64,000 nucleotides of DNA from Spiroplasma culicicola AES-1 (lineage in GTDB: Bacteria > Bacillota_I > Bacilli_A > Mycoplasmatales > Mycoplasmataceae), in NCBI RefSeq assembly GCF_000565175.1, contig NZ_CP006681.1, positions 496,001 through 560,000 of the forward strand. The letters are read 5' to 3'. Shown here in pieces: positions 1 through 64,000 of the stretch (positions are counted from its first letter, which is position 1; every line of letters begins with the position of its first letter). The position numbers and the translations under genes were made by a program. Below the pieces are notes generated by a model. It was not told where the DNA came from. It made no database searches and saw only the letters and a program-made list of their open reading frames with translations.

Positions 1-678
1 AGAAGAGAAATTCACCACAATGTTTATGTGCAATTAAAATGTATTGTAAATGACTTAGACACTGAGGACTTTAGAATGAGCCATCCTTTATTTGATATAA
101 CAATGTTTGTTAGAACCAAATGAAAAGGAGAATTTGAAACAACGTTAAATATTAACTATAACCAACCAATTTATGTTGAGGGTAAAAATTTAAATGAAAA
201 AGTAGACCACCATGAAGTTGATCCAACTTTAAATAACCATAAAATCCAGCTAAATTTCTTTATGTATTTTGCAAAATTGACCAATTTTAAAGAATGATAT
301 CGAAATATGTTGTATTTTATGATGCCAATTTTAAATAAAATGTTAAAACTAAAAGAAGGCAAAAAAGCAATTGAAAGTAAATTCAAAAAAATCACTAAAT
401 ACTTTGATTTTGATCACGTTTATGAAAATGTAACAGGATTAAAACGAATTAAATATAATTACAGTGTTTTTGAAAGATTAAATGATGAAGAATTTCAAAA
501 ATGTTATACCAATAAAGAAGTTGATTGTTTTACATTTAAGTTGTCTTCAATTGAAGCAATTTATACTAAAGTGGCACGAAAAGTGACAGATGATTATAAA
601 ACAATTGTAGCTCCTTACTTAGAAGCACGCAAAAATGCCAAATTTAAGCCAACTCGTGTAAGAGCATTTGAAATGTAA
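1..678 (+). CDS. Hypothetical protein, C-terminal part (5' end outside window)
   Basis: The reading frame is open from the first base to TAA at 676-678 when the TGA codons at 121 and 295 are read as Trp, so the start lies upstream of the window. The visible 225 residues are charged and soluble-looking, with a Lys-rich segment in the middle and no signal peptide or membrane segment. The end reads KPTRVRAFEM. A hairpin terminator follows at once, so this is the last gene of its transcript. I do not recognise the family and assign no function. Confidence 0.8.
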
Positions 679-697
679 TAGTAATTACATTTTTTTA
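671..697 (+). terminator. Rho-independent terminator
   Basis: The arms AAATGTAAT and ATTACATTT form a 9-bp stem with a 4-nt loop, followed by T residues. The hairpin overlaps the stop codon of the preceding gene. Confidence 0.6.
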
Positions 698-740
698 TTT
701 ATAAGATTTAATCTTATTTAACCAAAAGGGGCATAAAATT

Positions 741-1514
741 ATGAAAAAATTATTATTAACTTTAACAACTGCAATTGTACCAATTACAACAATTACAACA
801 GTAGTTTCTTGTTCTCCAGATGCAGAAGATTTATTTTTCAGAAATGCTGAAGTTATAGAAGAAGTGACAGATTTATTAAAATCAATTCCAAAATCTCAAA
901 CTTTAAAGGAATTTAAAAATGATATTGAAGATACTTTAAATCAATATCTTGAAACTAAAAATTTAACTAATAAAATGAAAGAATTTTATGTTGATGATTT
1001 ATATTGAGTCTATACAAATAATTCAAAAAATAAAATAACACAAGATTCGTTTGTTCAGCAAGATTTTTCAACTGTCAATTATGTAGTTAAAGTTGATTTT
1101 GAAGAAAAAGATGGTTTAGAATGAGAAAGTGAAACTGAAGAATTTAGTATTTATAATACATCAATAAAATATGAAGAAAATAGACTACATTTTGATAATG
1201 CTTTAAATACTGTTGATCAGCGTTATGAATATGAAACTAATGAAAGTCTATTTGAATTAAAACAAGAAATCGTTGAAGAATTTAGTGAACAATTGGCAAC
1301 AGAATTTAAAGACTCAAATGAAACTGCATATAATTTAATGTCAGGTGATTTTATTGCCGATTATCATCTTAAAGTTGAAATTGAAGGAATTGAATCTGTA
1401 AAAGATATTGATACTTCAAAAAGATATGATGTAAAATTTTTATCAGGAACAGCTGTTGATTTTGGTGATAACGATTTTATTTTAGAGGAAGTTAAATTTA
1501 AAAAAGATAATTAA
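741..1514 (+). CDS. Lipoprotein, unknown function
   Basis: This encodes 257 residues with TGA at 1005 and 1122 read as Trp. The N-terminus MKKLLLTLTTAI is a lipoprotein signal peptide, and VVSC places the lipidated Cys at residue 24, so the mature protein should be anchored on the outer face of the membrane. The rest is acidic and rich in Glu, Asp and Lys, with no domain I can name. The start is supported by an upstream purine stretch (aaaagggg). It has its own terminator. Surface lipoproteins of this type are often lineage-specific in mollicutes. Confidence 0.85.
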
Positions 1515-1534
1515 AATAGAAAATAAGCACAAAA

Positions 1535-1566
1535 AAACATTCCATGGCTAAAAGGAATGTTTTTTA
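1535..1566 (+). terminator. Rho-independent terminator
   Basis: AAACATTCC pairs with GGAATGTTT and is followed by a T-run, directly after the lipoprotein gene. Confidence 0.8.
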
Positions 1567-1628
1567 TTATTTAAAATATCTATAACTTAATTGATCGCAT
1601 CATATTTTAAAAAGTATTAATACGTTAT

Positions 1629-1808
1629 TTAATATGATTTATCTGCAAAGTAATTAAGAGTATATCTATCTATATTATTTACTACGTCATTATAAACATT
1701 GGGAGGGCTTACAATAACTGCGTCTGCTAGATAACTAACAGACATATATAATATATCAAATAATAGTAAGAATAGCAATCATAATAAAAATATAAAATAA
1801 TTTTTATG
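1629..1808 (-). pseudogene. In-frame membrane tail beyond the TAG of the choline-kinase-like gene
   Basis: Directly after the TAG of the neighbouring phosphotransferase gene, the same frame stays open for 59 more codons to a TAA at 1629-1631. The peptide starts HKNYFIFLLWLLFLLLFDI, a convincing transmembrane segment, and ends NYFADKSY. It has no start codon or ribosome-binding site of its own. I infer either a detached C-terminal tail created by a nonsense mutation or a decayed separate gene. Confidence 0.4.
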
Positions 1809-2612
1809 CTATAAAAAATGTTTTATAGCTTGGCGTGAATTAATTCTTGAGTATTTTTCTTGATAAATTACGTGATAAATATTTTCATTGGTAGTTATAA
1901 ACATATAATTGGCTCATAATGTTCATAGCAAATCTTGATAATTAATACATAAATCCAATAAATCTAGTTCATTTTCATTTAAATAATTGATTTCAATTAA
2001 CTTTTTAATAAATAATTGAATGGCATTTTGATCATCATTGCAAGTTTCTGTAATAAAACTTGCAATATCAAAGAATTTATCATTTAGCATTACATAATCA
2101 TAATCAATAAACATAATTTTGTCATTGTTATGTAAGATATTGCCAGGAACTAAATCATTGTGACTAATAGTTTTTGCTAAACTTTGTAGTTGATCCAATT
2201 GACTACTAATCATTTGATATTTTTCTAACAATAATTTGTCTTTAACTTCTTGATTATGAAAGAAAAAATCTAAAAATTGTTGATAACTAAATGTTTTGAT
2301 ATTATTTTGATTTATTTTGATATTGTGAAAATCAACTATTGCTTGAACAATTAAATTGATTAATTTTTCATCAAGTTGGCAGTTTTCGATATTTTCAAAA
2401 CCAATTAAAATTTTAAATTTTGAGACTAAATGATCATTTTCAAAATGAAAAGCTCTCGGTTTAACCATAATTGTTTGACTATTAAGTAAAAATTCTAATA
2501 AAACATTGGCTTCATTTTGTTTGTCTAAATACATTTCAGTATGACTTAAAGATTGTTTAATAACATCAAGACCTTCGACTTTAATATCATTTGTTAATCC
2601 TTTAAATTCCAT
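1809..2612 (-). CDS. Choline/ethanolamine-kinase-like (LicA/APH-fold) phosphotransferase
   Basis: This encodes 267 residues, reading TGA codons near the C-terminus as Trp. The catalytic loop reads SHNDLVPGNIL and the metal-binding motif follows as FIDYDYV, the pattern of aminoglycoside-phosphotransferase-fold choline kinases (Brenner motif HxDxxxxN and IDxD/E). The likely role is ATP-dependent phosphorylation of choline or a related small alcohol for membrane lipid or glycolipid decoration; the substrate is inferred. The start is ATG at 2612, six bases after GAGGTG. A GTG three codons upstream overlaps that site and is less likely. It is divergent from the rdgB-like gene. An in-frame TAG ends it before a further hydrophobic open stretch. 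Confidence 0.8.
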
Positions 2613-2666
2613 ATTTATCACCTCTATTTTAAGTTATTATATATTAATAAAGGGTGAAAAGAATTT

Positions 2667-3263
2667 ATGAAAACAATTTGAATAGCAACTAATAATCCTT
2701 CAAAAGTTAAGGAATTTAAATATTTATTACCAGAATATGAAATTAAAACTTTAAATGATATTGATCCCAATATCGATATTCCTGAAGATGGAGCAACTTT
2801 TGAAGAAAATGCTTTAATTAAAGCAAGATATTTAAAAGATAAAGTTAAAGGAATCATCCTTGCAGATGATTCAGGCTTGTGTATTGAAAGTTTAAATAAT
2901 TTTCCAGGAATCTATAGTGCTCGTTGAGCAAAACCAGAAACTGATTGAATTAAAATTGTTGACTTATTACTTGCAAAAATGAAAGAAGAAGGTTTAACAG
3001 ATATTGATCAAAGAAAAGCGTATTTTAATTCAACAATTGCTTTAATTGATACAAAAAATAACATTGAAAAGTTATTTAGTTTTCAAGTTCATGGCCATAT
3101 TTTAGATAAACAATATATTCAAAATGGCTTTGCATATGACACAATTTTTCGTCCACTAGGAAAAGAAATTACTTTTTCACAAATGAATTTTGAAGAAAAA
3201 CAAACAATGTCTCACCGATTTGGTGTTATTAAACAAGTTAAAGAATATCTTGATAAAATGTAA
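2667..3263 (+). CDS. rdgB: Non-canonical purine NTP pyrophosphatase (RdgB/HAM1 family)
   Basis: This 198-residue protein is the usual length for the family. The N-terminus MKTIWIATNNPSKVKEF is the substrate-binding P-loop-like motif (TxNxxKxxE/K). The central ADDSGLCIESLNNFPGIYSA is the family catalytic segment, and GFAYDTIF with the C-terminal SHRFGV matches the conserved (G)YDPxF and SHR-A blocks. It hydrolyses dITP, dXTP and ITP to monophosphates and so keeps deaminated purines out of nucleic acids in the cytoplasm. TGA codons at 2679, 2925 and 2946 are Trp. The ribosome-binding site AGGGTG lies about 10 nt upstream. The gene is divergent from the choline-kinase-like gene with a shared 54-bp promoter gap. 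Confidence 0.92.
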
Positions 3264-3330
3264 TTATTAAATGCTTTAGTATGAAAAAAAAGATTAATTA
3301 AGTTTTTATAAATATAACAATTATTTTTAG

Positions 3331-3369
3331 AAAAAAAGAAATAAAACTTTCTTTTTTTTTTTTTTTTTT
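3331..3369 (+). terminator. Terminator with an 18-T tract
   Basis: An A/G-rich arm (AAAAAAAGAAA) pairs with TTTCTTTTTTT and runs into 18 consecutive T residues at 3352-3369. It lies between the rdgB-like gene and the RpiR regulator. The homopolymer is unusually long. Confidence 0.55.
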
Positions 3370-3505
3370 ATGATTTTCTTGTAATGTAACTTTACTTAGT
3401 TTATATCTACTTTAGTTTTAAGTTTTTAAAAAGGTTACATTATAGATTTTTTAGCATTTTTAAGAAAAATTTACTGGTTATTCTATTAAAAAAAATATTT
3501 TAAAA

Positions 3506-3511
3506 TATAAT
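3506..3511 (+). promoter_or_regulatory. -10 element of the rpiR-type gene
   Basis: A perfect TATAAT lies about 20 nt before the start codon, and the ribosome-binding purines AAGGAAAG sit between. No clear -35 is present at the expected spacing. Confidence 0.5.
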
Positions 3512-3530
3512 GATTTAGAAAAGGAAAGAT

Positions 3531-4301
3531 GTGAGAATGAAAGCTATTAAGGAATTTTTATTAAATACATTAAAATTTGATAATTCAGATATCAATAAAA
3601 AAATTGCAAAAAATTTACTTGAATCATACAATACTGATAAGTATTTAAGTCTCAAAGAATTATCTTTAAAATCATATTGTTCAGAATCAGCAATTACAAA
3701 ATTTTGTAAAAAAATAGAGCTTAGTGGTTATAAAGAATTAATTATTTGTTTACAAATTGAAAAAGAAAAGTATTTAAGAAATAATGTTGAAAATATATCA
3801 TTTGGTCAAAATTATATTTTTGATTATCTTGATTTTATTAAATCAGAAATTACATTAAATAGACAGTGAATTGAAAACTTTAAAATTTCTTTACAAGAAA
3901 AAAAGAAATTGTATATTTTTTCGTGCTATCAGTTAATGGATATTGCTAATTTTTTTAGAGAGTATAGTGAATTTAAAGGCACTAGGACTATTTTTTCAGC
4001 TATTAGACATTTTGAAGGTAGAAGTATACAAAATGCTATTAGTGAAAACAATTCAATAATTCTTATTTTTTTAAGTGGACAAGATAATAATTGATTAATT
4101 GATGAAATATATAGTGTTATTAAAAAAAATAGAAACAGTAAAGATATTTATATTATTTCTTCTAAGTCTCAAAGTAATAAAATAGAGCAAAAAAATTTAT
4201 ATCAATTAAATTCTTATAAAATGTATTCTGGATATGAGTATAGAAGAATATATTTGGATATATTGTGTTTAACAATATTTGAAGACTATAAAAGAATTTA
4301 A
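3531..4301 (+). CDS. MurR/RpiR-family transcriptional regulator
   Basis: This encodes 256 residues. Residues about 40-80 form an RpiR-type helix-turn-helix (LKELSLKSYCSESAITKFCK, then SGYKELI). The C-terminal half has a SIS-like sugar-phosphate-sensing pattern of alternating strands and helices (YIFSCYQLMDIANFF, SIILIFLSGQDN), although the match is divergent. TGA codons at 3867 and 4092 are Trp. The start is GTG at 3531, placed 4-6 nt after AAGGAAAG; ATG at 3537 is the alternative. It stands directly before the beta-glucoside genes, so local control of that operon is the natural inference. It has its own terminator. Confidence 0.83.
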
Positions 4302-4342
4302 TTTCCAAATTGGAAAGTAGAATACTATTTTAAAATACCTAT

Positions 4343-4373
4343 AAATACTATGTTTTTTAATAGTATTTTTTTT
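4343..4373 (+). terminator. Rho-independent terminator
   Basis: AAATACTA pairs with TAGTATTT, followed by T residues, after the RpiR-type regulator. Confidence 0.65.
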
Positions 4374-4410
4374 ATGCCTTATTTACTAGCTCTTATTTAA
4401 ATAATAAAAT

Positions 4411-4439
4411 TTGCTAATTTTCTATTGAAACTAAATAAT
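4411..4439 (+). promoter_or_regulatory. Promoter of the beta-glucoside operon
   Basis: TTGCTA (4411-4416) and AATAAT (4434-4439) are spaced by 17 bp. The predicted start of transcription falls in the inverted repeat just downstream. Confidence 0.5.
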
Positions 4440-4442
4440 AAA

Positions 4443-4467
4443 TTTGAACTATAGTTTTATAGTCAAA
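4443..4467 (+). promoter_or_regulatory. Putative RpiR operator (inverted repeat)
   Basis: TTTGAACTATA and TATAGTCAAA form an inverted repeat with a single bulged base, centred near the expected transcription start of the beta-glucoside operon. Its position fits a repressor site for the adjacent RpiR-type protein; binding is inferred. Confidence 0.45.
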
Positions 4468-4481
4468 TAGAGAGGGAAAAA

Positions 4482-5846
4482 ATGAAATTTTCAAAGAAGT
4501 TTACATTTGGTGCAGCTATAAGTACAATTCAAACTGAGGGTTTAGGTATCACAAATAGAGGACTAACTACATTTGATAAATATTATAGTGAGCATCCAGA
4601 AAAATTTTTTAATAATGATGGTCCAGATATTACAGTTGATATCACTAGACATTATGAAGAAGATATAAAAAAGTGAGCTGAGTTAAAATTGGAATCAATA
4701 CGTTTTGGTTTTTCATGATCCAGATTATTTCCTGATGGAGATAATTTAGATTATGATGCAGTAGCTTATTATAAAGATTTTTTAGTTAAGTTAAAGCAAA
4801 ATAATATTGAAGCTTTTATGACACTATTTCACTTTGATATGCCGTTATGAGCTCATGAGTTAGGTGGATGATCTTCTAGAATAGTTATAGATAAGTTTGT
4901 AAAATTTGCAAAATTTGTATTTGAAGAATATCACACTCTTGTTGCAAAGTTTGTTACATTTAATGAACCTTTAGTTCCTATAATGGGAGGATATTTATAT
5001 GATGGTCATTATCCTGGAATCGTTGATTTTAAAGAGGCAATTTCTCAATTTTATGGTTTAACACTGGCCCATGCAAAAACAACAGAATTATTTTATTCTT
5101 TAAATATTAAGGATTCAGAAATTGGAATTGTTTTTGATTGAAATATTACAATTCCAAAAAATGAAGATGAAAATAATTTATATGCAGCAAAAGTACATGA
5201 TGCATTTACAAATAGAGGGCCTTTAAATATTTTAGTAAAAGGAAAAATTGATGATTTTTTAATTAAAATCCTTAAAGATGAAAAAGTTTTACCAGATGTT
5301 CAAGAGGGAGACTTAAAAATAATTGAAGAAACTAAAATTGATTTTTTGGGTATAAATTATTATTTTCCAAAAAGAGTTGAATTTGATCATACAAGTAATT
5401 CAAAATATACGTTATTTAAAATTAAACCATATTTACCAAGTGATGCTCGAATGAATGTACATAGAGGATGAGAAATTTATCCAGAATCACTATATTTAAT
5501 TGGACAATATATTAAAGAAGAATTTAATAATATTCCTTGATATATTGCAGAAAATGGTATGGGTGTTGAAAATGAAACGCGTTTTAAAGACAAAAATGGT
5601 TTAATTGAAGATGATTATCGTATTGAATTTTATACTGAACACTTAGAATCTTTAAGTAAAACAATTCAAGAAGGTTCAAATTGTTTTGGTTATCATGTTT
5701 GATCTGCTATTGATTGTTGAAGTTTTAGAAATGGATTTAAAAATAGATATGGTTTAATAGGAGTTGATATTGAAACTCAAGAAAGATATTTTAAAAAATC
5801 TTCTTGATGATTCAGAGACTTAATTTTGGAGAAAAATGGAAAATAA
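4482..5846 (+). CDS. Glycoside hydrolase family 1, 6-phospho-beta-glucosidase
   Basis: This 454-residue protein is close to the usual GH1 length. The N-terminal FTFGAAISTIQTEG is a diverged form of the family FxWG-A-S-QxEG signature. The acid/base Glu is in VTFNEP and the nucleophile Glu in YIAENGMG. SIRFGFSWSRLFP is the conserved strand before them. It hydrolyses phosphorylated beta-glucosides delivered by the PTS protein encoded two genes downstream. Several TGA codons encode Trp. The start follows the GAGAGGG ribosome-binding site. Its 3' end overlaps the ROK kinase start by 11 bp, so the two are translationally coupled. Confidence 0.93.
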
Positions 5847-6723
5847 TCATAAATTCGTTTTTGATGTTGGTGGTTCATCAATAAAATATATTCATTTTGA
5901 TGATATGGATATTGAAATAGAAAAACAAGAAATTGAGTATGAAGGATTTAAAAAAGAAGAGAAGAAAGAATTAAGATATATTTTAAATTTAATTTTAAAT
6001 AAAATTAAAAATATTGAATTTAAATTTGATCTTGGTATTGCATTACCTGGAATAATTGATAATACAAATTATTTGATTAAAACTGATTCAACAATTATAG
6101 ATGTAAATATTAAAATTAATGATTTTTTTTCTAATATTAAAAATATTAATAAATTAATAATTGAAAATGATGCAAAGGCAGCTGCCTTTGCTGAATTTAA
6201 AGTGAGAAACTTAAAAGACCAAAGTTTGTCTAATCTAGTACATGTTACCATTGGTACTGCAATAGGCGGAGGCATTATTATTAATAAAAAAATATATTCA
6301 GGTACTAAAAAATATGCAGGAGAATTATCAAAATTATTTTCAACTATTTATGATGATAATTCAACCGTATATGAGGATATTTCAACTACTCAAAATTGTC
6401 TTAGATATAAGAGAAAAGAAATTAATGGTATAGAATTAATGAATTTATATATTGATAATGAACCAGCTGCTATTGAAATAGTAAATGAATGAATTAATAA
6501 ATTATCCAAGTTTCTTCTAAATTTAGACTACTTGTATGCCCCTGATTTAATAACTATTGGGGGTGGAATTTGTAATAATGAATTATTCATTAGTACATTA
6601 TTTAAAAAGTATTATGAAAATAGAATTGAAAAAAATATATTTAGTTCTAAAGTAGAAAAAGCACATTTTTTTAATGATGCAGGATGTTATGGAATTAAAT
6701 ATTTATTGGATAATGAGTTATAG
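5836..6723 (+). CDS. ROK-family sugar kinase
   Basis: This encodes 295 residues. The ATP-binding motif FDVGGSSIKY is at the N-terminus. IENDAKAAAFAE carries the catalytic Asp, and VTIGTAIGGGIIINKKIYSG is the phosphate-2/sugar region. ITIGGGI near the C-terminus is the adenosine motif. The zinc motif CxCGxxGCxE of many ROK proteins is absent; only a lone Cys follows STTQN. TGA at 6490 is Trp. Between GH1 and PTS genes it probably phosphorylates glucose or the beta-glucoside released in this pathway; the substrate is inferred. Confidence 0.88.
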
Positions 6724-6734
6724 AAAGGATTTAA

Positions 6735-9383
6735 ATGAATTTAAAAGTATATGCTCCAGTTGATGGAGAAATTGATTTAATTGATAAATTAAATGATGGC
6801 GTATTTAGTGAAAAAATGTTAGGTGATGGTTTTTATATAAAGCCAGATAATGACGAATTTTATTCACCTTTGGATAATTCAAAAGTTAAATTAATCTTTG
6901 ATACTAAACATGCAATATTTTTTGAAGGACCAAGTGGCTCATCGTTATTAATGCATATAGGTTTAGATACAGTAAAATTAAATGGTGAACCTTTTGAAAT
7001 AGCTGTAAAAGTTGATCAAAAAATTAATTTAGATACTAAAATTGTTCAAGTTAATAGAGAACAAATTGAAAGTAATGGTTTAAGTGTATTGACTCCAATA
7101 GTTATTGACTATCAAGGAGAAGAAAAATGTGTTTTTAAATTAACAACAAAAAATAAAAAAGTTAAGCGTGGAGAATTAATTGGAGAATTTGTTTTAACTG
7201 ATAATAAAACTGAAAAAAAAGAGATTTCTGATATTAAAAATTTATTTTTAGGTGAAAATAGTTATGTAAGTAATTCAAGAGAAATTAATAAATTAGTTGG
7301 TGGAAATAGCAATTATAGTGAAGTCTATAATTGTATGACAAGACTAAGATTTAAAGTATATGATAAGAACCTTGTAGATGAAAAGAAAATTAGTAAATTA
7401 GATTTTGTTAAAGGGTTAATATGAAGTGATAATGAATTACAAATTGTAATTGGTCAAGATGTTTATAGATATAAAGACCAAATTATTTTGTTAAATTCAT
7501 CATCTGCTGAATTTGATTTTGAAAATAATAGTATAAAAAAACAAACAGTAGGGAAAAGAATTCTACAATGTTTATCTGGAATTATGGTACCAAATTTACC
7601 AGTCTTGATTGTAGGGGGGCTATATTTGGGAATTGTATCTCTATTTAAACAGTTTGGTTGAATGCCAAATATTTCTTTTGGTGTTCCTGGAGAAGGACAA
7701 ATAAGTATATGAGATGCGGGACCATTATGAGGAACACTGCAAGTAACTTCAGAATTAACATTAAAATTTTTAGCTATATTTGTGGCAATTAATACTGCAA
7801 AATATTTTAATTGAAATATTCATCTAGCATTATTAATTTCAATAATGGTTGCAAATCCATTTTTATTTGATGGAGGAAATACAGATGGAGGTAATAGTTT
7901 TGGAGTTCAATGAATATTATTTGCAACTGGTATTAATCCAGATCATGAAATTTTAGGAGGATTGGCTTATATTTCAGTTTTTGCCTATACAGCCAAGTTT
8001 TTTCCACACATATTTGGAATAATAATTGCTGTAAAATGAGATGCTTGATTAAAAACAAAAATTAATCCTAAGGTAGATTTAATATTTAGGCCATTTCTAG
8101 TAGTTGTACCAACTGTATTTTTAATACTATTTATTATAGGACCATTATGATATATTTTAGAACAATTATTAGGATTACTATTTATTTATACAGTAGGTAC
8201 ATTACCATTTGGAATTGGTGCAGGTTTCTTTGCAGCACTCTGACAAATTGCAGTTGCATTTGGTTTACATTTAGCATTAGGAAATATTAATGGTTTAATG
8301 GCTGAAAGACAAGCTGGGTATGGTTACTTAGGGCCAGGAAGTTCATTATCAGTTTGAGCACAAGTTGGAGCTATAATTATTGTGGCTATTATGTCTAAAA
8401 ACGCGAAGTTAAAAAGACAAGCAATTAGTACAATTCCAGGGGGTATCCTAGGAATTACAGAACCAATTGTATATGGTATTAATCTACCAAAATTTAGACC
8501 ATTTCTTGCCGGTATATTTGGGGCTTTCATAGCAGGTAGTTTTGCTGGAGCAGTTGGTGTAACTTCAAGAGTTTGATCTGGAATGGGAATATTTGAAATT
8601 ATAGGTTTTATGTCAGATCCAGTATATATTGGAAATTCAAAACCACCAGAATTCTTATTATCAAATACAACTAATGGTATTTTATATATTGTTGCTTGTT
8701 TAGTTGCATTAGGAAGTTCAATGTTAATATGTATGTTTATGTATCGTGATAGAATTTCTGAAATAAGAATGACAAAATCAATTAATAATAAAATTTATAA
8801 AATAATTATTGCAAATAATCCAAAAATGGATAAAGAACAAAAATTAAAATTAAAAGTTCAATTAGCTGAAATTGCTAATATGATTGATAAAGAAATTTTG
8901 ACAGAAATTAAGAATTTAGAGAAAAATTTAATATCAAGAATTAAAATAGTTGATAAGATTGATTATTTAAATGAATTAAAAACTAAAAAGACTGAAATTC
9001 TAAAAGTAAAGGGTAAAAAATTTGCTTTAAAAAATAATGAGCTTAAAATAACTCAAATTTATAAACAAATTGAAAATTTAAAATATATAACTCAAATTGA
9101 AGTAATGGAAAATAAATTAGTTGAATTAGAAAAAACAATTAAGTTAGAAACTTTAAATAAATATCAAGATAACTTTATTAAAAAGGCAGATGAAATTTAT
9201 AAAAAAATATTCAATATTTACAATGTAAAAAAATCAATTGATTTAGAACCACAATTGTATAATGCAGTTCACTCTTTAGATATTTCATTTAACATAATTA
9301 CAGCAAAAAATGAAACTATCGATTTAAATAAGACATTGAAAAAAACTAAATTAGAGAATAATAATAAATTGAAAATGTTATAA
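6735..9383 (+). CDS. Beta-glucoside-type PTS transporter, IIA-IIB-IIC fusion with coiled-coil tail
   Basis: This 882-residue membrane protein should import and phosphorylate a beta-glucoside. Domain order is IIA (about 1-150; the phosphohistidine is H74 in LMHIGLDTVKLNGE, with H59 as the supporting His), IIB (about 170-250; C200 in YNCMTRLRF) and IIC (about 270-680; GITEPIVYGINLP carries the EIIC substrate-region signature). Many TGA codons are Trp. After the last membrane segment, about 200 residues of Lys/Glu/Asn-rich helical sequence with heptad-like spacing follow, which standard Bgl-type transporters lack. The usual order in Firmicutes is IIB-IIC-IIA, so IIA first is another departure. 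It is the last gene of the operon before a strong terminator. Confidence 0.92.
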
Positions 9384-9427
9384 AAATTAGATAAGTCCTA
9401 GCAAAATAGGAAGAATAAACAAAGCAT

Positions 9428-9462
9428 GACAATGATTAAATAGTTAATCATTGTCCTTTTTA
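9428..9462 (+). terminator. Strong Rho-independent terminator
   Basis: A perfect 12-bp stem (GACAATGATTAA / TTAATCATTGTC) with a 4-nt loop is followed by CTTTTT at the end of the beta-glucoside operon. Confidence 0.9.
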
Positions 9463-9519
9463 ATATATAATTTAAATTTTGCATATAAAAACTTGATTTT
9501 GATATTAGAATAGTAAAAT

Positions 9520-9612
9520 TTATTTTGTTTTTTCATATTTAGCATTATCAAAAGCTCTTTCAAGAGCTTTTTTATAGTTTCATAATATTTTTGACCTTAA
9601 AAAACAACCTTC
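9520..9612 (-). pseudogene. Short decayed coding remnant in the 9384-9827 gap
   Basis: On the minus strand a 30-codon open frame (TGA as Trp) ends at TAA 9520-9522 and reads YKKALERAFDNAKYEKTK at its C-terminus. It has no start codon. Within it the palindrome AAAGCTCTT/AAGAGCTTT (9551-9570) also resembles a terminator. The rest of the 444-bp gap is A/T-rich without a gene I can support. Confidence 0.25.
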
Positions 9613-9827
9613 TTTTTTGAAATTTTATAATAACGAATTGATAATATGAATATTATATTAGGGTTATTCTTTTTCCTATTTTTTTATATAGTTATAGTTT
9701 ATAGTAGAAGAAAAATGAGTTTACTAAATTTTTAAAAGTTAATTAAATAAAAAATTGTTATTATATTTTTGTTAAGAAATATTTTGTATTTCTTCAATAT
9801 ATTAAAAATTAGAAAGGCAATTTTTAA

Positions 9828-10712
9828 ATGAAAAAAAATCAAAATAAAAATAACACTAAAAATTTACTTAAAAAACATAATAAAATAATTAAAACATTTT
9901 TTAAAACTAATTTTCTTACTTTATTATCATTTCTAATAGATCAAATTATTTTTGCAACAACTTTAGTTTTATTTATTTTAAATTTAGTATTAAAAGAAAG
10001 CAATGACATAATATCATTCTCAGTTGTTGGGGGAAGTATTTTTCTTCTTCTAAAATTTACTTATACTAATTGATTTGCAAAAAATCAATATTTTAAAGCA
10101 ATTTATATTTTTGATTACAATTTAAAATTAGAAAATCATAAATTTAAAAATCAAAGATGTACATCATTTACACCAATTTGATTTTGAATATATATTATTG
10201 CAGCTAACTTTACTACAGTTGTATTTATAAATTTTGAATTGAGTAATGTATTATCATCAAGTCCAGTAATGGCTGCAATTTTAGAATCAATGTTAAATGT
10301 TTTACTATTGCCTTCATTCTTAAATTCTTTCCAAAAATTAGCACAATCTAATCAAGATGTTGAAGCCAACTATAAAAATTTAATCAAAACTCAATATTTT
10401 TCAAATGAGTCATTATTTGAAGATGCAAAATTTGCAGATCATTATTTAAATGTTGGTTTTCCAAAAAATAACTTAGTATCTAAAAATGGATTATTTATTT
10501 TTACTAATAAAAAAGATTTAACTGAAAAAGAAATTAGTGAAATAAAAAAAGTTAATGAAAAAGTATTAGATGATTATAAGAAAATTTGGGCAAACTATTA
10601 TGAATTATTAGAACAAAGCTCAATGCTTGAATTTTCAAAATTTAAGTCAAAATCTTTATTTTGAATTGAAAGAATATATGATCATATATTCTTAGATTTC
10701 TTTAATATTTAA
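9828..10712 (+). CDS. Hypothetical membrane protein
   Basis: This encodes 294 residues with TGA codons read as Trp. A Lys/Asn-rich N-terminus is followed by two adjacent membrane segments (LTLLSFLIDQIIFATTLVLF and ISFSVVGGSIFLLLKF), then another pair around residues 120-165 (IWFWIYIIAANFTTVVF and the MAAILESMLNVLL region). The C-terminal 120 residues are soluble and helical. The organisation loosely recalls RDD-type small membrane proteins, but I cannot name the family. The ribosome-binding site AGAAAGG lies about 12 nt upstream. It is a single-gene unit ended by a good terminator. Confidence 0.82.
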
Positions 10713-10738
10713 TTTAATGGAAAAAACAAAAATTATTT

Positions 10739-10767
10739 AAACCCCTTATTTATTGGGGTTTATTTTT
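10739..10767 (+). terminator. Rho-independent terminator
   Basis: AAACCCC pairs with GGGGTTT and is followed by a T-rich tail. Confidence 0.8.
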
Positions 10768-10818
10768 ATCTCTATTTTTGATATAATAAATTTATATTTT
10801 TTTGGGGGATAACAAATT

Positions 10819-11109
10819 ATGGCAATTAAAAGATTTGAAAAATCACCATTGTATGTAGAAATAATGTCAAATGGACAAGTAGTCTATGAACCATATTATA
10901 ACTATTTATTAGATGTTTTTGAAAAAGAACCAGAAAACAGAAAATACTTTTATGATGCAAAAATTGCAGATAAAGCAACAGAAGAAATGTTGCCAAGAAC
11001 TAAAATTAGTGTCGAACAAGCACATACAGTTATGAATCAATTAAATGCTCTTGATTGAGAGAAAAATTTAATTGAAATTGGTTTTTTATCAAATAAAGAA
11101 GAAAATTAA
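10819..11109 (+). CDS. Small conserved-looking hypothetical protein
   Basis: This encodes 96 residues, reading TGA at 11056 as Trp. The protein is acidic and soluble with two probable helices; SNGQVVYEPYYNYLLDVFEK and RTKISVEQAHTVMNQLNAL are the most ordered-looking parts. GGGGGAT upstream is the likely ribosome-binding site, G-rich for this genome. It precedes trmL by 46 bp and may be cotranscribed with it. I do not recognise the family. Confidence 0.8.
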
Positions 11110-11155
11110 TGGAGGGTTATGGCTCTCTTTTTATTTGAAAGGATGAATTAAAGTT

Positions 11156-11671
11156 ATGAGAAAAATAAATATTATTTTATTTGAACCAGAAATTGCAGAT
11201 AATGTTGGAGCTATTATGCGTACATGTGCTTTAACTAATGCAAAATTACATTTGATTGAACCATTTGGTTTTATTTTTGATAAAAGAAATTTTGCACGCA
11301 GTAGTGCAAATAACTTTGAAGGTTGTGAATATGTTCGCTATGATGATTGACAAGATTTTGTTGATCAAAATCCAAATGCTAATATTTTTTGTATGACTCG
11401 TTATGGTAAAAAACCAATTAGTGATTTTAATTTTGCACCAATTAATGAAGAAGTTTTTATTATGTTTGGTAAAGAATCAACTGGAATTCCAAAAGAGATT
11501 TTAAAAGCAAATCTTGAAAAATGCTTTAGAATTCCAATGGTAGCCTCTGGAAGAAGTTTAAATATTGCCAATAGTGTAGGAATTGCAACATACGAAGTTT
11601 TACGTCAATGAGATTATTTAGATTTAAGTCAAGTTGAAGTTGAAAAGGGTCAAGACTATTTAGATAAATAA
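11156..11671 (+). CDS. trmL: tRNA (cytidine/uridine-34 2'-O)-methyltransferase, SPOUT family
   Basis: This encodes 171 residues. The N-terminus INIILFEPEIADNVGAIMRT is the TrmL substrate motif (NxGxxxRT). The knotted SAM-binding region is seen in VFIMFGKESTGIPKE and in FRIPMVASGRSLNIANSVGI, which carries the SLN-NS motif of the SpoU family. It methylates the ribose of the wobble base in certain tRNA-Leu isoacceptors using S-adenosylmethionine. TGA at 11348 and 11609 are Trp. The ribosome-binding site is AAAGGA. Length and motifs fit TrmL rather than the longer TrmH or RlmB. Confidence 0.93.
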
Positions 11672-11727
11672 AATGTTTATAAGACATTTGTCTATATAAT
11701 AAATTAAGGAAATGAGGTACAGATTTT

Positions 11728-13089
11728 ATGAAATTTAGTGATTTTGGATTTAAAAAGTTTTTAAATGATGCATTAGATAAAATTGGTTTTTCAAAACCAA
11801 CAGGAATTCAACAAAAAGTTATTCCCTTATTAAAAAAACACAAATCAGTAATTGCTCAATCTCATACTGGAACTGGAAAAACTCATGCCTTTTTATTACC
11901 AATTTTAAATAATTTAGATTATTCAAGTAATAAAGTTCAATGTTTAATAATCACACCAACAAGAGAATTGGCACGTCAAATTTATGCCAATATTAAAGAA
12001 CTTTTAGCATTTAATCCAGAGGCTACAAGTGCAATTTATGTTGGAGGAGATGATGTTGAAAAACATCAAGATGGTTTAAAAAATAAACAACCAATGATTG
12101 TTGTAGGAACACCAACAAGATTAAGAGGTTTATATGATACCAATTATTTACAATTAACAACGACCAATTATGTTGTAATTGATGAATGTGACATGATTTT
12201 TGATTTAGGTTTTATTGATGATGTAGACTTTATGATTTCAAAAATTAATAAACAAGCAAATATCTCTTTATTTTCTGCCACAATTAATAATGCTATTAAA
12301 CCTTTTCTAACAAAATATTTATCTGGAAGTGTCTTTATTGAAAATATGGCCGATAAACCAAGTAATAAAAATATTGAACATATTTTAGTATGGACAAAAA
12401 ATCGTCAAAATAAAGAACTTATTAATTTAATTATTAGAAAAATAAATCCATATGTTGCTATGATTTTTGTTAATAGAAAAGATCAAATTAAAGAAATAAT
12501 TGGTTGATTAAATGAAGCTGGTATTAAAAATGTTGGTGAATTGCATGGAGATTTAGATCCAAGACAAAGAACAAACATGCAAAAAAGAATTCAAAATATG
12601 GAATTCAAATGAATTGTTGCCAGTGATGTTGCTGCAAGAGGAATTGATATTGATGGAGTAAGTCATATTATTTCAATTGATTTACCACGAGAATTGGACT
12701 ATTACATTCACAGAAGTGGACGAACTGGAAGAAATAATTATACTGGGCAAAGTTATGTCTTATTTAATTCAACAAATCAACATCAAATTGATGAATTAAA
12801 ATCAATGGGAATTGAGTTTTCAAATAAAAAGTTAGCCAATAATGATTTGGTAGATATTAATCCAAAAGTTAAGAAAAAAATTATTGATCCCAATAATCCT
12901 GTTGCTGTAGAAGAACAAAAAATAATTAGTAAATATAAAAAACAACCTGTAAAACCAGGATATAAAAAGAAAAGAAAAGCAGAAATTGATAAGCTTAAAA
13001 AAGATGTTAGAAGAAAACATATTAAAGAATCAATTGCAAAAATTAAAAAAGAAAAATATAAAAAACGTAGAGAAGAACTATTTGATTAA
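11728..13089 (+). CDS. DEAD-box RNA helicase (CshB-like)
   Basis: This encodes 453 residues. Motifs in order: Q motif (GFSKPTGIQ), I (SHTGTGKT), Ia (TPTREL), Ib (GTPTR), II (VIDECDM, a DECD variant of DEAD), III (SAT), IV region (AMIFVNRK), V ([12 protein letters not shown]) and VI ([10 protein letters not shown]). The C-terminal 60 residues are strongly basic and probably bind RNA. It should unwind RNA in ribosome assembly or mRNA turnover, powered by ATP. TGA codons at 12505 and 12610 are Trp. The DECD variant also occurs in other helicases of this branch, so activity is expected. Confidence 0.93.
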
Positions 13090-13117
13090 AAATGAACTTT
13101 TTTAAAAGTTCATTTTT
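13088..13117 (+). terminator. Rho-independent terminator
   Basis: AAAAATGAACTTTT pairs with AAAAGTTCATTTTT over a 2-nt loop immediately after the helicase gene. Confidence 0.8.
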
Positions 13118-13269
13118 AAATTTATAAGTTTATTTTAGTAGTATTTATTGTATTAATTTCTATATTAATTAAATATAAAATTTCTAAATATATAAATAAT
13201 TTTTGGAAAAAATTACCATTTAAGATAAAATTTAAATAGGGTTTGTCAGATTCTCAAAATATTTTTAAT

Positions 13270-13312
13270 TATAATATTTTGGCTGGCAGGGCGGGTATGT
13301 TGAAAGAAAGGT
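13270..13312 (+). promoter_or_regulatory. -10 box and G-rich leader element, copy 1
   Basis: TATAAT (13270-13275) is followed five bases later by a 32-nt element at 13281-13312. It contains GGCTGGCAGGGCGGGT, then GTTG, then the ribosome-binding stretch AAAGAAAGGT. The transcript would begin at or in the G-rich part. Near-identical elements precede the genes starting at 35076 and 39607. Four G-tracts could allow a two-layer G-quadruplex in the RNA; this is inference. Confidence 0.6.
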
Positions 13313-13319
13313 AAAAAAT

Positions 13320-14177
13320 ATGTTCAAATTATTAAGTTTAATTGGAGCTTTAGGACTTAGTGCAAGTTCAGGAGTTATTTTAACTCAAGGAGTTATGAAT
13401 AATCAAAATTATATGGAAACTGATTTCTATTGAGAAGAAGGACCATATGGAATAACAGAAGATGAAGAAATTGAAACTAATTTAATTGCAAATTTTGTAA
13501 AAGAATTAGCAATCTTTTTAGAAGAAAATAATCAAGAATTACAAAATATAACTGATGCAAAAATAAGATTAATGTCAACAGCAGAATCAACAGGACAAAC
13601 TGGTAACATTGTAAGAATGCTAGTTGACTTAATTGAAAATGGTGGAGAAATTGTTTCAGAGACATATCAAGCAAAACATGTAGAAGCAGGAAATTATTCA
13701 GTTAAATATTTATTAAACTATGTTTTACCAGATGGTTCTGAAAGACAAGTTAATTTAAATACTTATCCTACTTTATTTAATCAATATCAATTAGAAAATG
13801 GTGCTTGAAGACTTACTTTGGAATTTGAATATGTTGAGAAAGATATTAATGAAACTGAAGATCAATTTATTTCAAATATTGAATTACCAGATTTTGGAGT
13901 TCACTTCTATACACATCAAATTATAGATATGTTTAATAATCATGAACCATTTAATAATTCAGTAAAAGCAGTAATTGAAAAGCAAAAAGAAGTTAAATTA
14001 AAAGATATTCATTCAGTTAATGCATATAAAGCTATAAAAACTGAAGATTCATTTGCAATTGGTGATCAATATGATGTAATGGATTTAATTGAAGATGAAT
14101 ATTTATATATTTCATTTGAATCAAATAGTATTAGTGGAACATATAATATGTTAATTAAAAATGTTGATTTAAAATAA
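13320..14177 (+). CDS. Secreted non-lipoprotein, unknown function (G-rich leader family)
   Basis: This encodes 285 residues. The N-terminus MFKLLSLIGALGLSASSGVI is a signal peptide without a lipobox Cys, so the product should be cleaved and released or remain attached by the signal segment. The mature part is acidic with many beta-prone stretches (LNYVLPDGSERQVNLNTYP, YLYISFESNSISGTYNML). TGA at 13431 and 13806 are Trp. I recognise no domain. The start lies seven bases after AAAGAAAGGT, part of the G-rich leader shared with two other secreted proteins in this window, which suggests joint regulation. Confidence 0.82.
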
Positions 14178-14312
14178 TTTAATGTTTTAAAAAAATATTG
14201 AAAATAACTCTTACTTGGGAGTTATTTTTTTTATTTAATTGATATATCACTTGGTTATATCAACTTATTGTTTTATAATCATAATGATTTTTTTAAAGGG
14301 GAATAACAAAAC

Positions 14313-15878
14313 ATGGATATTACAGAAAGAATTAAAAAACTTATTGAAGCCATTTCATACCAAGTTTATGAAAAAGAAACTATTTTTAGATTAGCAATGT
14401 TGGCATTACTAGGAGAAGAGTCAATTTTCTTATTAGGAAAACCAGGAATTGCCAAGTCATTGATTTCACGTAGGATGAAATTTGCCATTAAAAACGGAAC
14501 AAATTTTGAATATTTAATGTCAAAATTCTCAACACCAGAAGAAATTTATGGCCCAATTGACTTAAGACTTTTAAAAGATGGTAAATATGTGCGTGTGGTT
14601 GATGGTTATCTTCCAGCTTCAAATATTGGTTTTTTAGATGAAATTTGAAAAGCTGGACCAAGTATTCAAAATACATTACTAACAATTATTAACGAAAAAA
14701 TCTTTAGAAATGGTGGAAAAGATATTAAAGTTCCATTAAAACTTTTAATATCTGCTTCCAATGAATTACCTGCAGAAGGTGAAGGATTAGAAGCCTTATT
14801 TGACCGTTTTATTATTAGATACATTGCAGAAGGTTTAAAAGAAAATGATAATTTTGAACAATTGTTAGATGGAGAATCATCACTTGATGTTGAAGTAGAT
14901 CCACGTCTTCAAATTTCAATTGAAGAACTTGAAGCATGAAAAAAACAAGTTCGTCAAGTAAGAATTAGTCGTAAATCACTTGATTTTATTCATTATTTTA
15001 GAAAAAAAATGAATGCAGAAACTCATGGTGAAGCTTATATTTCTGACCGTAGATGAAAGAAAATTTCAGGTTTAATGAAAACAAGTGCTTTTTATAATGG
15101 ACGTGCAGAAACAGATATTCCCGATTTATTTGTAATTCCTTATTGTATTTGAGATAACGAAGAACAAGATGAACAGTATACACAAATTTTTTATTCTGCC
15201 TTTTTAGAACAATTTGGATTAGAATGAAGAAATGAAAAAAGAAATCTATTAAATCAACTTGATGCTATGAATGGCCAAATTGGACAAGTTGAAGCTCAAT
15301 TTTTAAGATTAACTCCGTATGATTCACCATTTAAAGGAAATTTAAAAGGAACATATTATTTAATTAACTTCACTGATGGGGGAGACGAATACAGAGTTTG
15401 CTTTATATCAGCAGCTGATTGAAACAAAATCTCAAATCTTCCAAGTGAATCATTTGAAATTGATTTACATTTTGGACCAAATTTAAATAAGTATGTTGGA
15501 AGTCAAAAAATGCAAGTTAAAGCTTACAAATCAGATCAAATCTTATTTGTAGCTGAAAACAAACGTTATCAAATTCAAAATGATAATCCTACAGAATTTA
15601 ATAACCAAATGGTTGGATTAAGTCAACAAGTGGCAGAAATTGAAAAACAAGTTAAAGAAGTTTCTGCAAAAATGTTTAAAGAATATAAAAAATATACAAA
15701 TATGAATTGTGTTTTCTTTGAAGATATTTATGATGAAAAAATTGCAGAAGCATTTGATACAGTATCTAAAAAGAAAAAAGCAAAAAATGATGCATTAGAT
15801 GCAGATGCAGAAAGTTTTAATCAACAAGAACAAGAACGTAATGCTTTAGCTGAAGCAGATCTTGAATTTGGAATTTAA
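14313..15878 (+). CDS. MoxR-family AAA ATPase (RavA-like)
   Basis: This encodes 521 residues. The Walker A motif is LLGKPGIAKSLISRR, typical of RavA/MoxR proteins. Walker B follows as NIGFLDEIWK and sensor 1 as LLISASNELP; an arginine-finger region reads ALFDRFIIR. The C-terminal half has a RavA-like LARA/discontinuous region and an acidic coiled tail (ALAEADLEFGI). It probably acts as a chaperone-like ATPase together with the VWA protein encoded 31 bp downstream, remodelling a still unknown client. Several TGA codons are Trp. It starts an operon of three genes. Confidence 0.88.
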
Positions 15879-15909
15879 TAACTAAATATTTTAAAAGAAG
15901 GTGATTATT

Positions 15910-17580
15910 ATGCAATTTGATATGGACAAACCGGTCAATGAAATTAAAAAAGAAATTGAACGTTTAAGACAAAAAGATTTACATAATAGTGCCTTTTTAG
16001 CATTTAAAAAGGATCACGAATATGCAGCAGAACAGTTGGATGACAAAATCAACAATTTTTATAGTGCTTCAAGTATGTCAACAATTTCTCAAATTAAATT
16101 GCCAGAACCCATTAGAAAAGAAATCATTTACTATAACTATGTTTCAGATAACTTTGATGAAGTTGAATTTGCCAAAAAATTAAACTTTATTCAAGAAAAA
16201 CTTGTTGAATTTGATTCACCATTTTCAACTTACATTGATACAATGCGTTGAAAAATTGAAAATGGTTATTTTGAATTAAAGGGAAGAGATTGATTAACAG
16301 AGTTTTTTAGAACTTGAACCTTTATGTTAACTAAAAGAATCCTTGATTTTCGTTTAAAAACAGTTGAAGATTTGCGATATAACTATTTAGTTGAAATTTA
16401 TGCCATTATTAAAAACTATGGTAAATATGCCAAAATTTATAAAACAATGTATGATGTTTTTGGCAAGATTGCCAATGTTGAAGATGAATTAAAAAACCAA
16501 AATATTGAATCAATTTCAAGATTTGCAGAATTTTTATATAAAGATCCCAGTATTTTAAGAATTGCTGAACTTTTAGGACGACTAAATGGTGAAGATGATA
16601 TTATGGAAGTCAATATTACAGAGCAAATTACAACTTATCCTACTCAAGTAAAGTTACCTTACAACCCTGAAGAATTAGTAGGGGTTACCATGTCAAAAGA
16701 CATCGAAAGATTATTACCAATGGAATTGGCAAATTTATTTGATCCTGAATTAGAAATTGTGTTTTATAAAAAGTTTGTTGAATCACAATTACAAGCATTC
16801 TTATTTGAATCAAATGAAACTATTATTGAACATGAAATTGAAGAAGTTGAATATGAAGCACCAATTCCTTTAGAACAAGGTAAATTTATTATTTGTATTG
16901 ATACTTCAAGTTCAATGGAGGGCGCAGGAGAATATATTGCTAAATCTTTGGCAATCGCTGTTGCCAAAGTGGCGTTAAAAGAAAATCGAGATTTAGTCTT
17001 TGTAAACTTTGCCAATCAACATGTTGATGAATTTGAAGTCAATGGAAGAACTGTAAATATTCAAAAAATGTTAGAGTTTTTAGCAAAATCTTTCTACGGA
17101 AGAACAAATTCAAAACCAGCTTTTCAAAAAGTAATTGATAAAATGAATTCAGAAAATTATCGTCGTGCAGATTTATTAATGATTTCTGACTTTATGATGG
17201 ACTCATTGCCAAATTCAACTAGAGTAAAGATTGCAGATTTAAAAGATAACTACAATCGTTTCCATTCATTGGTTGTAGGAACAATGCCCAATGTTGAAAC
17301 TCAGGATGTCTTTGATAATGTTATGTATTATGATCCAAATGATCCTTATTCAACTCAACAAATTGTTAAATCTTTAAATGAAACATTACGTGATTTACGT
17401 GAATTAAAAGATGAAGAAGCAGCTTATCGAGATGAGCAAATTTCTGAATTAAATAAGATTCGTGATAAAAAACGTATGCGTGATGTTCACAAAGATAGTC
17501 CTAAATCTAAAAAATTGGAAAAAGCAAAACAAAAAGCCAAAGATCTTGAAAAGAAACGTCAGAATTTATATGGAAATTAA
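15910..17580 (+). CDS. VWA-domain protein (ViaA-like partner of RavA)
   Basis: This encodes 556 residues. The C-terminal von Willebrand A domain starts near residue 325: FIICIDTSSSMEG contains the metal-site DxSxS at about residue 331. FYGRTNSKPAFQKVID and LLMISDFMMDS supply the later Thr and Asp positions. The N-terminal 320 residues are helical. The last 60 residues are basic and coiled (KKLEKAKQKAKDLEKKRQ). ATG at 15910 follows AAGAAGGTG; an upstream in-frame GTG at 15901 is part of that site. The pairing with the RavA-like gene is the known RavA-ViaA arrangement. Confidence 0.87.
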
Positions 17581-17594
17581 GGAGAATTATACTT

Positions 17595-17957
17595 ATGGAA
17601 GTTAGAGAAAAAGCCAATATATTAATGGTTTATTTAAATAAAGATGAAGAACTAATTACATCACTTCAAGAAGTTATTAGAAAATATATGTTAATTGATG
17701 CAAAAGTTTCGGGGCATGGTTTTTTTAATAGAATTGAATATGGTATTTTAACTCAATCAGATCCAATTTTCTTTTCAAAAAATTTAGTTGAAAAATTTGT
17801 AACTTCAACAATTTTATATGGAGTAATTGATAATCGTGAATTATCTTTAAATATCAATGCAATTGATGAAGATAAAACAGCTCATTTAGGTAAGCTAATT
17901 TCAGCCCATTGTGAATTAGAAACAATTATTATTTTAGATATTTGAAAAACTGAATAG
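17595..17957 (+). CDS. PPC/DUF296-domain protein
   Basis: This encodes 120 residues, the size of a stand-alone PPC (plant and prokaryote conserved) domain. The C-terminal HLGKLISAHCELETIIILDI matches the family end. TGA at 17943 is Trp. In bacteria these trimeric proteins are often found alone and their role is poorly known; some are described as DNA-binding. It ends the RavA-ViaA operon, 14 bp after the VWA gene, followed by a strong terminator. Confidence 0.75.
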
Positions 17958-17960
17958 TAT

Positions 17961-17997
17961 AAAAAGCATAACTTTATTTCAAAGTTATGCTTTTTTT
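17961..17997 (+). terminator. Rho-independent terminator
   Basis: A perfect 15-bp stem (AAAAAGCATAACTTT / AAAGTTATGCTTTTT) is followed by more T residues. Confidence 0.9.
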
Positions 17998-18094
17998 ATA
18001 ATTTAATATTTTTTTTATTATATAAAACAACTTTTATATAAAAGTGAAATTTGATTATCTTCTATATCATTTTAATATAAGGAGAATAAGAAGT

Positions 18095-19045
18095 ATGTTT
18101 AAGAAATTAGACGATAAAAAGAAAAAGATTTCATTTTATACCACTCTTGGAATAATACTTAGCTATATACTTTTAAATTTTGGACTTTTAATTCCTGGAC
18201 CTGGAGTTGAAAGTTTAAAATTTATTAATAGTGTTGAAAAAAACATGAAAAAAGTTATGCCAAAAGGTAAGTTTGTTCTAGATGGAGAAGACAAATTATA
18301 TTCAGCAATTATGAATGTTTCGATTAGAAGTTCATATATTTCAGATATTAAATCAACAATTAATTATAATGATATATCTGCAAATGTTGAAAAACAAGTT
18401 GAAGAATATACAGATTTTGCAAATCAATGATTTGATAATAAATGGGGTCAAGCTATTGAACAAAAACAAAATATCGATTTATATGATGTGGGTATGGATA
18501 TTATTGAATATGATATGGCAATTGCAGAAAAATATCACAACTATGGATTAGTAAATCCAGGAATCACTTGATTATTTAAAGGCGGATTTAAAGATGCCTT
18601 TAGTAAAGATTTTTATAGTTATGTATTAAAAATGCAAACTTTTATTGACCAAGAAACATATGAACAGTTGTTATCATGAACTGGTCCAGGATTAACTGGA
18701 ATGGATGTGCAACATTCAACTTCATGATATATCGTAAATAATAAAGTTTGATTCTTTAATCAACAAATTGAATCAATCAAATATGCTCTTACAGCAGTAC
18801 CAACTCATTCACCATTTATTAATAAAGATTTAACAGTTGACAATATTAGTGAACATTTAGATGTTGATGATTTCTATCATCCCAATTTTACTTCAGGAGT
18901 AAATCAAATGAGAGCTGCAATTGTCTTTCTATTTTGACAACCATTTTTAATTGCAGGTGCAATTATTATTATGTGAAATACTAAACCAGCTAAAAAAGTA
19001 AAAGAAACAAAAGTAAAAACAGTTAAAAAGGAGGTTAAAAAATAA
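18095..19045 (+). CDS. Hypothetical membrane protein with a large extracellular part
   Basis: This encodes 316 residues. A basic N-terminus precedes one membrane segment (LGIILSYILLNFGLLIP), about 230 residues likely to lie outside follow, and a second membrane segment (FLFWQPFLIAGAIIIMW) comes before a Lys-rich cytoplasmic tail. ATG at 18095 has the site AAGGAG 10 nt upstream; an in-frame ATG at 18044 lacks one. Its stop overlaps the start of the GDSL lipoprotein gene by one base, so the two are coupled. I do not recognise the family; its neighbours suggest a surface role. Confidence 0.82.
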
Positions 19046-20292
19046 TGAAAAAATTATTAGCATTTTTATCTTCAGTAAGTATTGCAACTCCAATTGCAAT
19101 TAATGTTGTGGCATGTGTTCCTCAAGATAAAAATCTATTAGATCCTCTTGCCTTAAAAAATATTGGAACTGATATTGATACATCAAAAGCAGTTGATACA
19201 AGTATTAAGGGCCAAAAGATTACAAACTTCTTTAATTTAGGAGATAGTTTAAGTGATACTGGTGGAAAAGAATTAGTAGATTTTGAAAAAAGTGGAGGTA
19301 AATCTAAAACTGTTTTGGCAGGTCTTTATGATCAAACCTATAAATCATTTTCAAATGGAGCTCCAGCGGGTGCTGTTTTAAATGACTTATTGGGATTTGA
19401 GCAAATGAATGCAGGAACAGAATGAACTCAAACAATTACAAGAGAAGCACAACAAAGAAACTTCTCAATTGGGGGAGCAACTGTTTCAAATCCATTACTT
19501 TTAAGTTCAAAAACTGGCTATGTTAGTCTTGAAAAGCAAGCAAGAGCTCTTGTTGCTAAACAAAAATTAAATAAAGATGATTTAGTTTATATTGATATTG
19601 GGGGAAATGACTTGTTTGTAATTGCGATTACAATGATTGCACAAGAAGCAGGGATTCCAATTCAATTAGTTCAATCAGCAGAAGAAATTTTAAAAGCAGC
19701 ACAAGAGAATTTTAGAGAAGCTATTTTTACATTATTAAATAATGGTGCTAGAAAAATTGTCTTTTTATATCCCCCAGATGTTACTTCAACACCAATGTTA
19801 TATAAATTAACACATGATTTTAGTGACCCTACTAAGTCTTGATCTGAAATGCTTTTAAATGATATTGGTACCAAGATTAAAGATATTGGTTTTTCATTAA
19901 TTGATCGCTTTACAACAGAAATTAATCGAGCACAAGCCATTTATCCAAATACTATTGCAACATATTATTTATACGACACAGGTTTTGAAACTGTAATGAA
20001 AGCATTTGAACAAAATTTAATAGCTCAAAATCCAGAATGAATTGAAGGAGAAGACTACTTTATGACAGTTGGATGAACTGGGGGAGCAAAAACTACAAAA
20101 GATACAGATGAAAATGGTGTAGAAATTACAACAATGACAGCTGTTTATGAAATTGATGAAAACCACCCAGAAGAATTTGAAAATCAACCAGAAAGATATT
20201 TTTTCTTTGATAATGTTCATCCAACTAAATGAGTTCATGAATATATGGGAAATGAATTGTATAATGCAATTCAAAAGGCGGGGTGAATTTAA
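19045..20292 (+). CDS. GDSL/SGNH-family hydrolase lipoprotein
   Basis: This encodes 415 residues. The lipoprotein signal ends at VVAC with Cys24. FNLGDSLSDTGG is block I with the nucleophile Ser, NFSIGGATVSN holds the block II Gly, YIDIGGNDLF is block III, and FFDNVHPTKWVHEY gives the catalytic Asp and His of block V. All four SGNH positions are therefore present. It probably cleaves esters, such as host or own lipids, at the cell surface. Several TGA codons are Trp. It overlaps the upstream membrane-protein gene by one base and is followed one base later by another lipoprotein gene. Confidence 0.92.
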
Positions 20293-20293
20293 G

Positions 20294-22171
20294 ATGAAAA
20301 AATTATTATTAAGTTTAAGTGCCTTATCAATTTCGACTGGATCAGTATTTAGTGTAATTTCATGTGGAAATGATAATTTTCAAAAACAACAAAAATATAT
20401 TAGTATTGATAATTTAGATATTATTTTAAATCAAGTTTCTAAAGCAGTTTATTTAAATGAAACAAAAGATTATGATTCAAATTATTTGATGAATACTTAT
20501 GTTCAACCTAAACAAATTAAAGATATAACAGACAAACCATTAGATATAAATGATGAATTTACAAGAAATTTCTATTTTAATGAGATGTTTAATAAATACT
20601 TTAAAACTGATTATTTACCAGAAGCATATCTTGATGGTATAAAGCCTCAATCAAAAGGGCTGCTAGATGTAATTGCAAATTTATTTAAATTGATGTTTGG
20701 TTTTATCGATAACGATGGTTTAAAAACTCTTTATGATTTATTTAATAAATTAGGATTGTCAAAGATGTTGCCAGAAGAATTACTTACATTTGCAAATGGT
20801 CTATTATCTAAAGAAGACATTGCCGCTTTTGCAAATGCCTTTGATGATAGTATTTATGAAGGTTTAACATATCAAGAAACTTTAGATAGTTCAATTATTG
20901 GGTTAGTAAATGCTTTTAATAAATTGACTCAAAATGAAGAAATGTTTGATTATTCTTCAAAAGAAAACGTTGAAAAAAATATTACCCCAGCATTAGAAAG
21001 TTTACAATCTAATTTTAAAGATATTAAAAATCTTAAATTAGATATTTTAGAAGATATGGGAGTATTTGCAGAAATCTTGAGATTTGCAAGAACAATGATT
21101 ATTTATGTGAATCAGTTTGACTATACTCAAGAATTAAAATGAGATCAAATACAAACAATCAGAAATAAAACATTTGCTGCAACAGAAGTTGATTTAAAGA
21201 AATTTCTTTCTCAAGTAAATACAGCTATGAGTGATGAAACTGGAGAAACAACTAGAAGAGTTGTTGCTTCAATGTTTCAAACTCATGAAGAATCAAGAAT
21301 ATGAAATAAAAATCCGTTATTTCCTTCTACAATTAAAAGTCTTGCTGATAATACAATTTATAATGAAGGATTTGGTGGGTTATTTAAGTCAATTATTAAT
21401 GGTTTAATAGAACCAATTAATTTAATTGGCTTAAACATTAATGTTGGTTCAGCAATTATGGATTTTATTGATTTATCAAATTCTAATATAAAAATTGGAA
21501 CATTATGAAAAACATTATTATCAACTATTGCTAGTTCAATGCCAGAAAAATTAGGTAAAACAATTCAATCTGAAGAATTTATGAATGATTTCTTTGCATC
21601 AATTTATAATGGACAAGTTTTTAAAGACAATATGGGCTTTAATTTAAACAGTTTATTTGATAAAAAAACAATTGGTTATAAGGAAACAAAATTATCAATT
21701 CGAGAAATGATTAAGGAAATGAATGATTCATTAGTAAATTCAACACTTGCAATCGATAATCAAACACTTGCAAATATTTTTGAAGCATTAAATTTTGAGA
21801 TAGAATACAATGGTGTAACTTCAACTGTCTTTGATCATGCTACAAAAAATAAGGATAATTTTTTAGAAATTTTAAATACAAAAGTAATTGATAACCAATC
21901 AACACTTAATTTTGTAGATAAAACATTAAAAGATTTAGCTGGATTTAAAGATATTTTCTCATTTACTCAAATTTGAGAAGCAGAACTTGAAAAAGATATA
22001 GAAGATTCAAAAAAAGCATTTGAAATTGATTTTAATTCTTTAAATTCAACACAAATAAAAGTTGAAGACTATAATTTTGAATACCAAATAAATGACTCAA
22101 AAATTTTAATGAACTTAATTTTGAAAAATGATTATTTTGAAATTAAAAATATTCAAATTTCTAACTTATAA
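20294..22171 (+). CDS. Large lipoprotein, possibly of the MOLPALP mollicute family
   Basis: This encodes 625 residues with TGA codons at 21140, 21302, 21506 and 21974 read as Trp. MKKLLLSLSALSISTGSVFS ends in VISC with Cys24. The mature protein is helical and Leu/Asn/Lys-rich, with early SKAVYLNETKDYDSNYLMN and later long amphipathic stretches. Size, position and this early segment resemble the lineage-specific mollicute lipoprotein family called MOLPALP, but that match is from memory. It begins one base after the GDSL lipoprotein stop and ends the three-gene operon. Confidence 0.85.
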
Positions 22172-22232
22172 TATGAATACTGTAAAAAAATGCAATAAAT
22201 AGTAAAAAACTATTCTAAATGTGTTTTTTTAG

Positions 22233-22304
22233 TATAATAAAATTAATCTTTATATATGCAAAAGAACACATATTATAGAGGTAGAAAACGGAAAATATGA
22301 GGTG
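22233..22304 (+). promoter_or_regulatory. Promoter and leader of the nucleosidase-fold gene
   Basis: TATAAT is at 22233-22238. The leader contains a 17-codon basic open frame (22256-22309; YYRGRKRKIWGD at its end) whose TAG lies one base before the next ATG. The strong site GAGGTG (22299-22304) for the main gene sits inside it. A coupling role is conjecture, because the small frame has no ribosome-binding site of its own. Confidence 0.4.
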
Positions 22305-22310
22305 ACTAGA

Positions 22311-23849
22311 ATGATCGGAATAATTTCGACAGCGTACTTTACAGTTAAGGACCGTGCAGGTGTAAGAACTGTAAGAAAATATTGATGAAGAAACATGGTT
22401 ATTCAACACGTTAAGTTCAGAGGAAAATTCTTTGTAATCGCAACAATCGGTTATGGTAAAGCAAATGCTGCTATGGCAATTACCTACTTAATGGAAGAAT
22501 ATCCAGGATTAGAAACAGTATTAAACGTTGACTTAGCTTTATCAACAAATGACAAATTTGATACAACTGATACAGTAATGTCAACAAAATTTATCTACAG
22601 AGATGCAGATTTAACAGTATTTAAAGACATTAAATATGGACAAATCGTTCACGAACCAGAAGCATTCGCTTTTAACACTGAGTTTGTAAACCAAGTTAAA
22701 AACTTCAAATTAGGAGTTTCTGATGGGATTGTTGGAACAGCAGATATGTTGATCTACAACTCAAAACAATTTAAAGAAATGGTTGACAAATATGGTCAAA
22801 CTATCGATGTAATTGATACAGAAGCTGGAGCATTAGCTCAAGTTGCTAAAAAATCAAGTGTTAACTTTGTTGCAATGAAAATTATGTACAACAATGCATT
22901 ATCACCATGAGATAACGATCCATTACACAAATTTAAAATCTATGAAACAACTAATACATTAAAATACTTAGTTGCAAGATTATTTAACTTATTATCATCA
23001 AGATATGTTTTAGACTTTACAAAAAACACAAATGATGAATTAGATGTTATTAATGAATTATTTGAACTAGAACACGATGCTTGAGTAAAAAGATTCAAAA
23101 AAGATGTTGTTTCTTTAATCTCAGGTATGGGACCATCATTGATGTTGGTTGACAAAAAACAAATGAAACCTGAAGCAGTTGATATTGTTGAGGTTATGAA
23201 AACTAAAATTGAAGACGAAGGTCCTTCAAAAGTTATCTTAGGAGAAGATGAATGAAAAAATGCTCCTAAAAAATGATTACGTAAATTAATGTTCCTACAA
23301 AACATTCACGTAAATGATGATGAATTATTATGAAATAAATCAGCAAAATACGACATTAAAACTGGAAAAATTCATTCAATTGAAGATGTTGCAAAAAACA
23401 TTGCAAAAGCAATCGCTGATAGATCACAAGACAAATCATCATATACATATGATGGAACTACAGTAAACAATAAACACTTAATGGTAACATGTGATGCAGC
23501 AATTTCATTCTACATTACACATAACCAAACTCACGAATTCGTGGAAAGTAGAAAACACGGTTCAAAATTGGTAGCAAACGAATTTATTAAATATCTAAAT
23601 GAACAATTAGCAGAAGTTGAATCACCATTTGAAAAAATTGTAGTATTTGTTAAAGTGCCTGCAATGGGTGCTGTTAAGATTCCAGTATTTATGGAAACTA
23701 AATCAAAAGCAAATCAACCAATTGTATTCAATGGATACTCAGCAAAAGCACAAAAAGACTTTACAGTTGTAGATATTACAAGAAATGACTACGACCCATT
23801 AAAAGTTGGTTCATTCAAAGTTACAATTCGTTTAAAATCAGCAGATTAA
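22311..23849 (+). CDS. Enlarged nucleoside phosphorylase/nucleosidase-fold protein
   Basis: This encodes 512 residues. The N-terminal 200 resemble 5'-methylthioadenosine/S-adenosylhomocysteine nucleosidases: MIGIIST start, FFVIATIGYGKANAAMA, and DVIDTEAGALAQVAKK, which fits the ME-AxA segment holding the ribose-binding Glu. The N-terminal catalytic Glu of MTA nucleosidases and the Asp of the SD motif are not in their usual places (MKIMYNN follows instead). A 300-residue C-terminal region follows, including LMVTCDAAISFYITHNQ and ending in beta-rich sequence. Normal nucleosidases are about 230 residues. Codons ending in C (AAC, TTC, ATC) are more frequent than in neighbours, suggesting high expression. 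Confidence 0.75.
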
Positions 23850-23854
23850 TATAT

Positions 23855-23883
23855 AAAAATCACCACTATTGGTGATTTTTTTT
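23855..23883 (+). terminator. Rho-independent terminator
   Basis: A 10-bp stem AAAAATCACC/GGTGATTTTT with a 6-nt loop is followed by more T residues. Confidence 0.9.
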
Positions 23884-23897
23884 ATATTTGATATAAT
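23869..23897 (+). promoter_or_regulatory. Promoter embedded in the preceding terminator
   Basis: TTGGTG (23869-23874) and TATAAT (23892-23897) are 17 bp apart. The -35 box lies in the right arm of the terminator hairpin, a compact overlap. Confidence 0.5.
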
Positions 23898-23930
23898 ATA
23901 CTATGTCTTAAAACATGGAAGGTGATTTTG

Positions 23931-24341
23931 ATGAATCAAAAAAATAAAAAGACATTATCTGCAGATCAAACAGCAGAATTAGCATTTGAAGAGTTAATGG
24001 AGCTTTCTAAACAACATCTTGAAAATGAAGAAGAAATTAAAGAACAAAAACATAGTTATATAAATATTAAAGATGATCAAAAAGTTGGTCAAACAGATTT
24101 ACTAAGTATTATTAATAATGTTAAAAATAAAAATAGTCGCCCACAGGGTTGAGTTGATCCTGAACAACAAGAAGAAGAAAATATAATTAATAAAGCAAAA
24201 GCAGCTGGAAAAAGTGAATATGACTCTGATGTTTTAAGAGAATTAATTCTTAAAAGACAAAAAGAAAGACATGCAGATAAAGCTGGATTTGGAAACTTAT
24301 TATCAAATGTACGTCAAAAAAAAGATGAATATAATAAATAA
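23931..24341 (+). CDS. Hypothetical charged protein
   Basis: This encodes 136 residues, highly charged (Lys, Glu, Asp, Gln), with no membrane segment. Helical stretches include AELAFEELMELSKQHLENEE and SDVLRELILKRQKERHADK. TGA at 24150 is Trp. ATG at 23931 follows AAGGTG by 7-8 nt; the in-frame GTG at 23922 is part of that site. It is a single gene between its own promoter and a terminator-like AT-rich hairpin at about 24340-24370. I do not recognise it. Confidence 0.8.
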
Positions 24342-24416
24342 AATATTTTGTAAAAAATATTTTTTTTATATTACAATACTTTTAGAAAACTAATTAAGAT
24401 AGGGAAAAAATTGCTA

Positions 24417-26105
24417 ATGGACACAAAAGAAAATATCACTATTGAGGATTTAGAGATTCATCAAGAAGAGTTTAGATCTAAAGAAGAAGAAAAAGAAATC
24501 AAAAAAGCTGCTAAAGAACTTCTAAAACATGAAGGCCAAATTGATTTATCTCATATTGAAAATAAAGTTATTTCAAAAAGAGAACAAATCTTATTAGTAC
24601 AATCATATTTTAGAACTAAATTTTTGCGAGATCTAACAGCAATTATGTTAGCTGCCTTAATTAATACAATTGCATTTGACTACTTTATTTCTGCAACGGG
24701 AAGAACAGGATTATTTCCAGCAGGAATTGGTGCTCTTGCAAGATTCTTTTCAGTATTAACTTTCCCTGATTCAATTGCAAGTCAAGGATCATTTTACTTT
24801 ATTTACTACTTTGCAATTAATGCACCTTTATTTATATTTGGTTATTTAAAATTGGGTAAAAAATTTACCTTTACAACAATTTTGTATATCTTATTGCAAA
24901 TTGCATTTGACCAAACTTTGCAATTGATGCCTTTTATTAATCCTGCTTCATTTCATTTAATTGTCAATTATCAATTATTACAATCAATTTCAAACTCATG
25001 AAATACAGGAATTTGATTATTTATCTTTGGTTCACTTGGGGGAATTTTAGTTGGTTGATCTTATTCATTTGTTTACAAAGTTGGTTCTTCAACAGGGGGA
25101 TTGGATTTTTTAACAGTATATATTTCTAAAAAAAGTTCAAAACCAATTGGAACATTAAATCGAAATGTTAATTTTGTAATTTTAGCAGTTGTTATTACAT
25201 TAAATACTGCAGTTTTACCAGTTGAATATATTAATCCTGATATTAAAATTAATGCTTTTACATCCTTAAGTGATAGTCAAGCTTCAGGTTTATTGAATGA
25301 CATGATAACTCATGCAATAAAACATGGTGCAATTGATGTTGAAAATAATGTTATTGATCCAGTATTTGCTTATAATATGGGATTAGGTGATTTAATTGGA
25401 AACAGTAAAAATATTGATTTAAAAGAAGCAATCTTTGAACAATTTGGTGGTGAAAATAATTTAGCAGTTAATGGCTCTAATCGTGCTTACTATGAATATT
25501 TAGTTGAATACGTGTCTAAAACTGGTTTTGGTAAAGATGTCACTTTACCAACAAATGTTTTAATAAGATTAAAATTTATGTTTATTTTTGGACCATCTTT
25601 ATTTGCTTCAATTGCCTTAGTTCTATGTTCAGGATTAATTACAAATGCATTATATCCAAAATATAAAGTTAGAACATACTTGATTACAACAAATAATCCA
25701 AAAGAAATTAATAAATTACTATTAAATAAAGGTTTTCAAAATGATATTGTTTCATGAGATGGAACAAATAGAATTAATCACAACTATTTGCACAGATCAA
25801 TTATAATGGTGGCAATGTCTGTAATGGATTGAGATGAACTTGAAAGAGATGTCTTTATGGTTGATCCCCAAGTTAAAATTAATATTTTAAAAACAAAAGC
25901 AGTTAAAGGGATTTTTAACTATGAGATTAAAAAGAATGATGATCGTGATATTATTCATCGAAAAGTGACTACAGATGATAGTGAACTTGAAAAAATCCGC
26001 CAAATTGCAATTGTTAAATTCAATAAAGAAAATGAAAGATTAAATAAAAAACAACAACGAAAACAATTCAAAAAGCCAACAAAAACTAAAAATAATGATA
26101 AATAA
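24417..26105 (+). CDS. YitT-family membrane protein (DUF161/DUF2179)
   Basis: This encodes 562 residues. A charged 70-residue N-terminus is followed by membrane segments from LRDLTAIMLAALINTIAFDY on. The conserved GSLGGILVGWSYSFVYKVGSSTGGLDFL matches the YitT signature region with its GG-D. The last membrane segment (SLFASIALVLCSGLITNALYP) leads to a cytoplasmic DUF2179-like domain (RTYLITTNNPKEINKLLLNK, IIMVAMSVMDWDELERDV). A segment of about 100 residues sits between the membrane halves. Function of the family is not established. ATG at 24417 or TTG at 24411 may start it; AGGG spacing suits TTG. TGA codons are Trp. Confidence 0.87.
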
Positions 26106-26141
26106 AATACAATAAATTTAATATTTATTGTATTTTTTTTG
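26104..26141 (+). terminator. Rho-independent terminator
   Basis: AAAATACAATAAAT pairs with ATTTATTGTATTTT over a 5-nt loop, with extra T residues after it. Confidence 0.8.
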
Positions 26142-26147
26142 TATAAT
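26142..26147 (+). promoter_or_regulatory. -10 element before the comN-like/secDF genes
   Basis: A perfect TATAAT stands 19 nt before the ATG at 26167, directly behind the previous terminator. No convincing -35 is seen. Confidence 0.45.
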
Positions 26148-26166
26148 GTTTAAGTACGGTGATTGT

Positions 26167-26442
26167 ATGAATAGAGAACAAATGCAAGAAATTATATCTA
26201 AAATGTTAGATCTCAAACTTAGTGAAATTAAAAATGAGATTAAAAATATATCGCATCAAGATTTATACAATTATATTGTTGAAGTAATTTTAAAAAATAA
26301 TAAGATTAGGGATGTTAATGATGCTGCTTTCTATATAATGAATATTAAAGTAAACAAATTATATGAATACTTAAATTTTAAGAATATTAAAGATGATTCA
26401 AATACAATTGAAATGGATTTAAAATCTATATTAGAAGGATAA
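26167..26442 (+). CDS. ComN-like post-transcriptional regulator
   Basis: This encodes 91 residues. The pattern DLYNYIVEVILKNNK, VNDAAFYIMNIKVNKLYEYL follows the layout of the Post_transc_reg (ComN/YrzD) family: a D-(W/Y) segment, a helix, and a final L-x4-YL block. In Bacillus, comN lies near secDF, and here it is directly upstream of secDF, which supports the call. Family members influence mRNA localisation or competence gene expression; the role here is unknown. The start is ATG at 26167 after GGTG. Its stop abuts the secDF GTG start. Confidence 0.6.
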   Translation: MNREQMQEIISKMLDLKLSEIKNEIKNISHQDLYNYIVEVILKNNKIRDVNDAAFYIMNIKVNKLYEYLNFKNIKDDSNTIEMDLKSILEG

Positions 26443-29400
26443 GTGATTGCGGTGAATAACAAATCGCCAAAAAAACCTATAAATAAAACAAACATATTTA
26501 GATTTATTGGTATGTTTATAATTTTATTATCACTAGTAGTTGGTATATTTTTTAGTTCACAAAAATTCATTGAAAATTATAAATTAGGAACTGATTTTAA
26601 AGGCTATTATTCAGCCTTAGTTGCTGTTGATGATGCTAATGAAGAACAAAATAATGATGGTCAACCAAATGGGGATGCTAAAAAAGCGGCAAAATCATTA
26701 GAACAACGTTTAAATCCAATGGGAACAAACCAAATTATTGTTGAAACTGCGGGACTAAATTATTTAAAAGTCTTATCACCAGTAGATGCTTATGCTTCAG
26801 AAACTGTCTTTAAAAACCAGATTCAAAGAAGTGGGGGAGCTATCATCTTAGATGAGAGCGGAGATGACTTACAATTTAGCGGAGATGAAAGAAAAGGAAT
26901 TAATGAGTTCTTTACTTCTGCAAAAACTATTTCAATTACAACAAACTCAGGTAAAAATCCTGCACTTGCCTTTGATTTAAATGGAAGTGAATTTACTTCT
27001 TCAATTTTTACAGAGGAAGTAACTGAAAAAAAACTAGCGATGATGCTAGATACTGATGGACTTTATAATGATATAAGAAACTGATATTTATTAGTTGAAG
27101 GAAAAGATCAAAGAGCAAAAGTTAAGAGTTATTTTGATGTTATTTTAACACCAATGAGATCACTATATAATACAACTTCAGATAACAAAATTAAAAATAT
27201 TATCGCAGATTTATTTGCAGCAACTTATCAAAGTTCTTCATCAGGGGGAATTGCAACAAGACAATATGTAAATATTATTACAAACCAAAATATTACACAA
27301 GATGATTTCATTAATTATATTAATAATGATTTTGAATTTTTAAGTGATGTTTCAAAATATGTTTATGATCCAAATGCAACAACTGATGACTTTAAGGCTG
27401 ATGGAAAATATGGAAGTGAAGTTGTTGGTTATACAACAAACTCTTCTTCAACAACAGTATTAGCTTCAAATACTAAAGAGGCATTTTCAATTATTAATAA
27501 AATGATGTTTGAATTTGTTTATTCAACAATTTGACCATCAGTTCAAAATGATTACAAATCTATGGCAACAAGACTTGATAGTTATAGATTATTTGTTGGA
27601 ACTGTTTCAAGCACAAAAACGGTAGCAACTCCTGGTTATATTGAGAATAATAAATTAATCTTAGAATTTTCAGGTCAACCAGAATCTAAAGCAAGAATTG
27701 CAACATCAATTTTTAATGCATCATCTCAAGGATATATTTTCACAGTTAATAATGTTTCAATGATTGATGGAACAATTACTTCAATTATGTTAACAACTGC
27801 ATTAATTTTTATGGGAATTGTTGTTTTAGCATTAATGATTTATTCAGCATTCTTATACAGAATTTTGGGAATGTTTATGATTGCAGTCATATTGGCAATT
27901 ACAGGATTAACATTAATGTCAACAACATGATTTGGTTTAACTCTTGGAGTTGAAGCAATTATTGCAATAATTATGATAATTGCAGTAAACTTAGAAATCT
28001 TTTCAATTATTTTTGAAAACATGAAGTTTAATGCCTATACCAAACATCGAAATATTAAATCTAGTTTTATGATTTCAATTAAAGAGAATATCTTTTTAGC
28101 GATTGATATATTAATTTCATTAATAATTCCATCAATCTCTCTATTTTGAATAACATCAAATGCAATTCAATCATTTGCAATTATTATTTTAATGGGTTCA
28201 TTCTTCTCAATTGCACTAGCAATTATTGGAGCAACTATTTTAAATCGAATGTTATTATCAACAAACTGATTAAATAATAAACCTTGATTATTTGCTTTAA
28301 ATACTGATTTTGTTAACCAAGGAAAAATTGTTTTAAATTACAAATTAAAAAACTTAAAAGATAAAGCTGAAAAATTGAAGAAATCTGAAGCTTCAAATGA
28401 TAAATTAAAAGTAATCGAAGATAAAATTCATAAAATTGAAGAAAAAATTGCTTTAATTGATCACAAACATGAAACAAAAAATGCAGCAATGGAAGCTAAA
28501 TATCAAGCAACTATTAAACAAAAAATAGCAAAGCTTGAAGCAAAAATTTCTAAGCTTGATGGTGAAAAAAATAAAAAACAAATTTTAAAACTTGAATTAA
28601 AAATCAATGAATTACAATTTGTTTTAGATGATAATAGTGAAAAAATTATTGAACAAGAATCTGAAATTGTGCTTCAAACTCAAGATAAAGTTAAAGTTAG
28701 AAGAGTTGAAAAAACAATTAAACATGGTTCAAAACTTTTAATGATAATATTTTTAGCATTAGCTTCAATTGGAGCATTATTTATTGGATTACTTGGACCA
28801 AATTATGATTCAACTTTTGGATATCGTACAGAATATACATTCTGAGGTACAAAAGTTGAGAACTTAGATACTGCTGCAACTGTTGTTGCTGAAAATCCTG
28901 AAGTTAGTGAAGACTTTAGAACAGCATTAGAAAAAATTAATGAAAATGAAGATGGTTATGAAATTGAGTATCGTGTAGCTTTATTCTTAGATTTACTATT
29001 TAAAGATCCAGAAACAATTAATATCTTAGCAAATTCTGGTTCAAGAACTTATGAATACCACAATTTTAGTTTAAATTATGGTGATTCATTTGATTATATT
29101 ACTGGATCTACTAATGCAGAAAATGAAATTCCTTGAGTTACACTTACAATTAATACTGCAAATTCAAGACAATCTGCTGTTGTTAAAAATTTATTCTTAC
29201 AAATTGCACAAATTTCAAAAGAAGAAACATTAACAACTGAAGGTGGATACATTGCAAAACGTATTCGTCCATTTACATTCCAAAACATGGCTCTTCAATT
29301 AATAATTGCAAGTTTTGTAATTATTCTTGCATTATTAATTTATATCTTTATTAGATTTAAATGAACTTATTATATTGCTATGATTGTTGGAATTGTATTT

Positions 29401-30111
29401 ACTCCAATATTAGCATTAGCAGCGATTATTGCTTTACAAATTCCATTGGGAGTAACAACTTTAATATCTTTAACAGTTTCAGTTTCATTTGTATGTATTT
29501 CAATGTTTGTTGTCTTTGGAAAAGCACGAAGTTTAATTTCAAGTCGTGATGAACAAAGTTTAGTAAATTACTTTAAACAAGAAATTGACTTTGCAGTTTC
29601 AATTAAAGATAAAAAACGTCTTTTAAAAGAAACAATATTTGCAAAAAAATCAGCTTTAAAAATTAAAATTAAAGAAGAAGAACTAAATAAAGTTCAAAGA
29701 AAAGAACAAAAATTGGCATATAAAAAAGAAAAACATCAATTGTACTTAGAATTTAAAAATGCTAAAAAAGCAATTAAGGTTGAAATTACAAAAGTTTCAA
29801 AACAAAATAACTACTTAAAAGAAGTTATGGCCTATACTTTTAAATATGCAATTATTAGATCATTATTAGTGGGTGCAATTTATACAGTTGTTGCCTTATT
29901 GTTATCAATAACTTTAACTCCAATTATTTCATTTGGGTTAAGCGTAATTATTTCTGTTGTATCTGCAAGTTTAGTGGTATTATTCATATGTATTCCTGTA
30001 TGAATTTGACTTGAACAAATTAGAATTAGAAATAATTTATCAAGAAAACGTTTTATTAATGGTTTAAAAGTAACAGGAGAAGAACAAATTATTGAAGGAA
30101 TCAATGATTAA
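26443..30111 (+). CDS. secDF: SecDF protein-export subunit, fused and enlarged
   Basis: This encodes 1222 residues against about 740 in Bacillus SecDF. The N-terminal membrane segment (IGMFIILLSLVVGIFF) is followed by KLGTDFKGYYS, a diverged D1 motif, then the periplasmic region. SecD membrane segments run from GTITSIMLTTALIFMGIVV. SecF begins near residue 763 (LLMIIFLALASIGALFIGLL), with its membrane bundle from about residue 950. Lys/Glu coiled-coil inserts lie at about 635-755, between the halves, and at about 1035-1125, inside SecF. It assists Sec translocation using proton motive force. The start is GTG at 26443 with AGAAGGA close upstream. TGA codons are Trp. Confidence 0.9.
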
Positions 30112-30133
30112 TTGTTGAGAAGGGTTAACAAAG

Positions 30134-30646
30134 ATGGACTTAAAAAAATATATATATGATGTTGAAAATTTTCCTATTGAAGGAGTAACTTTTAAAGATA
30201 TAACTCCACTATTAAATGATGCCCAAGCATTTAAATATAGTGTTGATCAAATGGTTGAATATGTAAAGGAAAAAGGAGCAAATGTAATTGTGGCTCCTGA
30301 AGCACGTGGGTTTTTATTTGCAAGTGCTGTTGCTTATGCAGCTGGTTGTCGTTTTGTATTGGTTAGAAAACCTGGAAAACTTCCAAGAGAAGTTAAAGAT
30401 GTTGAATATGAATTAGAATATGGAAAAGGTCACATTCAAATTCATAAAGATGATTTAAAAAAAGGTGATAAAGTTGTAATAGTTGATGATGTTCTTGCAA
30501 CTGGGGGAACTATGAAAGCAATTATTGAACTTGTTAAAGAAGATGAAGCCAATATTAATGGAATTGTTTTCTTAGCTGATTTATCTTTCTTACATGAACC
30601 AGAGCTATTTGAAGAGTATGATCCAAGAAGTTTATTAACATATTAA
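30134..30646 (+). CDS. apt: Adenine phosphoribosyltransferase
   Basis: This 170-residue protein has the normal length. GVTFKDITPLL and VIVAPEARGFLFASAVAYA are the APT-specific blocks. FVLVRKPGKLPREV is the flexible catalytic loop and VVIVDDVLATGGTMKA the PRPP-binding motif. It makes AMP from adenine and PRPP, the main purine salvage route expected in mollicutes. Starts 22 bp after secDF, so the two may share a transcript. AGAAGGG is the ribosome-binding site. A strong terminator follows. Confidence 0.96.
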   Translation: MDLKKYIYDVENFPIEGVTFKDITPLLNDAQAFKYSVDQMVEYVKEKGANVIVAPEARGFLFASAVAYAAGCRFVLVRKPGKLPREVKDVEYELEYGKGHIQIHKDDLKKGDKVVIVDDVLATGGTMKAIIELVKEDEANINGIVFLADLSFLHEPELFEEYDPRSLLTY

Positions 30647-30695
30647 AAAATATTTCCCTTACTAGAAAATTCTTCTAGTGGGAAATATTTTTTTT
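30645..30695 (+). terminator. Rho-independent terminator
   Basis: A long stem (AAATATTTCCC with ACTAGAA, paired to TTCTAGT and GGGAAATATTT) is followed by T residues directly after apt. Confidence 0.9.
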
Positions 30696-31444
30696 GTAGA
30701 TTATGAGTTGTGTTAAGTGTTGATATTTGTTTTAATATAAGTGAGATTTATGATGGCACAAAATATAATAGATAAATGAAGAATTTTAATGAGACAACTT
30801 TTATAGTTTAAAATGTGGTTAAAGGCAAAAGATATTAATAAAATAGGTCATGTTTAAAATATAAGAAAATAATAGTTTTTTAAATTAAAAATAAATATTA
30901 AATATAAACTTTTATGTGTTGTAATTTTAATATTTAGTTATATAATTATACTGGTTTTGGATAGGTTCCAAAACCAGTATAAAAGGAATGCAGTAAGATA
31001 TGCAAGTTATATAATAATATAGCAATATGTGAAATATCAATCAAGTTACTGGTATCACTTTTAATTAGTTAATGAATTTCAAAATAATGCATTTAAAGAG
31101 TTTTAATTGTAGATTAATTAAAACGAAATTAACCGTTGGATAAGTAAAATAATTTTTATATCTAATTTTCTATTTATTAGAGTTAGAATTTAAAAATGAA
31201 AATCTTATTTATGGGAGTTGTGTTTTTAACTTAATTATTTTTATTTTAAATTTAATTAAGTTGCTATTGTTTTTTTAACTGAAAATATTAAGCTTTTGTT
31301 TAATATTAACTTGTTTAATAACAAAACAACTATTTCTAAGTATTATTTGATCTATTTTGATTAATTTACTTAATAGAAATTGAATAATTTATAAAGGTTT
31401 AAATTTTATAATTTAAACATACCCACTTTTTAGGTTATAGCCAT
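30696..31444. other. Gene-poor stretch downstream of apt
   Basis: I find no supportable gene in these 750 bp. Two tiny open frames look like coding debris: an 18-residue frame from ATG 30750 (DKWRILMRQLL at its end) and a 14-residue frame nearby ending DINKIGHV. The only striking structure is the palindrome at 30947-30981. Together with the decayed frame that follows, the region looks like an old gene location in decay. Confidence 0.5.
30947..30981. repeat. Perfect 15-bp inverted repeat
   Basis: TATACTGGTTTTGGA and its exact reverse complement are separated by TAGGT. No T-run follows on either strand, so it is not an ordinary terminator. GC content is higher than the surroundings. It stands alone inside the gene-poor stretch. 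Confidence 0.8.
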
Positions 31445-31618
31445 TTACAAGATTGATGTTTCTATGTCAAAGTCATAGTCATCATCTCGCAAATTCGCAA
31501 GAATATCAGATAATGTCAAACTATACTGTGTACAAACCTTATTAAAGTCCAGAAATATATATTCAATGTTATTTCATTGTGGTGATGAATAATTAATTTG
31601 TCGTATTCTTACTGTCAA
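31445..31618 (-). pseudogene. Decayed minus-strand coding remnant
   Basis: The minus strand is open for 57 codons (TGA as Trp) ending at TAA 31445-31447, with clearly protein-like sequence: RIRQINYSSPQWNNIEYIF and later LTLSDILANLRDDDYDFD. A stop lies three codons upstream of the TTG at 31618, and open sequence resumes in another frame up to about 31715, near an AAAGAAAGG sequence. I do not recognise the family. The reading suggests a gene with at least one frameshift. Confidence 0.4.
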
Positions 31619-32013
31619 TTTGCTACATTACCACATAGAAAGTTATATTGAAATCAAAAAATAATAGATAATTTAATCATAAAAACCTAAAATTACTAAA
31701 GTCATTTCTGCCTTTCTTTGACTTTGGTATAAATTAAAAATTGTAGAAAATACCCACTTAAATAATTTTTAAAAATAAAACTCATATACTTATAAATAAA
31801 AAAATAATGATAATATTTCATAAATTCTTTCGAAGTCGATTATATAGATGCTTAAATAAATTTAATGTTTTCAAGTTTTAAGTTTACGATTTTAGAATTT
31901 ATACATTGAGTAAAATTGGTTTCATTTTGAGCTTTGAAACTAATTTTAGAGAATAAGACTATATTGTTTATTTAAACCGTTTGTAAATAAATACTAATCT
32001 GGACTTTAGTCGT

Positions 32014-32048
32014 AACCACCTTTTAACCCTGAAAAGGTGGTTTTTATT
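32014..32048 (+). terminator. Terminator-like hairpin
   Basis: AACCACCTTTT pairs with AAAAGGTGGTT and is followed by TTTATTT. No plus-strand gene ends nearby, which suggests an unannotated transcript or a remnant. Confidence 0.6.
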
Positions 32049-32058
32049 TAGAAAAAAT

Positions 32059-32089
32059 AAAAAGATGTAGAATTTATCTACATCTTTTT
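32059..32089 (-). terminator. Terminator of the ABC exporter gene
   Basis: AAAGATGTAGA pairs with TCTACATCTTT; T-rich flanks on both sides would let it work in both directions. It directly follows the minus-strand stop codon at 32090-32092. Confidence 0.75.
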
Positions 32090-33929
32090 TTAATCTTGAT
32101 CAATTAATCCTGCTTCATATAATTTTTTAAAATGACCAGGTGTATTTTTTAATTGACTAAATGTTCCTTGTTGAACAATACCTTTTCCATTTGCTCCTAA
32201 AACTAAGATTTCATCTGCATTTTTAATTGTTGAAAGTCTATGAGCAATAGAAACTGTTGTTCTACCTTTCATTAAAGAATCAAGTTTTGCTTGAATTTCT
32301 TTTTCAACAATGTTGTCTAATGCACTTGTTGCTTCATCAAGAATTAATATTTTTGGATTTTTTAAAAACATTCTTGCAATAACAAGTCTTTGTTTTTGTC
32401 CTCCAGATAACATGAATCCACGTTCTCCTAAAATTGTGTCATAACCTTCAGGCCAAGTCATCACCAAGTCGTGAAGTTCAGCTTTTTTACATGCTTCAAT
32501 TACTTCTTCATTACTTGTTTCAAATTTTCCATATCTAACGTTTTCATACACATCTCCAAATAAAATTTGGGGATCTTGTTCAACGTATCCAATATGTTTT
32601 AAATAACTTGCTAGATTTAAATCTTTTAAATCATGTTTTTGGTTAATAATAATTTGTCCAGCACTTGGATCATAAAATCTTAATAATAGTTTTGCAATTG
32701 TTGATTTTCCACTTCCAGTTTCACCAACAAAGGCATAACTTTTTCCTTGTTTAAATGTAAAATCAAATTTTGGTAAAACCATTTTTTCTGGTTTTTCTGG
32801 ATATCTAAATTCAACGTCTTTAAAGATAATATCTCCAGTAATTTGTTCAATTTGTTCACCATCAAAGTAATGAGGATTCATAATTGAAGGTGAATTGATA
32901 GTTTGATTTACTCTTGAAGCACTAACTGTTGCTTGTCCTAGACCAAATAATGCATTCATTATTTGGAATAATGGACTAATCATAATTCCTTGTGCTAAAG
33001 TAAATGCTGTAAAAGTTGTTTGGAAAAAATCTGCTGCTTTTGCTTGTTCATTTCCAAATATTAACATCGCCCCAATAATTGTTGAAAATTGTAATGCAAA
33101 GATTCCACCTCACATTGTTGTTAACATTAATGCTTGAATTTTACCAACTGTAATTGCTTTTTTATAATATTCTTTATGAACATTAATAAATCTTTCAGTT
33201 TCATAGTTTTCTGTTCCACTTGATTTAATTAATCTAACAGTGGCAACTCTATCTGTTACATTACCATTAATATCGGTAATTACTTCTCTTACTTTTATTG
33301 TTTTTCTTTTTGTAATAACAAAGAAGATACTCATAATACCAATAATAGTAAAGAATGCAGCAAGAGGTACAAATGCTAGATTTCAAGATAGAATAAACAT
33401 TATTGTTGTACTACCAATTATTTCAAAGAATGATATACCAAATTGTAGGGGAACTTGCACTGCTTGGTCTCCTACAATTTGTGTATCTGAAATAATTTTA
33501 GTTAGGATTTCTCCAATTTTTTTATCAGAATAGTAAGAAATATCTTGTCTTACCAATGTTTCTAAACAGCGGTTACGTAAACTTATTTCAATTTTTTTAC
33601 CCATTTTATATGCAAAGTAATCATATAAGAAAGATAAAACACAATAAGTTGCAATTATTGCTATTGCTATGTAAATCAATGTAGATCAATGAAGACCTCA
33701 ATACCCAAGAGTTGCAGGTGCTGAAGCTTCAGGATCAATTCCAGCTACTTCTTCCATAATTGAAAGTGTCATTTGTAATGTTAATAATGGTAACATTACA
33801 AATGACACTTTCAATAGTTATACATAAAACAAGCATTGTCAGTGACAATACTCATTCCTTAGCATAATAGTGAATAATTGTTGGCAATAATCCGCCTTTA
33901 AATTTAATTTTTTTGTCTTTTTTTGTCAT
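32090..33929 (-). pseudogene. ABC exporter (membrane + ATPase half-transporter), frameshifted near its N-terminus
   Basis: The main frame runs from about 33811 to TAA at 32090-32092, with membrane segments and then a full ATPase domain: Walker A GETGSGKST, Q-loop YVEQDPQ, signature LSGGQKQR, Walker B ILILDEATSALD and H-loop IAHRLST. The expected N-terminus (MTKKDKKIKFKGG, ATG at 33929 after AAAAGGAG) lies in another frame and leads into the first membrane helix up to residue 38. The frame changes inside a perfect 25-bp inverted repeat (33759-33815). All catalytic motifs are intact, so the break is recent, artefactual or bypassed. Restart at ATG 33796 is possible but lacks a good ribosome-binding site. 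Confidence 0.8.
33759..33815. repeat. Perfect 25-bp inverted repeat at the frameshift of the ABC exporter
   Basis: The arms 33759-33783 and 33791-33815 are exact reverse complements, separated by ATAATGG. The lower-coordinate arm encodes the plausible protein LTLQMTLSI in the main frame; the other arm reads as its inverted copy. It lies at the point where the reading frame breaks. Confidence 0.9.
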
Positions 33930-34232
33930 TCGAATCTTAACTCCTTTTAAATTGTAAATATAATTAGAAATTAAGGCCAGTTAATAAATTGGAATCAATA
34001 AAAAACATTTAAATTTATTTCTTAAACAACTTTAATAAATATTAAATAATTTTCATTAAAACCCCCTTTAATGAATTAATTCTAACATTTAAAAAAATTA
34101 AAGTCCAATAGTTTATTAATTTTGTCATTAATTTTGGTTTCAAGATAATGCTAAAAGAAAATTTAAGTGTTAAAATTGAAAATAAGGTAAATATTTTAAA
34201 ATATTTACATTTTTTAGAAGGGTAATATTAAT
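33930..34232. other. Divergent intergenic region
   Basis: This A/T-rich 303 bp lies between the ABC exporter (minus) and a membrane-protein gene (plus). The only clear structure is the 22-nt perfect palindrome at 34187-34208. No gene or coding remnant was found. Confidence 0.5.
34187..34214 (+). promoter_or_regulatory. 22-nt palindrome just before a membrane-protein gene
   Basis: GTAAATATTT TAAAATATTTAC is fully self-complementary and followed by ATTTTTT, 24 nt before the ATG. It could be an operator, or an attenuator-type terminator inside the leader. Confidence 0.4.
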
Positions 34233-34748
34233 ATGAATAGAGTTTCAAAAACATTAAGCCATATTGGATCATACTTTATGCTTGCTTCATTAGTACCAAT
34301 CATGATAATTGCAGTATTTATGATGAGTGTACATAAATTAGCTGTTACTGGATTTGCTGCCTTAAAAGATGTTGGAGAATGATTAAATTCTCTTTCTGGT
34401 GAGGCTCTAATGGCAATTGCTTCAATTGGAGTTAGTATTTTTATTTTTACATTAATCATTTTTGGAGTAATTACATTTTTCCTAATTTTTATAAATTCAC
34501 GTAAAGCTTATAAACAAAGAATTGGCTATTTTGTAGGAATATTTTTTGGAATAATTTTAGTAATAGCTACATTATTGCCATTAATTATTGTTTCTTCAAC
34601 AGTTAATGAAGGAGTATGAACATTAATGATGGGAATGTTATTTATTTTTGCAGGTTTAAGTGGTATAACAATTGCAACTGGTTCAATATTTGGGATCTTT
34701 GCAGCCAAAACTTTAAAAGAAGAAATTGAAATTAAAACTAAAAAATAA
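34233..34748 (+). CDS. Hypothetical four-helix membrane protein
   Basis: This encodes 171 residues with four membrane segments: YFMLASLVPIMIIAVFMM, ASIGVSIFIFTLIIFGVITF, VGIFFGIILVIATLLPLIIV and a last one within LMMGMLFIFAGLSGITIATG. Short loops carry few charges, and the tail ends in Lys. TGA at 34380 and 34617 are Trp. AGAAGGG is the ribosome-binding site. It is a single gene with a terminator, divergent from the ABC exporter. I do not recognise the family. Confidence 0.82.
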
Positions 34749-34790
34749 ATCATATACTTTTAATTATGTAAAAAAGTATATGATTTTTTT
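34747..34790 (+). terminator. Rho-independent terminator
   Basis: AAATCATATACTTTT pairs with AAAAGTATATGATTT and is followed by a T-run. Confidence 0.85.
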
Positions 34791-34885
34791 ATATGTATTT
34801 TAAAATTTTTTTCTCTTTTTAACTTCTTTCTTTATTTCTAATATGATAGTAAAGTATTTATGAAAGAGAGCACAAATAAATTATT

Positions 34886-35002
34886 ATGCCCTAAGGATTT
34901 TTAACTACATCAGGAGTTGCTGCAACTACAATTTGTGACGAGGGAATAAAAGAATTAAACAAACAAGATAGGTTAATAAAAATAAACGTAGTTGGAAGTT
35001 AA
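34886..35002 (+). pseudogene. Short remnant resembling a PTS IIB N-terminus
   Basis: ATG at 34886 is followed two codons later by TAA, after which the same frame is open to TAA at 35000-35002 and reads GFLTTSGVAATTICDEGIKE, then LNKQDRLIKINVVGS. The strand-loop-helix-strand pattern recalls galactitol/lactose-type PTS IIB domains (C-GSG-ATS), with the cysteine missing. The identification is weak; that it is decayed coding sequence is more likely. Confidence 0.3.
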
Positions 35003-35035
35003 TATATAGACTCTAATTATTTTTGAAAAATTTAT

Positions 35036-35066
35036 GGTTGGTAGGGAGGGTTTAAGAAAGAAAGGT
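35036..35066 (+). promoter_or_regulatory. G-rich leader element, copy 2
   Basis: GGTTGGTAGGGAGGGT is followed by TTAAGAAAGAAAGGT, nine bases before the ATG at 35076. It matches copies 1 and 3 over almost the full length, one base shorter, and has four G-tracts. Confidence 0.6.
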
Positions 35067-35075
35067 ATTTTATAG

Positions 35076-36167
35076 ATGTTTAAATTATTAACAATTTTGG
35101 GTAGTGTTGCGTTAGGTGCTCCAAGCATTATTAATGTGGCAGTAAACATTAATGAAGAAATTGATCAAAATAGAATTTCAAATACTCAAATAATTTCATC
35201 ACTTGATGAAAAAGGAAATTTATATTTTGAAAATATAAATGAAAATAGTAATGAACTAAATTCAATGTATAAAAGAAGTATTTTAACTAATTTATCTTGA
35301 AATTTCTATGACTTTGCATATAGTAATGAATTTATTTATGAATTTTATGAAGGTAAGGGTATAAATGTACTTAATTCTAAAATTAGAATATCAAATATTG
35401 ATGGTAAAGAAATTGATACTTTAAAAGTAACTTATAATAAGCCAACATTTATACAAAGTGTAGAAGTTATTGGAGAAATAATATATTTTGTTACATATTC
35501 TTTTAATGTTGAAGGAGCATCATGAAATTTATGATCAATTGAAGAAAATAAACTAAATGATTTAGGAGTTTTAGATTTTGGTAGAAATATATTGACTCAA
35601 AATTTAACGCTTTTAAATTATAATAATCAATTATTAATAAATACAATTGATGAATTGCCACAGACAGGTAATACATATCTATATCGATATACAAAAGAAA
35701 ATAACTTAGAGTTAATGTCTCAAATTTTAGATGCAGCAAGAAGAACAGATTGAAATCAAGAATATACAATATTTAATGGAAATTTATATATACAATTTTC
35801 TGATGGTTTATATAAATTTGAAGATAAAGGAAGTTACTTTGAATATCATAATTTTGAATTCAATTATCCAGAAAATTTAATTTCAACTGAAGAAAAAATA
35901 TATTTTACAATTGATAATATAACTGAAGAAGGCGAAATTATAGGTGAAATATTTATGTCATTTGATGGAACTATATTTAAAGAAGAATTTATAACAGAAC
36001 ATGATGATATCAATTCTTTAATTACATATGACAATGTTAATTTCTATATAACTTCTTATTTAAATAATGAAATTAATAAATATAATATTGATTCAAATCA
36101 GCTTGAATATGTTGCAAATTTAAAAGGTGATGAAATTGCAAAAGTAAAAAATGTTTTTATAAACTAA
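35076..36167 (+). CDS. Secreted beta-repeat protein (G-rich leader family)
   Basis: This encodes 363 residues. The signal peptide MFKLLTILGSVALGAPSII has no lipobox Cys and shares MFKLL with the protein encoded at 13320. The mature part consists of repeated units in which a strand of the type (N)LYF/IYFVTY/LYIQF/IYFTI is followed by a turn and an IN-DL or YKF strand; about six can be counted, like a degenerate beta-propeller. TGA codons at 35298, 35523, 35532 and 35751 are Trp. No enzyme motif is seen. I infer an extracellular binding or adhesion role only from location and fold. Confidence 0.8.
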
Positions 36168-36206
36168 AAATATTTAAGATAAATAAATTATTATAGACAA
36201 TATGAT

Positions 36207-36233
36207 AAAAACCCCTTAATTTAAGGGGTTTTT
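36207..36233 (+). terminator. Rho-independent terminator
   Basis: AAAAACCCCTTAA pairs with TTAAGGGGTTTTT over one base, a very tight hairpin. Confidence 0.75.
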
Positions 36234-36338
36234 AAAATTTGATTTGATTCATTACAACCCTTATGGTTGAGTAGTATTTTTAATAGATAAATGATATTAT
36301 AAAAAAAGAACTATTTTTTTATATGGGAGGTGTATATG

Positions 36339-38642
36339 ATGACTGGTGAAATCCAAACTTTTAATTATGTTGAATGTCGTGACGTTGAAATTTTAATTAA
36401 AGAAATGAAAAAATATATTAAAAATGAAAAATCAATTGAAGAAGTACGTCAAGCATATTATTTTGCCGAAGATAAACATAAGGAACAAAAGCGTAAAAAT
36501 GGAGATCCATTTATTATTCACCCACTATCTTCAGCTTATTATTTGGCTCAATGAAGAATGGGACCAAAAACAATTATTGCTGGTCTTTTACATGACGTAA
36601 TTGAAGATACACCTGTAACTTTTGATGAAATTGAAGAGTTATATGGAACTGATGTGGCTGATATTGTTGAAGCGGTTACAAAGGTGAGCTATTTTACAAA
36701 GGAAAATCGAGCACAAATGAAAGCTCAATACTTACGTAAATTATTCTTATCAATGATTCGCGATATTAGAGTTATTATTGTAAAAATTGCTGATAGAATG
36801 CATAACTTATTAACTTTAAAATACATGAAACCCGAAAAACAAAAGATAATTGCAAAAGAAACTTTAGAAATTTATTCAACAATTGCTCACAGAATTGGGA
36901 TGAAATCTGCTAAAAATATTTTAGAGGATTACAGTTTTGAATTTTTAGATCCAGAAGAATATCATAGAATTATTGCTTTACTTGAAGAAGATAAAGAAGC
37001 AAGATATCAAATTATTAATGATATTATTCAAGAAATTAATAGCAAAATTGAAACTGATGGTTCAGTTGGTTCTGCAAGTGTTTATGGGCGATCAAAAACA
37101 ATTTATTCAATTTATCGTAAAATGAATGTTTTTGGAAAATCATTTCAAGATATTAATGACATTTTAGCAATTCGTATAATTACTGGAACAATTGATGATT
37201 GTTATCGTATTTTAGGGTGAATTCACCAAATGTATACACCATTATCTGGAAGATTTAAAGACTATATTGCAACTCCAAAAAATAACTTGTATCAATCACT
37301 ACATACAACACTAGCAAATAAAGATGGAATTATTTTTGAAGTTCAAATTAGAACAAAAGATATGGATGATATTGCCGAACATGGTGCTGCTGCTCACTGA
37401 AAATATAAAGAAGGTGAAGGTTCAGTTGATATTGCAACAAAACAAAGAGAGATTGACAAAAAAGTTGATATGTTTACAAGATTGATGAATCTTGAAAAGT
37501 TAGCAGTTGATGGTGAACAAAGTGAATATGAAATGGATGTTGATTCATTAGAACAAGAAATTGAAGAAACAGTTAAATCAGATTATTTAACTGCTATGAT
37601 TTATATCTTAACACCTGATGGACAAGTTGTTACTTTACCATTTGGTTCTTCAGTTTTAGACTTTGCTTATAAAATTCACACAGATGTAGGACATCGCACA
37701 ATTGGGGCTAAAATTAATGGGGTATTTTCTCCATATAATACAACTTTGAACTCTGGAGAAATGGTTGAAATTCAAACTTCAAACGATACTGAGCCTCAAG
37801 ATAAGTGATTGCGATTTGTAAGAACTTCAACTGCAAGAAAAGCAATTGAAAACTTCTTAGCAATCAAGAAAAAAGAAGAAGACAAAAAAGAAGAAATTAC
37901 TAATCAAAAAATGATTAGAACTACTAAAAAAGAAATTGAACGCTATATTATAGCTCACAATTTAAAATGACAAGTTAACTCTTTTGAAGAAATGCAAAAG
38001 AAATTAAAAGTTTTAGATTATAAAAACATTGATGAATTCTTATTGTCGGTTGCAAAAGGTGACTTTACAATTCCTGAAGCAGTTGATGTTGTATATGTTT
38101 CAAAAGAAAACTTAACAGACATTGAAACAATTAATGATATGAAAACTCGTAAATACAAATCAAATTTAGGTAGAGATGATTTAAGAATTAATGGGATGGA
38201 AAAAGTTAGTTGTTCAATTGCACAATGTTGTTTTCCAATTCCAGTTGAAAATGTAACAAGTTTCTTATCAAAAACTAAGGGTATTCAAGTACATAGAAGT
38301 GAATGTGTCAATATTGTCAACATTCGTAAAGTTAGAAACTTATTACCAACTGAATGAATTGTTAAAAATACAAAAGATAAAAGATATAATACAAAAATTA
38401 GATTCTTAACATATGATCGTCCAGGAATTTTAATGGATGTTATTAATGTTTTTTCTTCAAAACGAATAAATATTGCTGAAGCCAAAATTATTACAAGTGA
38501 AGAAGACTTTATGGGTAAAGGAAGTATGATTATTGAAACTGAGGGAGTTGAACAACTAAACTCAACTTTAAAAACACTTTCTGAAGTTCCAGGAGTTGTA
38601 AAAGTTACAAGAGCTTTAACTTCAGGAGATAATTTTGAATAA
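36339..38642 (+). CDS. Bifunctional (p)ppGpp synthetase/hydrolase (RelA/SpoT homologue)
   Basis: This encodes 767 residues. The HD hydrolase domain has HDVIEDT and KIADRMHNL. In the synthetase domain [21 protein letters not shown] carries RFKD, the form found in bifunctional enzymes, and EVQIRT and EHGAAAHW follow. The TGS domain is at [22 protein letters not shown], the Cys region at [11 protein letters not shown], and the ACT domain at the C-terminus. Both activities should be intact, giving full stringent-response control by amino-acid starvation. ATG at 36339 is six bases after GGGAGGTG; ATG at 36336 is too near. TGA codons are Trp. Confidence 0.95.
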
Positions 38643-38671
38643 TAGAACCTTTTAAATGGTTCTATTTTTTT
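38643..38671 (+). terminator. Rho-independent terminator
   Basis: TAGAACC pairs with GGTTCTA and is followed by seven T residues. Confidence 0.85.
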
Positions 38672-38695
38672 ATCTTTTTTTGTTAAACTAAATTT

Positions 38696-39214
38696 ATGAA
38701 AACAAAAATCACAATTAAAGATATTACATTAACAGGATTGTTAACAGCATTAATGGTTAGTGTAGCTTTACCATCATACTTTTTAGCTGGAATTTTAAAT
38801 AAGTCAATATTTCAATTAAGTGACATTATTTTCTTTTGTTTATTATCAACAATTAGTTTAAAAATTTTGTCAGTTAGTTCATTAAGCGCCACAATTTTAA
38901 TTGATTTATTTTTTGGAGGATTAATTTATATACCATTTTCAATCATAATTAAAGTTTTAATTTTTTTAACTGTATATATATTTAAAAATTATTTAAAGTG
39001 AAAAATAGTTTTTATTATTCCAATTGCGTATTTACATGTTTTTTGATATGTATTAGTAGCCTATATTTTATTTGATTCTTCAGTTGTGATGGTTGAATTT
39101 ATTACAGATATTATTCAATATAGTGTAACTGTGTTTGGCGCTATTTTAATATGTTCATCAATTCAATTAAAAGCATACCTTAAAAATAAAAATGAAAATA
39201 TTGCTTCAAATTAA
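38696..39214 (+). CDS. ECF transporter S component (substrate-binding subunit)
   Basis: This encodes 172 residues with five or six membrane segments. LTGLLTALMVSVALPSYFL, then LSDIIFFCLLSTISLKILS, then LIDLFFGGLIYIPFSIIIKV follow the S-component layout (Ala-rich first helix, then a Gly-containing stretch and a Pro-Lys helix). It would bind a vitamin or related nutrient and join a shared EcfAAT module encoded elsewhere; the substrate is not evident. TGA at 38999 and 39044 are Trp. No ribosome-binding site precedes the ATG and the gap to the preceding terminator is short, so a leaderless mRNA is possible. Confidence 0.68.
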
Positions 39215-39241
39215 TAAAAAATTTTTGAAAATAATGGTATT

Positions 39242-39274
39242 ATAAGCAAGGAACTTGAGAATTGCTTATTTTTT
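39242..39274 (+). terminator. Rho-independent terminator
   Basis: ATAAGCAA pairs with TTGCTTAT and is followed by a T-run, just after the ECF S-component gene. Confidence 0.75.
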
Positions 39275-39571
39275 AAACAACTTCAGGTTCATTTAAATGG
39301 ATTTAGAGTGTTAATGTAAATATTTAAGTTAGTGGAAAATATTTAAATTGTGGGAAATTTGAATATTACTTTTATTTCAAAAAAATGCTATTGTTAAAGA
39401 AACTTGTTAAACATACTACATTTATACTCTAAATTGAGTTGTAAAAATAGAAACTTATTGTTTCTATTTTTATTTATTTGAAACTAAAAAACTCATCCCA
39501 TCAAAATTTTGAATAATTTCTTTTTTAGTTTAATGTTAAAATTATTATGAAAGTTTTACTTACTTTAATTA
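39275..39571. other. Intergenic region with an orphan terminator hairpin
   Basis: No open frame of note is present. A perfect 11-bp stem AAAATAGAAAC/GTTTCTATTTT followed by T residues (39444-39475) looks like a terminator although no gene lies between it and the previous terminator. A small RNA ending here is possible but no clear promoter was found. Confidence 0.4.
39444..39475 (+). terminator. Orphan terminator-like hairpin
   Basis: Arms 39444-39454 and 39460-39470 are perfectly complementary, with TATTTATTT after them. It does not belong to a recognised gene. Confidence 0.6.
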
Positions 39572-39603
39572 AGTTGGTAGGGTGGGTATGTTGAAAGAAA
39601 GGT
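39572..39603 (+). promoter_or_regulatory. G-rich leader element, copy 3
   Basis: AGTTGGTAGGGTGGGT, then ATGTTG, then AAAGAAAGGT: 28 of 32 positions match copy 1 at 13281. TTTAAT (39564-39569) just upstream may be the -10 box. Confidence 0.6.
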
Positions 39604-39606
39604 TAA

Positions 39607-40245
39607 ATGTATGAAAAAATGTTAAGTTTGTTAGCGGTGACTTCTTTAGTTATTTCTACTACATCACAGCTTGTTTTTAATAATATTGATGTATATTATT
39701 CTTTACCTCAACAAAAACTTGAAGATATTGAACGAGCAATTGAATCAAAAACTGTTGCAATAAATTATAAAGATAGTTTAGGTTTATGAGCTGATGCAGG
39801 AAAATCACCTTGGGTTTGAGTTGAAACTTATAAAACTATTTCACATAACAGTTTTTCAATAGATCTTTATGATTATATTTCACAAGAAGTAATATTAGAA
39901 AATACTTATTTGGAATTTGACATAAGTAGTACAGAAGTAAAAAGTAGTAATGCTCCTGCTTCTAGTTTTGCTGATGGAGATAAAATTTTAACAATAAAAT
40001 GACAAGACTTAAAAGAAAATCAAGATAATTATTTTTCTTCAGGTTGAACACAGGATTCTCGAAAACATGGAGATGGTATAAGAGGCAAAGCGGAATTCAA
40101 AATTATTAAAAGTGGAAGTAAAATATCATGAAATACTGAAATTACTAACTTTGCGTATAATACTGGAAATGGTAATATTAATACTGCAGGTAAAGGGTCA
40201 GTTTATTTTGGTCTTGATAATGTAAAAATAAATTATGTAGTATAG
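39607..40245 (+). CDS. Secreted protein (G-rich leader family) upstream of an ABC transporter
   Basis: This encodes 212 residues. The frame begins at ATG 39607 as MYEKMLSLLAVTSLVISTTS, a signal peptide without lipobox. The second ATG at 39611 has better spacing from AAAGAAAGGT but hits TAA after three residues; one extra A in its A6 run would give MKKMLSLLAVTS, a typical signal start. The mature part has Trp-rich (SPWVWVETY) and Gly-rich (GNGNINTAGKGSVYFGLD) stretches and looks beta-rich. I recognise no family. The next two genes encode an ABC ATPase and a large permease, an arrangement also seen in bacteriocin loci, but no bacteriocin motif is clear. Confidence 0.75.
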
Positions 40246-40255
40246 TAGTTAATTT

Positions 40256-40283
40256 AAAAACTAAACTATTTGTTTAGTTTTTA
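40256..40283 (+). terminator. Rho-independent terminator
   Basis: An 11-bp stem AAAAACTAAAC/GTTTAGTTTTT lies between the secreted-protein gene and the ABC ATPase. It could act as an attenuator, because only 20 nt separate it from the next start. Confidence 0.75.
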
Positions 40284-40304
40284 TTATAAAGGAGAACACT
40301 ATAA

Positions 40305-41033
40305 ATGATCTGTTTAAATGGGATAAATAAAAAGATTAAAAATAAGAATATATTAGAAGATGTTACATTTACAATTAAAGAAAATGAAATAACAGCTTTT
40401 GTTGGTGATAATGGAGCTGGAAAGACAACGACAATTAAAGCAATATTTGGTGAGGTTAAGATTGATAGCGGAACTATAATTTTTGAAGATATTGATAAGA
40501 ATAAAGATGTTGCATTTTTTCCTGATTCAAATAATTTATCGTTAAATATAACCTTATATGAATATTTATATTATTTATCAAAATTATACAAAATAGAATC
40601 TGAATTAATTTCTTCAAAAATTATAGAAATTTTAGAATTATTAGCTTTGAAAGAGTATTCTAAAAATATTATAAAAACTCTTTCAGCAGGACAAAAGAAA
40701 AGAATTATTTTAGCAGGAATAATTCTTCAAAAGCCTAAGGTAATTATTTTTGATGAGCCAACATCTAATCTTGATGTTCAAGGAAGAGTAGAATTGCTTA
40801 GTTTAATTAAAAAAATGAATGAAGAATTAAAAATAACAATTATGATTACATCTCATATTATAGATGAGTTAGATGAAATAGCACAAAACTTAATAATAAT
40901 AACCTCAGGAAAAATTGTATATGATTCAAAATTAAAAGAGAATGAGAAAATAATTGATATATACAGTAAATATGCAAATAAAAAAGTTATTGATAGTAAT
41001 GAATTAATTAAAAAAATGAAGGGTGATTATTAG
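40305..41033 (+). CDS. ABC transporter ATP-binding protein
   Basis: This encodes 242 residues. Walker A is FVGDNGAGKTTTIKA, the Q-loop region is shortened (VAFFPDSNNLS), the signature is TLSAGQKKRIILA, Walker B is VIIFDEPTSNLD, and the H-loop is MITSHIIDE. It resembles the ATPases of ABC-2-type exporters for drugs, lantibiotics or small peptides. AAAGGAG supplies the ribosome-binding site. The permease gene starts two bases after its stop codon, so the two form one transporter. Confidence 0.93.
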   Translation: MICLNGINKKIKNKNILEDVTFTIKENEITAFVGDNGAGKTTTIKAIFGEVKIDSGTIIFEDIDKNKDVAFFPDSNNLSLNITLYEYLYYLSKLYKIESELISSKIIEILELLALKEYSKNIIKTLSAGQKKRIILAGIILQKPKVIIFDEPTSNLDVQGRVELLSLIKKMNEELKITIMITSHIIDELDEIAQNLIIITSGKIVYDSKLKENEKIIDIYSKYANKKVIDSNELIKKMKGDY

Positions 41034-41035
41034 AT

Positions 41036-42667
41036 ATGTTTTTATTAAATATTCGTTGACTTTGAAAAAATAAAATTGTATTTTGATTATCAATAACATT
41101 ATTAGTAACTTCTCTTATAATGGGGGGAATTTTATCTATTGTTTCAATGCAAACCACAACTCCTGAGCAATCAAGTTTTTTGGAATTTGCAAAAGTTTTA
41201 GAATTTGTATTTTTAACTGTAGTTTGATCACTATTAATAGTTACTGCGGTTGTTAGTTTATTTTCAGGCCAAATTAATAATGGAATTCATAATTTAGAAA
41301 TAAGACTTGGTTATAAAACAAGTACGTCATTTTTTTACAGAATTTTATCATTGTATATTTATACATATATATTCTTTTTAATTACATTTCTTATTAAAGT
41401 ATTATGTTTAACTATTCCCAATGATTTTGGTTATAATTTTAGTTACACAATATTATTAGGGAATTATTCTTTTATATTTTTATTGGTAAGTCTACTAATA
41501 ATAATAACTTTATTTTTTGACTTATTAATTAAAGGTATTCTATCAATAATAATTGTATGAACAGTTTCAATTTTTATTATTCTATCGCCCATTATAAATA
41601 TGTTTACATTTGTAAATTTACAATCTTCAAAAGAAAATTATTCATATGATGTTTTACGAACAAATAAGATTGAATATTGAAAAATTCAATCTAATGATTT
41701 AAAAAATATTCTGGACAATGATTTACAATCATGACAAGAAGATTATTTTGAATATATAACAGAATTTAGTCAAATATCGGCAAATAATATTTATGCTGGT
41801 GATGTATTAAAAGATAGTGAGATATTAGAAGGCAATAAAATTTATGATTTGTTGCTTAAAATTAATGATGCTTCAAAAGTTTTAAATAATAGTGAATGTA
41901 ATTATGATGATTTTGGTTTTTTTACTAGAGTTATTAGTAAAAAAGAATGTTCTTTAACTTATGGTTATAAGCAAATGATTAATTATGAAAATTTCTCTTC
42001 TACAGAAAAACAAATAATTAATAGTTATATTAAAAACACAAAACTGTTTCAAAATAATATTTATGGTTCTTTAAATAGTCTATTGGCAGATGAAAGTATT
42101 TCTCTAAGTCAAGAAAAATGAGAAAAAATATTTATTGGAAGTAATTTATATGAAAATGGTTATTCTTCAATTCTTTTGGGATATACTATAAATTCATTTA
42201 TTAATACATTTGCATTACAATTTAATACTTTTAGATATATTAAAGATGAACTTAATACTATTGAAGAATATAAATTTCTAGAGTTTTTACCTTTTTATCA
42301 GATTACAAAACTTTCAAATGGAAAATCAAATAATTCTGATTTAACAGCATATTATTCAATTTATTTTGGTATCTATAAAGTATTGCCAAATAGAATATTA
42401 ACTTATAAATTAGATAATGATGAACTTATGGAATTTTATTCTTCTGATAGAATTAATTGAAATACTTCTTCATTAGAATCGATGCAAGCACCAACATTCG
42501 AAAATGGAGAATTAATATTGAGAGATAAAGATATAATATGAGATTATGTCCAAAGCAGTTTTAAAAATAATATTGATTATGTTTTTCTATTTTTTATTTA
42601 TTTACTTATACCTTTAGTTTTAATTTATCCATCATATTTTTCTTACAAAAAAACTATTATTTATTAA
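41036..42667 (+). CDS. ABC transporter permease, ABC-2-like, with a large outer loop
   Basis: This encodes 543 residues with many TGA-encoded Trp. The N-terminal half has a membrane segment (FWLSITLLVTSLIMGGILSI) after WLWKNKI, then four more between residues 60 and 190 (e.g. YIYTYIFFLITFLIKVL, LLGNYSFIFLLVSLLIIITL). About 320 hydrophilic residues follow, and a final membrane segment (YVFLFFIYLLIPLVLIYPSY) ends the protein. The large soluble stretch may face outward and contact the exported substrate. ATG follows AGGGTG. Coupled to the ATPase gene. Confidence 0.82.
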
Positions 42668-42732
42668 AATTTTGATTTAATTTTAATAAATAATCCCCTT
42701 ATTTTTTTATACAACCCACCATTACGGTTCTA

Positions 42733-42761
42733 TTGTGTTTAAAGTAAAAAAATGCTATACT
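42733..42761 (+). promoter_or_regulatory. Promoter of the gene at 42793
   Basis: TTGTGT (42733-42738) and TATACT (42756-42761) are separated by exactly 17 bp, 31 nt before the start codon. Confidence 0.6.
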
Positions 42762-42792
42762 TATATTAATTATATTTAAGGGGATTTAAAGT

Positions 42793-43608
42793 ATGCAAAA
42801 AGAGATGATCTATTTACCTATACATGAATTTGTCCAAGCTAATTTGGACTTCAATATTGCTTCAACAAGAAAAGATTCAGAATATGATTTCAATTTTACA
42901 CGTTGAAAAACATTGATTTTTTCAAGTCAAAAACTGAAGTTTGTTTTAAAATATGCACAATCAGTTTTACAATGATTAAGTAAAGTTGTTGATGTTAAAA
43001 ACTTTAATGTATCAATTGATACAACAACAGTTGATAGATTCAACTTCTCAATTTATGAATTTGATACTCATATCTTCAACTGTAGTTTATTTACAAACTT
43101 CTACTTAATTCCAGAAGGAGATTGAGCTTCAAAAATCTTTGAAATGCATTTTTCAAAATTTGACTTAATTAATGGTAATTTAACAACAACTGAACAAACA
43201 AGCTTTTGAAAAGGTGAAGAAGGTTTTGAAAAATTTGTAAACATGCTTTATGCAATTATGAAAGAACCTTACAAATTTGAAAAACAAGCACCAATTCAAT
43301 GACAAGTTGACTTTAAAGATAAAAAATTATCAAGTTCACAAATTAGAATGCAAATTGCTTCACTTGTTCAAACTGGAATTAGACCTGAAGATCCATATTT
43401 AACAATTGAACAAGCAATGAAAATTGAACAAGGAGCAAATCCTGATGTGGTTGCACAAGAAGCAAAAGCTGAAAGTGAACAAAAACAAGTTATCAATCCA
43501 ATTTGAGATGAAGCAATTGAACAAGAAACAAAATATAGAGATTTAAACTTCGCAATGGCAAAATCTCGTGGTATTGATCCAAATAAACAAAAAAAGAAAA
43601 GAAAATAA
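42793..43608 (+). CDS. Hypothetical soluble protein
   Basis: This encodes 271 residues, interrupted by many TGA-encoded Trp (for example at 42904 and 42973). The middle is rich in aromatic residues (FDTHIFNCSLFTNFYLIPEG) and the C-terminus is charged, ending KQKKKRK. There is no signal peptide or membrane segment. AAGGGGA is the likely ribosome-binding site, and a consensus promoter and a terminator make it a single-gene unit. I do not recognise it. Frequent C-ending codons such as AAC and TTC in the middle suggest fairly high expression. Confidence 0.85.
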
Positions 43609-43620
43609 ATAATATAATTG

Positions 43621-43647
43621 ATACATCTACTAAGGATGTATTTTTTA
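43621..43647 (+). terminator. Rho-independent terminator
   Basis: ATACATC pairs with GATGTAT and is followed by six T residues. Confidence 0.8.
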
Positions 43648-43660
43648 TTGTTTTACTATT

Positions 43661-43730
43661 TTGGTTGAAAATGGTTGAAAAATATTATTTTTGGTTGTTT
43701 TTGGTTGTTTTTTAAAATAAAGGGTATAAA
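43661..43730 (+). promoter_or_regulatory. fru operon promoter with four phased TGGTTG repeats
   Basis: TGGTTG occurs at 43662, 43672, 43692 and 43702, i.e. at 10, 20 and 10 bp spacing, always on the same face of the helix. The fourth copy overlaps the -35 region (TTGGTT, 43701-43706) of a promoter whose -10 is TATAAA (43725-43730). This layout fits an operator bound by the DeoR-type regulator encoded next; binding is inferred. Confidence 0.7.
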
Positions 43731-43750
43731 ATAAAAAATGAGGTGTAAAT

Positions 43751-44455
43751 ATGTTAAGAGAAGAGAGACTAAAACTAATTTTAGATTTTGTAAATTCAAA
43801 TGGTTATTGTTCTAATGAAGATATTTCAAAAGCTCTAAACATTCCTTTTACTACCTTGAGAAGAGATTTAACTGATTTAAACGATGAATGCAAATTAAAA
43901 CGTGTTAATGGTGGAGCACAATCAATTAAAGAAAGATCAATTTTAGAATTAAAATTGGACGAAAAACTAACAGCAAATGTTGAAGCTAAAAAAACAATTG
44001 CCAAAAAAGCATTGCATTGTATTAAACCTGGAGAAACTATTTTCTTAGATGCAGGGTCTAGTACATATTATTTAGCTCAACTTATCAATCCGCAATTAAA
44101 TATTAGAATTTATACTAACTCAGTGATTAATGCACAAGTATTAGCTAATAATGGAGTAACAGATATTTATCTGTTACCTGGAAAATTAAAATTAACAACA
44201 GGAGCAATATGTGGAGTTGAAACTATTAGTGCTATTAAAAAATATAATTTTGATGTAGCATTTATTGGTGTCAACGCTGTTGATAATGAATTTAATTTCT
44301 ATACAACAGATGATGATGAAGCCGAAGTTAAAAAAACAATTATTTTAAATTCGCAATTTGCCTTTGGACTTGCAGATACTAGTAAAATGAAATCAAAATC
44401 ATTTATTAAATTCAGTGATAAAAGTCAAATTGCTTTAATAAACGAAGAGGTATAA
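43751..44455 (+). CDS. fruR: DeoR-family regulator of the fructose operon
   Basis: This encodes 234 residues, somewhat shorter than the usual 250. The N-terminal helix-turn-helix reads EERLKLILDFVNSNGYCSNE, then LNIPFTTLRRDL, the standard DeoR pattern, followed by RVNGGA. The C-terminal sugar-phosphate sensor domain has IFLDAGSSTYYLAQ and FDVAFIGVNAVD. It likely represses fruR-fruK-fruA and is relieved by fructose 1-phosphate or a related metabolite. AGGTG gives the ribosome-binding site. Its stop codon is two bases before fruK. Confidence 0.92.
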   Translation: MLREERLKLILDFVNSNGYCSNEDISKALNIPFTTLRRDLTDLNDECKLKRVNGGAQSIKERSILELKLDEKLTANVEAKKTIAKKALHCIKPGETIFLDAGSSTYYLAQLINPQLNIRIYTNSVINAQVLANNGVTDIYLLPGKLKLTTGAICGVETISAIKKYNFDVAFIGVNAVDNEFNFYTTDDDEAEVKKTIILNSQFAFGLADTSKMKSKSFIKFSDKSQIALINEEV

Positions 44456-44457
44456 CA

Positions 44458-45396
44458 ATGATATATACAATAACATTAAACCCAGCAATTGATCATATAA
44501 TTTTGGCTGATAAACCAATTGATCTGGGAATAACTAATTATTACAACACAGAATATAAAGTTGTTGGTGGTAAAGGCATTAATGCAGGAGTTATATTAAA
44601 AAATTTACAATCACAAGTACAAGCTATTGGGATTATGGGATTGGATAATAAAGAAATCTTTTTAAATAAATTTGAAGAAATTAATTTAAATTATAAATTC
44701 TTTTACAATCAGGGCAGTACGAGAGTAAATTATAAAATTAAGCATCTAGCTTCGCACCAAGAAACTGAGCTTAATGGTTTAGGATTTGAAGTAACTCAAG
44801 ATACTTTAAAAGAGTTTTTAGATTATTTAAAAGATAATTTAAAACCAAATGATATTGTTATGGTTACTGGAAGTGTGGCTCGTGGTGTACAAAGAGATAT
44901 TTATGAAATAATAGGGCAAATAGTTAATCAAAATTCAGCTTTATTAGTTTGTGATGCAACTAATGATTTATTAATAAATGCTTTAAAACAAAAGCCCTAT
45001 TTAATTAAACCTAATTTAGAAGAAATCTGCTCAACATTGAATATTGAATTTAATGAAGATATTGATTTTGAACAAACCAAAGATTTAATTAAACAATTGC
45101 AAGGATTAGGAGCAAGAAATATTTTATTAAGTAAAGGATCACAAGGAAGTTTATATTTTGATGAAAATAATGATGTATATCAAGTGGGTATTGCAACAGG
45201 GAAATTAATCAACTCAGTGGGTGCTGGAGACAGTATGTTAGCTGGTTTTGTTCATGGAATTGATCAAAACTTCTCAGTAACAAAAACCTTACAATTTGCA
45301 GCTGCATCTGGAGCTGCAACTGCTTTTAACGAATGACTGGCATCTAAAGATGAAATTATTGCTTTAGTTGACCAAATTAAAGTAGAAAAAATTTAG
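44458..45396 (+). CDS. fruK: 1-phosphofructokinase
   Basis: This encodes 312 residues, the usual length of PfkB-type 1-phosphofructokinases. MIYTITLNPAIDHIILADKP, KVVGGKGINAGVILKNL and INSVGAGDSMLAGFVHG are the PfkB signatures, the last with the catalytic Asp. It converts fructose 1-phosphate, the product of FruA, to fructose 1,6-bisphosphate for glycolysis. TGA at 45334 is Trp. Located between fruR and fruA with very short gaps, so it is cotranscribed. Confidence 0.95.
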
Positions 45397-45408
45397 GAGA
45401 GGTATTAT

Positions 45409-47853
45409 ATGGAATTAAAAGATTTATTTCATAAGCAAATTGCCTTCTTTAATGAAGATTTAAAAACTAAAGAAGAAGTTATTGACTTTTTAGCTTCAAA
45501 ATTAGTAAAAGCAAAATTTGTTAAAGATGAAAGTGAATTTAAAGATGCGGTTTGAAAACGTGAAAATCAAGATTCAACAGGAATTGGAGATGGAATTGCT
45601 ATTCCTCACGTTTTAAATCCAACTGTAAATTCTTCTGCAATTGCTTTTGTTAAATTAAAAAACGAAATTGATTGACAATCATTAGATGGTAAACCTACAG
45701 ATTTAGTGTTTATGATCATGACAAACGGAAAAGATGGAAATGAACATTTAGAAGCATTGGCAAATCTTTCTGGATTCTTAGTAAAACAAGAAATTCAAGC
45801 AGGGTTAAGAAATGCCAAAAGTGTAACTGAAGTTCAAAACTTATTATCAACTAAAATTGAAAAAACAAATAAAGTTAGTGCTGATGGACATTATGATGTA
45901 ATTGCAATTACAGCATGTCCTACAGGAATTGCTCATACTTATTTAGCTGCAGAAAAAATTGAAGAATATGCTTCTAATTTAGGAATGAGCGTTAAAGTTG
46001 AAACTCAAGGAAGAAGAGGAGTTGAAAATAAATTAACAAAAGCAGATATTGAAAATGCCAAAGTTATTATTTTAGCTCACGATAAAGCAATTAACGGTAT
46101 GGCAAGATTTAACGGAGTTAAAGTTCTTGACACTACTACAAAAGATGCAATTTACAATGGAAAAGATTTAATTGAAAAATTTGATAAAAATCAAAATGTT
46201 AAATTAGTTGAAAATGCAAAAGATGACAGTGATGATTCAGTGGGTGAATTATCATTAACACAATTTAAAAAAGTTAAAGATAACTTACTAGCAGGGGTTT
46301 CAAGAATGTTGCCATTCGTTGTAGCTGGTGGAGTTATTTTAGGATTTGGATTCCTTTTAGATTATATTTATACAACAGCAATGGGTATGACAGCCATCGC
46401 AAATATTAGTGATTATGTCACAAAGGTAATGGGAATATCTCAAGCAGAATATAATGAGGTATATCAATACATTAGTACACCTGGATTTGATCCAGAAAAT
46501 TCATTATCTATAACATGAAACTTATGAAATAATAAATTTGGAGAATTTAATGGTCAAGCAGGATGAACAATTGGAGCAGATGAATCATTGTATTATGCTG
46601 CTGGTTCATTTGGAACAATTTGAGGACCAGCTCATTTCTTCTCAGGAATTGGTAAAGTTGGTATGGAATTAATGATTCCAATTCTTGCAGGTTATGTATG
46701 TTACTCAATTGTTGGTCCTCAAGGATTAATGGTTGGAGCAACTGCTGGTTTATTTGCAAATGGAAATGGTATGGTTTATGGAACACCTGGTTCATGAGCT
46801 GGGGCTTGAAGTAGATTCTTACCAGATAACATTCAAGGTTTATCATCTGGATTTATTGGAGCATTAGTTGGTGCATATTTAGGTGCACTTGCAGTGTATG
46901 GATGAACTAAATTAATGAAAAACTTTGGTAAAGGATTACAAGGAGCACGTGACATCGTGTTTATTCCAGTATTATCACTATTATCTGTAGCAATTATTAT
47001 GTTAGCAATTAATATTCCTTTAGGATATGTAATGTTAGGATTACAAGAAGGAATTACATTTATGGCAGAAAAAAACTTAATGTTTATTGTATGTACAATT
47101 ATTGCCTTAATGATGTGTGTTGATATGGGTGGACCAATTAACAAAATTGCGTATACTTTAGGAGTATTGTCAGTAGGTTATGGATTGGTTAAAGATCCAA
47201 ACTCAGTTGCATATGCAAATCAAACAATGATTATGTCAGCTGCTATGGCTGGGGGAATGATTCCTCCATTGGGAATTGCAATTTCAACAGTACTTTTCCC
47301 AAGACAATGAACTGCTAAATCAAAAGATTCAGCAAAAGCAAACTGATTAATGGGAGCATGTTTTATTTCAGAAGGTGCAATTCCATTTATGATTGAAGAT
47401 CCAAAAAGAATCCCTGTTTCTGCAATGATTGGGGGAGCAATTAGTGGTGCTATTATTGGTGCATTACAAGTTACAATTGCAGCACCACATGGAGGAATCT
47501 TTGTTGTGCCATTAACTAACTCATTATTATTTGAAAGTGCATCAATGGCCAAAGCATTTGGAGTAGCTGGATACTTATTAGCAGTAGTTGCTGGTTCAGT
47601 TGCAATGGGAATCGTATTAGGTTTCTGAAGATTGGCAGATATTAAATCTGGAAAATTGGCATTAGCAACTTCAAATGGAGTTAAAGAAAGTATTGAAGCT
47701 AAAATTGCAAAATTTGCAAACAATGAATCAAAATTGGCTAAATACAATGAAAAATTAAATAAATACAACAAATTTGAACAAGATTTAAAAGCAAAACAAT
47801 TGGCTTATCAAAATCAAATGACTGAAAAAGCTAAATTAAAAGCTAGTAAATAA
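45409..47853 (+). CDS. fruA: Fructose-specific PTS transporter IIA-IIB-IIC
   Basis: This encodes 814 residues. In the IIA domain, GIAIPH contains the phosphohistidine at residue 67. IIB has ITACPTGIAHTYLAAE with the phosphocysteine at residue 170. IIC follows from about 280, with GIGKVGMELMIPILAGYV, VCTIIALMMCVDMGGPINK and FISEGAIPFMIEDP as typical segments. A Lys-rich coiled tail of 60 residues ends the protein. It imports fructose as fructose 1-phosphate. Several TGA codons are Trp. GGAGAGG is the ribosome-binding site, 12 bp after fruK. A terminator follows. Confidence 0.95.
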
Positions 47854-47855
47854 TT

Positions 47856-47886
47856 AAAAAAATCCTTGAAAAAAGGATTTTTTTGT
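47856..47886 (+). terminator. Rho-independent terminator
   Basis: AAAAAAATCCTT pairs with AAGGATTTTTTT at the end of the fru operon; it lies 12 bp from the convergent gene end. Confidence 0.85.
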
Positions 47887-47897
47887 CAAAAATAACT

Positions 47898-48937
47898 TTA
47901 AATAATATTATTTTTGATTAAAGGTTGAAGATAGCGTAATGCTTCATTGACACTTTCTAAATCTTCAATGATTTCTTTGGTAATACCATTAATCAATTCA
48001 TTTTGATTATTTTTATAACGTTTAAATTTAGCAAAAGCTAAATCAATTCGATTTCCTTTTACTTTAAGAAAATAATTAACTAAAAGCATATCTGATTTTA
48101 AAACAATTTTTGCATTAGGTGAAAAATCCATTTCTTTATAATTCATAATTACTTTTGGTATTAATACTTTAAATGCTTCAAATTTATTGGCAGCTGTAAA
48201 GTAGAAATCTTTATCAAAAACTATTGATTCAGTTTGGCAAAGTGAATTGTAATCTTGATTATCTTTTAATTTTAAAATAAATGGTTGTGTTAAAAAAATA
48301 TTTTTGGCATATCCAACTAAACTATAGTTAACAATACTAAAATCTTTTTTTAAAATCTTTTCATTTGGATTATTAACATTAACAGAAACCCAAAAATATA
48401 GGGAATATTTTTACGTTCAAATATAATTTTTGTACTAGAGTTGACATTTATATCATCAATTTGAGTTTCTGCTGTGCTTATTCCTTTTAATTTAAATTCA
48501 CTATTTGGATCTAAAATTGCATAAAACATTTGATATATTCTAAATCAATCATATTGCTTTAATTGTTCATTATATTCTTTGATTAATTTATTTTTTTTAC
48601 CTTTAAAGAAAAAAGTTAGACAAAGAAAAACTATAAATAATGCAATACATGTAAAGAAAAATATAAACATATAATAAAGTTGATTTAAGGTAAATAAACC
48701 CTCATAGTTTTGATCAATTTCAGGTTTTTCAATAGAAATATATATAAAAAATATTAAAGCATAAAACCCAGTTAATATAAAAAGAATGTAACTAATTCTA
48801 AAATAAATGGTTGCTCATTTAATTGCATGTGTATTGCTATACACAATAATTTCTTTATTAATAATTGATTTTAAATTTTGAAATGTTATTATATTAATTT
48901 CTTTTTTATTAAATATTGGTAATTCTATAGTTTTCAA
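47898..48937 (-). pseudogene. DUF3137-like membrane protein gene, frameshifted
   Basis: Two overlapping minus-strand frames together make one protein. The first (48937 down to TAA 48350-48352) starts at a TTG as LKTIELPIFNKKEINIITF, has two membrane segments (ISYILFILTGFYALIFFIYI and LYYMFIFFFTCIALFIVFLC), and reaches STKIIFERKN. The second is open from 48410 down to TAA 47898-47900 and continues with SLYFWVSVNVNNP, later FYFTAANKFEAFKVLIPKV. The change of frame must lie in 48350-48410. Layout and the later segment recall DUF3137 proteins common in mollicutes; that label is tentative. The missing continuity may be decay or a base-call error. Confidence 0.6.
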
Positions 48938-49075
48938 TTTTTTTATTTCTTTCTATCATTTACCATTTTCTAAAGTATTTTATCTTATTTTATAAATATT
49001 TTTAATAGTTTTTAAAATAACACTTATTGATTAGTTTTTTTGATAAAAAGTTAGTGAATTTAAACTTGATATTCA

Positions 49076-49417
49076 ATGAATCAAGATTGGAATAATTTAT
49101 ATTGGATATCACTTTTAAATTATTCAAATCATTTTTATCATTTATTAAATGCTATAAATATTGATAAAGGAGAAAATAATACTAAAGTACAATTAATAAT
49201 TACTAAGAATAATAAACAAGCAATAATTACTTATTGATTTCAAAAACCAAATTTCTATAATAGTCCTGATAAAGTAATTATTTCTAAATCTAATTTAGAT
49301 AGTACAAATATTGTAATTTGAATAATGTGTTTTATTGTAATAGGATACTTAATAGCTACATTACTAACTATAATTTACTTTATTTTCTATTTAAAACATC
49401 TATTTAAAATTAAGTAA
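49076..49417 (+). CDS. Small membrane protein, hypothetical
   Basis: This encodes 113 residues, with TGA at two positions as Trp. The N-terminal 75 residues are soluble (MNQDWNNLYWISLLNYSN; then VQLIITKNNKQAIITYWF). One membrane segment follows (WIMCFIVIGYLIATLLTII) with a short basic tail ending KHLFKIK. No ribosome-binding site is visible upstream of ATG 49076 and the frame opens only four codons earlier, so it may be a weakly expressed gene or the surviving end of a longer one. It is divergent from the frameshifted DUF3137-like gene. Confidence 0.55.
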
Positions 49418-49483
49418 ATACTATTTTGATCCTTAAATATGTTGATATTGATTATAATTAGATAAAAACTTAAAAAATATTCT

Positions 49484-49510
49484 AAAAAGTAGATTTGACA
49501 TCTACTTTTT
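49484..49510 (+). terminator. Rho-independent terminator
   Basis: AAAAAGTAGAT pairs with ATCTACTTTTT over a 5-nt loop, 67 bp after the preceding gene. Confidence 0.75.
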
Positions 49511-49583
49511 ATTTACTATTTTTTTACTTAATACAATATTTATTTTGGTGTAAAATTAATAAGTTAGAAAAAGGTGAAATTTT

Positions 49584-50822
49584 ATGATACAAAAACCAAG
49601 AGGAACTGTTGATTTATATGATAAAAAAGTCAAAGAGTTTTTTGCTTTAGAAATGATTATTCGCAATATTGTGGATTTATATAATTATTCAGAAATTAAA
49701 ACTCCTATCTTTGAATCAACAGATTTATTTTTAAGAGGTGTTGGGAGTGAAACTGACATTGTTAGCAAAGAAATGTATACATTTAATGATAAAAAAAATC
49801 GTTCACTTACTTTAAAACCAGAAGGAACTGCACCAACTGTAAGAGCAATTTTGGAAAATAAAATGTATATCAATGAAAATTTACCTTTAAAACTATTTTA
49901 TTTTTCAAACATGTTTCGTTATGAACGTCCTCAAAATGGAAGACAACGTCAATTTACACAATTTGGGGTTGAAGTGTTTGGACCTAAAAATGCATTGATT
50001 GACAGTGAAGTTTTATGCTTAGCTGTAAATATTTTAAATGCAATTGGAATTGAAAATTATTCTGTTCATTTAAATTATTTGGCAACAGGAGAAAATCGTC
50101 AAAAATATATTGCTGATTTAAAAATTCAATTATCAACTTTACAATTATGTGATGACTGTCAAACAAGAATTAATACAAATCCCTTAAGAGTTTTGGACTG
50201 TAAAGTTGATAGTGCAAAATTTAGTGACATTAAAGATATGAAAGAATATTTAAGCCAAGAAGATCAAACACAATATAGTCATTTAAAAACTACTTTAGAT
50301 AATTTAGCAATTAAATATCAAGAAGACAAATTATTAGTTCGTGGTTTAGACTATTACACAGGTTATGTATTTGAAATCAAAGATAAAAATGGATCAACTT
50401 TACTTGGTGGGGGAAGATTTGACAACTTAGTCAATGAATTAGGACAAGTTGATTTACCAGCTGCAGGATTTGGAATGGGAATTGAAAGAATTGTTCTTGC
50501 TCTTGAAGAGGCAAACATTTCTTTAAGTGAGCAAACAACACTTGATGCATACATTATTGGTTTAAGTGATAAAGCAAAACAATTTTCAAATATCTTATTG
50601 TTAATGTTAAGAAGTGCTGGTTTAAAAGTTGATTTTGACTATATGAACAGAAGTATGAAATCAGCTTTTAAACAATCTGAAAAACTAAATGCTCAAAATA
50701 TAATAATTATTGGAGATAATGAATTAAAAGAAAATGTGGTTGTAATTAAAAATCAAATCACTAAAACAGAACAAAAAGTTAATTTTGATCAAATTGTAGA
50801 AACAATTATGAAAGGAAAATAA
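49584..50822 (+). CDS. hisS: Histidine--tRNA ligase
   Basis: This encodes 412 residues. The class II motif 2 reads LFYFSNMFRYERPQNGRQRQF. The histidine-specific motifs are LVRGLDYYTGYVFEI and LLGGGRFDNLVNELG; motif 3 is GFGMGIERIVLAL. A C-terminal anticodon-binding domain follows (YIIGLSDKAKQFSNILLLML). It attaches histidine to tRNA-His. This gene contains no internal TGA. AAAGGTG is the ribosome-binding site. It is followed 5 bp later by aspS, the common hisS-aspS pair of Firmicutes. Confidence 0.97.
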   Translation: MIQKPRGTVDLYDKKVKEFFALEMIIRNIVDLYNYSEIKTPIFESTDLFLRGVGSETDIVSKEMYTFNDKKNRSLTLKPEGTAPTVRAILENKMYINENLPLKLFYFSNMFRYERPQNGRQRQFTQFGVEVFGPKNALIDSEVLCLAVNILNAIGIENYSVHLNYLATGENRQKYIADLKIQLSTLQLCDDCQTRINTNPLRVLDCKVDSAKFSDIKDMKEYLSQEDQTQYSHLKTTLDNLAIKYQEDKLLVRGLDYYTGYVFEIKDKNGSTLLGGGRFDNLVNELGQVDLPAAGFGMGIERIVLALEEANISLSEQTTLDAYIIGLSDKAKQFSNILLLMLRSAGLKVDFDYMNRSMKSAFKQSEKLNAQNIIIIGDNELKENVVVIKNQITKTEQKVNFDQIVETIMKGK

Positions 50823-50827
50823 ATTTT

Positions 50828-52552
50828 ATGAAAAGAACACATACATGTGGACAATTAAACATTGCAAATGTTAATCAAACAGTTACTTTACAAGGTTGAA
50901 TTGCAAAAGTGCGTAAAATGGGAGCACTTACTTTTGTAGATTTACGTGATCGTTATGGAATTACTCAATTAGTAATTGGAGAAGAATTGAATCAATTCAA
51001 TGATATTTTAAAAAATGAATTTGTAATTGAAGTTACTGGAAAAGTGATTGAAAGAAAATCAAAAAATAAAGATTTAACAACTGGAGAAATTGAAATTGAA
51101 GTTTTAAATATTATTTTAATTAATAAAACTGAATTAACTCCTTTTGAAATTAAAGATAACATTGAAGCACAAGAAGATACACGTCTAACATATCGTTATT
51201 TAGATTTACGTCGTCCAGAAATGCAAAAAAAATTAATTGTAAGAAGTCAAATGAATCATTCAATTAGAAACTTTTTTATTGAAAATAACTTTCTTGAAAT
51301 TGAAACACCATTTTTTGGTAAATCAACTCCAGAAGGAGCACGTGACTTTTTAGTTCCTTCAAGATTAAATCAAGGGAAATTTTATGCTTTACCTCAATCT
51401 CCTCAATTGTATAAACAATTGTTTATGATTTCAGGATTAGATCGCTACTTTCAAATTGTTAAATGTTTTAGAGATGAAGATTTAAGAATTGATCGCCAAC
51501 CTGAATTTACTCAACTTGACATGGAAATGAGTTTTGCAAATGGAGAAGATGCAATGAACATGATTGAAGCAATGTTCAAAAGACTTGTTTTAGATGTTAA
51601 AGGAATTGATATTAAAGAACCCATTCAAAGAATGAGTTGAAATGAATCATTTGATAAATATGGAAATGATAAACCAGATTTAAGATTTGGTTATGAAATC
51701 AATACAGTTGATCAATTATTTGAAAATACACAAATTCCTTTATTTTCAAATTTAGAAAATAAAACTATTAGAGCAATTTGTGTTGAAGGTTTATTAAACA
51801 AAAAAGAATTAGAAGCATTAACAGAAACTTCAAAACAAAATAGTGTCAATATTTTAGCATTTGCAAAATATGATTTAAATGAATGAAGTGGATCAATTGG
51901 ATCAAAGTTAAGTGATAATGAAAAGCAAAATTTAATTAGTCATTTTAATATTCAAAAACCAGTCACAATTTTATTTACTGTTGAAGAATATGAAAGAGCT
52001 TCAAAAGCATTAGGAGCTGTAAGAAATCATGTTGCAAAACTTCAAGATTTATTAGATGAAAATGATTTAAAGTTTGTATGAATTGTTGATTTTCCTTTAT
52101 TTGAATTTTCAGAGGAAGAAAATCGCTTTGTAGCAGCGCATCACCCATTTACAAGCCCAATTGATGAACACTTGAATAGTTTTGACAAGGATATGAAAAA
52201 TGCTTTTGCAAAAGCCTATGACATTGTCTTAAATGGTTTTGAAGTTGGCGGGGGAAGCCAAAGAATTACAAATGCAAGTATTCAACAAAGAATGTTTGAT
52301 GCAATTGGTTTAACAAAAGAACAAATTGAACAAAACTTTGGTTGATTTGTAAATGCCTATAAGTATGGAGCACCATATCATTCTGGATGTGCTTTAGGAT
52401 TAGATAGAATTTGTATGTTATTAACTGGAAGTGAAAACATTAGAGAAGTAATTGCTTTTCCAAAAAATTCATCTGGAATTGATCCAATGACAAATGCACC
52501 AGATACTGTAAGTCAATCACAATTAGAGGAATTGGCTATTAAATTAAATTAA
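50828..52552 (+). CDS. aspS: Aspartate--tRNA ligase
   Basis: This encodes 574 residues. The N-terminal OB-fold anticodon domain reads [20 protein letters not shown]. Motif 2 is [20 protein letters not shown], with QLDMEMSF after it; motif 3 is [15 protein letters not shown]. The bacterial GAD insert lies between about residues 280 and 420. It charges tRNA-Asp. Several TGA codons (first at 50897) are Trp. The gap to hisS is only 5 bp, so translation is coupled. Confidence 0.97.
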
Positions 52553-52567
52553 TAAAGGGGAAAGAAT

Positions 52568-53011
52568 ATGTCAAAAGCTAAAATAGTTTATGCTAGTCAA
52601 ACTAAAAATACAGAAGAAATAGCCTATATTGTTTCAAATCGATTAGAAAAATTAGGGGTTGAAGTAGATATTGAAGAATGTTGAAATGCAACTCCAAAAT
52701 CATTTCAAGAATATGATATTTGTATTGTTGCAACATATACTTATGGAGATGGCGATATTCCAGATGAATTAATTGATTTCTATTATGATCTAAAAAAAGT
52801 AGATCTTAAAGGTAAAATTTATGGAACATGTGGGTCAGGAGACCGTTTTTATGAACATTTTGCAGTAGCAGTTGATGATTTTGCAGCAGCATTTGAACAA
52901 GCAGGTGCTATTAAAGGTAGTGAAAGTGTCAAAATTGAACTTGATCCAAAAGAAGAAGATATTCAAGAATTAGAAAAATTTTGTCAGCAATTAGTTGATA
53001 AATTAACTTAA
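52568..53011 (+). CDS. Flavodoxin
   Basis: This encodes 147 residues with the typical short-chain flavodoxin length. KIVYASQTKNTEEIA is the FMN phosphate-binding loop (T/S-x-T-x-N-T). VATYTYGDGDIPDEL is the second FMN loop, and YGTCGSGDRFYEHF the third. It is a low-potential electron carrier in the cytoplasm; its partners are not in the window. TGA at 52681 is Trp. AAAGGGG upstream is the ribosome-binding site. It directly follows aspS by 15 bp and is terminated by a strong hairpin. Confidence 0.93.
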
Positions 53012-53036
53012 AAGACTTTTACAAAAGTCTTTTTAT
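53010..53036 (+). terminator. Rho-independent terminator
   Basis: AAAAGACTTTT pairs with AAAAGTCTTTT over 2 nt, followed by a T-rich tail. Confidence 0.8.
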
Positions 53037-53158
53037 TTTATTTTTGGCACAAATAAGAATATTTCATATTTAATTTCTATAAAACCCAGTATTTATAGTT
53101 ATTGTAAATAATAATCAAATCATATAAAATACTTTTATAGATAAAAGAGGAAGTTCAT

Positions 53159-53695
53159 ATGAGTGTAAATGACAGCGTAAAAGATCTTATTGGTAATTTC
53201 TTTAGAATGGATACAAATCTTGAATATTTTGCACCAGGATATATTGGTACAAAAAAGATCACAGAAGATAAAATACCATGATTGGGGTTAAGAAATTTAA
53301 ATAGAGCTATTTATCTAGCAACAACATTTAACTTTTATTTCTTTGAAACTATGATTGCTGATATTTCAATTGCAATGGATGCAAAAGGGGTAGAACCAAT
53401 TGTAATTGAAGCAAGAGATAATTTTACTAAATTTATTGAATTAGAAAAATTAGGGTTCTTGCAATCAAGAGTTCAAGTATTACCAGGTCCACAAATGCTG
53501 GTATTAAAAGATATTTATAAATTTATGACAAATAATTTTAATAAATTTAATGATTTCTTTGAAAATGATCCAAACATTAAATTATTAGCACAACATCAAG
53601 GTGCGTTATCAGCTCCATTATTCTTAGAAGATGATGAAGTATATGAATACTATGAAAAAGGTGCTAAATTAATATTTGCAAGTAGTAAAAAATAA
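53159..53695 (+). CDS. Hypothetical soluble protein
   Basis: This encodes 178 residues, with TGA at 53279 as Trp. It has no signal peptide; the sequence is mixed helix and strand, with FNFYFFETMIADISIAMDAK and LGFLQSRVQVLPGPQML being the most ordered parts. AGAGGAAG is the ribosome-binding site, 6 nt before the ATG. It stands as a single gene, convergent with the lipoprotein pair downstream. I do not recognise its family. Confidence 0.82.
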
Positions 53696-53732
53696 TTTAC
53701 TGCTTTTTTTATACTCAATTTAAGAATTAAAA

Positions 53733-53758
53733 AAACATGTTTTATAACATGTCTTATT
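53733..53758 (-). terminator. Bidirectional terminator between convergent genes
   Basis: ACATG pairs with CATGT around TTTTATAA, with T-runs on the distal side of both strands. It serves the minus-strand lipoprotein and possibly the gene at 53159. Confidence 0.6.
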
Positions 53759-54566
53759 TTTTTATAGCTTGTTCACCAGTTTTGTGAAGTCTTACAGTAA
53801 CTGTTGCCTCACCTGTAATTCATGATCCATCTGTACCTCAATATTTTACAGTAATTGATTGCGATTCTAATTCAAGATTTTTAATAACTTTATCTCAATC
53901 ATTTTGATAAGTTTTACCTTTTTGTACTAAATCTTGGTTATTTGGATCAATATCAAATTGATTTTTAACTGTTGTATTAAACACTGAATCTACTTGTGTT
54001 CCAATTAAAATTCATGCATATTCAACTGGATCAGTTAAATCAGTTCAACCTTTTTCAATGGCTTCTTCGGCACTTGCAAATTGACTTTCTCAGTCCATTA
54101 CAAACCCTGTGGCCATGTCTAAAGATTCTTGTGCTTCACCTAAATTACCATTATCTTCTGGGTTAGGTGTTTCTGGATCAGTTGGTCCTGGATTTTCTGG
54201 ATCAGTTGGTCCAGGTTCAGGAGCAATAACTTCTTCTTGATATTCTCAAGATAAAGTAACTTCTCCAGTTACTGGAAGGAAAAAGTCACTTTTTCCAGCT
54301 AATGTTACACTTCCTGTATCATTTGAATAATCTACAGTTCCTTTAATATCATATTGTAAAGAACTAATTACTTTTAGTTTCTTTATTGCTAATTTAATAC
54401 CGTTGTCGTCCTTAGAATTTATAATTATTTTATTGATATTTGTGAAAATGTCTGTCATATCCCCAGTTGCAAATGTTTCTACATCACCTGGATCACAAGA
54501 TATTACACTTGAAGCTCCAGTTGCAGTAACGGATGCAGCACCAATTATTGACAATAATTTTTTCAT
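53754..54566 (-). CDS. Lipoprotein with a proline-rich linker
   Basis: This encodes 270 residues. MKKLLSIIGAASVTATGASS ends in VISC with Cys24. About 80 residues (Lys/Asp-rich, ending LPVTGEVTLSWEYQ) precede a Pro-rich linker with repeats of GPTDPE, and a C-terminal domain follows (KYWGTDGSWITGEATVTVRL). The leader and C-terminal domain are clearly related to those of the larger lipoprotein upstream (compare CFGLEGSWLKGKTAIKIVL), so the two are paralogues. TGA codons are Trp. The linker suggests a stalk holding the C-terminal domain away from the membrane. Confidence 0.88.
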
Positions 54567-54648
54567 AAAAATGCACCCCCTTATAAATTCTATTTATATT
54601 TTACTATGTATGTTGCATATAGCAATCAAGTATAAGTGTGATTTAAAT

Positions 54649-54681
54649 AAAAAAAATCCCATAAATAGGGGACTTTTTTTA
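54649..54681 (-). terminator. Terminator between the two lipoprotein genes
   Basis: The minus strand reads AAAGTCCCC, a short loop, then GGGATTTTTTTT. The smaller lipoprotein therefore has its own transcription unit. Confidence 0.75.
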
Positions 54682-56844
54682 ACTATTTAAGACTATTTTG
54701 ATAGCAGTTTTTCCTTTTAATCATGAACCTTCAAGACCAAAACAATCGATTTCAAATTCTTGGTCTTTTAATTCAATTTCATTTTCGACAACTGTTTCTC
54801 ATAAGTTTGTGTCTCAATCAACTTGATATTTAATAAAGTTTGGATCTAATACTACTTCTGGAATATCATATAATCCTAGAATTTTTAACATTGTAGTTCT
54901 AAATACAGATTGAACTGTAGACATAACTCCACCGTTAACATCCATTCATATAAAGTGTTCTAGAGATTCGTATTTATCTTGTTCACCTAATTCATTTTTT
55001 TCTCAAGCTTTTGTACGACTTTCAACAACTTCTTTTCATCTAATATTGAAGTTTGCATTTGAATTTAATTCTTCTCCTAAATTACCTAAATCATTTTCAC
55101 CATCTTCTGCATCTTTATTTTTTGATCAAGATACTTCAACAGTTCCTTTGTAATTTGGTCATTTTAGTTCATCACCTTTAATTATTGCACCATTTTCATT
55201 AATATCAGAAATGATAACGTGTTCTAATTTCAATTCATTTAAAGTATTTGCATTAGCCTTAATTACCAATCCTCATACTGAACCTGGATTTGTAGGTAAA
55301 GTTATTAAATCATCTGCAAGCATTGTTCTTTGAATTAATTTTGTAATATCTTTTTCATCTTTATCAACTTCTTGTTCAACAAAGATACTAAATGTAACTT
55401 CGACGCTTCCTTTATAAATAATTGAATTATCTTTTGCTTTAATTGTTGCAGATGAATCTGTAATATTGATAACTTCAACTTCTGCTTTTTGCAATGCTTG
55501 GTTTTTAATAGCAACTCTGTTTAAAATTGTTTCACTATCTTTATCATTGATTTCTCCAAGTTTTCTGACACTAATTACGTCTTCTAAAGCACTTGAAATT
55601 GTGAAAGTAACAGAGATTGTTGATGGATTATAAAACTCACTATCATTTTTAACTTTAATATCAGCTTTATTTTCACCAATATTAATTACTTCAAGTTCAC
55701 TAATAATTAAATCAGGATTTAAAGTTTCTGCTTTGGCAAGTAAAGTATCTGGTTCACTATCACCAACTCCAAGAAGATCTGTTGTTTTTAAATGTTCTTT
55801 TAAATCAATTTTTTCCTCTGGTGGTGTTGGAGTTGAAGCAAGACTATAAGTTATTTTAATTGAACCTTGTTCATAAACTGTTGAGTTTGCTTTAACTTTA
55901 ATTGTGGCATTAGTGTCATTAATTGCACTAACTTCAATTTCACTTGTATTAACTTGTGAGTTTTTAGCTTTAACAGCACTTAAAATTGTATTTTCATCAG
56001 CTTTACTAATTTCACCTAAATTAGTTGTTTTTAAATGTTGCTCTAGTTTGATTAATTCAATTGGAGGTTCTACTGATTCTTCAACTGTAAATTTAACAGC
56101 AACACTACCTTTATAAACTTTTGAATTTGATTTTGAATTAATTAAAGCACTTGTTGAAGTAATATTTGAAATAGTTACTTCTTTTGTATTTAAAGCACTA
56201 TTCAGGTTTGCAATTGCATTTAAAATAGTTGTTGATTGATTATCTGCAAGCTCACCTAAACTAGTAGTTTTAATTACAGAGCTCAATTCAACACGAGTAT
56301 CTGCTTCTTTAACAGAGAATGAAACTTTTGCAGAACCATAATATTTTTCAGAATTATTTTTTGCCTGAATTGTAGCACCTTTATTAGTAATATTGATAAC
56401 TTCTATTTCATTTGTATCAAGATTTGTATTTTTTGTACTTAAAACACTTAAAATTACACTTGCATCAACTTTTTCAAATTCACCTAAGTTTTTTACTTTA
56501 ATAACATCATGTAAATTTTGAACATACATTCATTGAACTTTAGCACTACCTTCAAGATCAAAACCTCACTCAATGTTTGGTGTTAAAGTAACAGTACCTT
56601 TATCTGAACTTGAAAGGGCAGGATCACCTTCAATATCAACTTGAAAGCTGGCTAATTTTTTAGACGCATCAATTGCATCATTAATTCCTTTAATTGATTT
56701 TTCTTTAATTTTTAAGACCATATCTGTAGTCAATTCAGATAAAGGTCCTTTTCCTAGAACCGCAACTTCTCCGCATGATACTGCACTAGCTGCAGCGGGA
56801 GCAGTTACCGAAGCGGCACCGATTAGTGATAGTAACTTTTTCAT
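54679..56844 (-). CDS. Large surface lipoprotein with tandem ~80-residue repeats
   Basis: This encodes 721 residues. The leader MKKLLSLIGAASVTAPAAAS ends in AVSC with Cys24. From about residue 105 there are five repeats of about 75-85 residues plus a diverged sixth. Each has a helix (e.g. TTNLGEISKADENTILSAVK) and strands EIEV-NIT, ATIKAK and a closing GSV-VTFS. This matches the mollicute 'lipoprotein associated' type of repeat in general layout. Linkers after some repeats contain Pro (STPTPPEEK). The C-terminal domain is shared with the smaller neighbour. Repeat number could vary by recombination. TGA codons are Trp. Confidence 0.88.
54775..56530 (-). repeat. Degenerate tandem repeat array within the large lipoprotein
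   Basis: About six coding repeats lie here, the best marked five within 55320-56530. They are visible at protein level through recurring LGE, NSQVNTSEIEV-like and KGSVEVTF-like blocks. Nucleotide identity between copies is modest, so they are old duplications. Confidence 0.6.
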
Positions 56845-56963
56845 ATAGTTGCTCCCCCCTTAAAATATAAAAATATTAATATAATTTTATCTTTTAATTT
56901 ATGATAAAACAAGTTATCAACTTGTAAGTGTGCTGTATAATCTAAATAAACAAGGGGTTATTT

Positions 56964-58745
56964 ATGCAAAATCAAGAAATTGAAAAAAAATATAAATGAA
57001 AGTTGGAATTTAGTTTTAAAAGTAAAAAACATTTCATTAAAAAGCTTAATAAGATTATTAAAATGAATATGAAACTATTAAAATTTGAAGATAAATTTAA
57101 TGATTTTCAAGTTTTTAAGAAATTTTTCTTTAAAAATAGAAAAGTTAATAAATTAGAAGAACAATTAGCTTATCCATTTAATTTATTAGAAGTTGAACAA
57201 AATAATGATTATTTATTGGAATTAAATCAGATTTATAATATAAAAATGAATGATATTAGTGATAAATTTACTTGAGTTCAAGAAAATTTAAAAAACTATA
57301 ATAAAGATCAATTTTTAGAGTTTGTTAAAAATGATAATGATTTAAAAAACTATTATAAGAGCTATGTTGATTTTTATAAAGAAATTAAATATTTATTGCC
57401 AGAAAAAGATAGAAAAATATTGGCCAAAACCAATGGATCTAGTTCTACAATCTATGAAATGTATGAAACTTTAATGTATAAAGATTACAAAACATCCAAG
57501 TTTATTTTTCAAAATCAAGAATATAAATTAGATAATAAAACTTATACTCAAATACTTACAGATAGTAATCCTATTAAAGATCAAAAATTAAGAATTGAAT
57601 ATAGTCAAGCTTTTAATAAGAATATCTTTAATAAAAGATTTAGTTTTATCAAACTATATGATGCTTTGATTCGTGAAAATGTTGAAAGTTATAAGTTAAT
57701 TGGAATTAAAGATTATTTTGAATACTTCTTTGATGATAGTGATTTTTATAAACCAGATTTAGAAACAATTATTAATGCAACTTCAAAATATGAATATTTA
57801 GTCGAAAAATTTTATTTACTATTCAAAGAACATTTTAATTTTGATAATGAATTTTATATTACAGATACTTCTTTAAAATTAAGTAAAGAAAATAATCAAA
57901 AAATTACGATTGAAAAGGGCATTGAAGTTATAAAATCAGCTTTTGATATTTTTGGAGATGAATACGGTCAATTTTTAGAAGAAATGTTAATTCCTGGAAA
58001 AATTGATTATTTAGAGTATAAATATAAAAATTCAGGAGCCTTTACAATTACAAACAATTATTTTAAGCCTTTAATATCTCTAAATTGAACTAATGATATT
58101 AGTTCAATCATGACATTGGGTCATGAATTAGGTCATGGTATTCATCATTTATATGCTCAAAAATATCAACCTGAACCTTTTAATAGTTTTGGCCATTTAA
58201 TAGGAGAAGTTGCTTCAACTTTTAATGAATTGATAATAATGCAATATTTATTAAAAACAGCAAGTAAAGAAACTAAGATTTGATTAATCCAAAATAAAAT
58301 TGAGTTTCTAATGTCCAATCTATTTTCTGCAATTAAATTCACAAAATTTGAGTTAAATTGTTTTGAGCAAGTACATAATGACAAAATTATTAATGAACTC
58401 TATTTAGATCAATTAATTAAAGAATTAAATCAAAATTCATCAATACAATATTTTGATAAAGAGTTTAAAAAATATAGTTGAATAAATATTGACCATATTT
58501 TTGAACAACCGTTTTATTTATATAAATATAGTGTTTCAATTTCTGTTGCTTTTCATTTTTTTAATAATTTTCTAAAAACTGGTGATATTACTCCATTTAT
58601 TGAATTTTTAAAAGAGGGTGGCAATCTGGAACCAAAACAATTATTTAAAAAGTATGGTTTTGATACTTTAAATGAACATAGTTATGATTCAATTTTTCAA
58701 TATATTGATAAGCTAATTGAACAGTTAAGAGAACTTATAAAATAA
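56964..58745 (+). CDS. pepF: Oligoendopeptidase F-type M3 metallopeptidase
   Basis: This encodes 593 residues, the usual PepF length. The zinc site is LGHELGHGIHHLY (HExxH) with the third ligand Glu in GEVASTFNE 25 residues later. The end shows YSVSISVAFHFFNNF and FLKEGG, as in the M3B family. It cuts short peptides in the cytoplasm, feeding amino-acid supply in a host-dependent organism. Several TGA codons are Trp (first at 56997). The G-rich ribosome-binding site is AAGGGG. It is a single gene, convergent with the next. Confidence 0.93.
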
Positions 58746-58771
58746 AAAGATGTTTTAATAAACATCTTTTA
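58745..58771 (+). terminator. Bidirectional terminator
   Basis: AAAAGATGTTT pairs with AAACATCTTTT over 4 nt between the convergent pepF and the following minus-strand gene; it overlaps the latter's stop codon. Confidence 0.75.
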
Positions 58772-59450
58772 AAAAGTGACTCATTATAAAACTAAAAGAA
58801 TTAATATATGCATAAAATTCAATCACAGAAACATTGCAATTAATGAATTTATCTTCACTAATTTTTTTAACCTTTAGTAATTGACGCAAATACTTTGTAA
58901 CAATAATTGCTAAAAATGAAATATCTGTGATTTTAGTATCAATTTTAATTACTTGGTCAACAACCATTGGAATATATTCATCATTTTTCAATTGAACTAA
59001 AAGTTCTTTTTTAAAAATTTCTAGATTTTGATCAATAATTTTATTAATTAATTCTAAACAATATTGTTTTTTATTACCAATATCTGTTTTATTAATTCCT
59101 TCAAAATAATTGGCAATTGTTTCAATTGCTTTTACAATTCCAAGCGTTGTACAGTAATCAATTATAAACTTATGAAATTTTTTTAAGATTCTTACATTTG
59201 ATTTAATCAAACTATATTTTTGATTAAAGAAGTTTTTATAATTGTCAACTGATTTGAACATTTGACTATATTGCTCATAACTTGTTGTAAAAGTTAATTT
59301 AAAATTATCTAAATTTTTATTAAATTTAAGTAATCACTTTTCTAATTTTTTAAATGCTTTTTTTAATTCCTTATCTCAAAAAGGATTAACATTTTTTAAG
59401 TGATTAATTTGGTTTTCATTTAACACACTTGGTTTATAACTATTTATCAT
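58755..59450 (-). CDS. Hypothetical soluble helical protein
   Basis: This encodes 231 residues. The start is ATG at 59450 (MINSYKPSVLNENQINHLK), preceded by GGAAGATG. The sequence is almost all helix with many Lys and hydrophobic positions in heptad-like spacing (FIIDYCTTLGIVKAIETIA, LLVQLKNDEYIPMVVDQVI). TGA codons near the N-terminus are Trp. It is divergent from the gene at 59518, which codes for a protein of almost the same length; the two do not look obviously homologous. I do not recognise it. Confidence 0.8.
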
Positions 59451-59517
59451 ACAAAATCATCTTCCTTAAATACTTTAAATATTATATAGTATTTATAGCA
59501 AAGGAATAAATTAAACT

Positions 59518-60222
59518 ATGCTTGGAAAATACGATTTTAAAGAAGAACATATTGATGAAGTTTTAAATTATTTTGCTTTATCACTTTCAAATACGTTTAT
59601 GTGACTAAAATTAGTCAAAGAACATTATAAAAAATTTGATTTAGATTATCAAAGAGTTAATAAAATGATTAAAATGTTACGATCAATTGAATTTTTTCAT
59701 GAGTTTCAAAGTGTGAGAGATTTATTTTATGATTGATATGATCAACAATTTATGTATTTTTTAAAATTAGATGAACAATCAATTGAATTTGACAGAGATA
59801 TTTTGCAACCAAGAATGATTTCTTTGAAAGAAACAATTATTACAACTGATAAGACAGTGAGATTTATTTATGATTTTATTGCTAAACATAATCGTTTACC
59901 AGACAAAGTTGAAGTAGTTGATTTTTTACTAGTTAGAGCAGTTGATTATATTAGTGCTATTGAAAAACTATATCAAGTAAATAAATTTATATTAAATCCT
60001 CAACAAAAGGACATATTGAAAAATTTGAAAGAAGAAATTGATGTTGATGAATGAATATTGGGAATAGAATTAACAATTGGTATTTATGAAGATGAATTTG
60101 CTCATGTAAAAGCAAAAAATGATCCTTTTGATAATGGTTTTAATGATTATTGAAAAATAAATGGAATTTTATATCAAATTCAAGTAATTTGTGAACTAGC
60201 AAATAATATATCTGAAAATTAA
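59518..60222 (+). CDS. Hypothetical soluble protein
   Basis: This encodes 234 residues, with TGA at 59599, 59734, 60049 and 60151 as Trp. The protein is helical and charged; no signal peptide or membrane segment. DKTVRFIYDFIAKHNRLPDK is the most family-like stretch, resembling a helical sigma-like or bacteriophage regulator segment only superficially. AAAGGAA is about 10 nt before the ATG. It shares a 67-bp divergent promoter region with the gene ending at 58755. I do not recognise the family. Confidence 0.8.
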
Positions 60223-60249
60223 TATTTGAAAGAAAAAAGAGTTATTAAT

Positions 60250-60283
60250 TTAAAAACAATCTTGTTTCCAAGATTGTTTTTAA
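60250..60283 (+). terminator. Strong bidirectional terminator
   Basis: A 15-bp perfect stem TTAAAAACAATCTTG/CAAGATTGTTTTTAA separates two convergent genes. Confidence 0.85.
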
Positions 60284-60288
60284 ATTTC

Positions 60289-60927
60289 TTAAATAATTTC
60301 TTTAAATTTTTTACCATCTAAAATTATTTCATCTAATTTAAATGTATTTTCAGAATGACTAGAAACAATGTTTACTTCAGTTCCATAATTTTCAAAAATA
60401 TATTTAATAGCAGTTTTAGCTACTTCTTTTGAATTAGAAGAAGTGAAATCTGCTTGATCACACAAAGGAATGTCTCCAACAAATAATAACTTTTGTTCTT
60501 TTGTGTAAAACATATGTTTCAATTCGTTATTAATTTCAAATTTATCAAAGCTAAATTCAAAATTTTTAATTACTAATTGAAAACTTTTATTAATAAAAAT
60601 TTTATGTTTAATATCTCAAGGTGTTTTTTGTGATTCATTTTTATTTATATTTGTAATTAAACGATCGTATTCTTCAGGATCTATAATTAAATTAACTTCA
60701 GGATATTTTTTAACAATGTTATCAATTCCAAGTCCATGGTTAATGTTTCCATTAGTTAAGATTATAGTAGTTAATTCAATGTTTCTTTTTTCTAAAAAAT
60801 TTATGATTGTATTATCTAAGCCAAAAATATCAATTAAAATAGCAGTATTATCTTGATTGACAAGTAAATGTGCTACACTTGAATTTAATTCTTCATTTGT
60901 AAAACTTCTCATTATAAACATATGCAT
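60289..60927 (-). CDS. Metallo-beta-lactamase-fold protein lacking the metal motif
   Basis: This encodes 212 residues arranged like short glyoxalase-II/YqgX hydrolases: AHLLVNQDNTAILIDIFG, then a helix, then TIILTNGNINHGLGIDNIV where active members have THGHxDH. KLLFVGDIPLCDQADFTSS is the counterpart of the GDxLF-GRxD block, and NIVSSHSENTFKLDEI stands where PGHGxxT is expected. Only the last His of the HxHxDH motif remains, so hydrolase activity is unlikely by the standard mechanism. TGA codons are Trp. Start ATG at 60927 follows ACGGA. Role unknown. Confidence 0.75.
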
Positions 60928-61211
60928 TAATTCCGTTTCTTGCTTTTTTTAACAATATATAAGCAATATAATTATAAATTTATTTTTAATAATATAAGTG
61001 AAATATTTAAATTATTTTAAATTTGCAATTAAATTTTTAAAAATAGTTAAACCAAAAGAGAAATAAAAGTAAAAAAATGGATAAGATTTCAAAAATAATT
61101 AAATTTTTAAGTTTATAAGTGTTTAATTTGAAATTTATTTTCAAATTATTCAATTTGCTATATCATTATGTTTAAAATTAAGTTATAGTTTATTTGAAGG
61201 AAGTAAATATT
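60928..61211. other. Intergenic region before the S1-domain gene
   Basis: These 284 bp are very A/T-rich. A 9-bp inverted repeat AATTTGAAA/TTTCAAATT lies at 61125-61147. I see no gene; a 13-residue frame at 61077 is too short to support. Confidence 0.4.
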
Positions 61212-61445
61212 ATGAGACAAACAGTAAAAGTAACTATTACAAACATTGTTAATTTTGGTGCATTTTGTGATGTAACAATTGATGGCAAAGTTTATAACGG
61301 TTTAATTCATATCTCAGAAATTACAGATGGTTATGTTGCAAACGTATCAGATCATTTATCAGTTGGTGAAACAGTTGATGGTTATGTAATTTCAGTTGAT
61401 GAATCAAAAAACCAAGCTAAAATTTCTTTAAAAAACGCACAGTAA
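61212..61445 (+). CDS. Small S1-domain RNA-binding protein
   Basis: This encodes 77 residues, a single S1 domain: VKVTITNIVNFGAFCDVTID, then NGLIHISEITDGYVANVSDH, then VGETVDGYVISVDESKNQAK and ISLKN. These are the five-strand S1 pattern with its conserved GAF-D and GL-HISEI. It likely binds RNA or the ribosome, as the Bacillus YugI/CvfD-type general stress proteins do. ATG at 61212 follows GAAGGAAG. A strong terminator follows; single-gene unit. Confidence 0.9.
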   Translation: MRQTVKVTITNIVNFGAFCDVTIDGKVYNGLIHISEITDGYVANVSDHLSVGETVDGYVISVDESKNQAKISLKNAQ

Positions 61446-61473
61446 TATCTGTATAAACTTTTAAAGGAGTCAT

Positions 61474-61508
61474 AAAAAACTTATCTAAGAATAGATAAGT
61501 TTTTTTTA
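61474..61508 (+). terminator. Rho-independent terminator
   Basis: AAAAAACTTATCTA pairs with TAGATAAGTTTTTT over 4 nt. Confidence 0.9.
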
Positions 61509-61542
61509 TTTATAATAATTAAGAAGGGTGTCGTAGAAGTCC

Positions 61543-64000
61543 ATGAAAGAAGAAAAATTTTTTACAAATAAAGATCAACAAGAATTATTGACAGAAATTC
61601 AAAATGAGATTAAAACTTCAGATGAAGTCTATTTAATTTATCCATTTATTTCAAAAATGATTCTAAATAAGATTTCTTCAACTTTTGATTACTGTTTAGA
61701 ACACAATATTCCAATTAAAATAATTTCAACAACATTTGATGATTTATCACAATTTAATAATTTAAATGAATTAAAAAATATTGTTGAAAAATATAGTAAT
61801 ATTGAAATCAAAATTGAAGATAACCTAGAAAAGCATAGTGAAAGAATTCATATTAAAGCTTCAATTTTTAAAAGAAAACATAAACCTGATAGTGCTATTA
61901 TTGGTTCATCTAATTTGACTTATAAGGGAATGGTTAGTGGAAGAGAATGAAATATTAAAATCATTTCAAAACAGGAAAATGACTTAGTTCAACAAATGAT
62001 TGAAGAATTTGATAATTTGTGAGTAGAGGATTTTATTAATTTTTCAGATACAGAACAAAGAGAATTTTTAATTCAAAGAGTTAAAGAAAATCAAGAAGCC
62101 AAAATTCAATTGGATTTAATGAATCAAAATTCAAATTTTGTTTATGTAAGACGATATTTATATAAATTTCAAAAAGAAGTTATTAATAAGCTATCATATC
62201 GACGATTTATGGGTAAAGATAAACATTTAGTTGTTATGGCAACTGGTACTGGAAAAACACTTGTTTCTGCTTTTGACTATAAAAGACAAATTGAAAGTGC
62301 AAAACAAAATTTAAGAATTTTATTTTTAGCACATCAAAAAGAAATTATTGATCAAGCTATTAAAACTTATCGTCAAGTTTTAAATGATCCTAATTTTGGA
62401 GAAGTGTTATATGATGGTCAAAACATTAGTCAAAAACCAAAACATCTTTTTGCAACCATACAGTCACTTTCAAACAAAATTAGTGATTTTGAAAAAGACC
62501 AATTTGATATCATTGTTTTTGATGAAGCACATCATATTGCTGCAAACACTTTTGATAAAACTTTTAATTATTTTCAACCAAAACAAATTTTAGGTTTAAC
62601 AGCAACTCCTGAAAGAGAAGATGGAAAAGACATAAAAACATATTTTAATAATGAATTTGCGTCAGAATTAAGATTATGAGATGCTGTAAATCAAAAATTA
62701 CTTTGTCCTTTTGATTATTATTGTGTTGATGATACTTCAACTGATTTAACTGGAGTTGATTTAGATTCAGATAAAGAAATATTTAAAAAAATAAATACTG
62801 ATTCTAGAAATGAATTATTATATAAAACAATTGAAAAATATTTGGGAATATATGCAAGACCAACTGCTTTGATATTTTGTGTGACAATTGAGCATGCCAA
62901 TATTATTGCTAGTTTTTTAAAATTAAAAAATTTAAAAGCAGAAGTATTAACTTCTGAAAATAAAAAAGAGCGTAAAAGAATTTTGCATGAATTTAGTACT
63001 GGAAGAATAAATTACTTATGTGTTGTCAATATTTTTAATGAAGGAATTGATATTCCACAAATTAATACTATTATTTTATTGAGACCAACAAATTCCAAAA
63101 CAATTTATCTTCAACAACTTGGAAGAGGGCTAAGAAAAACAGAACTTAAAAATAAATTAGAAGTTTATGATTTAATTTCTAATATAGATAGTAAATATGA
63201 TTTAACTTTAGGAATTAGAAATTTATTTGATCCAAAAATTATAGGAACTAATTTTATTTCTGCAAAACAAGGTTTACCATATAATTCAACAATTACTTTA
63301 GAAAAACGTGCAGAAGAATTAATTTTAAGAAGTCTTAAAAAATGATATGGTAATAAAATTATTCTTAAAGATCAAGTTGTTAAATATTATAAAAAATATC
63401 AAGATAAAGCTTTGGAAATGATTATTAAAGATTATGATTTATCTCTACAAGATTTTTATAATACTTTAGATGATTTATTTTTAAAAACAGCGAAACAAAT
63501 AGGCAAGTATCAAAAATTTGAAAATGAAACTAAAAGAAATAAAAATATTTTAAAACAATTTATTTTCTTAGATAATTATCAAATTATAAATTACTTTTTA
63601 AAACGATTATCTAATCAAATTTTAAAATCTGAAATTGATTTAGATTTTGATAATTTATTAATGACTTCGTTTTTATATGAAATTACAAGTATGGATAAAT
63701 TTTTACAATTGTATCCAAATTATTTAGAAATAAATGATCTTGTTGAACATTTCATTAATAATAATAAAATTATTGTTGAAGAATTAATCTTAATATTAAA
63801 ATATAAGCTTGAAAATGAAACTTTAATTTTTACAAGTAATATTGATAAGCTTTTATCAATTGATTCAACTTATACAGTAAAACAATCACTTGCAGCAGTT
63901 GGAAGAACCAATTTCTTACATTATCGTGAAGAATTAAAAGTATTGACTTTTCAAGCTGGATATTTAACTTGACAAAATTCAAAGCAAATTATCTTAGCAG
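61543..64000 (+). CDS. PLD-nuclease/DEAD-type helicase/DUF3427 protein (3' end outside window)
   Basis: At least 819 residues, cut by the window end. Residues 1-190 form a PLD-like domain with one HKD half-site, RIHIKASIFKRKH and then AIIGSSNLT. The superfamily 2 helicase core follows: Walker A ATGTGKT, motif Ia LFLAHQKE, motif II IIVFDEAHHIA, motif III LTATPER, motif V VVNIFNEGIDIP, motif VI LQQLGRGLRKTE. A DUF3427-type C-terminal region ends the visible part (STYTVKQSLAAVGRTNFLHY). Proteins of this build are found as lone helicase-nucleases, some in defence-related settings. TGA codons are Trp, including 63970. Confidence 0.88.

Follow-up and report, generated by a model that had tools for sequence, protein, structure and literature searches.

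The gene at positions 22311-23849 on the forward strand of the window, that is, the whole stretch of 64,000 nucleotides from Spiroplasma culicicola AES-1 analysed here, almost certainly encodes Fib, a cytoskeletal protein that forms filaments in Spiroplasma and would build a ribbon together with MreB, hold the cell in its helix and carry an N-terminal half derived from a nucleosidase. The NCBIfam model NF033570 (the FIB_Spiroplas equivalog, "cytoskeletal motor fibril protein Fib") covers residues 1-510 of the 512 at 1071 bits (cut-off 200), and there is no evidence against membership of the family. The protein is already known, having been named, curated and studied, and it is an ordinary family member. 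The first-pass annotation did not recognise it, and since the protein already had a name and a literature, its novelty is far below what was suggested there.

Identity and gene structure

The Fib of a Spiroplasma metagenome-assembled genome (record JALAGN010000034.1) is 80% identical to the window Fib, while those of S. phoeniceum P40, a second S. phoeniceum and S. poulsonii MSRO_BK are each 69% identical and the annotated Fib of S. citri 67.5% identical. The window Fib shares with the Fibs described by NF033570 the length of 512 residues, the two-part architecture, the full-length profile match and, with most other members, an identity of 67-95%; nothing of note sets it apart. In S. citri, the gene that follows fib encodes a YitT-family protein. 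That fib (locus L104, NZ_CP047429.1, 45323-46861) stands on a record of 122,910 bases that is labelled a plasmid and has ordinary, chromosomal-looking neighbours, so that the record may be a mislabelled piece of the chromosome.

The features of the window gene are as follows.

22300..22305 (+), Shine-Dalgarno-like, purine-rich AGGTGA just 5' of the fib ATG (direct reading of the sequence)
22311..23849 (+), fib, fibril protein Fib, 512 aa (genetic code 4; TGA read as W25, W26, W200, W258, W315, W322 and W341)
22311..22994 (+), N-terminal domain, residues 1-228, MTA/SAH-nucleosidase-like, with PNP_UDP_1 at residues 35-205 (profile and sequence matches; boundary after PMC8432965)
22341..22343 (+), codon of T11, which replaces MtnN E12 (acid lost; alignment)
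22821..22823 (+), codon of E171, equivalent to MtnN E174 (acid kept; alignment)
22890..22892 (+), codon of N194, which replaces MtnN D197 (acid lost; alignment)
22995..23846 (+), Fib-specific C-terminal domain, residues 229-512 (no match among sequences of solved structures, no Pfam family above cut-off)
23855..23880 (+), intrinsic terminator-like stem-loop with a T-rich tail, just 3' of the fib stop (one found in the scan, 0.4 expected in shuffles)

The length of 512 residues given in the first-pass annotation is borne out under genetic code 4, where seven TGA codons are read as tryptophan; under table 11 the same seven would break the open reading frame. Internal TGA codons, which are to be expected in Spiroplasma and its relatives, also occur in many of the window's other frames. 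The ribosome-binding site noted earlier is found as the AGGTGA just upstream of the start codon, and promoter-like sites in the scan that gave the terminator are in no excess (seven, against a mean of 10.6 in shuffled sequence). Downstream of fib lies a gene at 24411-26105 that we take, by its look, to be YitT-like. Elsewhere in the window, at 14313-17580, two adjoining genes have products of 521 and 559 aa; judged by eye, they are presumably ATPase-like and von Willebrand A-like, respectively, and resemble MoxR/VWA pairs.

Codon choice, which had been taken earlier as a sign of abundance, points the same way here. Among the NNY codons for Phe, Tyr, His, Asn, Asp and Ile, the share ending in C is 68/159 = 0.43 in fib, compared with 0.06-0.20 in 18 other, hand-chosen coding sequences of the window, which fits high expression of fib. 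Fib is also described as abundant in the proteome in a review (PMC13310574).

The nucleosidase-like half and its changed active site

According to PMC8432965, Fib has 512 residues, of which 1-228 resemble MTA/SAH nucleosidase and the rest is specific to Fib, and a nucleosidase origin is stated there. The MTA/SAH-nucleosidase-like N-terminal part seen in the first-pass annotation is plainly present in the window protein: PF01048 matches residues 35-205 with 63.8 bits against a threshold of 25.1 (E 2e-17), and MTA/SAH nucleosidases of solved structure match with E down to 7e-12 (phmmer). This clear similarity might be read as a bifunctional or repurposed MTA/SAH nucleosidase with an extra domain and no cytoskeletal role. 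However, Fib is by far the best family match and extends over the full length, which already contradicts such a reading; the curated nucleosidase (MTAN) models give partial matches that stay under their thresholds (63.3 bits where 169 are required, 56.2 where 73.8 are), and catalytic acids are lost. We therefore consider a repurposed nucleosidase extremely improbable. The 169-bit cut-off is no fair test in this family, since the model finds some match in all 60 family genomes and no gene in any of them reaches it.

The residues E12, E174 and D197 of E. coli MtnN have catalytic roles. In a MAFFT alignment with this protein (b0159, NP_414701.1), E12 is replaced by T11 and D197 by N194 in the window Fib, while E174 is kept as E171, so the earlier statement that two of the usual catalytic acids are missing was exact. 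The phmmer alignments with nucleosidases of solved structure give the same result for E174, as well as for D197 in those long enough to include it. Neither outcome that would have counted against the earlier reading, a predicted fold unrelated to MtnN or a complete active site relocated elsewhere, came up, though for the fold the models obtained were too low in confidence to use. In the MAFFT alignment, other MtnN pocket residues are mostly replaced too: M173, S76, F151, S196 and F207 have all changed along with E12 and D197. The MTAN rows of the same alignment have E, E and D in 24 of 24 cases (one row being E. coli and one a duplicate of another). The comparison with MtnN can thus be put as follows: the two proteins share the phosphorylase-superfamily sequence over about residues 35-205 of Fib as well as E174, whereas Fib is without E12 and D197, has most other pocket residues replaced and has about 280 residues more.

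The pattern recurs across the family. Among 40 full-length Fibs, one per genome, the places of E12, E174 and D197 read T-E-N in 37; the other three have S-E-N (G005), E-E-S (G050) and E-E-N (G051). The interrupted fib genes of two further genomes (G036 and G048) were left out of this count; their pieces have T, E and N wherever they reach those places. E171 is kept in all 40.

The invariant glutamate raises the question of whether Fib retains enzymatic activity or senses nucleosides, its kept E171 and changed pocket binding MTA, SAH or another nucleoside so that binding alters the twist of the filament. K190 of the window Fib, at the place of MtnN R193, is also found in most MTANs of the group, two deep-branching Fibs additionally have E at the E12 place, and shape changes were suggested in PMC8432965 to stem possibly from conformational changes of the enzyme. 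Against this stand the replaced E12, D197 and pocket residues listed above and the words of a 2026 review (PMC13310574), which speaks of no obvious enzymatic activity. Moreover, the window genome holds a separate MTAN-like gene (C1:792345-793010, minus strand) with all three acids present. On balance, we consider an enzymatic or sensing Fib unlikely. Enzyme loss, with E174 kept throughout, is what the sequences point to, and the N-terminal half is most likely an assembly module rather than an enzyme.

The Fib-specific half and sequence conservation

The C-terminal region had been called unknown earlier. As to fold, this stands: residues 229-512 find no homologue among sequences of solved structures at E up to 10, and Pfam gives the window protein no family above cut-off in this part, with sub-cut-off matches only. 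As a domain, however, it is a described, Fib-specific region that the NCBIfam model covers. Across 19 Fib C-terminal members, weak Pfam matches occur in one to nine of the 19, the most frequent being Tri-helical (9/19, best E 0.01) and the one with the lowest E DUF4221 (2/19, best E 0.0025). These were treated as chance matches. An internal duplication was likewise considered and set aside: the profiles of the two halves match with a probability of 0.1%, a value obtained with a shallow N-terminal alignment and weak as counter-evidence. AlphaFold models were too low in confidence for use, both for the full protein (five-sequence alignment, mean pLDDT 35.4) and for residues 1-228 (three-sequence alignment, mean pLDDT 36.2).

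Invariant columns number 75 of 228 in the N-terminal part and 26 of 284 in the C-terminal part of the 40 full-length Fibs; among the 38 that are left once the two deep members are set aside, they rise to 125/228 and 95/284. The half derived from the nucleosidase is thus better conserved than the more variable Fib-specific half. This suggests strong constraint on the N-terminal half, though probably not as a catalyst.

Role of Fib in the cell

Filaments, ribbon and helical shape have been shown in published work on relatives, and the window Fib, judged by its sequence identity to theirs, should work in the same way. Fib subunits would assemble into filaments of rings and cylinders; in relatives, rings about 11 nm wide and 6 nm long are joined by cylinders at intervals of 8.7 nm, and the filaments lie in a membrane-associated ribbon (PMC9582952). 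Side by side with one another and with MreB filaments, those of Fib would form a ribbon that follows the cell's inner line and keeps the cell helical. Fib alone turned syn3B cells helical (PMC9710875), and PMC9663586 is also among the published support for this explanation. Kinking and swimming, on the other hand, are thought to be driven by the MreB actins and not by Fib: MreB5 with MreB1 or MreB4 is reported to be enough for swimming, which was rebuilt without Fib, so that Fib is dispensable for it (PMC13310574). The same review compares the passive mechanical role proposed for Fib with that of intermediate filaments, a likeness in role alone with no sequence relation claimed. The N-terminal half is by descent an MTA/SAH nucleosidase that has lost two of its three catalytic acids.

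The window genome has seven full-length MreB-like genes in a profile search (278-427 bits), not counting a weak match of 74 bits in a frame of 606 residues, and this number falls inside the range of 5-8 given for Spiroplasma mreB genes (PMC7609405). The first-pass annotation had proposed a structural or sensing role. The structural part was right, the protein being Fib, the main filament protein of the Spiroplasma ribbon, while sensing finds no support here.

A strict need of Fib for helicity is nevertheless doubtful. The fib gene is interrupted in two genomes of the family, being split into two overlapping pieces in different frames in G036 (L025) and cut by one in-frame TAA in G048 (L030), and S. 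sabaudiense and S. helicoides are, according to a review (PMC7609405), still helical despite a probable stop codon in fib.

Distribution, deep-branching members and a second Fib-like gene

Profile searches place Fib above cut-off in 42 of the 60 family genomes, in 42 of 298 genomes from the order and in 19 of 395 from the class, all the positive genomes of the order and class draws, which overlap the 60-genome family draw, belonging to that one family. Sub-cut-off matches elsewhere concern the nucleosidase part only, among the matches listed, and the E. coli and B. subtilis controls give the same kind of match below cut-off. Fib is restricted to one bacterial family in the sampled genomes, and no relatives of it were found in viral contigs.

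Two members branch deeply. The Fibs of G050 (L026) and G051 (L027) are full-length, with 484 and 369 bits, and their C-terminal parts are 36% and 24% identical to that of the window Fib, respectively. Both have E at the E12 place and no D at the D197 place; D197 would thus have been lost before E12, if the alignment is right.

In addition, two genomes carry a second, highly diverged Fib-like gene, each facing a gene for a hydrophobic protein.

L024:2785-4188 (-), G037, second Fib-like gene, 468 residues (66 bits with the Fib profile, cut-off 200)
L024:1926-2795 (+), G037, hydrophobic-protein gene converging on it (neighbourhood)
L023:3922-5175 (-), G042, second Fib-like gene, 418 residues up to a stop that falls within the similarity (Fib profile 84 bits, cut-off 200)
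L023:2847-3758 (+), G042, hydrophobic-protein gene converging on it, cut by a stop (neighbourhood)

The two Fib-like proteins are 38% identical to each other and align as a pair to Fib residues 4-435, over both halves (hhalign E 9.5e-19). In the tree they fall outside the 40 Fibs on long branches, with unsure placement. The gene occurs in two of the 60 family genomes, by a search model built from these same two sequences. The hydrophobic proteins are 43-54% identical in two pieces and have no match in Pfam; the loci have a GC content of 15-17% and few C-ending codons. A search of phages gave no match to the second Fib-like protein, and no mention of the gene was found in the open-licence literature consulted. 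It is conceivable, if rather doubtful, that the gene forms or once formed a second kind of filament, and that, together with the deep Fibs that keep E12 and are without D197, it offers snapshots of the passage from an enzyme to a cytoskeletal protein. That the gene is a relic is no less likely than that it builds a working second filament.

With the window gene, a known cytoskeletal protein gains one further sequence, and the new points, which are modest, lie in other genomes. There, the deep Fibs and the second Fib-like gene are material with which the way from a nucleosidase to a filament protein may be traced step by step, and their more divergent sequences may also serve for modelling the C-terminal domain.

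Follow-up and report, generated by a model that had tools for sequence, protein, structure and literature searches.

The regulator gene fruR heads a fructose operon in Spiroplasma culicicola AES-1, and four copies of the hexamer TGGTTG stand in the short region before it. Are these repeats an operator, and if so, what would bind to them and with which effect? We analyzed the locus within a window of 64,000 nucleotides from the host genome, a single contig of 1.175 Mb. A sequence-only reading of this DNA had described the copies as phased direct repeats at the promoter of fruR-fruK-fruA and had proposed a DeoR-type regulator as their binder. Pfam indeed places FruR in the DeoR family, with an N-terminal HTH_DeoR domain (PF08220, 40.6 bits, cut-off 21) and a C-terminal DeoRC sensor domain (PF00455, 136.7 bits, cut-off 31.8). 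The family search identified the fruK product as a hexose kinase of the 1-phosphofructokinase group, which scored 277 bits against TIGR03828, below the cut-off of 292. The three genes are separated by gaps of 2 and 12 bp and form one predicted operon; TGA is read as tryptophan within the open reading frames. The gene upstream (42793-43608) had no Pfam or NCBIfam family match. In several congeners, the reading fragments that precede the array end alike (AMAKSRGI...), and the position of this gene beside fruR thus seems conserved.

Table 1. Features of the fru locus (window coordinates).
Feature	Position	Strand	Basis or detail
Intergenic region, upstream gene (stop 43608) to fruR	43609..43750	+	142 bp
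Terminator-like hairpin of upstream gene, then T run	43620..43642	+	9-bp stem, -10 kcal/mol, z -2.9
Repeat unit 1, TGGTTGAAAA, distal pair	43662..43671	+	sequence, Tandem Repeats Finder; layout also in G178
Repeat unit 2, TGGTTGAAAA, distal pair	43672..43681	+	sequence, Tandem Repeats Finder
Skipped 10-bp slot, ATATTATTTT, without GG core	43682..43691	+	sequence
Repeat unit 3, TGGTTGTTTT, proximal pair, kept in most of the genus	43692..43701	+	sequence, congeners
Repeat unit 4, TGGTTGTTTT, proximal pair, holds putative -35	43702..43711	+	sequence, congeners
Putative -35 hexamer TTGTTT, inside unit 4	43705..43710	+	sequence, comparison with relatives
GGG, its GG (43723-43724, AAAGGGTA) in the same 10-bp register	43722..43724	+	20 bp from the GG of unit 4
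Putative -10 TAAAAT, 16-bp spacer; alternative TATAAA at 43725-43730	43727..43732	+	sequence, relatives, inference
Ribosome-binding site GAGGT, conserved	43740..43744	+	sequence, relatives
fruR, DeoR-family regulator, 234 aa	43751..44455	+	PF08220 HTH_DeoR 2.1e-10, PF00455 DeoRC 8.9e-40
fruK, 1-phosphofructokinase, 312 aa	44458..45396	+	TIGR03168 2.9e-83, above cut-off
fruA, fructose PTS EIIABC, 814 aa (code 4)	45409..47853	+	TIGR01427, TIGR00848, TIGR00829 above cut-off

The TGGTTG copies were found exactly where they had been placed, at 43662-43667, 43672-43677, 43692-43697 and 43702-43707, spaced by 10, 20 and 10 bp inside the gap before the operon. They had also been said to stand in exact helical phase; the distances are indeed multiples of 10.0 bp, but not of 10.5 bp. 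Tandem Repeats Finder returned two perfect period-10 arrays (43662-43681 and 43688-43712), and because the slot between the pairs is skipped, the array is built as 2+2 rather than as four adjacent units. Short words of low complexity are found in an AT-rich genome, and the perfect units (TGGTTGAAAA twice and TTTTTGGTTG 2.5 times) resemble duplications, as would be expected of a repeat without function that arose by slippage or chance. However, when the 142-bp region was shuffled 20,000 times with dinucleotides preserved, at least four copies of TGGTTG arose in one shuffle, at least three in 13 and a 10-bp pair of any kind in three. No TTGGTT pair 10 bp apart was observed on either strand of the window other than that at 43691/43701.

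The overlap of the repeats with the -35 region is supported, since TTGTTT in the last repeat precedes TAAAAT by 16 bp and the same layout recurs in relatives. A last unit with TTGTTT, 16 bp and a -10-like hexamer (TATTAT in many relatives) is shared by the window and its congeners, as is a GG in the +20 slot between -35 and -10. As in the FruR operator of the L. lactis type, the array thus overlaps the -35 box, here that of a predicted promoter. The consensus promoter scan did not list this TTGTTT/TAAAAT promoter, and the hairpin at 43620-43642 was not listed by the consensus terminator scan, which requires three G-C pairs. The hairpin closes the upstream gene immediately ahead of the array.

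We compared FruR orthologs across the family and read the DNA before fruR at 46 loci in ten genera. Conservation of the phased repeats in relatives, which had been named beforehand as the test of the sequence-only reading, was evident in this set. Same-strand TTGG pairs occurred 53 times at 10 bp (shuffle expectation 0.5), 29 times at 20 bp and 21 times at 30 bp, with at most three pairs at each other distance. Within 60 bp, 105 of 129 such pairs were 10, 20, 30, 40 or 50 bp apart, as compared to a mean of 2.1 and a maximum of 7 in shuffles. The self-match at lag 10 reached z = 66, against -0.9 upstream of 42 control genes in the window, and 10 was the best lag in 41 of the 46 regions but in only 2 of the 42 controls; since related species are not independent, all these figures measure the strength of conservation and not a formal probability. 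The 117 phased units have the consensus TTTTGGTT[G/T]T, of which only the flanks are free evidence, TTGG having been the selection criterion. Further GGs between -60 and -11 from the last pair lie on multiples of ten in 29 cases and elsewhere in 12, and a GG at +20, often as TTTTGG, is found in 15 of the 38 loci with a phased pair. The motif is kept while FruR identity drops to 39% and the spacers vary. With phase and position retained in diverged relatives from ten genera, and with the near-exclusivity to fru loci described below, slippage or chance is hardly credible.

A/T tracts phased at 10 bp curve DNA, and the spacers between units are mostly T-rich (TTGTTT in 22 and TTTTTT in 19 of 51). 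The array could thus be a bend or an UP element for RNA polymerase, with no protein reading the GG. We consider this very unlikely, as the GG is retained in several species where the spacer has changed to TTGTAA or TTTATT, the array is absent from other promoters, and the arrays of other DeoR genes are built on different cores.

The number of units varies among relatives. The closest one, G178, has the same 10-20-10 layout, and the distal pair in this layout is common only to G178 and the window, a narrow distribution that speaks against our reading of the array given below. Four adjacent units were observed in G200 and G202 and five in G162. In G180 (L018/L101), a second TTGG pair, with its copies 164 and 154 bases before fruR, stands approximately 100 bp farther upstream than the promoter-proximal triple and is a possible looping site. 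FruR searches across the phylum and the class returned mostly the same family, and the comparison outside the order thus covers two genomes, G325 and G549. The former, a distant class member, has four 10-bp repeats of the TTGAAA type (TTGAAARAWW) before fruR, and no 10-bp repeats were evident in the latter.

The array is nearly exclusive to fru loci. The 18-mer TTTGGTTGTTTTTGGTTG, with at most one mismatch, gave 18 matches in 17 of the 20 congeneric genomes, the additional match being the distal pair of G178. All 18 are located upstream of fruR, and in these genomes the predicted operator has no second target, as in the L. lactis type. The three congeners without a match are those with an array on the opposite strand; the reversed 18-mer pattern had no match in the 20 genomes. 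A looser 17-bp pattern was found at the fru locus in 40 of 60 family genomes, several of them with a broken fruR and one (G176) counted from its position and a fruR-like start only, with no protein match; it occurred elsewhere in only six. In eight genomes no FruR, intact or broken, was found at the threshold used, and none of the eight has an array. TTTTGGTTTTTTTTGGTTTTTTTGGAGAATTTTCCGA is common to G204 (L162, C2:244800-247500, position 493) and G205 (L163, C1:809500-812000, position 2045, minus strand), where it precedes an ORF that starts with MLLA and does not match fruR, fruK or fruA; these sites may be an extra target or belong to another regulator.

The gene fruR is interrupted or truncated, with the array persisting upstream, at L164 (G162), L154 (G166), L155 (G167), L156 (G169), L157 (G176), L021 (G192), L028 (G198) and L100 (G170). 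In G176 the gene was not recovered by protein match. The arrays at these loci are complete or have one spacer changed, which suggests repeated recent loss of the regulator. They also count against an operator for FruR, as they show either recent decay or another binder.

The repeats had further been described as direct rather than palindromic. This is correct within arrays, but in three congeners (G182, G187 and G196) and in G153 the distal array lies on the opposite strand and reads CCAA; close to the promoter, these genomes have a unit that is forward or weak. Their recognition helix has changed little or not at all, suggesting that the unit can be read either way relative to the promoter. 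As judged from the sequences, the direct-repeat rule holds within one array and not across the whole operator.

Taken together, we infer that the array is the operator of the fru operon and is bound by its own FruR, which would occlude the promoter until released by fructose-1-phosphate (F1P); we put the probability of this reading at roughly 80%. Each 10-bp unit (TTTTGGTT[G/T]T) would present its GG core to one recognition helix on the same face of the DNA. Units 3 and 4, the pair overlapping the -35, would hold adjacent FruR protomers, one every 10 bp. Upstream of them, beyond the empty slot, units 1 and 2 would serve as an auxiliary pair, and the edge of the -10 may carry one further, weak site. 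The recognition helix P-x-T-T-L-R-R-D-L is retained in nearly all of the FruRs compared. Binding at the -35 and -10 should exclude RNA polymerase, hence the repressor model: bound FruR would block the polymerase, and F1P produced by FruA would weaken the binding of FruR, leading to induction of fruRKA. F1P is the effector of FruR repressors (PMC2222622). Consistent with an operator, 10-bp arrays also precede DeoR paralogs whose recognition helices differ from that of FruR, and there the cores are different ones.

The same operator could have the opposite sign, with FruR as an F1P-dependent activator that binds on or upstream of the -35 and recruits the polymerase. We keep this rival, although we consider it unlikely, because the title of a paper on S. 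citri (Gaurivaud 2001, cited in PMC10765703) presents its FruR as a putative activator. According to the account in PMC8140453, a fruR mutant of S. citri lost expression of all three fru genes; this mutant may be polar, as an insertion in the first gene can be. Genomes that probably belong to the S. citri clade (g8) carry the same TTTGGTTGTTTTTGGTTA array, and the distal pair is placed where an upstream activator could bind. However, overlap of the units with the -35 is seen throughout, and the final TTTTGG in g7 directly adjoins the apparent -10, an arrangement that a classical activator does not have. Moreover, FruRs of the DeoR type are repressors in L. lactis, S. gordonii and S. aureus (PMC2222622, PMC10765703), and DeoR sites that overlap promoters in C. 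bescii were interpreted as repressor sites (PMC8579813).

The 10-bp spacing is not confined to fruR. The best lag was 10 upstream of 25 of 37 other DeoR-type genes (z = 42), with no other strong lag except its double. One DeoR paralog lies divergently to a gene that resembles a class II aldolase, a name that is our reading of the sequence and not the result of a family search; before this paralog, up to six 10-bp units of TTTAAACTTT were observed (L125, G178:C1:221900-222433; L126, L116, L118 and others). The recognition helix of this paralog lacks the RR of FruR. Other DeoR families have the cores TTCTACAAAA, ATTCAAA and TATCCAAA, and the recognition helix differs in parallel with the core, a qualitative pattern in few groups that was noticed after looking. 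In the host genome, TTTACAATTT occurs twice, followed by TTTGCATTTT, in a 10-bp array before the DeoR-type gene at 762996 (minus strand; L003, G000:C1:760894-764496). The DeoR-type gene at 757226 (minus strand; L002, G000:C1:755076-758726) is preceded by an inverted repeat, TATCTAAAAATGATA...TATCATTTTTAGATA, and no 10-bp array, and no clear array was seen at the paralog L004.

It may be that the DeoR-type regulators of this order share one operator grammar, to which we attach about even odds. The arrays would be directional with a fixed pitch of 10.0 bp, and the core (TTTGGTT for FruR, TTTAAAC for the aldolase-linked paralog, TTCTACAAAA, ATTCAAA, TATCCAAA and others for the rest) would follow the recognition helix. 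Such a grammar would imply that the protomers join head to tail in an oligomer along one face of the DNA. PDB searches yielded no solved structure of such an oligomer. To our knowledge, few operators are known in mollicutes. The fru operator is compact, nearly single-target and conserved enough for direct testing, and the lag-10 signal provides a simple way to find operators of the DeoR family in these genomes. The structural question is how a winged-helix oligomer reads half-sites of the same direction every 10 bp.

Among known systems, CggR is a tetrameric repressor on direct repeats. As a member of the SorC family it differs from FruR in its HTH family and its sugar-phosphate ligand. The FruR structure model, a confident one (pLDDT 91.4), showed a weak fold match (E 1.7e-6) to CggR on its DNA operator (PDB 8r3g), the likeness being mainly in the effector domain, and CggR is thus a possible structural model. 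Among solved folds, the nearest was that of E. coli DeoR (7l6l), which covers the effector domain, and a PDB search for the DeoR family returned only this domain and no DNA complex.

The S. aureus FruR is also of the DeoR type and was footprinted at -85 to -40, adjoining the -35; its promoter differs from the one studied here in that, according to the authors, neither of the two FruR motifs described so far, one of them the four 10-bp repeats, is present in it (PMC10765703). In S. citri, as here, a mollicute fructose PTS operon is headed by a DeoR-type FruR (Gaurivaud 2000, 2001), but the gene order is fruR-fruA-fruK (PMC8140453) as compared to fruR-fruK-fruA, and FruR was proposed, by the 2001 title, as an activator where we favor a repressor. 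No published operator for the S. citri FruR was found in the literature searched.

The closest parallel is L. lactis, where a DeoR-family FruR is likewise encoded first in an operon, together with genes for 1-phosphofructokinase and the fructose PTS, and non-palindromic 10-bp direct repeats upstream of fruR overlap the -35 box. As cited in PMC10765703 and PMC2222622, FruR of L. lactis depends on four adjacent repeats (Barriere 2005). Four units are also present here, but arranged as 2+2 with a skipped slot and thus not strictly adjacent; the core is TTTTGGTT[G/T]T, the L. lactis operator being compared by its description only, and, unlike in L. lactis, the orientation of the array is reversed in some relatives. 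Tandem-repeat sites have also been predicted for DeoR regulators in Caldicellulosiruptor (PMC8579813). Given the four adjacent repeats needed in L. lactis, the operator type is not new and the finding is a mollicute variant of it; what is new is the skipped slot, the core sequence, the species with an array on the opposite strand and the wider 10-bp pattern.
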